Source: a virus. From it: a DNA stretch of 45,813 nucleotides. The position numbers and the translations under genes were made by a program. This document shows, one piece after another, positions 1 to 45,813 of the stretch (the first letter of the stretch is position 1; each line of letters starts with the position of its first letter). Under the pieces are notes generated by a model. It searched no databases and was not told where the DNA came from. It worked only from the letters and a program-made list of their open reading frames with translations. The stretch lies in IMG/VR virus record IMGVR_UViG_3300022562_000550, positions 1-45,813 of that record; one strand, written 5' to 3'.

Positions 1-55
1 GGACATCCTGAAGATGATCTGTAACATCGACCGCTTGCATCCGGCATCACGGTAG
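1..55 (+). CDS. 3' end of the small gene that starts at 45524 (duplicated by end overlap)
   Basis: The last 17 codons plus the TAG stop at 53-55 of the 66-aa protein encoded at 45524-45724 are repeated here because of the terminal overlap. This is not a separate gene. Confidence 0.85.
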   Translation, partial: DILKMICNIDRLHPASR

Positions 56-63
56 TCTACACT
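35..63 (+). promoter_or_regulatory. Candidate promoter of the recombination operon
   Basis: A -35-like TTGCAT (35-40) and a -10-like TACACT (58-63) are separated by 17 bp. The -10 lies inside the near-palindrome GTAGTCTAC, which recurs at the other rightward transcription starts. The -35 match is weak (3 of 6). The site sits in the gap between the small gene ending at 55 and the gene starting at 157. Confidence 0.5.
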
Positions 64-77
64 TTGAGTGTTGGGTT

Positions 78-126
78 GGGTCTCTGGTGTGTGAGGGCAT
101 TCGACCGCCTGCCGTGCCAGAGACCC
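78..126 (+). promoter_or_regulatory. Leader hairpin with perfect 10-bp stem
   Basis: GGGTCTCTGG (78-87) pairs perfectly with CCAGAGACCC (117-126) around a 29-nt loop that can fold further. It begins just after the expected transcription start and ends about 30 nt before the first gene. No T-run follows, so a leader or mRNA-stabilising structure is more likely than a terminator. Confidence 0.55.
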
Positions 127-156
127 GCCCGATGAGCACCGAAAGGAGAGCCAGTC

Positions 157-1377
157 ATGGCAGCAAGGAACCGGAAGAAGAAGGTGGATGAACCAGTCGT
201 CGAGACTGGTCCAGTCCCCGAAGAGCAGAAGCAGCTCGCGCCCTTGAAGGAGTACGACATCGGCCAAGCCGAAGCCGGACTCGTTGCGCTCGGGCGCATG
301 ACCGATGAACAGTTCGAGATGCAGCTCACCGAGGTCAAGACCGGGCTCGCTCGTCTCGACCGCATCTGCAAGGAACTCCTCGTCGAAGGCGTCGACTACG
401 GCAGCCTCGACAAGGACAGCAAGGACAAGGACGCACGCAAGATCCTGTACCAGGACGGCGCCGTCCAGCTCTGCCGTATGTTCAAGCTCGTGCCTACGTA
501 CAAGCGTGACGTGCGCGTCGTGCACGCCACCGATGACATGCCCGCCTACGTGCTGGTGACCAGCGACTGCGAGCTGCACCTCGGCGCAGCAGACGGGCCC
601 ATCGTCGGCACGGGCGGCGGCGGAGCTACGACCCTCGAAGACAAGTACCGCTACCGCTGGAGCAAGCCAGCTTGCCCGGCGTGCGGCAACACCGAGGGCT
701 TCATGAAGTCCAAGAAGGAACCCGAGTGGTTCTGCTGGAAGAAGCGCGGCGGATGCGGCGAGACCTTCCCGTTGAACGACCCGAAGGTCATCAGCATGAA
801 GGTCGAGCGTGTCGAGAACCCCAACCCATACGAGCTGCTGGAGACGTGCGTGCAGATGTCCGACAAGCGCGCCTTTGTCATGTCCACCAGGCGCACCACT
901 GGTGCGTCGCGCCTGTTCACGCAGGACGAGGACCAGATCGAGGCGCAGGGCATCATCCCGCAGGGTCAGCCGGAAGGCAGGCGTATCGAACGTCAGGCCG
1001 AAGCCAACTCCTCCCCGGAGACCAAACCAGAGCCTGCGAAGGCCGAGGCCCCGGCTGGCCCTCCTCCTCGCACGGATGAGCAGAAGGCGCGCAACGGAGA
1101 CAAGAAGTACATCCCTCCTGCCAAGGAGCTGATGTTCATGGAGAAGCTGCTGAACCACAGCGTGTTCACGCAGACCGAGCGCAACAAGGCCATGAACTGG
1201 GTGTACAACCTGCGCATCGGTGAGCTGTCAGAACAGCAGGTCACCGAGCAGCTCCGGCGCTTCATCTGCCGGACCATCGAGCAGTACCACAAGCGTGCAG
1301 GCGACAAGTCGGACCTGCCCGCAGAGCCACCCGCAGAGGTGGCGTCGATGTTCATCATGATGCTGGACGAGAAGTAG
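157..1377 (+). CDS. Zinc-ribbon phage protein, possible recombination (ssDNA-annealing type) protein
   Basis: The protein has 406 aa. The ATG follows GAAAGGAGAGCC, a good ribosome site. Residues ~60-120 hold the GVDYG...ILYQDGAVQLCRMFKL pattern. A zinc ribbon with a CPAC pair follows from ~residue 173 and a second cysteine pair near 192-198. Then comes a KRAFVMSTRRTTGASRLF stretch ending in TQDEDQ. From memory, this order (GVDYG, glycine-rich loop, ribbon, KRA...TGAS..FTQD) is typical of a common phage family found next to recombination genes. The C-terminal third is a charged linker plus a small helical domain. It heads an operon with the Gp157-like gene 21 bp downstream, a pairing that supports a replication or recombination role. 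The biochemical function is inferred. Confidence 0.6.
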   Translation: MAARNRKKKVDEPVVETGPVPEEQKQLAPLKEYDIGQAEAGLVALGRMTDEQFEMQLTEVKTGLARLDRICKELLVEGVDYGSLDKDSKDKDARKILYQDGAVQLCRMFKLVPTYKRDVRVVHATDDMPAYVLVTSDCELHLGAADGPIVGTGGGGATTLEDKYRYRWSKPACPACGNTEGFMKSKKEPEWFCWKKRGGCGETFPLNDPKVISMKVERVENPNPYELLETCVQMSDKRAFVMSTRRTTGASRLFTQDEDQIEAQGIIPQGQPEGRRIERQAEANSSPETKPEPAKAEAPAGPPPRTDEQKARNGDKKYIPPAKELMFMEKLLNHSVFTQTERNKAMNWVYNLRIGELSEQQVTEQLRRFICRTIEQYHKRAGDKSDLPAEPPAEVASMFIMMLDEK

Positions 1378-1398
1378 GCACCACCGAAGGAGACGGCC

Positions 1399-2004
1399 AT
1401 GTTGAAGTATCGCAGTGAACAGATGGCGCAGCTCGCGCACGATCTGCTCGAAGCGGACGGCGAGCTGACCCCGGAGCAGGAGCAAGCGTTCCTCGCTGCG
1501 GGGGCGGATGAGGAGGGACTGTTCGACGAGGCAGCCCTGATCCAGGAGCTGGAAGAGCAGGCCCTGCTGCTCGAAGAGCGCTTCGTCAAGCCGTACCTCG
1601 AACAGATCGGCACCTGGCGGCACAGAGCCCAACGGATGCGCGCCCTGCTGGCCGCCAGGCTTGCCGAGTACCTGGACAAGACGGGCTCGAAGAAGAAGTC
1701 AGTCCGTGGCGTGGAGTCCACGCTCGTGCTCCAGTCACCTCGGGAGTCCCTAGACATGAACTCCGAGGCTCTGGCCAAAGAGACGCACGCCACTGGCTTC
1801 ACCGAAGAGGAGGTGGCCAAGTCGGGCCTCCCCATGGTCTACTTTGAGCCTGTCCAGGTCTTCAAGGCCAGGAAGGACGTGATCCGGGCGCACCTGAAGG
1901 AAGGGGTCGCAGTGGGCCCCGCCCGGTTCGTTCTCGGGGATCCCAGCGTGCAGATCAGGCGCGCTGGAACGAAGCCGAAGGCAAGCGGAGCCAACGGTCA
2001 GTAG
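1399..2004 (+). CDS. Gp157-like siphovirus family protein
   Basis: The protein has 201 aa, and the ATG follows GAAGGAGACGGCC. A long acidic, glutamate-rich helical N-terminal half ends in a basic LAARLAEYLDKTGSKKKSV segment. A short beta region follows, with 'VKPYLEQ' before it and 'PARFVLGDPSVQIRRAG' at the end. This layout (coiled coil, then a KK-rich turn, then a strand-rich tail) is that of the Gp157 family, often found beside ssDNA-annealing proteins and helicases. The family has been linked to resistance to infection in Streptococcus, but its biochemical role is unclear. It is the second gene of the operon that starts at 157. The identification rests on pattern only. Confidence 0.55.
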   Translation: MLKYRSEQMAQLAHDLLEADGELTPEQEQAFLAAGADEEGLFDEAALIQELEEQALLLEERFVKPYLEQIGTWRHRAQRMRALLAARLAEYLDKTGSKKKSVRGVESTLVLQSPRESLDMNSEALAKETHATGFTEEEVAKSGLPMVYFEPVQVFKARKDVIRAHLKEGVAVGPARFVLGDPSVQIRRAGTKPKASGANGQ

Positions 2005-2107
2005 CAGAGGGAAGTGCGGTTCAGCATGTCGGCGTTATTCTCGAATCTCTCCTGCCGCGTTCTCGTGGCTATCGAGAGCTTCTCCTTCGCCGTTAGGTGC
2101 AAGCCGT

Positions 2108-2136
2108 CCGGGGTGGAAACATGCTGTACACCCCGG
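2108..2136 (+). terminator. Hairpin between recombination genes and exported-protein gene
   Basis: CCGGGGTG (2108-2115) pairs with CACCCCGG (2129-2136), an 8-bp perfect stem with a 13-nt loop. CCCTCTCTTC follows, so there is only a weak pyrimidine tract. It may end or attenuate the 157-2004 transcript, or protect the downstream mRNA. Confidence 0.4.
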
Positions 2137-2164
2137 CCCTCTCTTCAACAAACGGAGGAGCACG

Positions 2165-2677
2165 ATGCGTAAGCGTTTCAATCCCGTGACGTTCACTCTG
2201 CTGTTCGCAGCAATCACTTTCATCTTCGGGATCGTCACCATCGCCAAGGCGCAGGAGGTGCGGGTCGAGAACATTGACCTAGTGCCAACCTGGAGCCATG
2301 GTCCGACGGTGGCGTTCTACTCTGTCGCCCAGGACGCTGAAGGAACCTACCACGGCAACATGCTCACTGCTGGCGCCGGGTGGGAGATCGCCTTGAACCT
2401 GGTCGACTCGAACTACTTCCCCTGGCTGTCCATCGGCATGCCGCACATCGTCGGCAGCGAGACAGCGGGTGACACGTTCGCGTATGCCACTGGTCTGACT
2501 CTGAAGTTTGCTGGCAACATCGGCTTCGGCGCACTCGTCGATCTGATTCAGACACGGGATGGCGACGGCTCCGGTCTCTTCACGGGAGACTTCTCCTGGA
2601 AGAAGAACGGCACGCTTGTGTTCATGGTGAGCGCCCCGTTCACCTCGAACGCTGCTGTCTACACCGTCGGCAAGTGA
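2165..2677 (+). CDS. Exported protein of unknown function
   Basis: The protein has 170 aa, and the ATG follows ACGGAGGAGCACG. It starts with a clear Sec signal peptide: a basic MRKRF head, a hydrophobic core (~residues 9-25) and a likely cut after AKA (~residue 28). The mature part is rich in short alternating hydrophobic strands, for example ATGLTLKFAGNIGFGALVDL, as in beta-sandwich or beta-barrel proteins. I do not recognise a family. It is followed by a lipoprotein gene, so this stretch looks like a cell-envelope module placed behind the early recombination genes. Changing the surface of the infected cell, for example excluding other phages, is a reasonable but unproven idea. Confidence 0.75.
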   Translation: MRKRFNPVTFTLLFAAITFIFGIVTIAKAQEVRVENIDLVPTWSHGPTVAFYSVAQDAEGTYHGNMLTAGAGWEIALNLVDSNYFPWLSIGMPHIVGSETAGDTFAYATGLTLKFAGNIGFGALVDLIQTRDGDGSGLFTGDFSWKKNGTLVFMVSAPFTSNAAVYTVGK

Positions 2678-2781
2678 GGCACTGGTGATCGCAGTGTTCC
2701 TACCGTGACCAAGCGGGCTCGGGTGGCAGCGGTGCTGCGGGAGTGCATTCTGGGGCTGCCCGAGCCCCACACGGAGACCTG

Positions 2782-2994
2782 ATGGGACTACTAGACTACC
2801 CAAGCAAGCTCTTGCAGTGGATCTCCAGCAAGCTGCCATCGTTTCGCAAGAGGAAGTGGATCGACAACTTCACTCACGGCATGTTCAAGGAGAAGAGACA
2901 TGAAAGTCCTGATCGCGCTGATGGCGGCCCTCATCCTGATCCTGGTCGGGTGCCAGAGCACACCGACCGAGATGCAGAGAGCGATCCCAGATGA
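2782..2994 (+). CDS. Small basic/amphipathic hypothetical protein
   Basis: The frame gives 70 aa from ATG 2782, preceded by CACGGAGACCTG. The first ~35 residues (MGLLDYPSKLLQWISS, then KRKW) look like an amphipathic, membrane-touching peptide. The last third lies inside the lipoprotein gene (from 2900) in another frame and looks like a shadow of it. The 95-nt overlap is long for this genome, so this gene is uncertain. It may simply carry the ribosome site and leader for the lipoprotein. Confidence 0.4.
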   Translation: MGLLDYPSKLLQWISSKLPSFRKRKWIDNFTHGMFKEKRHESPDRADGGPHPDPGRVPEHTDRDAESDPR

Positions 2995-3634
2995 CTTCGA
3001 CCTGAAGCTGGCCCTCTACAAGTCATACGAAGAACAGAAGGTCAATCGCGCCCCCACTCTGGCATCCTGTGAGAACTGGCCGCCAGACCCGCTGCCAGTC
3101 GTGAGCTACGAAGTGGGCGAGGCCATGGGCAATGGTCCAGTCATCGAGGTGCCAATCTACATGAACACCGAGGGACGCCGCAGCCAAGGCGGTCTCCTCT
3201 TCCTGCAGTACGACGACAAGCGCCTGCACTTCTTCGATGTGAAGGCTGGCCCAGCGTGGGACAACGCAGACTTCCGGCACGTCACCATCAACGACCAGAT
3301 CCCAGGCAAGGCCATCTTCATCTTGCTCGGGTGGGAGCTGACCGAAGAAGGCTTCGCCTACGGCATCCCAGAGACCGACGAGCCGTGGGCATACCTGGTG
3401 TTCGAGACCATGAAGCCTGGCAAGGCGAAGATCGGCTGGGATCCGCTGCCAGCAGACATGACCAATAACTGCTATGGGTCGGCATGCTTCTATCGCCGAG
3501 GAGAGATGCTGCTCGACATCGATGACGCGGGCAGGTGTGTGTGGGATACCGTGGACTACTACACGGTGAACGGCGTGAACACGACAGGGACTCTGACCGT
3601 CGACCCTGGATTCGCTATCGTCACTGGACGATAA
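2900..3634 (+). CDS. Lipoprotein with cohesin-like domain
   Basis: The protein has 244 aa, and the ATG follows AAGGAGAAGAGAC. The N-terminus is a lipoprotein signal: MKVLIALMAALILI, then the lipobox LVGC with the lipid cysteine at ~19. The body, from ~residue 75 to 180, has the rhythm of a cohesin-type beta-sandwich. It shows PVIEVPIYMNTEG, then a GGLLFLQYDDKRLHFFDVKA strand pair, then AIFILLGW, then LVFETMKPGKAKIGWDP. This resembles the 'V.VPV...G..gf.f.l.YD...L....v..G' pattern of cohesins. Four further cysteines in the last third (CYGSAC, C near 213) may form disulfides outside the cytoplasm. The cohesin link is inferred from pattern; the lipoprotein call is firm. It shares an exported module with its neighbours. 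Confidence 0.75.
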   Translation: MKVLIALMAALILILVGCQSTPTEMQRAIPDDFDLKLALYKSYEEQKVNRAPTLASCENWPPDPLPVVSYEVGEAMGNGPVIEVPIYMNTEGRRSQGGLLFLQYDDKRLHFFDVKAGPAWDNADFRHVTINDQIPGKAIFILLGWELTEEGFAYGIPETDEPWAYLVFETMKPGKAKIGWDPLPADMTNNCYGSACFYRRGEMLLDIDDAGRCVWDTVDYYTVNGVNTTGTLTVDPGFAIVTGR

Positions 3635-3659
3635 GCCATCCCTAGAGGGCAGGGATGGC
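3635..3659 (+). terminator. Hairpin just after the lipoprotein gene
   Basis: GCCATCCCT (3635-3643) pairs perfectly with AGGGATGGC (3651-3659) over a 7-nt loop, beginning right after the TAA stop. No T-run follows. It is the first of two adjacent strong hairpins, possibly a terminator or RNA-processing pair. Confidence 0.5.
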
Positions 3660-3663
3660 ACCA

Positions 3664-3702
3664 GGGGCCGGGGCGCTTCAGACGAGCGCGAGCCCCGGCC
3701 CC
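3664..3702 (+). terminator. Very GC-rich 11-bp hairpin
   Basis: GGGGCCGGGGC (3664-3674) pairs with GCCCCGGCCCC (3692-3702) around a 17-nt loop that can itself pair. It ends 18 nt before the next start codon, close to that gene's ribosome site AAAAGGAGAC. Confidence 0.5.
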
Positions 3703-3720
3703 ACACCAAAAGGAGACGCC

Positions 3721-3900
3721 ATGCCACAGGGAAGGCCAGGAGAATACTGCAAGCACTGCGGAGGCAAGATCGCCTTCATGGAGATCGACATCGTCGGCGA
3801 CAAGAAGTACCACAAGAAGTGCGTCGCCGAGATGCTGAACGGCCTGGCAAAGGAGAGAGAGCGCCAGGAGAAAGAAAGCCAGCCCGGCTCGCCTTGGTAA
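3721..3900 (+). CDS. Small zinc-finger protein
   Basis: The protein has 59 aa. The ATG is set by the AAAAGGAGACGCC ribosome site. It has the metal-binding set YCKHCGG (CxxC), then KKYHKKCV about 20 residues later (HxxC), as in half of a LIM or treble-clef finger. A charged, helix-forming tail follows (KERERQEKES). An in-frame extension upstream would run through the hairpin and has no ribosome site. It probably acts as a small protein-binding or nucleic-acid-binding factor; the function is unknown. Confidence 0.7.
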   Translation: MPQGRPGEYCKHCGGKIAFMEIDIVGDKKYHKKCVAEMLNGLAKERERQEKESQPGSPW

Positions 3901-4022
3901 ACCAGAGTCCTTGGTTGTCCGTGGGGTAGATCGGGTCGGGCTGGCCCATCACTAGCCGCCCAGGAGGATTACTCCCCTCGGGAGGCATGGTGCCAACCGT
4001 TGCTCGGGTGTTGGCTGGGGTA

Positions 4023-4055
4023 CTGGGGAGCGGGAGACAGCCTCTCGCTTCCCAG
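4023..4055 (+). promoter_or_regulatory. Imperfect hairpin upstream of small membrane gene
   Basis: CTGGG (4023-4027) pairs with CCCAG (4051-4055). Between them GAGCG..GAGA can pair with TCTCGCTT through small bulges. It sits about 20 nt before the next ATG. The surrounding 3901-4073 also holds GCCAAC/GTTGGC near 3993-4016. It looks like a leader or processing structure. Confidence 0.35.
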
Positions 4056-4073
4056 CACTACAAGGGGGGAGAG

Positions 4074-4250
4074 ATGCAGATCGACAACCAGACGGCAGCG
4101 ATTCTCCTGATGATCGGCATCGTTCTGTTCTCTGCTGGGGTGGTATGCGGCGCCTGGGTGACTCTTTCCATCATCCAGAAGTACAAGGAAGAGCGAGACA
4201 GAAGACGCTACCTATCTGGTGGCGTAATGAACCACCATAAGGATAGATGA
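4074..4250 (+). CDS. Small single-span membrane protein
   Basis: The protein has 58 aa from ATG 4074, with GGGGGGAGAG just before it. One transmembrane helix covers ~residues 9-30 (ILLMIGIVLFSAGVVCGAWV), followed by a basic tail (KYKEERDRRR). It is the last rightward gene of this arm, and its end overlaps the leftward gene at 4212 tail to tail by 39 nt. The function is unknown. A lysis accessory or membrane anchor is possible. Confidence 0.65.
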   Translation: MQIDNQTAAILLMIGIVLFSAGVVCGAWVTLSIIQKYKEERDRRRYLSGGVMNHHKDR

Positions 4251-4499
4251 CACGACTATGCTCGCGCCGACCACCATGATCGACACTTTCGTTGTCGTTC
4301 TGTCTAGCATTCTCTGCATGAGATGGATGTCTACCTCGATGCGAGCGAGATGTCCGTTTATCGATGTGTGCGCCTGCTCGTTCACCTCAAGGTAACGCTC
4401 CATAGCACTGCACTTTTCCTTCAGCACCGCAATCTCCTGCTCTAGGGTGCGCACTCGCCGCTCCACATTATTGGTCTCCCCCATCGTCATCCCAGTCAC
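4212..4499 (-). CDS. Coiled-coil protein with C-terminal membrane anchor
   Basis: The protein has 95 aa and starts at GTG 4499, whose TGA overlap with the giant gene upstream (GTGA) and GGGAGG ribosome site support the start. Residues ~10-70 are a charged heptad-like coiled coil (VERRVRTLEQEIAVLKEKC). Residues ~73-92 form a membrane helix (VSIMVVGASIVVSSILMVV). The layout, coiled coil then a C-terminal transmembrane segment, resembles small phage lysis proteins of the hemolysin XhlA type, but I cannot assign it firmly. It is the last gene of the ~33-kb leftward operon and overlaps the convergent gene at 4250. Confidence 0.6.
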   Translation of the reverse strand: MTGMTMGETNNVERRVRTLEQEIAVLKEKCSAMERYLEVNEQAHTSINGHLARIEVDIHLMQRMLDRTTTKVSIMVVGASIVVSSILMVVHYATR

Positions 4500-7400
4500 C
4501 CCTCCCGTTCAGCCTCACGGACCTTTTCGCGCAGCTTCTTGATCTTCTTCTTGAAGAGAATCCCGCGTGCTGGCTGCGGCACATGTTCCAACATGAGCAA
4601 CTGAATGGGAGCTGGCGTCCCAAAGCGTACTGCGTCCTTCACTGCCATGACGCTGTCCCAAGCCTCGACGTAGACTGGACCAGCGACACGGCCCATCTCC
4701 GCTTCTCCATACCGCTCTGCCCAGAACTCGCTGTAGGCATCGAAGAACAGCGAGACGAGGCCGGACTGAGACGCAGCATCTCCGAGCTGGACCCACCACG
4801 GATCATCGTTGTCACGCCGCGTCAGAGCGTCACGTACACGGTTCAGACCGTACCCGAACCCAACGAGAGCCGCCAGCTTGGCGACCATCTTGGCCGTGTC
4901 TTTGTTCCACCCCATCTCACCCATACGCCTGAATTGAGTCAGGGTTTCCGCTGTCATCCTGAACGGGAACTGCTGCAAGCTGTAGAAGTGCTTCCCGACC
5001 GGATGCTGCACGAGGCCGGGCATGTCGATGATCTCGGTTCTGGCGTGGGCGCGCTCGCCAATGCGAGCCCCGGCGCGCCCTTCGAGGACGGCGTACTCGC
5101 CCTCGGTGAGCTTCTCCTTCGTTGCCATCTCGTAGAACCCGGGGTCGTCGAACAGCTCCTTCAGCAGGCGCTTCATCTGCGTCTCGATCTTTGGCTTGCC
5201 GTGCTCCCTTGCCGCTTCGAGCTGGCTGCGGTACGAGCGGAACGTGCTGGCTCCGGTGATGGCTCCATGCCTTCTGCCGATGCGGTCGAGATGGATCACG
5301 CCGTTGTTGTTCAGGAACGCGGTCCCCATCTTCGGCATGAACCCGCGCAGGTTGTTCGCCATGATGATCTGGAACTCGCTGTTCATGAGAACGCCAGTCT
5401 GCGCCAGGTGCAGATCGAGTAGACGCTGTGCCTCTGCGTCTGCCTTGCTCTCTGGCATCCCGGCGTCCATCAGCTCCTTCTTCTGGATCTTCTTGTACTC
5501 TGGCGCCCACCCCTTCAGCCACTGCACCAACTCGGTGTGCGCCCCAGTCTTCGCCCAGCTCGTGAGCTGAGAAACTCCAGCGGCTCCGAGGTATCGAATC
5601 GGAATGACCCCTCCGGCGATTGCATCCAGAAAGGCATTCGCCCTGGCCTTGTTGTACGGCTCGTGCGAGCCCGTGGCGATGTTGAAGAGGTCGCGGGCAT
5701 GCTCGGCCTTGTACCCTGCGTCTCGCATGGCGTTCAGCATTGCCGCAGCACGCTCGTAGTTTGGGCCGAAGACGCGAGCCATCTCGACGCGGCGCACACC
5801 GGAGAAGAAGTACTGCCGGAAGAGCCTGTTCAGGTCCCAGTCGCGCATGACGAGCACGTCGAGGAGGCGTGACTTCTCGATGTGCCCAGCTCTGGTAATC
5901 CGCATGTCAGGCTGGTCGTAAGCATGCAGCGGCATCTGGAAGTCGGACTGGAACCAGGCGTCACGGTAAGCAGACAGCACGTTGACCACGTCATCGTGAG
6001 TGATGAGTCTGCGCTTGCCAGGGTTCAGCTCGTCGGCAACCATCACGCCCTGCTTGACGGCGCTGTCGTAGATCAGCTCCGCTGCGCGCTTCGCGTTCTG
6101 CACGCGCTCGTAGTAGCGAGTGATCTTGTTCGGGTCTGCCTTGTTTCCGAGAAACTCCGGCACCTTCACGCCAGTGAGAGACTCGATGGTTTCGTAGACA
6201 GTGGACGGGATCGGGAGAAGCGCCTCCTCCCTGAACTTCACCGGGACGTAGCTGCCTCCTGGATTCAGGAACCCGGCGCCTTCGCGGATCTTCAGGGTGT
6301 TGACGTCGTTCCATAGAGCTGATGCCTGCATGTCGCGCAGGTCGATCATCCTCGGGACGTTCCCGTAGTGTGGCTCACCCTCCTTCACGAAGGCGAACTT
6401 CTCGCCCGTTACCATCTGGTTGATGGCTTCGGCGAAGTGCCTGGCGAAGTCACGATCAGTTCTGGAGATCGACTCCATCAATCGCTCGGAAGCAGGAGTC
6501 TTCGGGATGTCAGTGAAACCCCAGTGCTCTTCGAGCATGCGGCTCACCTCGTGGTACTCCCCCATCGAGAGTTCTTTCCACCACTTCTTGTCCCAGTTTG
6601 TCCATCCCGCGTTCTTCATCGCGTCTGCGATGTTGGCGAGGCGCACACGTATGTTCCACGTTGCATCCTGAATGCCCTGGTTCAGCCACTTGCCACCCGG
6701 GCCAACGGCGGAGAGCCCAGCTCCGACCGAAGTGGCCCACTTGCCCATGCCAGAGACACGCTCCGCTGCTCTTGCCTGCGCCTCGGTAGGGATGTCCATC
6801 GAGACCGATTCGAGCTTCTGCCTGTAGACATCGCCCTCGAACATCTTGCGCCGAATGAGCCAGCCTGGAGCTGTGATCTCGGCGCCGTTCTCGTCGACCC
6901 ACGTCGTCCTGAATGGCTCGATGCCGTTCTCTCCGTATGCGGTCTGCTTCTCCAGCTCGCCGAGGAGGCGCTCGGTCTCCCTCGGGCTCGGGCCCTTCCC
7001 CTTCTGCGATAGCTCGACTTCCTTCTTCCCGGCACGGCGGATGGCTGCATCACGAGCCTCACGGTTCATGTACTCGCGCACTACTTCCTCGGAGTAGGAG
7101 CGCTCTACAGGAGTCGGCACTACGCGTGCAGCGCCCTTCCTCTTCAAGCGCAGGAGCCAGATGGGCAGGCCAGCCAGGCCCATGCCCTTTGCCTTCTCCT
7201 CGTCGTCACCACCCCGGCTGGCCGCCCACAGCATCCCGGCTGACGTGAGCCCGATGGCGAGCACATTGTCCACTCCGAGGTCCGTGATGGCGCTCGGGAG
7301 TTTCCCCTTCATCTCCATGCTCTTGGACGCCACGCTGTCCCACAGGTCGATGAGCTGTTCGGCCTGGCGAATGGCCTGCTGGAACTTCGGCGGGAAGTGC

Positions 7401-10279
7401 GCGGCGTAGATGTCGAAGAAGCGCTCCGGCCCGGTCTTGGCGCGGATGACCTTGTAGCGCACCTTGGCGCCCTTCTTCTTGGCCACCTGCTCCTTGGCGA
7501 CGAACAGCATGCCGGGGTTCTCGTCGGTGAGGATCTGGGCCGCATGCGCAGCCGCGTCCGGGTTGCGGAAGAGCTTCTGCCTGATCCCCTTCGCGTCCGA
7601 GACCTTCCCACGGCCCCCGAGCTTCTCGAACTGGACCGAGCGCTGGGCCTTTTTCCCCAGTTCCGCCTCGGTTTTCCCCATTACCTCCTTGCCAAGAGCT
7701 TGCCGTGATTCACCTTGGCGCCACCTTGCATCTGTCCACAGCTTCCAGTAGACCTTCGACTTGACGTCTGGCACGGGCTCGCCACGGAAGAGCTTCTCGG
7801 AAACCGCCTTCGACAGCCTCGTGGCCTTGCCGGGCTCCAGGTGCTTTGCGGCGCGCACCTCCTTCACATGCCAGCCCTCTGGCCCCTCGACGAGGATGTA
7901 GTGGCCCTTGGGGTTCTTGAGCCTGAGTTCCTTCTGGGTCTTCCGCGCCTCGGCGAGCACCATCGTGGGCTCGCTCACCCGGCGCTCGACGAGCTGGACG
8001 AAGGGATCCTCGGGGAAGAACTCACCGGGGGGACGGCGGGATCTCCGCCCCTCTTTGAGGCGCTTGCCAGTCACAGGACCCAGCCCTGCCCCCCGGCGTT
8101 CCAGAACGGCCTCCTGAGCCGCTGTCAGCGGAATCTCACCTTCTGGGACCTGGGTGGCCTCGGGACGCCGTCTCTGGCCTCGCTGCGGCGTCTCAGGCAG
8201 CTTCCCTTCCTGGAACGTGGGCTCTCCCTCGGCGAACTGGCCGAGGCGGTGCCGGATGTACTCGTTCTCGAACTCGGTCTCCCGCCTCTGGGCAGCCTCA
8301 CGCAGGGCCTCCTGGTAGCGCTGCCTCCCGAAGACGCCCATGCGCTTCTGAGCCGCAGTCTTGCTCTCGGGGCGCCTCGGGTCCTGGCCCAATTCGTAGC
8401 GACCCTGCTCACGCTGCGCCTGGTACTCCTCCTTGGCCCTCTCCTGGTAGGCAAGCTCCGTCTCCTGCTTCTTCAGCTCCTGGAGCTGGGTCTCCATCTT
8501 CTTCGAGTCGAGGAGACCGTCCACTGCCGCCTCGAACCTCGGGTCCTCCTTCGCGGTGCGGAGAACCTCTTCGGTCTTCGGGACGAGGTCCTGCAGGAAG
8601 TCGAGCGTCTCCTTCGGCATCTCCTTGCGCAGGGCCTCGTAGGAGCGCAGCTCGGCGGGCGGGAGCAATCCCTCTTGGTAGGCGGTCTCGAATACGACCA
8701 GTGAGCGATGCTCGCCTCCGGGGAGCCCCCGCCCGATAGCTGTCTCTGCAGCAGGAAGCATGACGATGCTCTCTGCGAGCTGGATCTTCCCCTGCTTGAT
8801 CTTGTTCTCGGTGATGGTCTTGATGCGCTCTTTCGGGATGCCACGCTTGATGATCCCGGTGGCCGCTTCCGCTGACAGCCCGTAGTGGATCATGAGATCC
8901 TCGGCTGTGACGTCGATCTTCTCTCCACTGAGGCGCACTTGCGAGTTCTCGTAGAGCGCTTCCGCCTGGGCCCGGTAGACCTTCTCGGTCGTCTCCGGCT
9001 TCATCCCCTGGCGCTTACCCTGCCTGGCGAACGACTCGAACTCTGGTCCCATCTCCTTGACCACGGTGCCAGAGAGCTTGATCTGATGCCTCATGCCCTC
9101 GTTCGAGAACGAACGCGTCGGACCATTGAAGAGCGTCTGATGCATCCCCATCACAGAGAAGCCGAGCCCGGTGCCAAAGCCGCGAGCGAAGATCTCCTCG
9201 CGTTCCTTCTGCGTGAACCCACCCTCCCGCAGCTCGTAAGCCGCCATGCCGGATTCGAGGCCGCCGAACAGGTAGTTCGCAATGATGTTCTTGAGGGCAG
9301 GATTGTTCTGCAGAGGCTTGATCGCTTCAACCAGAGCATGAGAGGCAGCGCCAAAGGCAGTGAAGCCGAGCGCGAAGAGGGCAGACTTCTGGTAGTCCTG
9401 AGTCGAGAGGTTGTCTTCCTTCATCGTGCTGCCTGCTGCTGCGCGCATCGTGACAGTGTTCAGCAGCCCCAGAGACATCGAGGTCGCGCCAAACGACGAG
9501 AGCCCAGCAGCTCTCGCGCTTCCAGATGCAGCCAGCATGGCGCTGTGCACACGCTGCGGAAGCGCACCGGGGAATCCCCTCGCCAGAGTGGCAAACGCGA
9601 GCGCGTGGCCGAAGTACTCGGATGTACGGTCGAGTACGTTGGCCTCCATCAGAAGACCCCTGCGGTCCAGCTCCGACATAATGTCGACGTGTGGAAGGTG
9701 GGACGCCCACACGGCCTTCGGGGTGCCGCGCTGCATGATCCGTCGGCCCTGCTCGTCAACCGTGTAGATCGGGGTGGCGTCACGGTCCTCGATGTACGAC
9801 AGCTTCCCAGGATCGAATAGGCTCGCAGTACCAAGGATCGCATCCATGAACGTCTGTCCGTAGGCAGCAGACGCACGGGTCATCATCTGTTCTGGGTCGA
9901 ACGTCTCGATGGCACCCTTGATGGTGCCCTTCTCGGCAAGAGTCCGCTTGCGGCTGGCGCGCTTGAACTGGTTGAAGAGAGCACGCTGCTGCATCGGGTC
10001 CGATGGGTCGAGTTCTCCGGGCTCGAACCCGTAGGCTTCAAGTGGCTTGCTCTCCCCAGTCAGCTCCTTCCACTTCTGCTCGTCTACACTGAAGCGCGGC
10101 TTGCCGATGCGCCTTCTGCTCTTGGTGTCCCCGAACAGATCTGGCTGCACGTTGGCGTTGAAGCCAACGCCCGGCTGTTCAGCAGGTGGAGCCTCAAGCG
10201 GTTCATCAACGAACGTGATGGTGTATCTGCCGCTCGGCTTCTCTGCTGGCTGTTCATCGACGAAGCTGATCTTCGGCAC
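4496..10279 (-). CDS. Giant internal virion / ejected protein (1,927 aa)
   Basis: This is the largest gene, starting at GTG 10279 after CGAGGTAACA. The N-terminus carries two copies of a short motif, KISFVDE (~4-10) and TITFVDE (~20-26), which I associate with the large internal virion proteins of podoviruses. The mid-region (~590-720) is highly charged and helical (QELKKQETELAYQERAKEE), followed by a basic linker. A hydrophobic glycine-rich stretch lies near residue 1005-1025 (AIGLTSAGMLWAA). The C-terminal part includes HPVGKHFYSLQQFPFRM and a second hydrophobic segment, as in phage polyvalent ejection proteins. I see no clear lysozyme or protease motif. It follows two smaller internal-type proteins, consistent with an ejectosome that spans the cell envelope during DNA entry. 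Confidence 0.7.
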   Translation of the reverse strand: MPKISFVDEQPAEKPSGRYTITFVDEPLEAPPAEQPGVGFNANVQPDLFGDTKSRRRIGKPRFSVDEQKWKELTGESKPLEAYGFEPGELDPSDPMQQRALFNQFKRASRKRTLAEKGTIKGAIETFDPEQMMTRASAAYGQTFMDAILGTASLFDPGKLSYIEDRDATPIYTVDEQGRRIMQRGTPKAVWASHLPHVDIMSELDRRGLLMEANVLDRTSEYFGHALAFATLARGFPGALPQRVHSAMLAASGSARAAGLSSFGATSMSLGLLNTVTMRAAAGSTMKEDNLSTQDYQKSALFALGFTAFGAASHALVEAIKPLQNNPALKNIIANYLFGGLESGMAAYELREGGFTQKEREEIFARGFGTGLGFSVMGMHQTLFNGPTRSFSNEGMRHQIKLSGTVVKEMGPEFESFARQGKRQGMKPETTEKVYRAQAEALYENSQVRLSGEKIDVTAEDLMIHYGLSAEAATGIIKRGIPKERIKTITENKIKQGKIQLAESIVMLPAAETAIGRGLPGGEHRSLVVFETAYQEGLLPPAELRSYEALRKEMPKETLDFLQDLVPKTEEVLRTAKEDPRFEAAVDGLLDSKKMETQLQELKKQETELAYQERAKEEYQAQREQGRYELGQDPRRPESKTAAQKRMGVFGRQRYQEALREAAQRRETEFENEYIRHRLGQFAEGEPTFQEGKLPETPQRGQRRRPEATQVPEGEIPLTAAQEAVLERRGAGLGPVTGKRLKEGRRSRRPPGEFFPEDPFVQLVERRVSEPTMVLAEARKTQKELRLKNPKGHYILVEGPEGWHVKEVRAAKHLEPGKATRLSKAVSEKLFRGEPVPDVKSKVYWKLWTDARWRQGESRQALGKEVMGKTEAELGKKAQRSVQFEKLGGRGKVSDAKGIRQKLFRNPDAAAHAAQILTDENPGMLFVAKEQVAKKKGAKVRYKVIRAKTGPERFFDIYAAHFPPKFQQAIRQAEQLIDLWDSVASKSMEMKGKLPSAITDLGVDNVLAIGLTSAGMLWAASRGGDDEEKAKGMGLAGLPIWLLRLKRKGAARVVPTPVERSYSEEVVREYMNREARDAAIRRAGKKEVELSQKGKGPSPRETERLLGELEKQTAYGENGIEPFRTTWVDENGAEITAPGWLIRRKMFEGDVYRQKLESVSMDIPTEAQARAAERVSGMGKWATSVGAGLSAVGPGGKWLNQGIQDATWNIRVRLANIADAMKNAGWTNWDKKWWKELSMGEYHEVSRMLEEHWGFTDIPKTPASERLMESISRTDRDFARHFAEAINQMVTGEKFAFVKEGEPHYGNVPRMIDLRDMQASALWNDVNTLKIREGAGFLNPGGSYVPVKFREEALLPIPSTVYETIESLTGVKVPEFLGNKADPNKITRYYERVQNAKRAAELIYDSAVKQGVMVADELNPGKRRLITHDDVVNVLSAYRDAWFQSDFQMPLHAYDQPDMRITRAGHIEKSRLLDVLVMRDWDLNRLFRQYFFSGVRRVEMARVFGPNYERAAAMLNAMRDAGYKAEHARDLFNIATGSHEPYNKARANAFLDAIAGGVIPIRYLGAAGVSQLTSWAKTGAHTELVQWLKGWAPEYKKIQKKELMDAGMPESKADAEAQRLLDLHLAQTGVLMNSEFQIIMANNLRGFMPKMGTAFLNNNGVIHLDRIGRRHGAITGASTFRSYRSQLEAAREHGKPKIETQMKRLLKELFDDPGFYEMATKEKLTEGEYAVLEGRAGARIGERAHARTEIIDMPGLVQHPVGKHFYSLQQFPFRMTAETLTQFRRMGEMGWNKDTAKMVAKLAALVGFGYGLNRVRDALTRRDNDDPWWVQLGDAASQSGLVSLFFDAYSEFWAERYGEAEMGRVAGPVYVEAWDSVMAVKDAVRFGTPAPIQLLMLEHVPQPARGILFKKKIKKLREKVREAEREG

Positions 10280-10281
10280 TG

Positions 10282-11667
10282 TTACCTCGCCTGCTGAAGA
10301 GCCTCATAGCGCCGAAGCGCGTCCTGCTGAAGCTGCTCTGCCATGGCCCTGATCTCCTCGTCGGAGATTCCACCAGCCGCCGCCTTCACCGTATCGATGA
10401 GCTGCGGCATGCTGATCTTGAAGTCTTCGGTTCCGCTCTGTTGCATCATCTGGTCCAGCAGCCCCTGGATGATGACAGACTCGACAGGCTCTCCAGTCGT
10501 CGTAGGAATCTCAGACATCGAGGTCCCCCGTGGCTGCACTTGCCTCTGCGGACGCTCCGGCGCCTTCCTGATCGCCTCTTCACGCTGCGTGCCGATGTCT
10601 GTCTTCCCAGTACGCTTGATCGGCTGATACCAGCGTGACACCTCGTTCACCGCAGTGGCCGTGTCGTAGCCCTCGTAGAGGATCAGATCCCAGGCGTCGC
10701 GCACTGCCTGCATCGCGTCTCCTGTCACACGGAACCCCAGAGCCGTTTCCTTCATGTCCTCTGGGCTCAAGCCCTCACCAATGAGAGTCTCGAAGAACGG
10801 CAGAGCGTATCGATTGAACTCTCCGAGGTTCTCGAAGCCGCCCTGTTCCGCCAGTTGCCTGAACTTCTGCTCCAGGACCTGGAGCTTGCGCTCGTTCTGC
10901 CGCATCGTTCCGGCGAGGTAGTTCGCGTTCACGATGGCACGGAAGCGTGCGATGTCGTTTGCGTCCACCTGTAGCTCCAGGCGTCTCTCCGCAGTAGCCG
11001 CCTGACGCTCTTGGATGCCGAGCCTACGTTCTCCCTGCGTCTCCGCAATGTCGAGCCTGCGTTCTCCCTGCGCCAAACGTCCGCGAGCAATCTCTGCACT
11101 GACGCGTCTTCCGTGTGCACGGGACGTCTCCGTCGCGCCAGACGACACCTTGTTCAGGAACGTCTGTACGAGCCCAGTCGGAACGGATGCGGTGCCAGAC
11201 TGCTCGATGACGTCCAGCATCTCGTTCACTGCGTCGAGCGCCTTCGGGTCGAACAGGTTCGGGTTGGCCTGTATCATCCCCTGCGCAGTCGCCCTTGCAG
11301 TTGGGATTGAGATGTAGTTGAACTCACGTAGCGTAGCCTGCTGCCTGAAGTTCTGGTACTTGGTCATGAACTGCCCAAGACCATCGCTCCCGAGACCCTC
11401 GAACATCGTTGCCAGATCGGCCTTGGCCTGCGGAGACGTGAGATCCTGCATCGGGTCGTTGTACAGCCTGGACATCGCATCGAGGAACCGGGGCTGCATC
11501 TGAATCCGCCTGCGGGCGAAGTCTTCCTTGAGCCCCTGCAACTCGAAGTTGCGGAGCATCGACATCTCGTCCTGGGCTACCTGCTGGTCCTCCGCCTGCG
11601 CACCCTGAAGGAACGACTGCGCCAGTCGCTGGCGTCTGATCTCTCTGATCTCTGCGAAGTCGGCCAT
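10282..11667 (-). CDS. Internal virion protein, coiled-coil type
   Basis: The protein has 461 aa, and the ATG follows TAGGAGAAGCC. It is almost wholly helical, glutamine- and arginine-rich, with a short repeated block near residues 200-225 (QGERRLDIAET, QGERRLGIQE, AERRLELQ). It has no signal or membrane helix. It lies between the 185-aa and 1,927-aa genes, the place taken by the mid-sized internal core protein in podoviruses. The role in the ejection machine is inferred from size, composition and position. Confidence 0.6.
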   Translation of the reverse strand: MADFAEIREIRRQRLAQSFLQGAQAEDQQVAQDEMSMLRNFELQGLKEDFARRRIQMQPRFLDAMSRLYNDPMQDLTSPQAKADLATMFEGLGSDGLGQFMTKYQNFRQQATLREFNYISIPTARATAQGMIQANPNLFDPKALDAVNEMLDVIEQSGTASVPTGLVQTFLNKVSSGATETSRAHGRRVSAEIARGRLAQGERRLDIAETQGERRLGIQERQAATAERRLELQVDANDIARFRAIVNANYLAGTMRQNERKLQVLEQKFRQLAEQGGFENLGEFNRYALPFFETLIGEGLSPEDMKETALGFRVTGDAMQAVRDAWDLILYEGYDTATAVNEVSRWYQPIKRTGKTDIGTQREEAIRKAPERPQRQVQPRGTSMSEIPTTTGEPVESVIIQGLLDQMMQQSGTEDFKISMPQLIDTVKAAAGGISDEEIRAMAEQLQQDALRRYEALQQAR

Positions 11668-11675
11668 GGCTTCTC

Positions 11676-12233
11676 CTAGAAGATTGGAGCGGTGAGCAGA
11701 GCTTCTTGCTCCGGCGTGAGCTGGCCCATCTCTTCGGTGGTTCCGAAGAACTCACGGAAGTCAGCAAGGTTCTGCCTGCGACGCTTACGGGAGTATTGGC
11801 GGCCACCCTCCATCGCAAGATACGTGGAGGCGTCACCAGCGAGACCAGCCATGAAGTCATTGAACCCAGGTGTGTCAGCGGCTTCGATGTCCGCTGCCAG
11901 GCGGAGCTGGCTCTCCTGCTGCGTCAGATCGTCCAGCGACTGCTGGCGCATGAGATCGAACGGCGCCGTGGCTTCGGCAATCGCCGGAGCAGCGATGTCG
12001 CTCTGGAGTACGTTCCGCTGCGCGAGGTCAGCGAGCCTTCCGCGCACAGCGCTTGTTTGGAGCTGCGAGAGACTGCCGAGCCCGAACTCGGCCTGCTGGC
12101 GCCGGGTAGAGAGCCTGTCTGCGGCTGCCATGTAGGCTTCCTGCCTCTTGCGTTTCCGCTCTCTCTCCGCACCGATCTGAAACCCGCTCTCGATCAGGTT
12201 GGCGCCAATCGCCAGGGCCTCGAAGATAGCCAT
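11676..12233 (-). CDS. Internal virion protein, small type
   Basis: The protein has 185 aa. Its ATG overlaps the stop of the nozzle gene (TGATG). It starts with a weakly hydrophobic alanine/glycine segment (MAIFEALAIGANLIESGFQ), then long polar helices rich in Gln, Arg and Ala. This fits the smallest of the internal/ejection proteins (T7 gp14-like in size and build). It is followed by the 461-aa and 1,927-aa proteins, making a set of three. Confidence 0.6.
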   Translation of the reverse strand: MAIFEALAIGANLIESGFQIGAERERKRKRQEAYMAAADRLSTRRQQAEFGLGSLSQLQTSAVRGRLADLAQRNVLQSDIAAPAIAEATAPFDLMRQQSLDDLTQQESQLRLAADIEAADTPGFNDFMAGLAGDASTYLAMEGGRQYSRKRRRQNLADFREFFGTTEEMGQLTPEQEALLTAPIF

Positions 12234-14851
12234 CAGAACACCCCCATGGGCTTACGCTCCACCTGCACGTCGTAGATCTCGGGGCGCCCGGCGGAGGTGG
12301 TCGCACCGACGAACCTGGTTTCAAGATACAGGCCCTTGAAGTAGCCTGGGAAGTAACCATCAAAGATCCTGCGCCCGGTCGTGTTGATCGTGTACTCAGC
12401 CTGGATGTTCGACTTGTCGTCGACCGTGCAGTACAGTTTCACGTCTTGCCCCTTCGTGTCGATCTCGATACGGAACGACTTGAAGGCGTTGATCCATGAC
12501 GATCCAAACCACCTCGGGGCCCACTCGAAAGGCGGGTTAGTATCGACGCCACTTAGCTGCTCGTCGAGCAACCCTTCTTCGATGAAGTAGAAGACACCGT
12601 TGACGTCTACGGCAAGCAGCCGCGACTCTCTTCCAAGCCAGATGAGCTGATCGAAGCCTCTCTTGTCGATTGACCAAAGCGGCCTGCCCTTCCTGGTCAT
12701 GTCTCCGACGAGCAGATTCCTCTCGACTGTCGCACCGTACAGAGGCTTGGTTGGGACGTCTCCAGGGTTAGAAGATACCGGGTAGCACATGAATACCTTG
12801 CGGTTCGCCGTAGCAGTGTGAGCCTCTGACGCGTATGTCCTGTCGAACCGAAGGTAATGACCACTGTAATCTTCCTTCGAGAACACCGGGGAAACCTCGT
12901 CCGCAAGCTCCTGTGCAGTGGCTCCGTTGAAGAGCCTCGGGATCCCGTCTGTGCCCATGAAGCGGATGCCGTCTTCCGTGTGCTCGATGGTGTCACGACT
13001 GAGACATCCGATCTGGGATGGAGAGCGCTTGAAGCTCTTCGCCACCGGGTCAAAGAGGATGATCCCCTTGGTCGTGAAGATCACCACTTGGTCGCCGATG
13101 TAAGACAGGCCAACACCAAGCTCGTCACCCTGCGTGAACTTGTACAGGGTCCCGAGAGCCGAAGGCTCCCCAGGGGCGGAAGTGACCAGGTACGTCGGGT
13201 CGACTCTGCGCTCGCGGATGACAGACGGGTCGTAGACGACTGGCCTTGGCGCCCCAGGGCCAACACCGGGGATACCAAGGTAGCCATCGTATGCTGGGCG
13301 CAACGGGGTGCCGTCCGCTTCGGTGTCGATCACCTCTCGATACACCGAGTCAACAGAACAGATGCCGTAACCGCTGCTGTTCAGAACCATGAAGTCGGTC
13401 ATCTTCGGAGTATCCGCCCTGTCGGTCAACATGACCGGAGCATCTGTCATCTGCTTGTGCTCGCCACCATGATAGGTTGCCGTAGTCTCGGTGCCGTAGT
13501 CGATGGTTCTCCAGAACTTGAACGGCCCAGGCTCGTTGCCGAGCGTGTCGAGTTTCGTCCCGTCGTAGGCTCCAGACTGGAACGACACGTAGATGCGCCA
13601 CTTCTTGACCGTCCACCCTGGATCGTCTGGCGATGGAGGAGCTGTTACGACAACCTTCTTTGCTGAAGCAGTGTTGGTGATCGCCGCCTCAGAAGACACA
13701 AGACACGGAGCGCTGATGTCGCCGTACCTGTTTTCGAGCGCCATGCGGAACCTGTACACACCAGTAGGCAGAGCCGTCTCGCCACCGCTGAGAACTCCTG
13801 TTACCGATACCTTGCATCTATCCTTGTAGGTCTTCGGGTACGTGAACCCCATGCGCCCGACCTCGTAGCGAACCCGTCTGAGGTGGTACTGAAACTCCGA
13901 CGGGAGCCTGCGCATGATCATGGGCTTGTCGTTGGCGTCGACGATGAACACCTCGTCGCCTTGCGTCACGATCTTCGCCCTGCTGTTCATGTCGGAGAAA
14001 GACCCATTGCCAGAGAGGATTCCATCCGACGCGCCTGGGTAGGTGTCGTTCAGCCACAGACCTCCGTTCGACTTGAAAACCAGGTTCATGCGCTGCGGCA
14101 GGTTGATGGCGATTTGCGCCTGCCTCAACGACACACTCAGGAGGTCCCAGTGCCTGTCTCCGGTGAACTGCAGAGTGAACGTGCCAGGGCTGCTGTTCGA
14201 CGTGAACCTCGTTTGGTGCCTGCCAGAAGCAACGGTGAGCTGAGTGGTAGCCTGCGCGAACCCAGTGGTGATCGCAATGGTCGTGGATCCGGCCCCAGAA
14301 CCGTCGGTGATGAGCGTGTACTCCAGGATGTAATCCGTGTTCGGCTGGACATCGAGACCGCTGTTGACCATGTTGGCCTTGGTCTGAAAGAGAGTGGCTC
14401 CACCACCGTTGTAATCAACGAACCCAAGACCATTCTCGTCGAGGTCCAAGACGATGAACGATCCCGTCGTGCCCCACTTCGTTGACGGGTATCTAGTATC
14501 TCCGAACCCGGTCTCGCTCAGGGTCTCCGGTGGACGGTCGACGATGCGCTGATCGTAGAGCACGCCAACACCACGCGTGCGCGTTCCACGGGAAATGAAG
14601 GGGTCGAGCGTCTGGATGTAGTTCGAGTCCCCCGAGGATCCGTTCCAGATCCCAGTCGACCCGACCCCCTCATACGGAAACTCCAGACCGAGCATCTTCC
14701 TGCCGTACCTCGAAGTCACAACGCCACGGATGTCGAATCGCGCCCCATCCGCGATTGTGACCAGCGGCGTCTTGGCTGGATCTGTTCCCAGGTCGAGGCC
14801 ACCGATGATGGGAGCCTGCCTGTCAACCGTGCCGCCCTGCTCTTCCGCCAT
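12233..14851 (-). CDS. Tail nozzle / tubular protein B-like beta-propeller protein
   Basis: The protein has 872 aa from ATG 14851, two bases before the TAG of the upstream fibre gene. An extra 25 residues upstream would overlap that gene and have no ribosome site. It is beta-rich throughout, with blade-like repeats such as YIGDQVVIFTTKGIILFD, DGIRFMGTDGIPRLFNG and RLLAVDVNGVFYFIEEG in residues ~540-780, as in the beta-propeller of podovirus nozzle proteins (T7 gp12 type, ~800 aa). The first third contains jelly-roll-like strands. It sits between the beta-helix protein and the internal virion proteins. The function is inferred from pattern and position. Confidence 0.65.
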   Translation of the reverse strand: MAEEQGGTVDRQAPIIGGLDLGTDPAKTPLVTIADGARFDIRGVVTSRYGRKMLGLEFPYEGVGSTGIWNGSSGDSNYIQTLDPFISRGTRTRGVGVLYDQRIVDRPPETLSETGFGDTRYPSTKWGTTGSFIVLDLDENGLGFVDYNGGGATLFQTKANMVNSGLDVQPNTDYILEYTLITDGSGAGSTTIAITTGFAQATTQLTVASGRHQTRFTSNSSPGTFTLQFTGDRHWDLLSVSLRQAQIAINLPQRMNLVFKSNGGLWLNDTYPGASDGILSGNGSFSDMNSRAKIVTQGDEVFIVDANDKPMIMRRLPSEFQYHLRRVRYEVGRMGFTYPKTYKDRCKVSVTGVLSGGETALPTGVYRFRMALENRYGDISAPCLVSSEAAITNTASAKKVVVTAPPSPDDPGWTVKKWRIYVSFQSGAYDGTKLDTLGNEPGPFKFWRTIDYGTETTATYHGGEHKQMTDAPVMLTDRADTPKMTDFMVLNSSGYGICSVDSVYREVIDTEADGTPLRPAYDGYLGIPGVGPGAPRPVVYDPSVIRERRVDPTYLVTSAPGEPSALGTLYKFTQGDELGVGLSYIGDQVVIFTTKGIILFDPVAKSFKRSPSQIGCLSRDTIEHTEDGIRFMGTDGIPRLFNGATAQELADEVSPVFSKEDYSGHYLRFDRTYASEAHTATANRKVFMCYPVSSNPGDVPTKPLYGATVERNLLVGDMTRKGRPLWSIDKRGFDQLIWLGRESRLLAVDVNGVFYFIEEGLLDEQLSGVDTNPPFEWAPRWFGSSWINAFKSFRIEIDTKGQDVKLYCTVDDKSNIQAEYTINTTGRRIFDGYFPGYFKGLYLETRFVGATTSAGRPEIYDVQVERKPMGVF

Positions 14852-14852
14852 G

Positions 14853-16505
14853 CTAGACCGCCTGGGAAGTGGAGACTCCGTTGTGCTGGTCCGTGGATCC
14901 AGCCCCATTGACGTTGACCGGGACACCAGTGTGACCGTGCGACTGGTTGAACCAGAAGCGGTTGTTCACATGCCCAACACCAGTCAGCTCGCGGATTCCA
15001 TCGACAAAGGATCCGGCTGGCGTCTCGATGAAGTTGTGGCAGAACTGCGTGCGCAGCACTCCACCGAGGTTCGGGCCGACCGCTGTCCCGTTGATGTAGA
15101 TGCCGTGATTCGATCCAGCAGCCTGGTTCGGGTCGAGGATGTTGTTGTTGTTGACCTGGCCACCGTAAAGCTGGCACGGATTCGCGCCGCCTCCGGTTGC
15201 CTTGATGTGAATGCCGTGCAGGAAGGCATTGTACACATCGTTCTCCACGATCCACCAGCGACGCAACGACTGCCCGCCAAACGCGAGGTAGATACCTTCC
15301 TGGTTGGTGAGGTATCCGGCTGTCACGGTGTTCTTGCTGATGCGGATCTGGTATCCAGCGGTCACCTGCGGGCTCTGAACGACGGATACACCGCCCGAGT
15401 AGAGGATGTTCGCGTGAAGCTCTACTACGTTCACGTCTCCAATCGAGATGTCGCCACTGCTGATACGGTTGTCGCGCACCTTGATCGAGTTGTGAACGGC
15501 GGCATTGTACGTTCCAGAGACCAGAGCTTGGATCGTTTGCCTCGCACCGGAAGTCCTCGTGAAGCGGTTGCCGAAGATGTTGTAGTAGCCCCATGCGGTC
15601 GTGAAGCTGGCGTCGAACGTAATCCCCAGAGACCCGGCAAACTTGTTGCCAAGGTAATCGCCCCCGGCGACATCGTACATGATGACGCCGTAGCTGTTTG
15701 CCGTCTCGAATCCGCACCGAGCAATGTAGAAGTCGCGCACGTAGTTCGGTGCCGTAGTCCCGGGGATCGAGCTGATGTGAACTGCGCCCTCTGAGAAGTT
15801 GCAGTTGTCCACTGTGATGTTCGACATGATGCCGTTGCTTGCTGGAGCAACCTTGATGATCGCCCCGGTCGTCGACGCAGTAATGTGCTCCATGCGCACA
15901 TCTGCAATGACGTAGTTCGACCCGCCAGTCAGGTGGAACAGGTCGAACGATGCGTTCGCGTCACTCGAAGCCTTGAGAAGCGTTCCCGGCGCTCCGATGA
16001 CGATGACGTTCCCGAGGTTCGTTCCTCCGCTGGTCTGGAACGGGCAGATTGTCGATCCGTAGAGACCCGCGCCGCCGGAGATCTGCTTGAAGCAGTACGT
16101 GGCACCAGGGAAGTAAACGCCGTTGTTGCGCCCCTCGGTGTTGATGTCGTCCATCATCTTGCGCCACGCCTTGGTGTTGTTCTCGGCTGTGGTGCCAGTC
16201 GTGGTTCCAGAGACGCCGCCGTAGTGCTCGAAGTTCTTCATGTCGCGCATGTTGATGCGAATCGTCTTGAGGCACTCCGCCACGTCTCTGTCGTTCGCTG
16301 CGATTATGGCGAATGGCGTCCGGCTCGAAGTCAGGATCGGAGGGTCGAGCACCGGGATCTGGTCTGCCCCGAGCTTGGTCGTGGACTCTAGCGTCCCGTC
16401 GTCCTTCGAGCGATTGAAGGTTGCCGGAGCTGCCTCGCTGCCGGGAGTGTCCAGAGCGAGGTCCTCGACTCCGATAGGAGTGGTAGTGATCTGCTGAATC
16501 GACAT
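14853..16505 (-). CDS. Beta-helix tailspike or fibre protein
   Basis: The protein has 550 aa from ATG 16505, overlapping the upstream stop as TGATG; a slightly longer frame reaches into that gene. The N-terminal ~110 residues are a head part. Then come regular turns of a right-handed beta-helix rich in Asn, Gly and Ile/Val, for example VDNCNFSEGAVHISSI, IKVRDNRISSGDISIG and GQVNNNNILDPNQ. NGVYFPGATYCF near ~115 is a typical entry strand of pectate-lyase-like folds. Such proteins bind or cleave surface polysaccharide. Catalytic acids cannot be picked by eye. Confidence 0.7.
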   Translation of the reverse strand: MSIQQITTTPIGVEDLALDTPGSEAAPATFNRSKDDGTLESTTKLGADQIPVLDPPILTSSRTPFAIIAANDRDVAECLKTIRINMRDMKNFEHYGGVSGTTTGTTAENNTKAWRKMMDDINTEGRNNGVYFPGATYCFKQISGGAGLYGSTICPFQTSGGTNLGNVIVIGAPGTLLKASSDANASFDLFHLTGGSNYVIADVRMEHITASTTGAIIKVAPASNGIMSNITVDNCNFSEGAVHISSIPGTTAPNYVRDFYIARCGFETANSYGVIMYDVAGGDYLGNKFAGSLGITFDASFTTAWGYYNIFGNRFTRTSGARQTIQALVSGTYNAAVHNSIKVRDNRISSGDISIGDVNVVELHANILYSGGVSVVQSPQVTAGYQIRISKNTVTAGYLTNQEGIYLAFGGQSLRRWWIVENDVYNAFLHGIHIKATGGGANPCQLYGGQVNNNNILDPNQAAGSNHGIYINGTAVGPNLGGVLRTQFCHNFIETPAGSFVDGIRELTGVGHVNNRFWFNQSHGHTGVPVNVNGAGSTDQHNGVSTSQAV

Positions 16506-17461
16506 CAGTAATACCCCCGCTTTGGCCACCCAAAGTTCACGGTCGACCCATCGATTGTAGCGCTGCTGGGGAACGGAAGCATAGCCGCATCCGGCTCATA
16601 CGTCCCCTGGCCGAATCGATGCACCTGGAACGGGAACGGGGACGACATCCGCTCCCGAGCCCGCTCGACGAGATCCTTGAAAAGGTCGTCGAAGTACGCG
16701 GAGAGAACCGAGTTGTGGAACTCTCCCTCCTGCTCGTAGATGTGCGACAGGGCGAAGTAGACCACAGCGACCTGGTAGGCGTTCTTCAGCGGGATCTCTT
16801 CCGCGTCGCCGGACAGTGTCGCCGGGATCTCCACGCACCAGAGGTCCAGCTTCCCGACCCCGGCGCTCCCGACCTCCGCCACCCTTCCGGTGTTCGAGCT
16901 GAACGGGATTGAGTCTGCCCTCGCCACGCGCCCACGGGTCTTCGACCATCCGACGACATTCGGATCCGCGACGAATGTCACATTGGCACCGTCCACTGTC
17001 CAACGCGCCACCTTACCCCTGGAGTTGCTCCAGGAGGCTGCGTGGGTCTGGGCCGGATCACCGATGAACTCGATGGTGTCTGCCGTGCTGGCATTCGGGA
17101 TCGGGAAGAGCCTGTACTTGTCGTAGGAGTTGATGTCGGATGTCCAGCGACGCGGCTCACCAGTCCTGGTCTGCCAGAGACTGTCAAAGCCCTGCAACTC
17201 CTGCACGCTCGCCGGGGGAAGCGTCCAGTCCTCGAAGGCGATCCGAACCGGGCGCATCGAGCCCTCTGGGAACGTGTACTCCGCCACGGATACCGTGATT
17301 TCCTGGGTGGTACGGAACCAGCGCTCCTCAACGAAGCGCCTGAAGACCATGCAGCCGCGATTGATCAGCTCGACCAGCTCGGCGCGCTGGAAGATCTGAG
17401 GGTCGTTACGAAGGTCGCCGAGAATGTCGTAGCACCTGTCGAGAGCCTCGCCGAGGTTCAT
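16505..17461 (-). CDS. Adaptor-like tail/neck protein (second copy)
   Basis: The protein has 318 aa from ATG 17461, which overlaps the upstream stop as ATGA. The N-terminal helix (GEALDRCYDILGDL) and ELVELINRGCMVFRRF match the shape of the adaptor protein at 22893 (VNRYVNDGYRDLAEK). Both have a central beta domain and a C-terminal helix with AYQVAVVYFALSHIYEQEGE (here) against MALVYYATYCALRKD (there). This helix-beta-helix plan is typical of podovirus neck adaptor (T7 gp11-like) proteins. This copy has a ~70-aa insertion with repeated GKVARWT/GRVARAD strands. It lies far from the first copy, next to the beta-helix and nozzle genes. Confidence 0.6.
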   Translation of the reverse strand: MNLGEALDRCYDILGDLRNDPQIFQRAELVELINRGCMVFRRFVEERWFRTTQEITVSVAEYTFPEGSMRPVRIAFEDWTLPPASVQELQGFDSLWQTRTGEPRRWTSDINSYDKYRLFPIPNASTADTIEFIGDPAQTHAASWSNSRGKVARWTVDGANVTFVADPNVVGWSKTRGRVARADSIPFSSNTGRVAEVGSAGVGKLDLWCVEIPATLSGDAEEIPLKNAYQVAVVYFALSHIYEQEGEFHNSVLSAYFDDLFKDLVERARERMSSPFPFQVHRFGQGTYEPDAAMLPFPSSATIDGSTVNFGWPKRGYY

Positions 17462-18066
17462 GCCGCCTCCTTCGCCCAAGAGGGGATCCAGAGCCCGCCT
17501 CGTGACCGACCATACTGCATCGTGGCTTTCATGGCACAGAAGAGTGGCATCAGAACCATCTGAACCCTGCCACCACCACCAGCCCCTCCCCATGGGCCTT
17601 CAATCCATGTATTCGATGACTGCACGTCGATGGTGATTGACCGTGTCCCGTGGGTCAGGTTGCGCTGCGCCTCGACACGCAGCTCGATACGCTCCGGTGT
17701 TCCCGCGAGAGTAGACATCGTCAGGCTCCCGGTCTGGGTTCCAGATGCAGTCCATGTGCTGGAATAGCCACTCGCCGCGACCGGGGTACACGATGAGTCG
17801 ATGTACCACATTTGGATTCTGACATCGCTGTTGGTCACGGTGTTCAACGAGATCGAGAAGTTGATGACATCCGACGAGGCCATGAGCCCAGTGCCGATGT
17901 TGAGCTGATAGCTCCTGACGACCTGCCAGGACGAGATCCCGCTCGTGTCGGTCGTGTGCGTCGTCGGAGTCCCGGCTGTCGTGGAGAGGTCATGGTCTCC
18001 GCTGACGGCGCCATAGTCGCATGTGGTGTCAGCATTCGTGTCTTGCGGGTAGTATTTCGTCGCCAT
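17458..18066 (-). CDS. Beta-rich virion protein
   Basis: The protein has 202 aa, and the ATG lies one base after the TAA of the upstream gene. The first ~150 residues are Ser/Thr-rich beta strands (SYQLNIGTGLMASSDVINFS, RIELRVEAQRNL) like a carbohydrate-binding or fibre module. The last 40 residues are glycine-rich then hydrophobic. It lies among fibre genes and probably forms part of the receptor-binding apparatus. No family is recognised. Confidence 0.6.
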   Translation of the reverse strand: MATKYYPQDTNADTTCDYGAVSGDHDLSTTAGTPTTHTTDTSGISSWQVVRSYQLNIGTGLMASSDVINFSISLNTVTNSDVRIQMWYIDSSCTPVAASGYSSTWTASGTQTGSLTMSTLAGTPERIELRVEAQRNLTHGTRSITIDVQSSNTWIEGPWGGAGGGGRVQMVLMPLFCAMKATMQYGRSRGGLWIPSWAKEAA

Positions 18067-18067
18067 C

Positions 18068-18487
18068 TTAGACCTCGTTCAGCCAGTCCGTGTACGCCCC
18101 GATGAAGGCGCTCCGGTTTTGCCAGGCGTTCCTGATGCGGTTCTGCATCTGGTTCCATTTCTGGTCCGACAAGAGCAGGCCCAACACTGGGTTTGTCTTC
18201 CCGATCAGGTAGTAGGTGTCGTAGCCGTCGAGCCATGTCGTGTAGAGGCAAGAGTTCCGTCTCCAGAACACGAGATACCCCTGCAAGTTGGACTCGGGTA
18301 GCGTCTCTGGGTCTGAGACCAGAGTGCTCCAAGGCGTCGAAACCGAGGCATAGATTTCCGCCTGGTTGACACTACCCGAGCCATCCCAGTAGAGAGCGAC
18401 CCAGCCGAGCACGCGCTCCGGCGCGATGTCCAGCTCGTACATCCACTGGTCCACCGTTCCTGTGCTCGGCCAAGTCGAAAGCGCCAT
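18068..18487 (-). CDS. Small virion-block protein
   Basis: The protein has 139 aa from ATG 18487, one base after the TGA of the long fibre gene. Longer upstream frames only shadow that gene. Aromatic-rich strands in the first half (MYELDIAPERVLGWVALYWD) are followed by a helical end (QNRIRNAWQNRSAFIGAY). It is likely a fibre-associated protein or chaperone, because it directly follows the 963-aa fibre. The function is unknown. Confidence 0.55.
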   Translation of the reverse strand: MALSTWPSTGTVDQWMYELDIAPERVLGWVALYWDGSGSVNQAEIYASVSTPWSTLVSDPETLPESNLQGYLVFWRRNSCLYTTWLDGYDTYYLIGKTNPVLGLLLSDQKWNQMQNRIRNAWQNRSAFIGAYTDWLNEV

Positions 18488-18488
18488 C

Positions 18489-21380
18489 TCACACCCTGTT
18501 GTAACGGATCTCGATCTGGATGAAGAACTCGTCCACGGTGCCAGAGACCGTGTCAAGCTCGACCCAGATGAAGTTCCCGGTTCCGATGCTGCTCGTGAAC
18601 GTGTCGGTCTCCACGGTCGTCGTGCTCGTTGTAGTGCCGGATGCAACGCTCGTTCCGACTGCACTCCGGTCGCTGGCGTACCTGACCTCCCAAGCCACGC
18701 TCGGCGTCGTACCCCGGCAGACGCTCTTGACCGTGACTCCCGTGACGCTGATCGAGGTCGTGTAGAAGAACGTCGCCTCATCCGCGCTTTGTGGAGTGAA
18801 GAAGACGTGTCCCTTGGAGTCGAACGGGGAAACCGCGTAATCCGTGCTCCCGACCCGGTAGATGAGCTGTCCCTGCGTCGAGTCGTATGTCATCTGCCCT
18901 GCGGTTGTCGTCGTCTGGTCAATCGACAGAATCGGCAGGGTCAGCGTCTTGTTGGTCAGCGTGACAATGTTGTCCGTCAAGACCACGGTTCCGGTAGCGT
19001 CCGGCAGAGAAATGGTCCGGTTCCCGGTCAGCCCGGCGACTGGCTGGACGGTCGTTGCAAACGTCTGGTTGTTGTGGATGGCGATGTTGCCATCCAGGTC
19101 GATGTTCGTCTGCTGGCTCGCCGTCGAGTTCTGGATCGTGAGCGTCCGAGTCGCAGCCCCAGTCAGGTCGATGGTCTGGTCCCCGGCGTAGGTGATCGAG
19201 TTGCCACCCGTATTCAGGCTGCCGCCCAGCGTCGGGCTCGTGTCCTGGGAGATGTCGAGAGCGCCCCAGGCAACGTCGGTGCCGTCGGACTTCAGGTAGG
19301 TCCCGGCGCCGCCGATGACCAGCTCGTCCCAGAGAGGGGTGGCGTTCCCGTAGACCAGGCTCCCTCGCGTGACCGTCTGGGCCACGGTGTCCGGGTGTGT
19401 CGAGCCGTCGAGCAGGTTGTGCGGCGCGCCTCCACCCGGTGGCACGGTCCAGGTGCCGTCAGCGTCTAGGTACTTTCCCGCCGCCGCGTCTCCCGCTGCT
19501 GGCGCAGGCACGAGGCCACGAACTCCACCTGCACCAGAGTCTCCGGTGAAGGCATCGCAGTTGGAGAGGGTGCCAGAAGTGGGAGTTCCGAGGACAGGGG
19601 TGACGAGAGTGGGTGAAGTAGCCAGAACCACGCTTCCCGACCCCGTCGTTCCGTTAGACAAATCGCTTGCTGCTGCCTGAGCGAAAGTTCCGCCCGCAGT
19701 AGAGTATGCAACCGCACCATTAGGGAGCGTCTGGTACGCTGCTGTGCCTGCTCCTGTGCCGACTGCCAACTGATCGTCAGCGATACCCTGGATTCCATCT
19801 CCTGCAAGATTGTTGACCTCCCCGCCTGCCGGAAGGCTTCCGACCGTGATGTACTTCTTGGCGTTCCCAGCCGCCGAGTCCTCGATCAGAAGCAGGTCAC
19901 CGGAAACCGGACTCGCCTTCAGTGTGATCGCGGCGAACTCACCAGCCGTGTCGTCGTGAATCGCGCTCGGCGTGGCTGCGCTCGCAAGGGTCCCGCCGCC
20001 AGCAGCGTCCGCATGGCTGTGGCCTGCGTTGGCGAAGCTGGCAATCGTCGGAGTCGTCAGCGTCTTGTCGGTGAGCGTCTGGGCGCCAGCCGTGAGCACC
20101 ATCGTGCCGTTCAAGTCAGGGAAGTTGATCGTCCTGGTGGTGGCCGTCGTGATGGAAGAGCACGAGAACTTCCCGATCCGAGTCGGGTCTGCGCTCGCCT
20201 CCAGGGTGAACCCGGTGGAGTCCTTCAGGTTCGCCACGCACGAGCTGTCGAGCGTCTTGTTGGAGAACGTGAGCAGACCTGCGGCTCCGGCGAGAGCGGT
20301 GCTGGCGTTCGGGGTGGTGTAGGTCCTGGTCGTCCCGACCGTGATGGCGCTCGCGTCGAAGCGCATGACCTTGGTTGGCGCCGCATCGTCCTGGATCTGG
20401 AACGCCGTGTCCTTGAAGACAACGTCGGTCGCGGCGACGAAGTTCTGGGTGCCCGTCGTGTAGGTGTTCGACTGGTCCGTCTCCACCACGGTCGCTGGAA
20501 GCGACCCTGCCGGGAGGTTGGCGATCTGGAGGCGCTTCTTCACGTTCCCTGCGGCGCTGTCCTCGATGAGCAGCACGTCCGCGCTGGCAGGAGTCACCTT
20601 CTCGGTGATCGCCGTGATCTCACCAGCGACGTTGTCGTGAATCGCCGTGCCGTCGGCTCCGTCAGCGACCGTGACCACACCCGTATTGGTCATCGTGGCT
20701 TCGCCGGACATCGTGACTGCGGTTGCCTGGTTGGAGGCGTTCCCGACCCAGAAGTAAGCGTCCTGGAGGTTCGGCACGTCGTTGGTACGCCCGGCGCCGA
20801 GGACGAAGATTTTCCCGCTCGCCCCGATCTCGGCCACATGCCCGATCTTCTGGATTCCAGCAGACGTGCTCGTCGGCCTGGTCGTCGTCCAGGCGCCAGG
20901 TGTCGTGTCAACGTAGACGGCGTCTCCTACGGAAAGCCCTGTCGTGTTCGCCGTCACGATCCCAAACGAGACCACCTTGCCGACGGCCAGGTTCGTGATC
21001 GTCTCTGCGGCAATCCCGATGCACGGCATCAGAGCCGGGTTGTCTGCATCGGCAAGCTCGACTTCCGGCTCGGTTCCGTAGTCAGTCCCGCACACAACCT
21101 GGCCGACAGTAATCGTTCCAGGGGAAGCCTTGAGACAGTCGTACTGGATCGTTGGAGACCCGAGGACCGTGAAGTCGATGTCATTGTCACCAGCGTCGAA
21201 CGTGATGTCCAGCAGCTCCGGGTCAACGGATGCGATGTTCCTGAACTGGAGGTCAACGCCGACCTTCTGGTCGTACACTCCGGTTCCGTCGGTCCCGATG
21301 TTGCTGGCCGTGTTGGTCTCGCCAGAGCCCCCGGTGCTCGACTTCAAGATGCCGCTGGAGTCGTAGATCTTGAGGCTCAT
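18489..21380 (-). CDS. Long tail fibre protein with internal repeats
   Basis: The protein has 963 aa. It is rich in Thr, Ser, Ala and Gly with very few charged clusters. Two ~47-residue repeats lie at ~246-292 and ~473-519, both with AIHD..AGE..AIT and LLIEDSAAGN.KK.....LPAG. A second repeat class, '(N/D)KTL' after a 'T..R(T/I)...P....T..L' strand, occurs near 351-380, 415-441 and again near 755-795. These short 'NRTISLPDATGTVVLT' and 'TLTNKTL' units are typical of phage trimeric fibre shafts. A beta-rich C-terminal head (~840-963) probably binds the receptor. The gene is followed by the 139-aa and 202-aa proteins. Confidence 0.75.
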   Translation of the reverse strand: MSLKIYDSSGILKSSTGGSGETNTASNIGTDGTGVYDQKVGVDLQFRNIASVDPELLDITFDAGDNDIDFTVLGSPTIQYDCLKASPGTITVGQVVCGTDYGTEPEVELADADNPALMPCIGIAAETITNLAVGKVVSFGIVTANTTGLSVGDAVYVDTTPGAWTTTRPTSTSAGIQKIGHVAEIGASGKIFVLGAGRTNDVPNLQDAYFWVGNASNQATAVTMSGEATMTNTGVVTVADGADGTAIHDNVAGEITAITEKVTPASADVLLIEDSAAGNVKKRLQIANLPAGSLPATVVETDQSNTYTTGTQNFVAATDVVFKDTAFQIQDDAAPTKVMRFDASAITVGTTRTYTTPNASTALAGAAGLLTFSNKTLDSSCVANLKDSTGFTLEASADPTRIGKFSCSSITTATTRTINFPDLNGTMVLTAGAQTLTDKTLTTPTIASFANAGHSHADAAGGGTLASAATPSAIHDDTAGEFAAITLKASPVSGDLLLIEDSAAGNAKKYITVGSLPAGGEVNNLAGDGIQGIADDQLAVGTGAGTAAYQTLPNGAVAYSTAGGTFAQAAASDLSNGTTGSGSVVLATSPTLVTPVLGTPTSGTLSNCDAFTGDSGAGGVRGLVPAPAAGDAAAGKYLDADGTWTVPPGGGAPHNLLDGSTHPDTVAQTVTRGSLVYGNATPLWDELVIGGAGTYLKSDGTDVAWGALDISQDTSPTLGGSLNTGGNSITYAGDQTIDLTGAATRTLTIQNSTASQQTNIDLDGNIAIHNNQTFATTVQPVAGLTGNRTISLPDATGTVVLTDNIVTLTNKTLTLPILSIDQTTTTAGQMTYDSTQGQLIYRVGSTDYAVSPFDSKGHVFFTPQSADEATFFYTTSISVTGVTVKSVCRGTTPSVAWEVRYASDRSAVGTSVASGTTTSTTTVETDTFTSSIGTGNFIWVELDTVSGTVDEFFIQIEIRYNRV

Positions 21381-21697
21381 GTCTCCTCCACGCCGTGGAT
21401 CGTATAGTCCACCGAGGTCGCGTTCGTCGTGTCCGCTTCGATGAGGTCTGCCGCCTCCAGCGTGATCCGGTCGTCGATCTCGGCGCTTTCATTCACGGCA
21501 AGCTGGAACGTGTACGTCTGGCGGTTCGTGCCGCTGCCGTCGATGTAGACGTTGACCGTCTGGGTCGCCGCGTTCGTGTTGAAGAATTTGATCGTGCGGA
21601 CGTAGGCCGTCGTGGCGCCGGGAACCGTGTAGATGGCTCCCGTAACAGCCGGGAGCTGGCCTTCGCCCAAGAGCTTTGCCGTGAACGTGCCTGCCAT
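21377..21697 (-). CDS. Small beta-sandwich virion protein
   Basis: The protein has 106 aa from ATG 21697, overlapping the upstream TGA as TGATG. It ends by ATGA overlap with the fibre gene. Even beta spacing (IYTVPGATTAYVRTIKFFNT, QTVNVYIDG, TYTFQLAVNES) suggests a single jelly-roll or Ig-like domain of the kind attached to fibres or the capsid. No family is recognised. Confidence 0.6.
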   Translation of the reverse strand: MAGTFTAKLLGEGQLPAVTGAIYTVPGATTAYVRTIKFFNTNAATQTVNVYIDGSGTNRQTYTFQLAVNESAEIDDRITLEAADLIEADTTNATSVDYTIHGVEET

Positions 21698-21912
21698 CAG
21701 TTCCACCCCATGTGCAGAAGAGCCCCGCCAGCACTACTGGTTGCGGCAGGAGCCGCCCACTTCACGCCAAGCGGCTGCGTCGAGTCTGCCGTCAGGACGT
21801 GAGTGTCCGTCCCGACCGGAAGCCTGTCATCGATTCCGGGGGAGCTGTTGTCGCGGACGATGATGTCGCCCTTGGTCGTGTTCGGACTTACCCTAGTGTG
21901 ACCCACAATCAA
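21697..21912 (-). CDS. Short fibre-motif protein
   Basis: The protein has about 71 aa. It contains [20 protein letters not shown], then [20 protein letters not shown], a widespread phage fibre module (KGDL.V.......RLPVG..G.VL.AD......G..W). The start is either TTG 21912 or GTG 21906; neither has a strong ribosome site, and both overlap the lipoprotein stop at 21893. It may be a separate fibre segment that assembles with the 106-aa and 963-aa proteins. Confidence 0.6.
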
Positions 21913-22150
21913 CCCTCGTTTTCAGGTAGCGGTCGAATCTCCACGAACAGCTCTCCCAGACCCACACCTCGGTCGTCACGAGACACATCCCGTCCGCCTC
22001 GTAGACCTTCCAGGTCCAAAAGAGCTGGTCGTCCTGCATCGAGCGCACGGCGTTCTTCGTCGGCGGTCCTGGGATGTTCGCCCTGTCACACGGGAAGTGA
22101 ATCGTATCTCCACATCCGGCGAGCAGCAGACAGAGAGCGAGCCATTTCAT
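21893..22150 (-). CDS. Small lipoprotein inside the virion block
   Basis: The protein has 85 aa from ATG 22150, overlapping the upstream TGA as ATGA. The N-terminus [16 protein letters not shown] has a lipobox (LLAGC) with the lipid cysteine at ~13. The mature part holds three or four further cysteines and aromatic residues ([20 protein letters not shown]). It lies among fibre genes, but the signal shows an exported, membrane-attached protein. An outer spanin subunit or a superinfection-exclusion lipoprotein is possible; neither has a clear motif. Confidence 0.65.
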
Positions 22151-22893
22151 TTCAGGACCCTCCACTTCAAGGTGATTCCGTCGTACCACATACGGCATGA
22201 ATCGTTTGGCCCGATTGGGATGCTGGCATTTGGGTCTCCGGTGATGATCTGGTTGTTTGTACTGGAGAGACCAGATGTCTTCACGAGCGTCAGCGTGAAC
22301 GTGTTCGATACGTTTACGATGTCGAAGAACGGAGTCCTATTGCCAACGATGCTAGGGGCCGTGAAGCCAGTGATCGTGGCGTTCCCAGTGAGGTTCCAAC
22401 GGTAGAGCCAGAACAGCGCTCCAGCAGCGGCAGTGTAGTTGTAGTTGTTGTACGTCCCGGCAGCCATCGTGATCGTGGTAGTCTCAAGATTCAACACACG
22501 AGCCATCATCTCGTCTGTTGCCATCTTCTTCCAGATGTAGTTGACGCCGTCGCCGCAAACCCACTGACCACGGAAAGTGATTGGATCAACAGTTGGCTGA
22601 ATGCTCATTTCATTTAGAACGATAGCCTGGCCTGGGGCTCCCGTCCCGACATACACCACGATGCTGCTGTTCGATAGCTTCACTGATTCATGCAGCGGAA
22701 TCGTGTCATCGACGTTGATCGTGACCAGCTCATTCAGCGTAACCGGGCCAGGCAGAATCGTTGGTCCAACGGTAGAGATCAGTGGCCCGGCCTTGTGGTG
22801 ATACTGCGGATGCGGGTTCCCGCTCTCTCGGTTCGAGAGCAGGTTATGATTCGCTCCTGGGTAGAGCGGACGCGGGAGACCTGGCGCAGCCAT
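22147..22893 (-). CDS. Fibre protein with HPQY motif
   Basis: The protein has 248 aa, and the ATG overlaps the stop of the adaptor gene (TGATG). The N-terminus carries NPHPQYHHK (~26-34), the HPQY element found near the virion-binding end of many phage fibres. Valine/threonine-rich strands and a GQWVCGDGVNYIWKKM turn follow. The C-terminal ~100 residues form a beta domain ending in [14 protein letters not shown], like a small fibre head. It follows the adaptor gene directly, so it may be the fibre that docks on the neck. Confidence 0.6.
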   Translation of the reverse strand: MAAPGLPRPLYPGANHNLLSNRESGNPHPQYHHKAGPLISTVGPTILPGPVTLNELVTINVDDTIPLHESVKLSNSSIVVYVGTGAPGQAIVLNEMSIQPTVDPITFRGQWVCGDGVNYIWKKMATDEMMARVLNLETTTITMAAGTYNNYNYTAAAGALFWLYRWNLTGNATITGFTAPSIVGNRTPFFDIVNVSNTFTLTLVKTSGLSSTNNQIITGDPNASIPIGPNDSCRMWYDGITLKWRVLK

Positions 22894-23546
22894 CAGATCC
22901 CCCCGGGTGTACGAAGCACGTTTCCGTAGATCGCCATCCTGATGTTCGCGTGTCGGTCGAGCGTCCAGACCTCAAGACCGTCACGAGAGAACAGGTATCG
23001 CTTGTGCTGCTTCATCGAGCGACCGAGCTGCTCGCCGTCCGCGTCCTTCCTCAGAGCGCAGTAGGTCGCGTAGTACACGAGAGCCATGTGGTGCTGCTCG
23101 GGAAATTCTGGCTCGTCCGTGTCGTTCACAAGCTCGTCAGGGACGATGGAGTGGTTCATCGTGATCTGCGACTGCGTCAGGTAGTGCGGCCAGATGACAA
23201 GCTCGTTCAGTCCGAACGCGGCGACGACACTTGGCCTGCTCCTGCCCTTGCGGACCCAGAACCTGTCGCGCTTGTCGATCCACTCCCAGTGGACGAGATC
23301 GATTGGCCTTCCGGTCGCCTTGTCGGTGAACGTCAGTGGGGCGAGAGAGTTTGACGGCAGCTCGATGAAGTTCTCGTAGGCATTGACGGTAAGATCGATC
23401 TCTTCGACTGCAAAGAGCGTCTTCTCCGCGAGGTCACGATACCCGTCGTTCACATACCGATTGACCTCGGCCTCCGTAACGCCGACTGGGGGATCCGTTT
23501 CCTTGAGGTGTGAGTACACCAGGCTGCGGATCGTCTGCAGGTCCAT
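22893..23546 (-). CDS. Head-tail adaptor protein
   Basis: The protein has 217 aa. The ATG is preceded by the TGA of the zinc-ribbon gene three bases away. The N-terminal helices (QTIRSLVYSHLKET, VNRYVNDGYRDLAEKTLF), a central beta domain (NAYENFIELPSNSLAPLTFT) and a long C-terminal helix pair (HHMALVYYATYCALRKDAD) match podovirus neck adaptor proteins. Position after capsid and decoration genes agrees. A related 318-aa protein is encoded at 16505-17461. Confidence 0.7.
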   Translation of the reverse strand: MDLQTIRSLVYSHLKETDPPVGVTEAEVNRYVNDGYRDLAEKTLFAVEEIDLTVNAYENFIELPSNSLAPLTFTDKATGRPIDLVHWEWIDKRDRFWVRKGRSRPSVVAAFGLNELVIWPHYLTQSQITMNHSIVPDELVNDTDEPEFPEQHHMALVYYATYCALRKDADGEQLGRSMKQHKRYLFSRDGLEVWTLDRHANIRMAIYGNVLRTPGGI

Positions 23547-23549
23547 GTG

Positions 23550-23807
23550 TCACCGCCGTCGCAGCCAAACCCAAAACACCTTCCACGTCGAACCGTGGGC
23601 CGGAGAGAACCTGTTCGTTCCGCAGCCGCACTGCTTCTTGCCAGACATCAGCTTGTGACAGCCTACGCAGCGGAACAGAACGAAGCGTGGGCTTCCGGCC
23701 CACACCTTTCTGACCAAGAACTTCGTAAGCCTGTAGTCCAGCTTCTTCAGCCAGTTGCGAGGCTCCGGCCCAAGATACAGAGCGCAGACATCCTCGAAGT
23801 GCTTCAC
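23550..23807 (-). CDS. Zinc-ribbon protein in the head block
   Basis: The protein has 85 aa from GTG 23807, which overlaps the upstream TGA as GTGA; longer frames shadow the 299-aa gene. A basic N-terminal half (NWLKKLDYRLTKFLVRK) is followed by a ribbon, RCVGCHKLMSGKKQCGCG. It was probably added between decoration and adaptor genes. Small ribbon proteins of this sort are common in phage head blocks; the role is unknown. Confidence 0.6.
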   Translation of the reverse strand: MKHFEDVCALYLGPEPRNWLKKLDYRLTKFLVRKVWAGSPRFVLFRCVGCHKLMSGKKQCGCGTNRFSPAHGSTWKVFWVWLRRR

Positions 23808-24703
23808 AGAGCCATCGATAGACACTTGACCATCACTTTCGATCTCTGCTCGTCGTTGAACAGCTTCATTGTGTCTTCCGTCGGCGGCGTGCCAACGGTG
23901 GACCCGGCTGTGACGCGAATCCAGAACATCTCTTCCGATCCGTTCACAGAGTTTCGGTGCCAGCCAGCCAGAGAGCCCTTCGTCCACCTGATCTGGCCGT
24001 TCCCGGTGAATCCAGTGGTGCCATCAGTCGGAGAGAAGACCGTCCACGCCGTTCCGTTCCAGTACTGGAACACTGGTGTCACGGTGGCGCTCGCGTTCAC
24101 CTGCAGAACCACGTTGACAGCGTGGAACATCTCCATGCACCCGAGGTACAGCAGCTCCCCTGCGGCTGTCAGGAACTGGACATCGGAAGCGGCGCTCCCG
24201 AGTTCTGCCGTAATGTCCGTGTAGGACCCGTCATACGTGTAGCCGAGATCCACGGCTCTGAGGTCGAGGTCTTCCATGAGAATGCCAGCACATCCGACCT
24301 CATTGCCAATCCCTGGAGTCAGAAGGCCACGCAGCTCTCCTACCTGTCCCTCTACGAAGTTGTGCTGCGCGAGCCACGCACCAGCGGAAAGAGCCCCGGT
24401 CGTTCTCGTCCTTGCCCTGTCGTGGTATCCAAACAAGACGACAGAGATCATGCCCGGATCAGACCCGTCCTGCACGATTGGATTCCCGCCGATCTCGACG
24501 CACCCGACAACGGTCGGGGCACCTGTTGATGGCGTCAATGGAACTGGAACGACCCACAATCCGAGCGCGTTCCTGCTTACTGCGGTCGCGCTCATGTCCA
24601 CGATAACCCAATCCCCCCTGGAGACGGGCACCGTTCCTGAGTTCTGGAAGTGGCCGATCACTACGTCTCGACCGTCGTGCTGATGTGGTCCTGAAAGCTG
24701 CAT
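23804..24703 (-). CDS. Decoration-like protein, extended copy
   Basis: The protein has 299 aa, and the ATG follows the TGA of the 157-aa gene by one base. Residues ~20-105 share a pattern with the two proteins encoded just upstream: RGDWVIVDMSATAVSRNALG, then TVVGCVEI, then VVLFGYHD, then an alanine/glycine run. The neighbour at 24705 has RGDTVVWDTTAAAVSDDALG and VQCFGYHDK at the same spacing. The last ~130 residues form an extra beta domain (PVFQYWNGTAWTVFSP). The series fits capsid cement/decoration proteins with an added knob. The function is inferred from position after the capsid gene and the shared fold pattern. Confidence 0.55.
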   Translation of the reverse strand: MQLSGPHQHDGRDVVIGHFQNSGTVPVSRGDWVIVDMSATAVSRNALGLWVVPVPLTPSTGAPTVVGCVEIGGNPIVQDGSDPGMISVVLFGYHDRARTRTTGALSAGAWLAQHNFVEGQVGELRGLLTPGIGNEVGCAGILMEDLDLRAVDLGYTYDGSYTDITAELGSAASDVQFLTAAGELLYLGCMEMFHAVNVVLQVNASATVTPVFQYWNGTAWTVFSPTDGTTGFTGNGQIRWTKGSLAGWHRNSVNGSEEMFWIRVTAGSTVGTPPTEDTMKLFNDEQRSKVMVKCLSMAL

Positions 24704-24704
24704 G

Positions 24705-25178
24705 TCACATCGCCTTGATCATGCACTTGTATGCGCCTGGAGATCCGTATGTCTCCATCAGGTAACCGAACGCGCCGATGACTTCAGCGGTGGTCGTGAC
24801 CGACGCATCCGCTGTTGCCTTTCCGAGAGTTGATCCAGTGACGAGAATCCCGGTTCCGGCGCCACCAGCACCAGCGCTCAGTTGAACCTTGTCGTGGTAA
24901 CCGAAGCACTGAACGAGAACCATCGGGCCTCGAACGCCTACGGTTGCGATGTTCGGCTGCGCTGCGGCTGCCTGTTCGAGAACTCCGGCGACAAGCGCCA
25001 GATTCGCAACTGGGTAGGACGCAACGACGCCAACCCCCAGCGCATCGTCACTCACGGCGGCGGCTGTCGTATCCCAGACAACCGTGTCGCCACGAATCGC
25101 CGCCGTCGTGCCTCTGTACTCACAGTTGAGGAAGACCTGGTCTTTCGCTTCCACGCCGTGAGGCTTTGTCCAGATCAT
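24705..25178 (-). CDS. Decoration-like protein, middle copy
   Basis: The protein has 157 aa from ATG 25178, with AAAGGGGCTGGC before it. It shares RGDTVVWDTTAAAVSDDALG and GYHDK with the 299-aa protein and the overall small beta build with the 153-aa protein upstream. Ala/Gly/Val-rich with few charges, it is likely a trimeric capsid cement protein. A strong UUCG-capped hairpin lies just upstream. Confidence 0.55.
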   Translation of the reverse strand: MIWTKPHGVEAKDQVFLNCEYRGTTAAIRGDTVVWDTTAAAVSDDALGVGVVASYPVANLALVAGVLEQAAAAQPNIATVGVRGPMVLVQCFGYHDKVQLSAGAGGAGTGILVTGSTLGKATADASVTTTAEVIGAFGYLMETYGSPGAYKCMIKAM

Positions 25179-25196
25179 GCCAGCCCCTTTCAAGGA

Positions 25197-25214
25197 GGGG
25201 GCCCGAAGGCCCCC
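25197..25214 (-). terminator. UUCG-capped 7-bp hairpin between decoration genes
   Basis: Read on the minus strand it is GGGGGCC-TTCG-GGCCCCC, a perfect 7-bp GC stem with the very stable UUCG loop. It lies 15 nt after the stop of the 153-aa gene and 18 nt before the 157-aa start. No T-run follows. It probably stabilises the 3' end of the capsid mRNA or partly ends transcription, so that genes upstream are made in excess. Confidence 0.6.
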
Positions 25215-25229
25215 ATCCCCTTCACCAGA

Positions 25230-25691
25230 TCATCCGCACCGGATGTAGCACAGGGCCCTGCCGTCAGAACCCCTGGCTTCCAGAGAGATGCCAGCCACTG
25301 CGAGCACCAGCTCGGCGCTCGTCAGAGTGTTGGCATGATCCCCGGCAGAGCTGCCGACGGTGTCCGTCGCAATGGCGGCACCAGCAGCAGCCACGTTGCC
25401 AGTCGTGACGATGCAGTCGTAGACACCGACGCAGAGAACGAGCACGTTCTCCCCGGCGGCTGCGTCGTTGACCGCAATGCCAGCAACGAGTCCGCTGTCA
25501 GCGGATGTCGTCGGTCCCACTGCCTGCCCGAGCAGCACAGTGGAGATCAACCCGGTGGTGATCCAAGCGACGATCCCGCCCTCCACGCACGCAGCGTTGG
25601 CCTGGCAGTTCATGAGCATGGCGCTGTACAGAGCGACGCCGTTGTTGGCGGTCGCGTTCGCTCCCATCTCATGCGGTCTCTGAAGTTGCAT
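25230..25691 (-). CDS. Decoration-like protein, first copy
   Basis: The protein has 153 aa, and the ATG follows GAGGTGAAACGAA. It is small and rich in Ala, Gly, Val and Thr, with a plan like its two downstream neighbours: a short N-terminal arm, then GIVAWITTG...AVGPTTSADSGLVAGI, then VLVLCVGVYDCIVT, then an alanine run. It lies directly after the major capsid gene, where capsid cement proteins are usually encoded. The function is inferred. Confidence 0.55.
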   Translation of the reverse strand: MQLQRPHEMGANATANNGVALYSAMLMNCQANAACVEGGIVAWITTGLISTVLLGQAVGPTTSADSGLVAGIAVNDAAAGENVLVLCVGVYDCIVTTGNVAAAGAAIATDTVGSSAGDHANTLTSAELVLAVAGISLEARGSDGRALCYIRCG

Positions 25692-25736
25692 TTCGTTTCA
25701 CCTCACTTCTTCAATCAGCCGTTGGTGATGAGCCTG

Positions 25737-26849
25737 TTAGGCCGTGACGACGTTGTGGTGGAGACCCAGCTTCCGGCGCTGCTTGCAGATGTGCTGCGCA
25801 CGGAGAAGGATCTTCGACCAGATTGCGTCCTGGTCGTAAGGCTCCACGAACGGAGTCGTGACGAAGTTGACGCGAGACGAAACGACCAGCTCCAGCCAGC
25901 GCGTGTTCAGGAACAGAGCGCACGCCTCGGCGGCGACTGCGTTCAGGTCCACCGAATCGGTGGCCGTCGCGCCGAAGCCTGGCATGAACTCGCTCCAGAA
26001 CATGAGAGCGCCCTTGAACTTGACGGTCTCGAAGCCAGCCGAAGCGGCGGCCTCGTCACCGTAGTTCCCGTAGCGCTGCTGCGGCTGCAGGCCCGCCTCG
26101 TAGAACTCGAAGTAGTCCTGCGAGGCGAGGATGAGATCGACCGCATCGTTGGTCGAGCCCTTGGAGCAGTTGTTGTAGAGATTCGCCATCTCCAAGAACA
26201 TCTCGGCGAAGGTGTGCGTGGCACCAGCGGGGGCACCCAGCTTCACCTGGTTCCTCCACCACGTCTCGGTGTTCTGATTGATCGCGTGGATCCCGTCCAG
26301 GTTGGAGAACTCCTTCTGGATCAGGTAACCGAGAGGGTTGAAGTCCTTGCCGTTGTTCCCGGGCTGATGACGCCTGGTGGGCTGTGCGCCCGTGGTGCCG
26401 ACGATGCCCTGAATGAGCAGCCTTTCCAGCTCCTCCTTCATGGACAGCTCGGCGATGTCCACCTTGTCTCGGAGCAGATCGCGCTTGGCGAACTCGCCCT
26501 GGTTCTCGTCCATCTCCTGGCCCGAGATGCCAACGGTCGTCGCCATGTTCTTCATGTCGTCGTAACCGCTGGTCTGCTCGTCGGTCGCGTTGACCGTGAG
26601 GTTCTCGAACTTGGAGTAGGTCTTGGTGTTGGTGTTCTTGGCCCAGATCACTGGGACGCGAACCTTGGCGCCACCCGTGTAGGGGCGGATACCCCGACCC
26701 ATGCCACGGTCCCGACCCCGACCACGGTTCTTCATGTACCAGATGTAGCCGATCCCGGCGTGCACCTGGTCCACGAGTTCCCCGCGCATTTCGTCCATCG
26801 TGGTCGAGAAGAGCGACGTCCAAACTCTGGTTTCGGATACCGAAGCCAT
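25737..26849 (-). CDS. Major capsid protein
   Basis: The protein has 370 aa, and the ATG follows GAGGGAGTGACAA. Features typical of HK97-fold coat proteins are a helical N-terminal arm, a strand-rich E-loop region with VRVPVIWAKNT, a spine-helix region (EMFLEMANLYNNCSK), and the late motif LILASQDYFEFYEAGLQPQQ, then GFETVKFKGALMFW. The latter matches the P-domain/A-domain junction of a common phage capsid family. It follows the scaffold gene and precedes decoration genes. Cleavage cannot be judged; no protease gene is seen, so a separate scaffold is expected to leave without cleavage. Confidence 0.85.
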   Translation of the reverse strand: MASVSETRVWTSLFSTTMDEMRGELVDQVHAGIGYIWYMKNRGRGRDRGMGRGIRPYTGGAKVRVPVIWAKNTNTKTYSKFENLTVNATDEQTSGYDDMKNMATTVGISGQEMDENQGEFAKRDLLRDKVDIAELSMKEELERLLIQGIVGTTGAQPTRRHQPGNNGKDFNPLGYLIQKEFSNLDGIHAINQNTETWWRNQVKLGAPAGATHTFAEMFLEMANLYNNCSKGSTNDAVDLILASQDYFEFYEAGLQPQQRYGNYGDEAAASAGFETVKFKGALMFWSEFMPGFGATATDSVDLNAVAAEACALFLNTRWLELVVSSRVNFVTTPFVEPYDQDAIWSKILLRAQHICKQRRKLGLHHNVVTA

Positions 26850-26860
26850 TTGTCACTCCC

Positions 26861-27709
26861 TCAGAAAAGCTCGCCTCTCTGAAGCCTCGTGATGTGCTGC
26901 TTGCGAGCTTTGAGATAGGCCCGGTCGAAGGCACTCATCCCAGCATCTTCCAACGCCTCATTGGCGTCCTTGCTGATCTGCCTGCCCTTTGTGTTACCGA
27001 GCTTCTCCCGGGGAGGAGACGCCGTTTCTTTCGATTTGCGACGATACCCTTCCAGCTCTTGAGCATCACGGTAGTCCTCGATCACAGAGACGAGTTCCTG
27101 TCCGTTCCGAAACACGCGGCCCTTGTTCTTGGCCCACTCCACGATTGCGTCTTCCTCGGCCTTGGAGACCTTCAGGTTGACACGGATCATGGATGTCTCG
27201 ATTTCGTTCAGGCGTCTCTGCTGCGTATCAACAAGACTGTTGATTTTGCGTTCGAGGGCTCTCACTTGGCTCGAAGAGGCCCTACCGACACGATTCAGGA
27301 CTTCACGAAGCTCCTCGGCGTCATCAGGAAGGTCCCCAATGTCGTAGGGGATCTCCTCGTTCACCTCGTCCTCGTTGTCCACGGATTCGCCCGCTGACTG
27401 TTCAGACAGGAGCTGCAGGGCTTGCCGGAGCTGATCTTGCGTCTCCCGCAGTGCCCTACGGTCTTCTGCCATCTGAGCCAGCAGTTCGTCGGTGGTAGGC
27501 GTTTTTGAAGCGGAGACCGTTTCCTCCGACTCATCAGAATCGGCGGGCTCTTCTTCGGTGGGCTCGTCGACTTCGGCCTTGCCTTGGCGCTCGGCCTTAC
27601 CCAGTCGGTCGTCCTCGTCGAGGATCTTTTGCATCTCCACTTCGAGGTCGTCGATCTTGGGCTCATCGGTAACGGCTTCAGCCGTTTCCTGGTCTTTGCG
27701 AGGTGCCAC
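26861..27709 (-). CDS. Scaffold protein
   Basis: The protein has about 282 aa, from GTG 27709 after GGAAGGGTAAC; a GTG six codons earlier is also possible. The first half is highly acidic and coiled-coil-like (DDLEVEMQKILDEDDRLGK, DESEETVS), then helical (RALERKINSLVDTQQRRLNE). The C-terminus is basic (RAYLKARKQHITRLQRG), as the capsid-binding end of scaffolds often is. Position directly before the capsid gene supports the call. Confidence 0.75.
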   Translation of the reverse strand: MAPRKDQETAEAVTDEPKIDDLEVEMQKILDEDDRLGKAERQGKAEVDEPTEEEPADSDESEETVSASKTPTTDELLAQMAEDRRALRETQDQLRQALQLLSEQSAGESVDNEDEVNEEIPYDIGDLPDDAEELREVLNRVGRASSSQVRALERKINSLVDTQQRRLNEIETSMIRVNLKVSKAEEDAIVEWAKNKGRVFRNGQELVSVIEDYRDAQELEGYRRKSKETASPPREKLGNTKGRQISKDANEALEDAGMSAFDRAYLKARKQHITRLQRGELF

Positions 27710-27728
27710 GTTACCCTTCCACCACACT

Positions 27729-27742
27729 GGGGCCTAAGCCCC
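27729..27742 (-). terminator. Short hairpin before the scaffold gene
   Basis: A GGGGC/GCCCC stem with a 4-nt CTAA/TTAG loop lies between the DUF6496-like gene and the scaffold gene. With only five base pairs and no T-run, it is a weak signal, perhaps an RNA-processing site. Confidence 0.3.
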
Positions 27743-27762
27743 GTCCACAACTGCAACGAGAG

Positions 27763-27957
27763 TCAGCGATCCATGTTCGCTTCGCTCATGGCGATTGCGA
27801 TGGCTTGCTTCCTACTCGTCACCTTCTGACCAGAAGAAGACCTCAAGGTTCCGGCCTTGAACTCGGACATCACCTTGTGGACCTTCTTCTTGTTCCGCTT
27901 CTTCCGACCTCTGCGCCGGGATCTGCGGTTCTCTTCCATCTCGGAGTCGAAGCTCAT
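27763..27957 (-). CDS. DUF6496-like small basic protein
   Basis: The protein has 64 aa, and the ATG follows GAGGGGATGTC. A very basic stretch (RRSRRRGRKKRNKKK) leads into KVMSEFKAGTLRSSSGQKVT, then SRKQAIAIAMSEA. This HKVM-EFK-GTLRS-G-KVT-RKQAIAIA pattern is that of the DUF6496 family, common in phage head blocks near capsid genes. The function is unknown; the charge suggests binding nucleic acid or the acidic scaffold. Confidence 0.75.
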   Translation of the reverse strand: MSFDSEMEENRRSRRRGRKKRNKKKVHKVMSEFKAGTLRSSSGQKVTSRKQAIAIAMSEANMDR

Positions 27958-27966
27958 GACATCCCC

Positions 27967-28113
27967 TCAGATGCCTGCGCCAGTCTTGATCCGAGGTGGC
28001 TTCTGGATCGGAACGCCCGACGGGTGAAGCCCTCCGGGGTTACCGCTTGGGTAGCTCCCGCCCGAGTTGGGCTTGTCGGTCCCCTTCTCGATGGGCTTGC
28101 TGCTCTTGGGCAT
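27967..28113 (-). CDS. Small Gly/Pro/Ser-rich protein
   Basis: The protein has 48 aa from ATG 28113, set by the strong site GGAGGTGAAACG. It is low in hydrophobic residues and rich in Gly, Pro, Ser and Lys (MPKSSKPIEKG, SGGSYPSGNPGGL), so probably unfolded. Similar short disordered proteins occur between portal and capsid genes in many podoviruses. The function is unknown. Confidence 0.6.
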   Translation of the reverse strand: MPKSSKPIEKGTDKPNSGGSYPSGNPGGLHPSGVPIQKPPRIKTGAGI

Positions 28114-28126
28114 CGTTTCACCTCCG

Positions 28127-28465
28127 TCAGTAGTATTTGCGGCCTGCCTGCCGCCTGCGGGCCCGAACATCCGCACTAGGTTCACGGACATACAGACCCT
28201 GCTCTTTCATGATTCTACGATGATGTTGGGGGCTTTCGACAAGTACTGGTTCTGAACCGAGGTTCTCGTCGAGGAGCGGGTAGCGCCCCTTCGCCACGGA
28301 ATCGCCGTCGATTCCGGCTGATTCGAGCCGGAAGTCCCTGCGCATCTTAGAGTTACAGATAGAGCACTCGGGCACCAGCTCACCGCTCTCCATCTTGGCG
28401 ACAGAGCAGATGATGGTCCTACGGCTTTCCTTGTGCTCGTCGCACTTGTAGCAGTAGGTCGGCAT
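28127..28465 (-). CDS. Zinc-ribbon protein (FmdB-like N-terminus)
   Basis: The protein has 112 aa from ATG 28465, overlapping the portal stop (TGATG). Residues 1-45 hold MPTYCYKCDEH, then CSVAK, then CSICNSKMRRDF, the order of FmdB-type zinc ribbons. The rest is polar, with SPQHHRRIMKEQGLYV and a basic end (RARRRQAGRKYY). This ribbon type is frequent beside phage portal genes; the role is unknown. Confidence 0.7.
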   Translation of the reverse strand: MPTYCYKCDEHKESRRTIICSVAKMESGELVPECSICNSKMRRDFRLESAGIDGDSVAKGRYPLLDENLGSEPVLVESPQHHRRIMKEQGLYVREPSADVRARRRQAGRKYY

Positions 28466-30564
28466 CACTTGCCCCCGTTGTTGCTCGGGACGCGCTCGAC
28501 GGCTCGGTCACGCAGGCTGCGCCCGATTGCACGGCCCTCGGTGGTGCGTCCCTGCTCTGGACCTTGCCCGGTTGCCTTTGGACCGCCGCCTCGATCTGGA
28601 GCTGCCTGGGCTTTCGCGTCTGCCTGGCTCTGGACCGCAGACTCTTGCTCCTGCCCCTGCTGCATCATCATCTGGGCGATCTGAGTGAACTCCTGAGCCA
28701 TCTGCGGGTCGTGGCGTCTCCACGCCGTGAAGAACATCTTCACGAAGCTCGGGGACGAGAAGGCGAACTGGGGCCCCAGCACCTGGAGCAGGGTCGTGAG
28801 GTCCTGCCGTTCGGTGCGGTCGTCGTGTGGCTCCAGCTCGCCGAGTTCGATGTAGGTCTCGAAGTGGCCCTGGATCTGGACGCTGGAGAGCTGCACCGAG
28901 GAGAAGACCTTCCCGTCTGGCCCCTCGACCTGAACGGCCATGGGGATGTCGAGGTTCTCCTGGAGGCAGGCCAGCATCATGTCGGCGTGGTGCTTGAGCC
29001 CGGCGGAAACCTGGGCGCGCTTGTCGTTGTCGCGGGCAGTGCCACGGGATTCGACGATGGCGGCCTGGGTTGCCGTGCCCGAGCCCGCGATGTTCCGCGC
29101 CTCCGGGGCCGAGCCCATGATCTCGGAGAAGTCCGAGATGTAGCTCGCCAGGTTGGCGTAGATCGCCGGATCGAGCGGGGCGTCCTTCAGCGGGGCCACC
29201 TGGCTCGGGTCGCCACGCTCCAGCTCGATGAAGATGCCGTCGGTGTTGTCCTTCAGCTTCTCCCTCTCCCTGGCCGAGAGCACGCCCTTCCGCCCGAGGT
29301 ACTTCCTGCCGTAGCGCCCCATGTGGGTGAGCAGCATGGACTGGCCCTCGTTGTAGGCTTGCGCCAGCGGGCGAGCGGACGTCACGTCGGGGATCGGGTA
29401 GAACTCGCCGATGACCTCGTGGAACTTCATGTACGAGAACGACGAGTGGTCGATGTACTTCGGGTACTTCACGATGGCTGCTGGCTTGGTGAATCCATCG
29501 ACGATGTAGCTGATCTCGCGCTTGATCGGATCGAAGCACTTGTAGCCCCAGATCCGCATGAGGTCACGGTCGTTCATGGTTGGGTCGAAGCCCTGCGCCT
29601 CGGTTGGCGCGTCGGTGAGAGCTGACTTCTGGCTGGCCTTGAGACGAGACCTGGCCTTACGCGACAGCCCTTCCTGGTCGATGAACTTCGCCGCGTCAGA
29701 GATCTCGCGCTTGTGCTCGAACAGCTCGGAGTCCATGAACTCGTTGTACGTCCAGCTCATGCGCTTCGCCACCCAGGAGTGGTCATACGGGTTGTTCCCG
29801 CCTTCTGGGTCCTGGCGCATGTCCGTGTAGTGAACGAACTGGCTACGGAAGTAGTCGGCTGGGTTCCTGGTATCGACGACGAACTTGTTCCCGCCGCGCC
29901 GGATCGGGCGCCCGCGCTCGTCGAGCTTCGGGGTTCCGCCGACGAAGTCCATGAAGATTCCCTCTGGCGTATGCTGAATGATCAGCTCGCCGATCTCCTC
30001 GTCCTTGTTTCGCTCCGGGTCGAGGCCCTCGTCCGGCGTGTAGGTGACCTCCATGACTCCGTATGCCAGCTCTGATGCGAGCAGGCAGAGCCGCGCCTGG
30101 CGCAGGAAGTCGTTCTTCGGGTTCATCATCACGTAGTTGAGCACCGACTCCGCCGCCATGCGCGCAGTCTCCCCTGCCGGGCCGAGGGGTCTGCGGGCAC
30201 GCAGGTAGAAGTGCGGGATCTTCCACATGATGTTCGCGTTGGTCGCGGCGAGAGCGGCCAGCACGCGATTGACGATGAGCACCTTGCCCTCACGCATGAA
30301 GGCTTCGAGTTCTTCGAGCCGCAGGTTCTCGGGGATCCCTGGGCTGCCAAGCTGTTGCCCGACATAGAACTCTTCGTTGCGCTTGAACTCCTCCCAGAAC
30401 GGGGTCGCGTGTGCCTCCGAAAGGCGAACGCGGTTCTCCCAGAGCTTCACGACGTTACTGCGCCGGGTGCCCTTCTTCCTGTCTGCTAGAACGGCGTTGA
30501 GCAATCCTGATTTGGCTGCCGATCTGGGCGGTGTGGATGTCGCCTTCTTCCGGCGGGCTGGCAT
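28465..30564 (-). CDS. Portal protein
   Basis: The protein has 699 aa. The ATG has an almost ideal ribosome site (AAGGAGGTGA, 8-9 nt before). Features include an N-terminal helix with WENRVRLSEAHATPFWEEF, NEEFYVGQQLG, VLIVNRVLAALAATNANIMW, a mid-region with AYNEGQSMLLTHMGRYGRKY, and GSAPEARNIAGSGTATQAAI before a long stem helix, as in podovirus-type portals. The last ~60 residues are Gln- and Gly-rich, perhaps a flexible tail into the capsid. The start lies 110 nt inside the upstream small gene, a long overlap. It forms the dodecameric DNA gate for the terminase. Confidence 0.85.
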   Translation of the reverse strand: MPARRKKATSTPPRSAAKSGLLNAVLADRKKGTRRSNVVKLWENRVRLSEAHATPFWEEFKRNEEFYVGQQLGSPGIPENLRLEELEAFMREGKVLIVNRVLAALAATNANIMWKIPHFYLRARRPLGPAGETARMAAESVLNYVMMNPKNDFLRQARLCLLASELAYGVMEVTYTPDEGLDPERNKDEEIGELIIQHTPEGIFMDFVGGTPKLDERGRPIRRGGNKFVVDTRNPADYFRSQFVHYTDMRQDPEGGNNPYDHSWVAKRMSWTYNEFMDSELFEHKREISDAAKFIDQEGLSRKARSRLKASQKSALTDAPTEAQGFDPTMNDRDLMRIWGYKCFDPIKREISYIVDGFTKPAAIVKYPKYIDHSSFSYMKFHEVIGEFYPIPDVTSARPLAQAYNEGQSMLLTHMGRYGRKYLGRKGVLSAREREKLKDNTDGIFIELERGDPSQVAPLKDAPLDPAIYANLASYISDFSEIMGSAPEARNIAGSGTATQAAIVESRGTARDNDKRAQVSAGLKHHADMMLACLQENLDIPMAVQVEGPDGKVFSSVQLSSVQIQGHFETYIELGELEPHDDRTERQDLTTLLQVLGPQFAFSSPSFVKMFFTAWRRHDPQMAQEFTQIAQMMMQQGQEQESAVQSQADAKAQAAPDRGGGPKATGQGPEQGRTTEGRAIGRSLRDRAVERVPSNNGGK

Positions 30565-30811
30565 TGGCCCTCACCTCCTTCCAGAAATCCTCGATGAGAA
30601 CATCGACTCTCTTCTTGAACTCAGCTTGGAACTGCCTGCGTTCCTGCTCGTGCAGGAACTTGAAGCGTTCGTACTGCGAGACACACGTCTTGCACAGGTC
30701 CAGAACTTTTGCGTGGCTGTCGAGAAACGGGACCCGGGACGCGTCTTCATTGTTTGTTAGATCGGTCACTTTGCCCGCTTCCCAACAGCCATCACAAAAA
30801 ATGCGTCTCAT
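30455..30811 (-). CDS. Zinc-finger protein overlapping the portal start
   Basis: The protein has 118 aa. The ATG overlaps the upstream TGA (ATGA). It starts with FCDGCWEAGK, and a second CKTC pair follows ~30 residues later, a four-cysteine site. A long charged helix follows (RFKFLHEQERRQFQAEFKKR). The last ~37 codons overlap the portal gene in another frame and read as a shadow, so the useful part may end near residue 85. The function is unknown. Confidence 0.6.
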   Translation of the reverse strand: MRRIFCDGCWEAGKVTDLTNNEDASRVPFLDSHAKVLDLCKTCVSQYERFKFLHEQERRQFQAEFKKRVDVLIEDFWKEVRANASPPEEGDIHTAQIGSQIRIAQRRSSRQEEGHPAQ

Positions 30812-31059
30812 GCTGGCTCAATCACCTTCGGGCTAAGTACCCTCCCGCAGTTGACGCAGTAGAGCTGCATCGGTACGAGAGGTCCCTCGATCTCTTCTTT
30901 CACGCTCGGGTCGCAGCCGCACTGGTAGATTGCATACGGCTTCCGGTTCTTGCGACGCTCTTCCTCGATGGCGAGGCGGTTCTTCTGCCACCACTTCTCG
31001 CCTACCCGAGAACGCGTCCGTGGGCTCTCGCCGCTTCGTTTAGTTGTTCCTCGTGCCAT
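30808..31059 (-). CDS. Zinc-ribbon protein after the terminase nuclease gene
   Basis: The protein has 83 aa from ATG 31059 (a GTG two codons earlier is possible). The start overlaps the nuclease ORF by 58 nt. A basic N-terminus (MARGTTKRSG) is followed by WWQKNRLAIEEERRKNRKPY, then a ribbon with QCGCDPS and YCVNCGRV. It could bind DNA near the packaging motor. No family is recognised. Confidence 0.6.
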   Translation of the reverse strand: MARGTTKRSGESPRTRSRVGEKWWQKNRLAIEEERRKNRKPYAIYQCGCDPSVKEEIEGPLVPMQLYCVNCGRVLSPKVIEPA

Positions 31060-31934
31060 CCCCACGTTCCTGGTCTGTAGTCGATGACGCCAGGTTCATC
31101 GAGTCCCTGTGACAGCAGGAAGTACTTGTCGCTGTCGAACGGGTCGACGTAGCGCCGGATGATCCCTTCGCGCAGTTCGACCTGTGTGTTGGGGCTCGGG
31201 TCTCTCCAGGCGAGGCGTCTGTAGCAGCGAATCGTCTGCTTGCACCTGGAAGAGATTCTGTACTTTGGGCGCTCTTTGTTGTTCCAGAGGTTGCCCTTGA
31301 GCAGGTTGATGAACGCCAGGTCCACCCCTGGCTCGTTGCGTCCACGGTCGACGTGGACCCCTTCTTCGGCGAGCAGGTCTCCGATCGACACCAGCTCGCT
31401 GCCTTTGTGCTGTGAGCGATTCCAGATGGAAGGATCACCGATGATGCCGCGAAGGAGCGGGAAGTACGGCTTGCGTTTCAGCAGCCTCGCCTGCTCGGCG
31501 GCAGGAGTATGGCTTTCGACGATCTCGTCGATCTTCACGATGTCGTCCAGGCTGAAGACAGCGTAGATGCCCCATGAGCATGGAAAGTGAATCCCGTAGT
31601 CGTATGAGGCATAGAGCGGAATGTTGTCGTCGACATCAGGGGGGTCGATGATGACGTTGACACTCAGCTCATCGAAGTCGGCGAAGACGCGTTGGCCTGT
31701 CATCGCGCCGAAGTCGATCTCCATCTCCTGCCGCCACTTCGGTCCAGTGGGCCCACCGGGCCAAGCAGTGGAGAAGTGCTTGTACCACTTCCTCCCCTGC
31801 TCGGTCTCGGTGTTCTTGTCGGGGTCGGCGGAGTAGTGGATCGACATGACTGGTGCTCCAGCCGTCGTCTTGTACTCCTCGATCCCCCTCATTGGACCGT
31901 GAAGGTGGCTTCCTTCTGGCTTCGGGTCTTTCAC
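31002..31934 (-). CDS. terL (C-terminal part): Terminase large subunit, nuclease domain ORF
   Basis: The protein has 310 aa from GTG 31934, which overlaps the holin-like stop as GTGA; ATG 31892 is a later option. It begins with MSIHYSADPDKN (~30-41) and KWRQEMEIDFGAMTGQRVF, the linker and entry region of terminase C-terminal domains. The RNase H-like nuclease follows. Likely metal-binding acids are D112 in ASYDYGIHFPCSW and D167 in GIIGDPSIWNR, with a third near the VDPFDSDKYF stretch. No ATPase motif is present; that domain is the separate ORF at 32212-33090. Together the two make one normal-length terminase (~600 aa), cut at the domain linker by the membrane-protein gene at 31931. Confidence 0.8.
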   Translation of the reverse strand: MKDPKPEGSHLHGPMRGIEEYKTTAGAPVMSIHYSADPDKNTETEQGRKWYKHFSTAWPGGPTGPKWRQEMEIDFGAMTGQRVFADFDELSVNVIIDPPDVDDNIPLYASYDYGIHFPCSWGIYAVFSLDDIVKIDEIVESHTPAAEQARLLKRKPYFPLLRGIIGDPSIWNRSQHKGSELVSIGDLLAEEGVHVDRGRNEPGVDLAFINLLKGNLWNNKERPKYRISSRCKQTIRCYRRLAWRDPSPNTQVELREGIIRRYVDPFDSDKYFLLSQGLDEPGVIDYRPGTWGWHEEQLNEAARAHGRVLG

Positions 31935-32200
31935 CGCTTCCGTTTCTGGGTCTTCATGAGGCCCTCGAAGAGAGTGTTCTTGGCTGTCGAGTAGATTCCG
32001 ACCGCCGCCAGCGTGTCTGTCGCTCCTGCTGAGAGTGCGTCCGGCAGCGCAATCCCTAGCTGGGTTGCGAGCTGGTAGAAGACAGCAGCAGTGAAGATGA
32101 CGATTGGGATTGCCTTTGTCGAGAACGAAGGCCAGAACATCGGCACGACATGCTTCAGGATGAGTCCGAAGATGACGGCGAGAATGGTGGTGATGTCCAC
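31931..32200 (-). CDS. Holin-like membrane protein inserted in the terminase locus
   Basis: The protein has 89 aa from GTG 32200, with AAAGGAGAC in front, 11 nt after the ATPase stop. The stop overlaps the nuclease start (GTGA). Two or three hydrophobic segments (~4-22 ITTILAVIFGLILKHVV; ~32-50 IPIVIFTAAVFYQLATQLG; ~57-70 weaker) and a basic end (KTQKRKR) match small phage holins. ATDTLAAVGIYSTAKNT resembles the C-terminal half of such holins as I remember them. With the M15 peptidase two genes upstream it would make a lysis pair. The holin function is inferred. Confidence 0.65.
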   Translation of the reverse strand: MDITTILAVIFGLILKHVVPMFWPSFSTKAIPIVIFTAAVFYQLATQLGIALPDALSAGATDTLAAVGIYSTAKNTLFEGLMKTQKRKR

Positions 32201-32211
32201 GATGTCTCCTT

Positions 32212-33090
32212 TCAGACGGCGAGTTCGTAAACGTCGCCTTGCTCAACGAGCTTCCCGAAGTACGTGTCAGGCGCAGCCGAGGAAATGAAGATGCCGCGCC
32301 CTCCGCCCTTGATCATCGGGAGCGCCGCCATGTACGACGCCTCGAACTCGGGCTGGAAGCAGCACTCGTCTCCGATGACAAGCGTTGCCGTGTAGCTTCG
32401 GAACATGTCCGGCCCCTGTGGGATACCCCAGATGGTGCCGCCTTCGGGGTAGATCAGTTCTCCCCGAAGCCCCTTGAGCCCGTTGGCTCTCATGAAGGGT
32501 GGCATGGCGCGCTCGATGAAGGCGCACCGTGCGTGATACCAAGAGTTCTTGTAGACCAGGTTCCAGGCGTCTTCGGCCTTCTTGGTCTGGATCATCGTTC
32601 TGGCGTTGTCGGAGAACCTGGTCTGGTGGGTTGCGTAGGCGCAGGCGAGCCATGTGAGCATGAGCTGCCGCGACTTGATGATGTAGCCGATCCCGCCCTC
32701 GTCGAGGGAGTGGAAGAAGTCCAAGGCTTTGAAGAGGTAGCGTTTACGTGGGAACGGCTTTCTGCGTGCGCTCGAATCGTGCTCGTCGATGGTGCGGACG
32801 AATCCTCCGAAGACGTAGTACTCGGGGTCATCGGCGGCCCGCTTCAGGACCTTGGCGATCTTGTCCTCTGACGGGTTGGCCCCGAGCCCGAGTTCGCGCC
32901 GGAGCGCTCGGTCGAGGTCTGGGAGGAGTGCCGGGAGATCCGGCTTGAGGGTATGTTCGCCGCCCCACCGCACAGGCACCACATCCAGGCGGAGTGGGAG
33001 TTGGCTCGGCTCACCCACATCCAACTGTTGGATGGTGCCTTGAGCGCCCCCCGGCGAGCCGAGGAGAGGGAGTCGGCCCCCTCCATTCAC
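32212..33090 (-). CDS. terL (N-terminal part): Terminase large subunit, ATPase domain ORF
   Basis: The protein has up to 292 aa. The first possible start is GTG 33090 with a weak site, so the true start may be a little later. Packaging ATPase motifs are clear: a Walker A-like KSRQLMLTW (139-147), typical of terminases without the classic GK(S/T); Walker B TLVIGDE (236-242) with catalytic E242; and coupling motif ISSAAP (269-274). The protein ends 18 residues later, just where the nuclease domain should begin. The nuclease is encoded separately 270 bp downstream. It is upstream of portal and capsid genes, as usual. Confidence 0.8.
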   Translation of the reverse strand: MNGGGRLPLLGSPGGAQGTIQQLDVGEPSQLPLRLDVVPVRWGGEHTLKPDLPALLPDLDRALRRELGLGANPSEDKIAKVLKRAADDPEYYVFGGFVRTIDEHDSSARRKPFPRKRYLFKALDFFHSLDEGGIGYIIKSRQLMLTWLACAYATHQTRFSDNARTMIQTKKAEDAWNLVYKNSWYHARCAFIERAMPPFMRANGLKGLRGELIYPEGGTIWGIPQGPDMFRSYTATLVIGDECCFQPEFEASYMAALPMIKGGGRGIFISSAAPDTYFGKLVEQGDVYELAV

Positions 33091-33213
33091 TCCGCTGGGG
33101 AGAAGCCTGGGGTCGTTCGGTGGGATCTGTCAAGTAGCGGGCCCGGAGAGGGGGGTCCTTCAGCTCCAGCAAGCGGAAGGCGCAATGGCTCCCCGGGCCC
33201 ACCGTCGATGCTA

Positions 33214-33528
33214 TCAGCTCTTCGGGTCCCACTCGAAGTGAATGTGTGGGCCGCCCTTGGTGTTCTTGGACTCGTCGATCACGTCCCACTCTTCTCCGAG
33301 CGCTTCGCGGCATTCCTCGACGATCTGCAGGACGGCAGCCGCAGGCACTCCGGCGTCGAAGGCGCACCCGGTGAAGTGCTTGGACCCTCGCATGTGCTTG
33401 CCCTCGGTGATCGAGGTGATTCGCAGCTCGCCCCCGTTGTACTTCAGGTAGATGCCCTCGACGATCTGTGCTCCGAGCGATACTTGCGGGCTCATGCCCT
33501 TCATGCTCACGCCTGGCTTGAGTCTCAA
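33214..33528 (-). CDS. M15-family peptidoglycan peptidase (endolysin candidate)
   Basis: The protein has 104 aa from TTG 33528, which overlaps the upstream TGA (TTGA) after AGAGAGGAAGCG; ATG 33504 would give 96 aa. It contains the full M15 zinc-site motif SxHxxGxAxD as SKHFTGCAFD (H51, D58) and a second site GPHIHFEW (H95 or H97). GKHMRGS just before the first motif is also typical. Such enzymes cut peptide cross-links in peptidoglycan as L,D- or D,D-peptidases. It has no signal peptide, so it would need the holin-like protein at 31931 to reach the wall. Confidence 0.8.
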   Translation of the reverse strand: MRLKPGVSMKGMSPQVSLGAQIVEGIYLKYNGGELRITSITEGKHMRGSKHFTGCAFDAGVPAAAVLQIVEECREALGEEWDVIDESKNTKGGPHIHFEWDPKS

Positions 33529-33725
33529 CGCTTCCTCTCTTTCTTCGCGTGTTGGATGTACACTGCGACGCACTGGAACACGTAGCACTCCAGATGCATT
33601 GCCTCACCCGGCTGGATGATCATCGACTCTGAAACGGTGTCGTCATCCGGGCGCCAGACTTGGGCTCCACGGATCGAGTCGTTGCAGCTCGCGCACTGGC
33701 GAAGATCCCCGCCCCTCACGTCCAT
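33525..33725 (-). CDS. Small zinc-finger protein
   Basis: The protein has 66 aa. The ATG overlaps the TGA of the HTH gene (TGATG). QCASCNDSI (CxxC) and MHLECYVFQC (HxxC) give a possible metal site split by ~30 residues. A basic end (HAKKERKR) carries the ribosome site for the next gene. The function is unknown. Confidence 0.6.
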   Translation of the reverse strand: MDVRGGDLRQCASCNDSIRGAQVWRPDDDTVSESMIIQPGEAMHLECYVFQCVAVYIQHAKKERKR

Positions 33726-34090
33726 CAGTCGTCATCCTCTCGGAAGCGTCGATGGGACTCTCCATCGAACTTCGGCGGCTTCCATGACTTCGGAAGCACC
33801 TTGATCAGATCACCCCCAAAGTCTTCCAGAGAGGCACGCCAGTTGTCGAGGTCCTCGAAGAGGATCTTCTCGCGGATGTTGTAGAGCTTCGACAGTCTCT
33901 CGCGCATGGCCGGATACGGCGCCAGTCGGCCAAGCTCGGCGTCCTTGACCGCTTGCGGGGAGACATCCGCCAGCTCCCCAGCACGCTGGATGGAGAGCTG
34001 GCAGAGAATCCTTGCCTGTCGGATCCGTGTCATGAACACCGACTGGCGTGGAGCAGACTTGTCGAGCCTGCTTCTTTGGAACTTAGGCAT
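33725..34090 (-). CDS. Helix-turn-helix (XRE-like) protein; regulator or small terminase
   Basis: The protein has 121 aa from ATG 34090, overlapping the upstream TAA by 8 nt. Residues ~20-75 form an XRE-like HTH: RIRQARILCQLSIQRAGELA, then DVSPQAVKDAELGRLAPYPA, then a closing helix with LSKLYN. The end is charged and unstructured. It may be a repressor of the late operon. It could also be the small terminase, which has an HTH and usually lies just upstream of the ATPase, here three genes away. No other small terminase candidate is evident. Confidence 0.65.
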   Translation of the reverse strand: MPKFQRSRLDKSAPRQSVFMTRIRQARILCQLSIQRAGELADVSPQAVKDAELGRLAPYPAMRERLSKLYNIREKILFEDLDNWRASLEDFGGDLIKVLPKSWKPPKFDGESHRRFREDDD

Positions 34091-34274
34091 CCTGTTTTTG
34101 CGCCTGCTGTTGCATGGCCGCTTCGCGGGCCGCCTGTTGTTTCGCTTCGAGTTCATCGTTCTTCCTCTGGATTGCCCACGAGCAGACACGATGAGCGGCT
34201 TGCGGATCGAGCCCTTCGAGGGCGGTTGCGACGCGGCGCATTGCCCTGACTTCAGGATCTTGGCTGATCTTCAA
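34083..34274 (-). CDS. Small helical Gln/Ala-rich protein
   Basis: The protein has 63 aa from TTG 34274 with a strong site (GAAGGAGGCGAGAG) and a TTGA overlap with the -1-frame stop at 34271. It is helical throughout (RAMRRVATALEGLDPQAAHR, then a Gln/Ala/Lys tail). The first half resembles short phage proteins built as LDPEARRRVLAW-type helices. The function is unknown. Confidence 0.55.
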   Translation of the reverse strand: MKISQDPEVRAMRRVATALEGLDPQAAHRVCSWAIQRKNDELEAKQQAAREAAMQQQAQKQDA

Positions 34275-34914
34275 CTCTCGCCTCCTTCTTCCCTGACGAC
34301 TTCGGTGACGGTGATGTACGTCTTACCGTCTTCTTTGGTCTCGATTGTGTAGCCTTCCTCCGGGTCGAGACCTTTTTCCTGGAGGAATCGCTCGCACTTC
34401 TTTGGGCGCTTGTACCAGTCCCACGGGACTTCCCAGCTCCGCGACTTGATGGTGTAGCGGACTTCGGTTCTTTTTTCCGTGGCGCACCCCCCTGGAAGAA
34501 CGGCACCGACATGATGCCGCGCTTGTTGCACTCGATGATGAGGAACTCCATGATCCCTCCTCCGATGATCTTCCGCGCATGCGTGAAGATGAGCACCGAG
34601 TCTGGGCGCTCTTCGGCGAGGGCCTTGAGGATTGCCTCCTCTGGGTCTTTCTCGTAGTGGCTCACATACTTGATGCCACGGCGCTGCGCGATCATCTCCA
34701 TGATTTTCGATGGGTAGCCTTTGATCTTGCAGCAGACGATTGCAGTTGGTTCCATGCTCATGGTGATCTGCTCCGCCATGTTCGCGTCGCGGAACTGCTC
34801 GGTCATGAAGGCGAGCACGACGCTACGGGCCCGGTCGTTGTCGGCCTCTACGGTTGCGCGGGCGAGGTCGAGGGCGGCTCGGCGGAACTCCTTGTCCTCA
34901 GTTGACCGTTCCAT
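34252..34914 (-). CDS. Zero-frame product of a gene with a probable -1 frameshift
   Basis: The frame gives 220 aa from ATG 34914. The first ~145 residues look well folded (SVVLAFMTEQFRDANM, ITMSMEPTAIVCCKIKGYPS, RPDSVLIFTHARKIIGGGIM). After an A6 run at codons 147-148 the text turns into low-complexity Lys/Arg/Ser sequence that looks like the wrong frame. The -1 frame from there on reads as ordinary protein and stops at 34271, exactly overlapping the next start. So the main product may be a fusion of ~214 aa, and this zero-frame tail may be a minor form. No family is recognised; a nucleotide-binding fold is possible. Confidence 0.55.
   Translation of the reverse strand: MERSTEDKEFRRAALDLARATVEADNDRARSVVLAFMTEQFRDANMAEQITMSMEPTAIVCCKIKGYPSKIMEMIAQRRGIKYVSHYEKDPEEAILKALAEERPDSVLIFTHARKIIGGGIMEFLIIECNKRGIMSVPFFQGGAPRKKEPKSATPSSRGAGKSRGTGTSAQRSASDSSRKKVSTRRKATQSRPKKTVRRTSPSPKSSGKKEARVEDQPRS
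34271..34476 (-). CDS. -1-frame extension joined by probable frameshift at 34471-34476
   Basis: Reading -1 from the A6 run gives RTEVRYTIKSRSWEVPWDWY, then KRPKKCERFLQEKGLDPEEG, then TYITVTEVV and a stop at 34271, ~67 residues of normal composition. The stop overlaps the following TTG start as TTGA, the rule in this operon. No good independent start exists in this frame; GTG 34531 would read through nonsense-like sequence. An SD-like AGGGGGG lies 10 nt before the A6 run, as in the dnaX frameshift site. A one-base sequencing error in the A6 run would give the same picture. Confidence 0.55.
34471..34493 (-). promoter_or_regulatory. Possible programmed -1 frameshift signal
   Basis: On the minus strand AGGGGGG (34493-34487) is followed by a 10-nt spacer and AAAAAA (34476-34471), then G. 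Zero-frame codons are CGG AAA AAA GAA. The P-site tRNA can move back one base on AAA with full pairing and then read AGA. A small AGTCC/GGACT hairpin lies ~30 nt downstream, farther than usual. Confidence 0.5.
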
Positions 34915-35194
34915 CGGGCCTCCAGATCTTCTTGTTGTCCCACTTGATCGCGGACTTCTTCAGCTCTCGTGCCATGTCGACGACTTCGAGGGCATGCTCC
35001 GTGTACGGTTCCGGCAGGCTCGTCCCCATGAGCGAGTCCCCTGAAGTGTTCCACACAAAGAGAACGAACCCCTTGAGGTCCTTCGCCATCAGGAGCCTGA
35101 GCGCACGCTGTCTGTTTTCCTCGAACGCTTGCGGCGTGTTCAGCTCCTTGTCGTCCGGCGTTTCGATCTCGTGCTTCTTCTGTTCATCGCTCAT
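34898..35194 (-). CDS. Hypothetical protein, 98 aa
   Basis: The ATG at 35194 overlaps the upstream TGA (ATGA); longer frames only shadow the zinc-finger gene. An acidic N-terminus (SDEQKKHEIETPDDKE) is followed by a compact alpha/beta domain (RALRLLMAKDLKGFVLFVWN, then a helix HALEVVDMARELKK). It ends 17 nt inside the next gene. No family is recognised. Confidence 0.65.
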   Translation of the reverse strand: MSDEQKKHEIETPDDKELNTPQAFEENRQRALRLLMAKDLKGFVLFVWNTSGDSLMGTSLPEPYTEHALEVVDMARELKKSAIKWDNKKIWRPDGTVN

Positions 35195-35766
35195 CGGATC
35201 ACGTTCCTGTTCTTGAGGGGTGACTTGTACTCGTCTCCCTTGGTTCTGGCCTTGCGGCTCCCTTTCTTCTTCTTCGGTCGCGGAGGTGGCGGTTTCCCGG
35301 CGCGGCGGTCGCACAGCTCTTTGGTGTGCCGCAGCGACGAGAAGGTCTCGAACTGCACGGGAGGCTGCGAGGCGCCACCGAGGAACGACTGCCACACCTC
35401 TGTCTTGCACTCGGGGCATTCGACGAGGTGTCCGAGGCAGCCGCAGATCTTCGCCGTCATGAGGGCTTCGATGTACGTAAGGTTCTCCCGGTTGTACATG
35501 GCGACGACGAACTCGTACTCGTTCATGATCTCGCCGGACAGCGTCGAGTTGACGAGCAGGCTGATCGCACGGTACGAGGCGGCGCGTTGCACGTCGAAGT
35601 CTTTCAGCGTCTCCTTGCCGGACTGCGAGAAGAGAGGCACGGTTGCTGGCTTTCCATCTGGGAGGATGCAGTAGCATCGGACGACGAGGCATCCGCCCTT
35701 GTCGTGGGCCTTCATGTCGTGCTTGCAGCCGGGACACGGAGAGACGATAGGCTTCTTATCTACCAT
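35191..35766 (-). CDS. Cysteine-rich protein with several zinc sites
   Basis: The protein has 191 aa from ATG 35766, overlapping the Tat-signal gene by 11 nt. It has CPGCKHDMKAHDKGGC, then CYC, near the N-terminus, and CGCLGHLVECPECK in the middle, enough for two zinc sites. The C-terminus is strongly basic and proline-rich (GKPPPPRPKKKKGSRKAR), suited to nucleic-acid binding. Unknown phage early-type protein. Confidence 0.65.
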   Translation of the reverse strand: MVDKKPIVSPCPGCKHDMKAHDKGGCLVVRCYCILPDGKPATVPLFSQSGKETLKDFDVQRAASYRAISLLVNSTLSGEIMNEYEFVVAMYNRENLTYIEALMTAKICGCLGHLVECPECKTEVWQSFLGGASQPPVQFETFSSLRHTKELCDRRAGKPPPPRPKKKKGSRKARTKGDEYKSPLKNRNVIR

Positions 35767-36013
35767 GGCCACTACCATTGATCTCCTTGATGTCGAAGCT
35801 GGTGAGCGGATCCTGCAGGTAGAGCAGCAGCGGGATCTGTTTGTTCAGGTTCTCCACGAGGAACTCCCGGTGTTGTTCGAGCACGATGTCGAACAGCCTG
35901 CTGAATCGTTCCTGGTCGCTGATCGCTGCTTCAGGTCCTGCGAGCCCCACGGGTCCGAGGCTCATTGCTCCGCAGGCGAGTCCGAGCAGTTTCACGAATG
36001 CTCGTCTGTCCAT
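35756..36013 (-). CDS. Small protein with twin-arginine-like signal
   Basis: The protein has 85 aa from ATG 36013 after GGAAGGGTGACC. The N-terminus MDRRAFVKLLGLACGAMSLG fits the Tat rule (RRxFxK) followed by a weakly hydrophobic Gly/Ala core; a cut near AGPEAA (~30) is possible. The remaining ~55 residues are helical (FSRLFDIVLEQHREFLVENL). A short periplasmic or membrane-tethered protein is predicted; the hydrophobic part may simply be a membrane anchor. The function is unknown. Confidence 0.65.
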   Translation of the reverse strand: MDRRAFVKLLGLACGAMSLGPVGLAGPEAAISDQERFSRLFDIVLEQHREFLVENLNKQIPLLLYLQDPLTSFDIKEINGSGHGR

Positions 36014-36015
36014 GG

Positions 36016-36387
36016 TCACCCTTCCGCTTCCAGGCCGCCCTCCCTTGCCCTCCAAAGGATCGCCTTCTCTCCTCCGGTGGTCAGCGCGGTTTGGCCCGTG
36101 TTGTAGACGAGTCCGAGTTCGACGAGCTTGCCTCGGGCCGGGTTGACGCTGGAGTAGCGGATGCCCGTTTCGAGGTGGATCTGCTCGTCGGTGGCCGGGT
36201 GATCGAGCAGCAGCTCGTAGATCTGGCGCATCTGTGTTCCTTGGCGTGGCAGGTTGTGCTGCATGGCCACGATGCTGGTCCACTGTGTGCGGTGGCCTGA
36301 ACGGGATGCCCTCGGCTGATCGCCACAATCCCCTTGGGTGTCTCCGTCCAGGCCGAGCCGCAACTGTTTCTCAGCGGACGACATCAT
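36016..36387 (-). CDS. Winged-helix-like DNA-binding protein
   Basis: The protein has 123 aa from ATG 36387 (a second ATG follows at once), overlapping the MazG-like gene by 17 nt. The N-terminal ~50 residues are polar. Residues ~53-110 look like a winged helix: QMRQIYELLLDHPATDEQIH, LETGIRYSSVNPARGKLVEL, then a GLVYNTG wing. It is likely a phage transcription regulator or a small host-interaction protein. Confidence 0.6.
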   Translation of the reverse strand: MMSSAEKQLRLGLDGDTQGDCGDQPRASRSGHRTQWTSIVAMQHNLPRQGTQMRQIYELLLDHPATDEQIHLETGIRYSSVNPARGKLVELGLVYNTGQTALTTGGEKAILWRAREGGLEAEG

Positions 36388-36817
36388 CTCGGTGTGCCCT
36401 GTACCACATGAACATGGCGAAGTTTGCGACATCGACCGCTTCCCCCTCGATTGTCTTCTTGCTCACCATGATGTTCCCGATGCTCTCGACCAGCTCACCA
36501 GCTTCTTCGAGGATGCGCTGCATGATTTCGTGTGGGAGCATCTCTTTCCAGCCGCGCTTGTGGGAGTTCTCTCGCAGCTTGTCCACCATCTCTTGGGCGA
36601 ACTCCCAGACTGCCTTCTCGATCTCTGGCGCTTCCTTGTAGATGAAGATGGCTCGTTCGACCTCTTGCTGTCCGAACGTGTTTGCAGAGATCGGGTCGTC
36701 CAGGACGTGGCTCTTGTTCTGTTCGAGCGCTTCGAGCCGCGAGAGCAGGCAGGTCAGAATGCGAGCCAGGGTTGGGTTCGAGACTCCAACCGCTTCACAG
36801 TCTTGTTCGATGGTCAT
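36371..36817 (-). CDS. MazG-like nucleotide pyrophosphohydrolase-like protein
   Basis: The protein has 148 aa from ATG 36817, overlapping the upstream TGA (ATGA). The C-terminal ~90 residues match the helical pattern of phage MazG-like proteins: AQEMVDKLRENSHKRGWKEM, then RILEEAGELVESI, then GEAVDVANFAMFMWY. The EEAxEL and ExxDVxN acids would hold magnesium. Such enzymes split (d)NTPs to NMP and pyrophosphate. A full set of acids (ExxE..ExxD) is present, so activity is plausible. The N-terminus may be a separate helical part. Confidence 0.65.
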   Translation of the reverse strand: MTIEQDCEAVGVSNPTLARILTCLLSRLEALEQNKSHVLDDPISANTFGQQEVERAIFIYKEAPEIEKAVWEFAQEMVDKLRENSHKRGWKEMLPHEIMQRILEEAGELVESIGNIMVSKKTIEGEAVDVANFAMFMWYRAHRDDVVR

Positions 36818-37044
36818 CTTGCCACCTGTTTCACGACGCGGACGACGACCCAGATGAGTCCTGTGATCAAGAAGGTGGTGACAAGCATGGTCAGCGCGCC
36901 GAGGATGAACGAGATCGCGTCTCCTGCGGTCGCGTATCCCCACCCCATCCCGTTGCCGACGCTGTCGCTCATCTCGGCACAGGTGCCCCCGAGGCCGATG
37001 ACATAGAAGACTGCCCAGATCGTCAGAAAGGTATCTCTACGCAT
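36814..37044 (-). CDS. Two-span membrane protein
   Basis: The protein has 76 aa, ATG 37044, overlapping the upstream stop by 8 nt. There are two hydrophobic helices (~6-22 FLTIWAVFYVIGLGG; ~45-68 ILGALTMLVTTFLITGLIWV), a glycine-rich link and a basic end (VVKQVAR). It could be an early membrane-modifying or holin-type protein; no family is recognised. Confidence 0.65.
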   Translation of the reverse strand: MRRDTFLTIWAVFYVIGLGGTCAEMSDSVGNGMGWGYATAGDAISFILGALTMLVTTFLITGLIWVVVRVVKQVAR

Positions 37045-37294
37045 TGCTCTTGCCCCCAGTGTCAGGAACGTACTTTCCGTCGTACCTGGGGTAGAGGTGG
37101 ATGACCTTCTCGTGGTCGACCCCGAATCCGCACTTCCCCTGGCCGTGCTCGTGCGGGTCTGGAGCCCGACACGAGACCCAGCCCCTCCAGCCGAGCCCGT
37201 ACAGATTGGCGAGCTGGTGGGCGTCTAAGTAGTGGGATTCACCGTCACTTGCGCTGGTTACGAAGCCTGGATGGACCATGTAGACGATCTCCAT
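37037..37294 (-). CDS. Small phage protein with HLYPRYDGKY motif
   Basis: The protein has 85 aa, and the ATG follows CTGGGGGTGAGGCA. The end of the protein carries VIHLYPRYDGKYVPD, a short motif I have seen in many small phage proteins of unknown role. One cysteine pair (C42, C55) may bind metal with nearby His. It is the first gene of the long leftward operon, beside the divergent rightward unit. Confidence 0.6.
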   Translation of the reverse strand: MEIVYMVHPGFVTSASDGESHYLDAHQLANLYGLGWRGWVSCRAPDPHEHGQGKCGFGVDHEKVIHLYPRYDGKYVPDTGGKSNA

Positions 37295-37316
37295 TGCCTC
37301 ACCCCCAGAAGCATCC

Positions 37317-37345
37317 TAGACAACCCCCGCCTTGTAGTCTACACT
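37317..37345 (+). promoter_or_regulatory. Rightward promoter in the divergent region
   Basis: TAGACA (37317-37322) and TACACT (37340-37345) are 17 bp apart, with the near-palindrome GTAGTCTAC (37334-37342) over the -10. The reverse strand of the same element reads GTAGACTAC, offering a -10-like TAGACT for the leftward operon, though without a clear -35. It probably drives the 57-aa gene. Confidence 0.55.
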
Positions 37346-37456
37346 TTTCTTCGCGTAGGAGGAGACGCCTTCCGGGGGCGATCCCGAGGCTACGGTCGAG
37401 GGGTACTCCTACGTGCACACCACAACATGTAGTATTTGCAGAGGGGGTGAACCACA

Positions 37457-37630
37457 ATGGCTTCTCTCAAGACTGTCAGGAAGCATCTTCTGCAGGCCAG
37501 GGCCAAGGCTCGAATGAAGCGCCGCAAGCGCGCCTCTGAGATCGAGAGGTATCGCAACGGGTCTACTCCCTGGTACAGAATCCTCGGCCCGGAAAGAGAA
37601 GAAATCATCCGGCGTTACGAAAAGGCTTGA
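37457..37630 (+). CDS. Small basic protein
   Basis: The protein has 57 aa from ATG 37457 after GAGGGGGTGAACCACA. It is very basic in the first half (KTVRKHLLQARAKARMKRRK) and then WYRILGPEREEIIRRYEKA. Helical and DNA- or RNA-binding in character, it is the first rightward gene after the divergent promoter, a usual place for a host-takeover or regulatory protein. Confidence 0.6.
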   Translation: MASLKTVRKHLLQARAKARMKRRKRASEIERYRNGSTPWYRILGPEREEIIRRYEKA

Positions 37631-38251
37631 CGCTCATCCTCCGAAGTCTGCATGATTATCTTGCCTCCAGTACTGCTGTGAAGCAGCACACCAAGAGTCT
37701 CCGAGGCCAGACCGAATGGTTGTCACCCATCGGCTGTGGACATCGCCCTGAAGCTCTCAACCTGTCGGAGCTTTGAAGGTGTCCTTACTTCGTTGCTCGG
37801 AAGGGCAACAGGAGTGCTTCTTCGCCAGGGCTTCTTCTTCTCCAATACGTGCCCGTGGCTACAACGCTCGCTCCGAACAGCCTCGGCTCACCCACCAACA
37901 ACATCCTGCATGGGACCCAACGTCCGAGCACTCGGCTGCTCGTCGCTCGACGTACATGCAAGAATCTGCTCACGCACTCCAAGAACTGGCACAATTCCGC
38001 AGAGACTCCCCGTATTGAGCGAAGATGGGACGTGCAGGGGGTTCGCGCCGCTTTCTGGGGTCAGCGCGAGACTGGGCCGTGCGCACGCGTTTCAGGAGTG
38101 CCCCGGGGCGTGCAAGCAAAAGCGCCCGGCTGCCCCGTCCTTGGACGCGTGCACGGGGCGCCTTGCTAGGCCAAGCGCTTGGCGCATCGCAACATGTTGC
38201 ACGCGTTGGGTTTGCGAGTCTGCCCCGTGCTAGGCGCCGATTCCTGCCCCG
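37631..38251. other. Gene-free structured region
   Basis: About 620 bases with no convincing gene: open frames exist on both strands but lack ribosome sites and protein-like composition. It holds a CTGCT-GTGA-AGCAG hairpin (37673-37686), an AAGCTC/GAGCTT hairpin (37751-37773), a GCCCCGT/ACGGGGC pair (38132-38159) and two perfect palindromes (38170-38183, 38189-38200). TGCCCCGT, GCACGCGTT and TGCTAGGC each occur twice between ~38080 and 38235. It could be a replication origin, a packaging site, an untranslated RNA or a decayed gene. Confidence 0.55.
38170..38200. promoter_or_regulatory. Two adjacent perfect palindromes
   Basis: GCCAAGCGCTTGGC (38170-38183) and GCAACATGTTGC (38189-38200) are both perfect, with 5 bp between. 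They lie about 55-80 bp upstream of the strong promoter at 38252. They are candidate operators for dimeric regulators or origin elements. Confidence 0.5.
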
Positions 38252-38280
38252 TTGAAATCCCCTGCGCCGAGTAGTATACT
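38252..38280 (+). promoter_or_regulatory. Strong sigma70-type promoter
   Basis: TTGAAA (38252-38257) and TATACT (38275-38280) are each 5 of 6 to consensus with 17-bp spacing. The -10 lies in GTAGTATAC, the recurring element. It drives the run of small genes starting at 38333. Confidence 0.75.
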
Positions 38281-38288
38281 TGGCACAT

Positions 38289-38314
38289 GGCCAAGGCACC
38301 GTGCCTGGCCTTTT
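38289..38314 (+). terminator. Attenuator-like hairpin in the 5' leader
   Basis: GGCCAAGGC (38289-38297) pairs with GCCTGGCC (38303-38310), 8 bp with one bulged A and a 5-nt loop, followed by TTTTG. It lies just after the expected start of the 38252 promoter and before the ribosome site AAAAGGAGAAGG. It looks like an early terminator/attenuator. Confidence 0.5.
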
Positions 38315-38332
38315 GCACAAAAGGAGAAGGAA

Positions 38333-38575
38333 ATGAAATCGCCTAGGACCGGACGCACATACAAAAGCGTCCACGACGCAGCGCTGTTCGAGGGTGAGAT
38401 CTGGCGCGACGATCTGCGCTTGGGCTGGATCCGGGTAGACTCGCAAACGGTGTGGGTCATCGATGAGGAGCGGCGCGACCACAGAGGCAGGCTGATGCAC
38501 GTCTCCAGTTTCCGCAAGGACGCAAGAGGATGGCGGATGACCTGGCGGGCGCGCTTCGCCGATTCGGCGATGTGA
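38333..38575 (+). CDS. Small hypothetical protein
   Basis: The protein has 80 aa from ATG 38333 after AAAAGGAGAAGGAA; upstream extension would cross the promoter. Basic N-terminus (MKSPRTGRTYKSVHDAA), then beta strands (LGWIRVDSQTVWVIDEER). First gene of the operon from the strong promoter. Unknown family. Confidence 0.65.
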   Translation: MKSPRTGRTYKSVHDAALFEGEIWRDDLRLGWIRVDSQTVWVIDEERRDHRGRLMHVSSFRKDARGWRMTWRARFADSAM

Positions 38576-38603
38576 TCGCATCCGGGTAGGCTCGCACGCA
38601 CAG

Positions 38604-38776
38604 CAAAAGACTGGAAACCAATTCCGATTGCACCGGAAGGAGGTGACCCATGCTACGCGGTAAGGCATTCGCCATTGTGCTGATCGCCGAGTCCCTGATC
38701 GGGCTCGGGCTGATCGTATACATCGGGCTTCGCATCGGCATCTGATCGGGCGAAGCACAAAAGACTGAAAACCGGA
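38604..38776 (+). repeat. Pair of short intergenic repeats
   Basis: AAAAGACTGGAAACC near 38605-38619 and AAAAGACTGAAAACC near 38760-38774 differ by one base. They lie before the 31-aa gene and before the 142-aa gene, and could be protein- or RNA-binding elements or remnants of a duplicated leader. Confidence 0.4.
38650..38745 (+). CDS. 31-aa membrane micropeptide
   Basis: ATG 38650 has an excellent ribosome site (GGAAGGAGGTGACCC). The product is almost entirely one hydrophobic helix (FAIVLIAESLIGLGLIVYIG) with basic ends. Too short for family assignment; the ribosome site and position between genes support translation. Confidence 0.6.
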   Translation: MLRGKAFAIVLIAESLIGLGLIVYIGLRIGI

Positions 38777-38813
38777 CAATCGCAAACTGTTTGCATCGCA
38801 AAGGAGAATCGAA

Positions 38814-39242
38814 ATGTCTACGTTCCAAGTCATCGTGAAGGGCACGCCTACGCAGGCTGCCAAGGCTGCTGCAGATCGCGGCATCCCGTTTGTCTACGCT
38901 CGGCACATCAAGCGCTTCTCCGAGACAGTCGGGCTTGTCAACTCGGAGCACGAGGACAAACTGCATGCCTGGCTCGCTGAAATGAAGGAACCGCCATTCC
39001 CAGCGGGTACGCTGCTCTTCTGGAATGACGCGTATCCTCTGAAGCATGAGACATTCGACGTGGAGCAGCTCTGCGCATGCTCCGACCCTGGATGCCCCGT
39101 GCATCCCAGAGAAGACTGCTGCCATCGGTACGGGCGCGCCGTGCTGTACCGGGTAGACATGGAGGATCATACGGGCACGCGCTTCTGCACGATGTGCAAA
39201 GCGGATGCCTTGGACTCTGGGCTGTTCTATTCCAAGTCGTGA
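38814..39242 (+). CDS. Cysteine-rich hypothetical protein
   Basis: The protein has 142 aa, and the ATG follows AAAGGAGAATCGAA. The N-terminal ~70 residues form a small alpha/beta domain (MSTFQVIVKGTPTQAAKAAA). The C-terminal half has CACSDPGCPVHPREDCC and CTMC, a possible two-zinc site. Similar short proteins with a QVIVKG start and a late cysteine cluster are frequent in phages; the role is unknown. Confidence 0.65.
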   Translation: MSTFQVIVKGTPTQAAKAAADRGIPFVYARHIKRFSETVGLVNSEHEDKLHAWLAEMKEPPFPAGTLLFWNDAYPLKHETFDVEQLCACSDPGCPVHPREDCCHRYGRAVLYRVDMEDHTGTRFCTMCKADALDSGLFYSKS

Positions 39243-39256
39243 AGGAGAGTGAAACC

Positions 39257-39337
39257 ATGCTGGAAATCATCGCATGCGTAGCAATCTACGTGCTGTGTGC
39301 AATCGTGCTGTACCGTGAACTGTTCGGGAAGGAGTGA
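39257..39337 (+). CDS. 26-aa membrane micropeptide
   Basis: ATG 39257 follows GAAGGAGAGTGAAACC. The product is a single hydrophobic helix (EIIACVAIYVLCAIVLY) with a charged end. Its last codons carry the GGAAGGAG ribosome site for the next gene. It is the second such micropeptide in this operon. Confidence 0.55.
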   Translation: MLEIIACVAIYVLCAIVLYRELFGKE

Positions 39338-39342
39338 ATGCA

Positions 39343-39876
39343 ATGTACAATCCGCAACATCTCAAAAGGTGGAATGGCGAGGATCCCGCGATCCGGTGCC
39401 GGTCAAACTACATGGGCGCAGACTGCAGCGAATACTTCCAAGGCCCCATGGTGACGCGTGACAGCGGCGTGCTAGAACGCTCAAACTTCGAGGTGATCAA
39501 AGCGGACATCGAGCGAATACCAGAGCCCAAGGGCTGGAAGCACGACGATGCGCCCGTGCAGGTGCTGCGCTTCGGGCACTGGGCTTGCGGATGGTTTGAG
39601 GTGCTCTGCGTGCACGAGGATGCCGAGCCCCAGCTCCGAGCCTTGGATGAATGGCACAAGGCACTGGAGGACTACCCTGTTGCAGACGACGAGGACTACA
39701 GCAACAGGGAATGGGAACAGGCATCCGAGCGCTGGGAACAGATGAGCCTGGGTGATCGGTACGATCTGATCGTGGGGCTCGCAGACTACGCTCGGCCTAG
39801 CATCTTCTGCATTCGCAGAGACTGCATGCCCGACGATCCCGCCGGGCACGTCTACGACTACCTACGCAGAGACTGA
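39343..39876 (+). CDS. Conserved-looking phage protein
   Basis: The protein has 177 aa from ATG 39343 (8 nt after GGAAGGAG; GTG 39334 would add three residues). WACGWFEVLCVHEDAEPQLR, then ALEDYPVADDEDYSNREWEQ, is a motif string I recall from many actinobacteriophage and other phage hypothetical proteins (W..GW.E......, then YPVLDE.DYS..E). No function is known to me. Confidence 0.65.
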   Translation: MYNPQHLKRWNGEDPAIRCRSNYMGADCSEYFQGPMVTRDSGVLERSNFEVIKADIERIPEPKGWKHDDAPVQVLRFGHWACGWFEVLCVHEDAEPQLRALDEWHKALEDYPVADDEDYSNREWEQASERWEQMSLGDRYDLIVGLADYARPSIFCIRRDCMPDDPAGHVYDYLRRD

Positions 39877-39890
39877 AGGAGGAACGCGTC

Positions 39891-40130
39891 ATGATGGCAT
39901 ACGATCTGAGCAGCATCGATAAGGCAGAAGTCCGCAGTCTGGTTGCAGATCTGCGAACCGTTGAAACCCCGCATCTCACAAAGCGGGAACGTGCACGCGC
40001 CGTGCGTGCGCATCTGCGCCATGCAATCCGGCGCATGCTGGATTGCGCACCGGAGGAGATGTGCAGCGATACGTGCGCCAAGTGTTACGCCTCGAATCAC
40101 ATGTACTGCGAGGACAAGCCATGCGACTAG
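39891..40130 (+). CDS. Small protein with C-terminal cysteine cluster
   Basis: The protein has 79 aa, and the ATG follows GAAGGAGGAACGCGTC (a second ATG follows at once). Helical basic N-terminal half (KRERARAVRAHLRHAIRRML), then six cysteines in the last 30 residues (CAPEEMCSDTCAKC, CEDKPC). Likely metal-binding. It overlaps the next gene by 10 nt. Confidence 0.6.
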   Translation: MMAYDLSSIDKAEVRSLVADLRTVETPHLTKRERARAVRAHLRHAIRRMLDCAPEEMCSDTCAKCYASNHMYCEDKPCD

Positions 40131-40363
40131 CACTCTACCATTTCCTCGTGGCCATGCCGGGCAAGCGCGGCAGGGCACGACGCTACTACGTGCGCATGCC
40201 TTCCGGCGTCTACGTGGGGTTCTTCTGGAACCGCAGGGAAGCCGAGAGGTTTGCGCGAACAGGCTACGCTCCAGCGGTGAGCGTACTAGGCTACGTGCCC
40301 AAGGCAAGGCGCGTAGGATGGCTCGAAGCCGAAGCATTCACTGCAGCATCAAAGGAGAAGTGA
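40121..40363 (+). CDS. Small basic hypothetical protein
   Basis: The protein has 80 aa from ATG 40121 with GAGGACAAGCC before it. It is Arg/Tyr-rich with beta strands (RARRYYVRMPSGVYVGFFW) and a helix NRREAERFARTGY. The end reads SKEK with the next ribosome site inside. Unknown family. Confidence 0.6.
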   Translation: MRLALYHFLVAMPGKRGRARRYYVRMPSGVYVGFFWNRREAERFARTGYAPAVSVLGYVPKARRVGWLEAEAFTAASKEK

Positions 40364-40364
40364 C

Positions 40365-41021
40365 ATGTCCCGCAAACTCATGAAGCAAACGGAATGGCGC
40401 ACTCTACCGAACGGAGATGAGGTACGCGCCGAGTACGGGTTCCATTACATCCGAGGCAACCGTCGTGCGTACTTCAGCATCACGGGAACGGTCAAGCACA
40501 AGCACGGCGGAGTCTCTGGAGGATGTGTGCACGAGACCATCGCCGAGGCATTCCCAGAGCTTGCACATCTCGTGCGCTGGCACCTCGTGGACGATGACGG
40601 CGTGCCCATGCACTACGTGACAAACGCGTGCTTCCTAGCAGGTGACAGGGACTGCTTCGGGTATCGCAAAGGCGAGCAGAGGCGGGACCGGAACGGCACG
40701 CCGCTCTGGCACTACGTGAAGCCCGACCGCTGCGCAGTCGTCGCATCCGAGGAGAGACCAGAGGACAGGGGCTCATGGGAGCCATGCCTCGGGGAAGGCA
40801 AAGAGCCCGAGCTGGACGCAGCACGCAGAGCCGCATGCTGGCCAGACGCAACCGACGACGACCTGACTGCGCCCGGACTGAGGGAACGTCTGCTGGCTCG
40901 GCTCCCGATGCTCAATCAGCAGATGAGAGACGACATGCACGCTGCAGGCGTGGAGTACTTCCCCGAGGAGTTCTACGCCGAGCAGTACGATACCCCGACC
41001 CCGGCAGAAGAGGAGAAGTGA
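40365..41021 (+). CDS. Hypothetical protein, 218 aa
   Basis: The ATG follows AAAGGAGAAGTGAC. The first half is beta-rich (EVRAEYGFHYIRGNRRAYFS, ITGTVKHKHGGVSGGCVHET); IAEAFPELAHLVRWHL is a helix. A charged middle is followed by GLRERLLARLPMLNQQMRDD near the end. No catalytic motif is recognised. It is translated in series with its neighbours through the repeated AGGAGAAGTGA junction. Confidence 0.6.
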   Translation: MSRKLMKQTEWRTLPNGDEVRAEYGFHYIRGNRRAYFSITGTVKHKHGGVSGGCVHETIAEAFPELAHLVRWHLVDDDGVPMHYVTNACFLAGDRDCFGYRKGEQRRDRNGTPLWHYVKPDRCAVVASEERPEDRGSWEPCLGEGKEPELDAARRAACWPDATDDDLTAPGLRERLLARLPMLNQQMRDDMHAAGVEYFPEEFYAEQYDTPTPAEEEK

Positions 41022-41022
41022 A

Positions 41023-41205
41023 ATGCTGTACCTGGTGACACGCTACCGCAAAGTCTACGAGCGTGCGCTCGTGGAGGCAGACGACGATGTGTCAGCCTTC
41101 GAGAAGGCAGACGACGACGACTCCCTGCAATGGGAGTTCTACGACGGTGAGACTGAAACCATCAACGCAGAAGAGTACAAGCAAGGGCTACCAAAGGAGA
41201 AGTGA
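41023..41205 (+). CDS. Small acidic protein
   Basis: The protein has 60 aa, and the ATG follows AGAGGAGAAGTGAA, one base after the previous stop. It begins with beta sequence (MLYLVTRYRKVYERALVEA) and continues very acidic (DDDVSAFEKADDDDSLQW). It may be a DNA-mimic-like or antitoxin-like small protein, but that is only a composition-based thought. Confidence 0.6.
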   Translation: MLYLVTRYRKVYERALVEADDDVSAFEKADDDDSLQWEFYDGETETINAEEYKQGLPKEK

Positions 41206-41206
41206 C

Positions 41207-41560
41207 ATGCGTAGGCCAGACGTTTCCAAGCGCGAGCTGCAGGAGTGGCAAGGGTGGATGCTGACAATCCAAAGCCGCATCATGGCAGCACACATGGCGG
41301 ATGAGTTCGAGGATCTGCCGGAGCCAGCACGCAGCATGGCAGAGACAGCAGAGAGACTCGAATCCCTGCTGGTTGACTTCGCACGCGTCGTGCATCCGCC
41401 CAAAGCACGGGAGTGCCCCGCATGCTTCATGGGCAACACGAGGGAACGCAAGCACGAGATCAGGGATCAGACTGCAATCATGATCCGCTTCATGGTCTGC
41501 CTCGATTGCGGGAAGGAGTTCACGCAGACGTTCGAGTTCACCGATGAAATCCCGTTCTAA
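41207..41560 (+). CDS. Helical protein with C-terminal zinc ribbon
   Basis: The protein has 117 aa from ATG 41207 after AAAGGAGAAGTGAC. The N-terminal ~60 residues are helical (KRELQEWQGWMLTIQSRIMA). The ribbon is CPAC (near 66) paired with CLDC (~32 residues later), followed by KEFTQTFEF. Alanine codons are mostly GCA, unlike the virion genes. Unknown role, likely nucleic-acid or protein binding. Confidence 0.65.
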   Translation: MRRPDVSKRELQEWQGWMLTIQSRIMAAHMADEFEDLPEPARSMAETAERLESLLVDFARVVHPPKARECPACFMGNTRERKHEIRDQTAIMIRFMVCLDCGKEFTQTFEFTDEIPF

Positions 41561-41566
41561 CCATCC

Positions 41567-41582
41567 ATTGCACCGGAAGGAG
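41567..41582 (+). repeat. 16-bp repeat carrying a ribosome site
   Basis: ATTGCACCGGAAGGAG here is identical to 38627-38642. Both copies provide the ribosome site of the next gene (Gp88-like here, 31-aa peptide there). The exact match beyond the AGGAG core suggests duplication or a shared control element. Confidence 0.55.
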
Positions 41583-41587
41583 AGGAC

Positions 41588-42223
41588 ATGTTCCAAAGCA
41601 TGCACGAGGCGCTCGAATACGTCGGGCGCCTCTCGGAGCCGAGCAAGATGCCCGGGTTCGCATTCGGCACGCCCGCGTGGGAATGCAAGCTCGGCGTCAT
41701 CCTGCATGGCATCAAAGGCACGGTGTGCAGCGGCTGCTACGCACTGAAGGGGAGATACCCCATGCCCACACACAAGGCGGCGCAGTACAGGCGCTTCCAT
41801 GCAATGCGCAAGCCACACTTCGAGGATGCCATGGTCTACATCCTGACTCGAAGTAGAAGCAAGCGCAGACTGTGGATGAGGTGGTTCGACTCGGGCTCCA
41901 CGCAAGGCAAGCATGATGTCGCGCTCATCATGCGCATTGCCAAGCGTAGCCCAGAGACAAAGCACTGGGTTCCGATCAGGGACTACGACCACCTGCTGGA
42001 CTACGTGAAGGAGGGAGGTGAGATACCACGCAACGTGGTGGTGCGCATGTCCGCTCACAAGCTGCAAGGCAAGGCGCCGGACTTCCGCATCCCGCGTGTC
42101 AAGCAATCCACCGTGGATGGCCCCGGGTTCCCGTGCCCGTCCATGGATCAGGGGCACGAGTGCGGCGAGTGCCGCGCCTGCTGGGACGCACGCGTCAAGT
42201 GCGTCTCGTATCGCAAGCACTAG
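41588..42223 (+). CDS. Gp88-like phage protein
   Basis: The protein has 211 aa from ATG 41588 after GGAAGGAGAGGAC. Pattern: KMPGFAFGTPAWECKLG, then GTVCSGCYALKGRYP, then LWMRWFDSGSTQGKHDVALI, then HWVPIRDYDHLLDYVKE, then VVVRMSAHKL, then late cysteines CGECRAC. This order (cysteine site, F/W-R-hydrophobic S/D-SG, H-D, hWh..R-.., V.R.S) is that of the Gp88 family of phage proteins as I recall it. The conserved Cys set suggests a metal or iron-sulfur site. Biochemical role unknown. Last gene of the unit before a new promoter-like element. Confidence 0.6.
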   Translation: MFQSMHEALEYVGRLSEPSKMPGFAFGTPAWECKLGVILHGIKGTVCSGCYALKGRYPMPTHKAAQYRRFHAMRKPHFEDAMVYILTRSRSKRRLWMRWFDSGSTQGKHDVALIMRIAKRSPETKHWVPIRDYDHLLDYVKEGGEIPRNVVVRMSAHKLQGKAPDFRIPRVKQSTVDGPGFPCPSMDQGHECGECRACWDARVKCVSYRKH

Positions 42224-42236
42224 GGGATTGATCCCC
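42223..42236. promoter_or_regulatory. Palindrome GGGGAT-TG-ATCCCC
   Basis: A perfect 6-bp inverted repeat with a 2-bp centre begins at the last base of the Gp88-like stop codon and lies ~15 bp before the GTAGTATAC element. The loop is too small for a good RNA hairpin, so a protein-binding operator is more likely. Confidence 0.4.
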
Positions 42237-42250
42237 AGTGCCAGACTGTG

Positions 42251-42260
42251 GTAGTATACG
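42251..42260 (+). promoter_or_regulatory. Promoter-like GTAGTATAC element
   Basis: GTAGTATAC (42251-42259) repeats the -10 element of the 38252 promoter, here with TATACG as -10. No good -35 is found at 17 bp; TTGATC at 42228 is 21 bp away. It may be a weak or activator-dependent start for the genes from 42299 on. Confidence 0.45.
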
Positions 42261-42298
42261 TTTTGCCATGAACCTTGCACTCGAAAAAGGAGACGATC

Positions 42299-42541
42299 AT
42301 GTCAGCGAAGTATGATGCCATGCTCATCAACTGTGTCATGTGGTACCTGGTCAACCACAAGTACCGCATCGTGAAGGAACTGTTCGACGACGCAGCGGAG
42401 TACTACAGGCAGGAGTGGATGGACCGTGACCCGGCGCAGTTCTGGCTGCACCTGGACAGCGCAAACCAAGTGCGCCTGCTGAAGATGGTCAAGACGCACT
42501 ACACGGCGCAGCTCGCAACCGTGCAGAAGGAGGCTGAGTGA
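42299..42541 (+). CDS. Small helical protein
   Basis: The protein has 80 aa from ATG 42299 after AAAAAGGAGACGATC. Helical with many aromatic residues (MLINCVMWYLVNHKYRIVKE, YYRQEWMDRDPAQFWLHLDS). First gene of the unit leading to the helicase. Unknown. Confidence 0.6.
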   Translation: MSAKYDAMLINCVMWYLVNHKYRIVKELFDDAAEYYRQEWMDRDPAQFWLHLDSANQVRLLKMVKTHYTAQLATVQKEAE

Positions 42542-42542
42542 G

Positions 42543-42815
42543 ATGAGCGAACTGGCACCCATCGATGAGCCCATCGAGCGCCAGCACATGCTGGACGAGG
42601 AACGCCGCTGCCCTCGATGCGGAGGCGAAGGCTGCGAGGAGTGTGACCGGGAGGACGAGGAGATCTGCAGCGAGTGCGGCGAGCAACCAGGGGTCGTGCG
42701 CATCGGCTGGCCTTGGGTCAAGCACGAGCGCTGGCTCTGCGCGCTGTGCGAAGAGAAGCAGCAGTCCAAAGGCGACGACGGGCCAGACCCGTGCGAAGGA
42801 TACAACGAACAGTAG
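42543..42815 (+). CDS. Multi-zinc-finger small protein
   Basis: The protein has 90 aa, ATG one base after the previous stop, with AAGGAGGCTGAGTGAG before it. It has CPRCGGEGCEECD, then CSECGE, then CALCEE: nine cysteines in about 50 residues, enough for two zinc sites. Acidic overall. No family is recognised; it may bind a host enzyme such as RNA polymerase, a guess from composition. Confidence 0.6.
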   Translation: MSELAPIDEPIERQHMLDEERRCPRCGGEGCEECDREDEEICSECGEQPGVVRIGWPWVKHERWLCALCEEKQQSKGDDGPDPCEGYNEQ

Positions 42816-42831
42816 CACCGAAGGAGGAGTC

Positions 42832-43248
42832 ATGAGAGAGATCAAGGCAACACCACTCTTCGACATCGGGGAGAAGGTGTACACAGTCGAGCGCTTCAAA
42901 GACACCATGCTGGTAGTCGAGAAGTGCAAGACCTGCAACGGCAGCGCCATGGGGATCTGGAAGCGCGACGACGGTGCCACCGTGCGCGCAAGCTGCCCGG
43001 CGTGCCGAGGCGATGGCAAGCGTCAACGACGCATCGATGTGTGGAGGTGGCGCCGTGGCATGGTGTTCGTTGTGCAACGCATCGAGGTGCACTGCCACGC
43101 CAGCGGCAAGCAGACCATCCACTACCACGGCGAGAGAAAGACCTATCACGCCGAGGAAAAGGACACATGCGCCTCGGTGGTCGAGGCAACCGATCAGGTC
43201 ACGTCACGCAATGATCGTCTTGCAGCAAAGGAGAAGGTGAGATCATGA
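42832..43248 (+). CDS. Protein with DnaJ-type CxxCxG zinc motifs
   Basis: The protein has 138 aa from ATG 42832 after GAAGGAGGAGTC. FDIGEKVYTVERF (~10-22) is a small beta start. CKTCNGS and CPACRGDG are the paired CxxCxG repeats of DnaJ-type zinc domains. A beta region and a charged tail follow. Phage proteins with 'F.iGD.VY' plus one DnaJ-type pair are common; their role is not known. Confidence 0.65.
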   Translation: MREIKATPLFDIGEKVYTVERFKDTMLVVEKCKTCNGSAMGIWKRDDGATVRASCPACRGDGKRQRRIDVWRWRRGMVFVVQRIEVHCHASGKQTIHYHGERKTYHAEEKDTCASVVEATDQVTSRNDRLAAKEKVRS

Positions 43249-43448
43249 AACGATTCCACGCCATCATCACGACTGATGCCAAGCCACCCTACCCGGTGGA
43301 CCTCGGCATCATCACTGGCAGCGGGTGGCACGTAGCAGCCAACCGGGCTGTCATGCGGTTCATGTACACCAAGGGTAAAGGCAAGCAGCACACAGAGTTG
43401 CGCCTCACCCTCCGCCGCATGAGCGACGAGCCGAAGGACAAAGACTGA
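43245..43448 (+). CDS. Small basic protein before the helicase
   Basis: The protein has 67 aa, and the ATG overlaps the upstream TGA (ATGA) after AAGGAGAAGGTGAGATC. Beta-rich first half (RFHAIITTDAKPPYPVDLGI), basic second half (KGKGKQHTELRLTLRRM). Unknown family. Confidence 0.6.
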   Translation: MKRFHAIITTDAKPPYPVDLGIITGSGWHVAANRAVMRFMYTKGKGKQHTELRLTLRRMSDEPKDKD

Positions 43449-43461
43449 CTTTTTGCAGGGG

Positions 43462-43487
43462 GCGGGCTTCCAAACCAGGGGGCCCGC
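43462..43487 (+). promoter_or_regulatory. Hairpin upstream of the helicase gene
   Basis: GCGGGC (43462-43467) pairs with GCCCGC (43482-43487) around a 14-nt loop, 24 nt before the helicase start. It may protect or tune the helicase mRNA. Confidence 0.35.
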
Positions 43488-43511
43488 ACCCCATACCAGA
43501 AGGAGAAGGAA

Positions 43512-45527
43512 ATGTCAGACCTGACCATCAGCATCGACCTCGATGCCATCGACTGGTCCGAGCCCAAGCGGGTGCAGACCAGGTTCGGAGAGCGTGTGCT
43601 CCGCACTGCCCCACTACCAGCAGACTGGTGGGAAGTGTGGCGCGTGCACAAGGAGAAGCTGAAGGCAGCAGGCTACTCGTGCTCGAAGGATCCCGAGACC
43701 GGGGAGTGGAGGATCGCCCACTGGGGCGCCATCCCCAAGGAAGAGGAAGAGGAGCGCAAGCAGAGTGTCGAGGACTCGATGGCTGCAGGCTCCGACTTCT
43801 ACGTCCCGGCCCCCGAGGGCTGCGAGTACCTGCCGTACCAGCTCGCCGCTGCCAAGTACGCGGTGCGCCGAAGCGGCACGCTGTTCGGCGACGAGATGGG
43901 ACTCGGCAAGACCATCGAGGCCATCTGCGTCATGAACCACATGCTCTCGAAGGGAGAGTTCGAGTCGGCGCTCATCGTCTGCCCGGCATCGCTGCGAATC
44001 AACTGGATGCGTGAGCTGCGCAAGTGGCTCGTGAAGGAGTTCAGGATCAGCGTCATCGGCATCGACGACTGGCCCGCCAAGCCAGAGATCGTGGTCATCA
44101 ACTACGACCGCCTGCACCGCTTCCACGAGGAGCTGCGCAAGCGCGTCTGGTCCGTGCTGGTCATCGACGAGGCGCACTACTGCAAGAACCCGAAGGCCAG
44201 GCGCACGCAGCAGATCGTCGGGCGCCGGGCATGGAAGGATCAGCCAGCAGTCGCACCGATCCCGGCTCACGTCAGGCTCATGATGACGGGAACACCCATC
44301 GTGAACAGACCGAAGGAGCTGTGGCCACTGGTCCACTACCTCGACCCCGAGTACTGGAACCACGGCGGCCACTACATGCGACGCTACTGCGGCGGAGGAT
44401 GGGGACCATACGGCTACCAGGCCGAGGGCGCACGCAACCTCGATGAGCTGCATCGCAGACTGCGTGAGTCCGTGCTCGTGCGACGGCTGAAGGCAGACGT
44501 GCTGACCGAGCTGCCACCGAAGCGCAGGCAGATCATCGTGCTGAACGCCAACGGCGCATCCAAGGTGGTGCGCATGGAACGTGAGATCTACGAGCGGCAC
44601 GAGCGTGACATGGCCGAGGCCACGCTGGCCCGTGAGACTGCCGAGACCGAGGAGGACTACCAGCGGGCAGCCAAGCGCTTGCAGCATCTGCGCAAGGTGA
44701 TGTTCGAGGAGATCTCACTGGTCCGGCACGAGGTGGGACTGGCCAAGGTGCCACACGTCATCGAGCACCTGCAGAACACAGACGGCAAGGTCGTGGTGTT
44801 CGCCCACCACAAGGACGTGCTGCAGAAGATCGCCGAAGAGGTGGGAGAGGGCAACTACGCCATGGTCACCGGGGACATCGAGATCCGGCAGCGCCAGGCA
44901 CAGGTCGACCTCTTCCAGCAGGACCCGAGCGTCCGCTTCTTCTTCGGCACCATCGGAGCTGCTGGCGTGGGGCTCACCCTCACTGCTGCGAGCCACGTCG
45001 TCTTCGCCGAGCTGGACTGGGTGCCAGGCAACGTGACGCAAGCCGAGGACAGATGCCACCGCATCGGCCAGCTTGAGAACGTGCTCGTGCAGCACCTCGT
45101 CTTCGACCAGAGCCTCGATGCACGCATGGTCGAGATCATCGTCGAGAAGCAGAAGATCATCGAGCAGGCCCTCGACAAGGGATCACTCGAAACCACCAGA
45201 CCAGAAGAGATGGACGGCAGCGTCCTGACTGCAGACGTGGAGTCGGAGTTCAAGGAGAAGGGAGAGGTCATCACTCGGGAGCAGATCAACCTCGTGCATG
45301 CCGGGCTGCAGTTCATGGCGCAGCTCGACCCAGACCATGCACGAGCCGTGAACGGTGTCGGCTTCAACAAGTTCGATGGCTACATGGGTCACGAGCTTGC
45401 AAGTCGCCCGGCACTGTCAGTGAAGCAAGCGTTGTACGGACGCAAGCTGCTGAAGAAGTACTGGCGGCAGATCGGATGGGATGATCTCGTCGCCATGGGT
45501 TGCAAGCCACCGAAGGAGGAGAAGTGA
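43512..45527 (+). CDS. SNF2-family DEAD/H helicase
   Basis: The protein has 671 aa, and the ATG follows AGAAGGAGAAGGAA. Both RecA-like lobes are intact: EYLPYQLAAAKYAV (Q-like motif, ~104), Walker A GDEMGLGKT (~126-134), DEAH box VIDEAHYCKN (~217), TGTP (259-262), lobe-2 strand GKVVVFAHHKDVL (~425), and motif VI QAEDRCHRIGQ (~510-520), the SNF2 hallmark. The N-terminal ~100 residues and a C-terminal helical tail are extra. The build is closest to short SMARCAL1/ZRANB3-like enzymes seen in phages. Such proteins translocate on dsDNA and can anneal strands or reverse forks. In this genome it is the only recognisable replication or recombination motor. Confidence 0.9.
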   Translation: MSDLTISIDLDAIDWSEPKRVQTRFGERVLRTAPLPADWWEVWRVHKEKLKAAGYSCSKDPETGEWRIAHWGAIPKEEEEERKQSVEDSMAAGSDFYVPAPEGCEYLPYQLAAAKYAVRRSGTLFGDEMGLGKTIEAICVMNHMLSKGEFESALIVCPASLRINWMRELRKWLVKEFRISVIGIDDWPAKPEIVVINYDRLHRFHEELRKRVWSVLVIDEAHYCKNPKARRTQQIVGRRAWKDQPAVAPIPAHVRLMMTGTPIVNRPKELWPLVHYLDPEYWNHGGHYMRRYCGGGWGPYGYQAEGARNLDELHRRLRESVLVRRLKADVLTELPPKRRQIIVLNANGASKVVRMEREIYERHERDMAEATLARETAETEEDYQRAAKRLQHLRKVMFEEISLVRHEVGLAKVPHVIEHLQNTDGKVVVFAHHKDVLQKIAEEVGEGNYAMVTGDIEIRQRQAQVDLFQQDPSVRFFFGTIGAAGVGLTLTAASHVVFAELDWVPGNVTQAEDRCHRIGQLENVLVQHLVFDQSLDARMVEIIVEKQKIIEQALDKGSLETTRPEEMDGSVLTADVESEFKEKGEVITREQINLVHAGLQFMAQLDPDHARAVNGVGFNKFDGYMGHELASRPALSVKQALYGRKLLKKYWRQIGWDDLVAMGCKPPKEEK

Positions 45528-45724
45528 GCAAGCGCACCATCCATCGAGCCACCTACCGGGGCAGGCCAGTCATCCTGGTGCTCCGGTCTGGAGAGAGGAT
45601 CCGGGCACGGTTCATCGAGCGCCGGAACGACCGTGTAATCCTAAGCAACGGAAGGCGTTACAAGATCAAGGACATCCTGAAGATGATCTGTAACATCGAC
45701 CGCTTGCATCCGGCATCACGGTAG
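45524..45724 (+). CDS. Small SH3-like basic protein after the helicase
   Basis: The protein has 66 aa from GTG 45524, overlapping the helicase TGA (GTGA) with AAGGAGGAGAA before it. Strands such as RPVILVLRSGERIRARFIER and VILSNGRRYKIKDILKM suggest a small SH3- or Sm-like barrel, as in short phage proteins of the type 'G....ARF..R....V.L..G.R.R..DI'. Its last 55 bases lie in the terminal repeat. Likely a nucleic-acid-binding partner of the helicase. Confidence 0.65.
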   Translation: MSKRTIHRATYRGRPVILVLRSGERIRARFIERRNDRVILSNGRRYKIKDILKMICNIDRLHPASR

Positions 45725-45813
45725 TCTACACTTTGAGTGTTGGGTTGGGTCTCTGGTGTGTGAGGGCATTCGACCGCCTGCCGTGCCAGAGACCCGCCCG
45801 ATGAGCACCGAAA
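45670..45813. repeat. Right copy of 144-bp terminal direct repeat
   Basis: Exact copy of bases 1-144, offset 45669. Removing one copy gives a circle of 45,669 bp in which the helicase operon at the right end reads straight into the recombination genes at the left end. Confidence 0.97.
45704..45732 (+). promoter_or_regulatory. Right-end copy of the promoter at 35-63
   Basis: Same TTGCAT-17-TACACT sequence, duplicated because of the terminal overlap. In the circle it is one site between the helicase unit and the recombination genes. Confidence 0.45.

What the first reader, a model, noticed from the sequence alone, without database searches (positions are those of the whole stretch)
31002..33090. 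Terminase large subunit split into ATPase and nuclease genes by a holin-like gene
The ATPase motifs (KSRQLMLTW, TLVIGDE, ISSAAP) end in one ORF at 32212, and the RNase H-like nuclease domain begins in another at 31934. The cut falls at the natural domain linker. Between them is an 89-aa membrane protein with its own ribosome site (AAAGGAGAC) and GTGA coupling to the nuclease. All three starts and stops are tidy, so this is not a simple sequencing error. TerL is normally one chain; here two chains would have to assemble on the portal, and lysis and packaging genes are translated as one unit.
Basis: partly seen in the sequence, partly recalled or inferred. Interest (0 to 1): 0.85.

Follow-up and report, generated by a model that had tools for sequence, protein, structure and literature searches.

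The report
Two-gene split phage packaging motor
The DNA-packaging motor of this uncultured tailed phage is encoded as two separate proteins, an ATPase and a nuclease, instead of the usual single chain; dozens of related environmental viruses share the same split, so it is a real, inherited variant of a motor whose laboratory-split T4 counterpart cannot move DNA.

Summary
Window 32212-33090 (-) encodes a terminase-type ATPase core (AlphaFold model vs T4 gp17: Z 24.5). Window 31002-31934 (-) encodes the TerL nuclease (vs phage D6E: Z 20.3). An 89-aa membrane protein with a weak holin match lies between them. The genome looks complete (exact 144-bp terminal repeat) and holds no second copy of either part. 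The split is not an error, intron or holin insertion. Among 65 distinct relatives, 55 have the two ORFs apart, 2 are fused, and 8 lack a nuclease ORF in the fragment held. The genes between differ, and one whole clade has the nuclease gene before the ATPase gene. Both chains are under strong purifying selection. The cut is not at the ATPase/nuclease linker. It falls inside the canonical ATPase domain, at the ASCE/lid boundary (gp17 ~314), so part of the lid sits on the nuclease chain. The ATPase is T4-like, while the nuclease and portal are like those of D6E/SPP1/P22/Jasmine-type phages. Two-gene TerL is already reported in Arthrobacter cluster AY phages, with a different breakpoint. This is therefore a large, apparently undescribed clade: a new variant of a known kind. 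Co-assembly is inferred.

The parts
32212..33090 (-). TerL chain 1: ATPase core (ASCE subdomain plus N-terminal lid segment); P-loop region KSRQLMLTW (deviant Walker A), Walker B TLVIGDE, motif III ISSAAP
   Evidence: PHROG terminase phrog_2 E 4e-6; family profile to T4 gp17, best E 5e-13; AF2 pLDDT 82, Z 24.5 to gp17, model 25-292 = gp17 44-314
31931..32200 (-). 89-aa hydrophobic ORF, weak holin match; own ribosome site AAAGGAG; occupies the gap between the two TerL genes
   Evidence: phrog_1129 holin E 0.0012, 19.8 bits; positional counterpart in L004 (8265-8600) also matches phrog_1129 (E 0.0024) and weakly Phage_holin_5_2
31002..31934 (-). TerL chain 2: rest of lid subdomain plus linker (residues ~15-79) and RNase H-like nuclease (residues 80-279; D112, D167, D267 conserved)
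   Evidence: AF2 pLDDT 87, Z 20.3 to D6E TerL residues 234-416; family profile to SPP1, D6E and P22 nucleases; D112 and D167 invariant, D267 nearly invariant in A5
33214..33588 (-). M15-peptidase-like ORF (SKHFTGCAFD ... HIHF), probable endolysin, upstream of chain 1
   Evidence: motif by eye; no Pfam or PHROG hit itself; the L004 ORF in the same place hits Peptidase_M15_3 (5.6e-6) and phrog_894 endolysin (3.9e-14)
28465..30564 (-). P22-like portal protein, downstream of the nuclease gene; the nuclease-portal order is conserved in the ATPase-first clade
   Evidence: phrog_156 E 1e-5, PF16510 E 0.0038 below cut-off; portal profile in 42 loci, downstream of the nuclease wherever the nuclease is held
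25737..26849 (-). major capsid protein
   Evidence: phrog_9953 E 5.7e-25; weak tblastn matches to Mx8/Mx9 and podovirus capsid proteins
1..144 (.). left copy of an exact 144-bp direct terminal repeat (other copy 45670-45813): contig closes or has terminal repeats, so the genome is probably complete

Best explanation
This is a bipartite large terminase of a tailed phage. Chain 1 carries the ATP-hydrolysing ASCE core. Chain 2 carries the remaining lid segment, the linker and the RNase H nuclease. Shown: each chain is by profile and fold the corresponding part of TerL, the pair is conserved and under purifying selection in a large clade, and no other TerL exists in the window. Inferred: the two chains bind each other through the ASCE/lid interface, which is intramolecular in ordinary TerL, and form one ring motor on the portal that pumps and cuts DNA. 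Cutting before the lid rather than after it leaves the lid joined covalently to the nuclease, so the lid-hinge-nuclease lever stays in one piece and only a tight subdomain interface has to re-form. This may be why it works in nature while T4 gp17 split at the linker loses translocation. The holin-like gene is a later occupant of the gap, coupled to the nuclease by a GTGA overlap.
For: Fold and profile identity of both halves. Conserved active-site letters: ATPase K139, R141, D241, E242 invariant in 65 sequences; nuclease D112, D167 invariant and D267 nearly invariant in 54. Separate ORFs in 55 of 65 distinct relatives with several different spacers, in both gene orders. The nuclease-first loci form one supported clade in both trees (98/91 and 96), so the two genes have been inherited together. 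dN/dS is about 0.02-0.13 for both chains in nearly all pairs tested. Only one copy of each half in a genome with terminal repeats. Cut at gp17 314 / D6E ~198, before the D6E lid-nuclease linker 230-241. T4 gp17 split at the linker keeps ATPase and nuclease but loses translocation (PMC3012670).
Against: No complex could be modelled and there are no peptides, virions or transcripts, so co-assembly, stoichiometry and packaging activity are untested. Relatives were found by similarity to split ATPases, so the share that is split is biased upward. Two relatives are fused (L057, L091), so covalent joining is also viable. The P-loop lacks GK[ST], so ATPase activity itself is an inference from the conserved lysine and Walker B.
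Confidence: 0.82

Rival explanations
1. A single TerL protein is still made, by RNA splicing of an intron or by a programmed frameshift, and the split is only in the DNA.
For: TerL genes broken by group I introns are spliced in Jug phages (PMC12363816) and terminases are trans-spliced in mirusviruses (PMC12768974). In the window the nuclease frame happens to be open back past the ATPase stop (stop-to-stop 32312-31005), and some relatives have adjacent or overlapping halves (gaps 15-57 nt).
Against: No Rfam match in 30000-34000. Each half has its own start and, for the spacer ORF, a ribosome site. In relatives the halves are up to 2.4 kb apart with intact genes and stops between, or in reverse order, which rules out cis-splicing or frameshift there. 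A frameshift in the window would put ~100 out-of-frame residues into the motor.
Confidence: 0.06
2. Assembly or sequencing artefact (frameshift or chimeric insertion).
For: Metagenomic contig; the L101 MAG shows a broken ATPase ORF of this kind.
Against: The same split is found in dozens of independent contigs, intact reading frames are kept by selection, and nearly identical contigs from separate assemblies agree (e.g. L004 and L005).
Confidence: 0.01
3. The nuclease chain is not part of the motor but a separate cleavage enzyme, and the ATPase chain alone is the translocase, in the style of phi29 gp16 or of terminases whose nuclease acts apart.
For: The two genes are separable and change order; the ATPase and nuclease halves have different nearest kin among single-chain TerLs; the D6E ATPase domain alone hydrolyses ATP about 60-fold faster (PMC5727402).
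Against: Chain 2 starts with the rest of the lid (residues ~15-79), which is needed only to complete the ATPase domain, and the fused relatives L057 and L091 join the same two parts with a short linker.
Confidence: 0.11

Closest known systems
Two-gene TerL of Arthrobacter cluster AY phages (BillyTP PP978841 genes 2 and 3; BlueShadow)
   Same: ATPase and nuclease encoded by two consecutive genes next to portal (PMC11920828, PMC12820723)
   Different: AY chains are ~359 and ~198 aa, the genes overlap with nothing between, and the nuclease chain begins directly at the RNase H strand, so by reading of the sequence the cut is at the hinge after the lid. Neither half matches the profiles made here. 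Separate origin and breakpoint.
T4 gp17 (single-chain TerL)
   Same: Closest solved fold and profile for the ATPase chain (Z 24.5; family profile E 5e-13)
   Different: One chain; P-loop SRQLGKTT against KSRQLMLTW here; its nuclease is not the nearest to chain 2 (Z 15.2 against 20.3 for D6E); gp17 cut at the linker loses translocation.
TerL of D6E, SPP1, P22 and Jasmine/DS1-like phages (single-chain)
   Same: Closest solved folds or profile matches for the nuclease chain; Jasmine/DS1 portals belong to the same profile
   Different: One chain; the ATPase parts of DS1, Jasmine, Wollypog and HTVC104P carry a P-loop with GK and do not match the ATPase profile made here.
Mirusvirus and alloherpesvirus terminases; Jug-phage terL
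   Same: ATPase and nuclease parts encoded apart or in fragments
   Different: There the parts are rejoined at RNA level by trans- or self-splicing; no intron signal here and no evidence of rejoining.

Membership tests
Large terminase (TerL) of Caudoviricetes | ASCE ATPase of terminase type with Walker B acidic pair and coupling motif | tested here: met
   Z 24.5 to gp17, D241 and E242 invariant, ISSAAP/TTAAAG motif
Large terminase (TerL) of Caudoviricetes | Walker A with GK[ST] or an accepted deviant form | tested here: inconclusive
   K-S-R-[QH]-x-x-x-[ST]-W replaces GK[ST]; K139 invariant. Deviant Walker A motifs in TerLs are reported (title of ref 49 in PMC5727402); this exact form was not compared.
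Large terminase (TerL) of Caudoviricetes | RNase H-like nuclease domain with three conserved acidic residues | tested here: met
   Z 20.3 to D6E; D112 and D167 invariant, D267 nearly so
Large terminase (TerL) of Caudoviricetes | ATPase and nuclease in one polypeptide | tested here: not met
   Two ORFs in the window and in 54 of the other 64 relatives; exceptions L057 and L091
Large terminase (TerL) of Caudoviricetes | packaging module context (portal, capsid) | tested here: met
   portal and capsid genes downstream
Cluster AY-type two-gene TerL | same breakpoint and homologous halves | tested here: not met
   AY halves do not match the ATPase or nuclease profile; chain lengths 359/198 against 292/310
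Intron-split or trans-spliced terminase | intron or splice signal joining the halves | tested here: not met
   no Rfam match in 30000-34000; reverse gene order in one clade excludes cis-splicing there. Trans-splicing was not tested at RNA level.
Holin (89-aa ORF) | match to a holin family and membrane-lytic function | tested here: inconclusive
   phrog_1129 E 0.0012 only; function not testable here

The most novel reading that the evidence does not exclude
A large environmental phage clade runs a genuinely two-chain packaging motor, built from a T4-gp17-like ATPase with a lysine-first, GK-less P-loop and a D6E/SPP1/P22-like lid-nuclease that travels with the portal. The lid is shared between chains, so the ATPase ring and the nuclease/lever can be loaded, exchanged or regulated separately during packaging.
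Probability: 0.3. Interest if true: 0.85.

Novelty: new variant of a known kind. Interest (0 to 1): 0.6.

Why it matters
TerL is used as a single-chain hallmark gene for finding and classifying phages. In this clade a reader or pipeline sees two short proteins with no Pfam match for the nuclease and matches in only 3 of 65 ATPases, so packaging genes and whole virus groups can be missed. Mechanistically, T4 gp17 cut at its linker loses DNA translocation, yet these viruses keep a two-chain motor cut one subdomain earlier. That gives a simple test of where the force path runs: keep the lid with the nuclease and see whether the motor works.

Tried and rejected
Group I/II intron: no Rfam hit at E<=1 in 30000-34000. 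Frameshift or assembly error: rejected by conservation, gene-order reversal and selection. A complete terL elsewhere: none. Homing endonuclease as the cause of the split: an HNH_3 endonuclease sits in the gap of L032, but its close sister L028 has a gap of only 254 nt between the matched regions, so it looks like a later insertion there; the original cause is unknown. Cultured phages with the same split: tblastn with ATPase and nuclease queries found only distant matches (all under 60% identity), and every annotated one opened was single-chain TerL; many listed records were not opened. Bacterial genomes: the A1 scan found nothing, the A4 scan found L100 (split, in a Betaproteobacteria MAG) and L101 (broken ORF). 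Ten paper searches found the AY precedent but nothing on this clade; subscription papers are not in the library. Trees contain very long branches (L092, L003, L093, L091), so whether fusion or fission is ancestral is not decided.

Full report
OBSERVATION. On the minus strand, three ORFs follow each other: a 292-aa ATPase ORF (33090-32212), an 89-aa hydrophobic ORF (32200-31931) with AAAGGAG before its GTG, and a 310-aa ORF (31934-31002) whose GTG overlaps the TGA of the 89-aa ORF. The coordinates and motifs in the finding are correct. The ATPase start is uncertain (first 52 residues disordered in the model), and the nuclease could also start at an internal ATG 14 codons downstream.

IDENTITY OF THE HALVES. 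Single-sequence searches are weak: no Pfam hit for either half, and phrog_2 terminase at E 4e-6 for the ATPase. Family profiles built from relatives are clear. The ATPase profile matches T4 gp17 (E 5e-13 to 8e-11). The nuclease profile matches the SPP1, D6E and P22 TerL nucleases (3e-6 to 2e-4). AlphaFold models (pLDDT 82 and 87) match gp17 at Z 24.5 (model 25-292 to gp17 44-314) and D6E TerL at Z 20.3 (model 80-278 to 234-416). K139, R141, D241 and E242 are invariant in 65 ATPases. In 54 nucleases D112 and D167 are invariant and D267 nearly so.

WHERE THE CUT IS. In D6E the ATPase domain is ASCE core plus lid, then a linker at 230-241, then the nuclease (PMC5727402). Chain 1 maps to D6E up to residue 198 and to gp17 up to 314; the nuclease fold of chain 2 begins at D6E 234. 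So chain-2 residues ~15-79 hold the remaining lid segment and the linker. The fused relative L057 shows the same parts joined by a short stretch.

CONSERVATION. A profile scan of IMG/VR gave 139 ATPase relatives, of which the best 80 were kept; nuclease scans added more. Among 65 distinct ATPases, two are fused to a nuclease (L057, L091), 34 (window included) lie before a separate nuclease ORF, 21 lie after it, and 8 show no nuclease ORF in the fragment held; near-identical contigs of three of those 8 (L022, L040, L070) do hold an upstream nuclease. The stop-to-stop ATPase ORFs end within 18 residues of the conserved core in all but the two fused cases. The window belongs to a 7-member clade with support 100/99. 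The nuclease-first loci are one clade in both the ATPase tree (98/91) and the nuclease tree (96). Spacers in the window's clade include membrane ORFs (window, L004, L010, L012), a ~240-260 aa protein, and a ~175 aa protein. dN/dS is 0.02-0.13 for both chains in nearly all pairs with usable dS; one very close pair (L048/L051) gave 0.31 on few changes. The scan was seeded with split ATPases, so these counts are not a survey of all TerLs.

COMPLETENESS. The window starts and ends with the same exact 144 bp, so the genome is probably complete. Six-frame profile searches find one ATPase and one nuclease. In the ATPase-first clade the portal follows the nuclease, often within a few bases.

MIXED KINSHIP. 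The ATPase profile matches four T4-like single-chain TerLs (E 4e-21 to 2e-29), while the nuclease profile does not reach E 10 in any of them. Conversely, five TerLs of another kind (DS1, Jasmine, Wollypog, HTVC104P, ctEqG8) match the nuclease profile (E 7e-16 to 1.5e-26) and not the ATPase profile. PDB profile and fold rankings agree, and Jasmine, DS1 and ctEqG8 portals match the window's portal profile. This suggests different sources for the two chains, but uneven evolutionary rates could give the same picture; it is a lead.

P-LOOP. Members read K-S-R-[QH]-x-x-x-[ST]-W where gp17 has SRQLGKTT. Deviant Walker A motifs in TerLs are known in the literature; this one was not tested for function.

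MECHANISM. Splitting gp17 at its linker keeps ATPase and nuclease activities but abolishes DNA translocation (PMC3012670); in that model the lid (NsubII) is the transmission between engine and wheel. Here the natural cut leaves the lid joined to the nuclease. The best explanation is that the two chains re-form the ASCE/lid interface and act as one motor. Binding and activity were not tested, and no tool here models a complex.

COMPARISON. Two-gene TerL is already reported for Arthrobacter cluster AY phages (PMC11920828, PMC12820723). In BillyTP the chains are 359 and 198 aa, consecutive, and the nuclease starts at the RNase H strand, so the breakpoint differs and neither half matches the profiles made here. 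Intron-split terL (Jug phages) and trans-spliced terminases (mirusviruses) are rejoined at RNA level. The present clade is thus a new variant of a known kind, probably not described before as far as the open-access library shows.

VERDICT. Real, conserved and old. The holin-like gene is incidental; the interesting points are the breakpoint, the gene-order reversal and the mixed kinship.

Noticed in passing
1-144 and 45670-45813: Exact 144-bp direct terminal repeat; either true terminal redundancy or an assembly overlap of a circular contig.
   Followed up: partly
32212-33090: Walker A of the whole ATPase family lacks GK[ST]: K-S-R-[QH]-x-x-x-[ST]-W in the aligned sequences.
   Followed up: partly
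33214-33588: M15-peptidase-like probable endolysin just upstream of the ATPase gene, so in the window lysis-like genes sit on both sides of the ATPase gene.
   Followed up: partly
31002-32312: The nuclease frame stays open through the 89-aa gene and past the ATPase stop; probably a by-product of high G+C, as relatives have stops there.
   Followed up: partly
L032:7687-8169: HNH homing endonuclease (HNH_3 E 9e-15) between the ATPase and nuclease genes; not seen in the small gap of its close sister L028.
   Followed up: partly
4496-10279: Single 1927-aa ORF without any PHROG match, in the structural region; perhaps an ejected internal virion protein.
   Followed up: no
L101:863-1627: ATPase of this family interrupted by a stop in a bacterial genome bin.
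   Followed up: no
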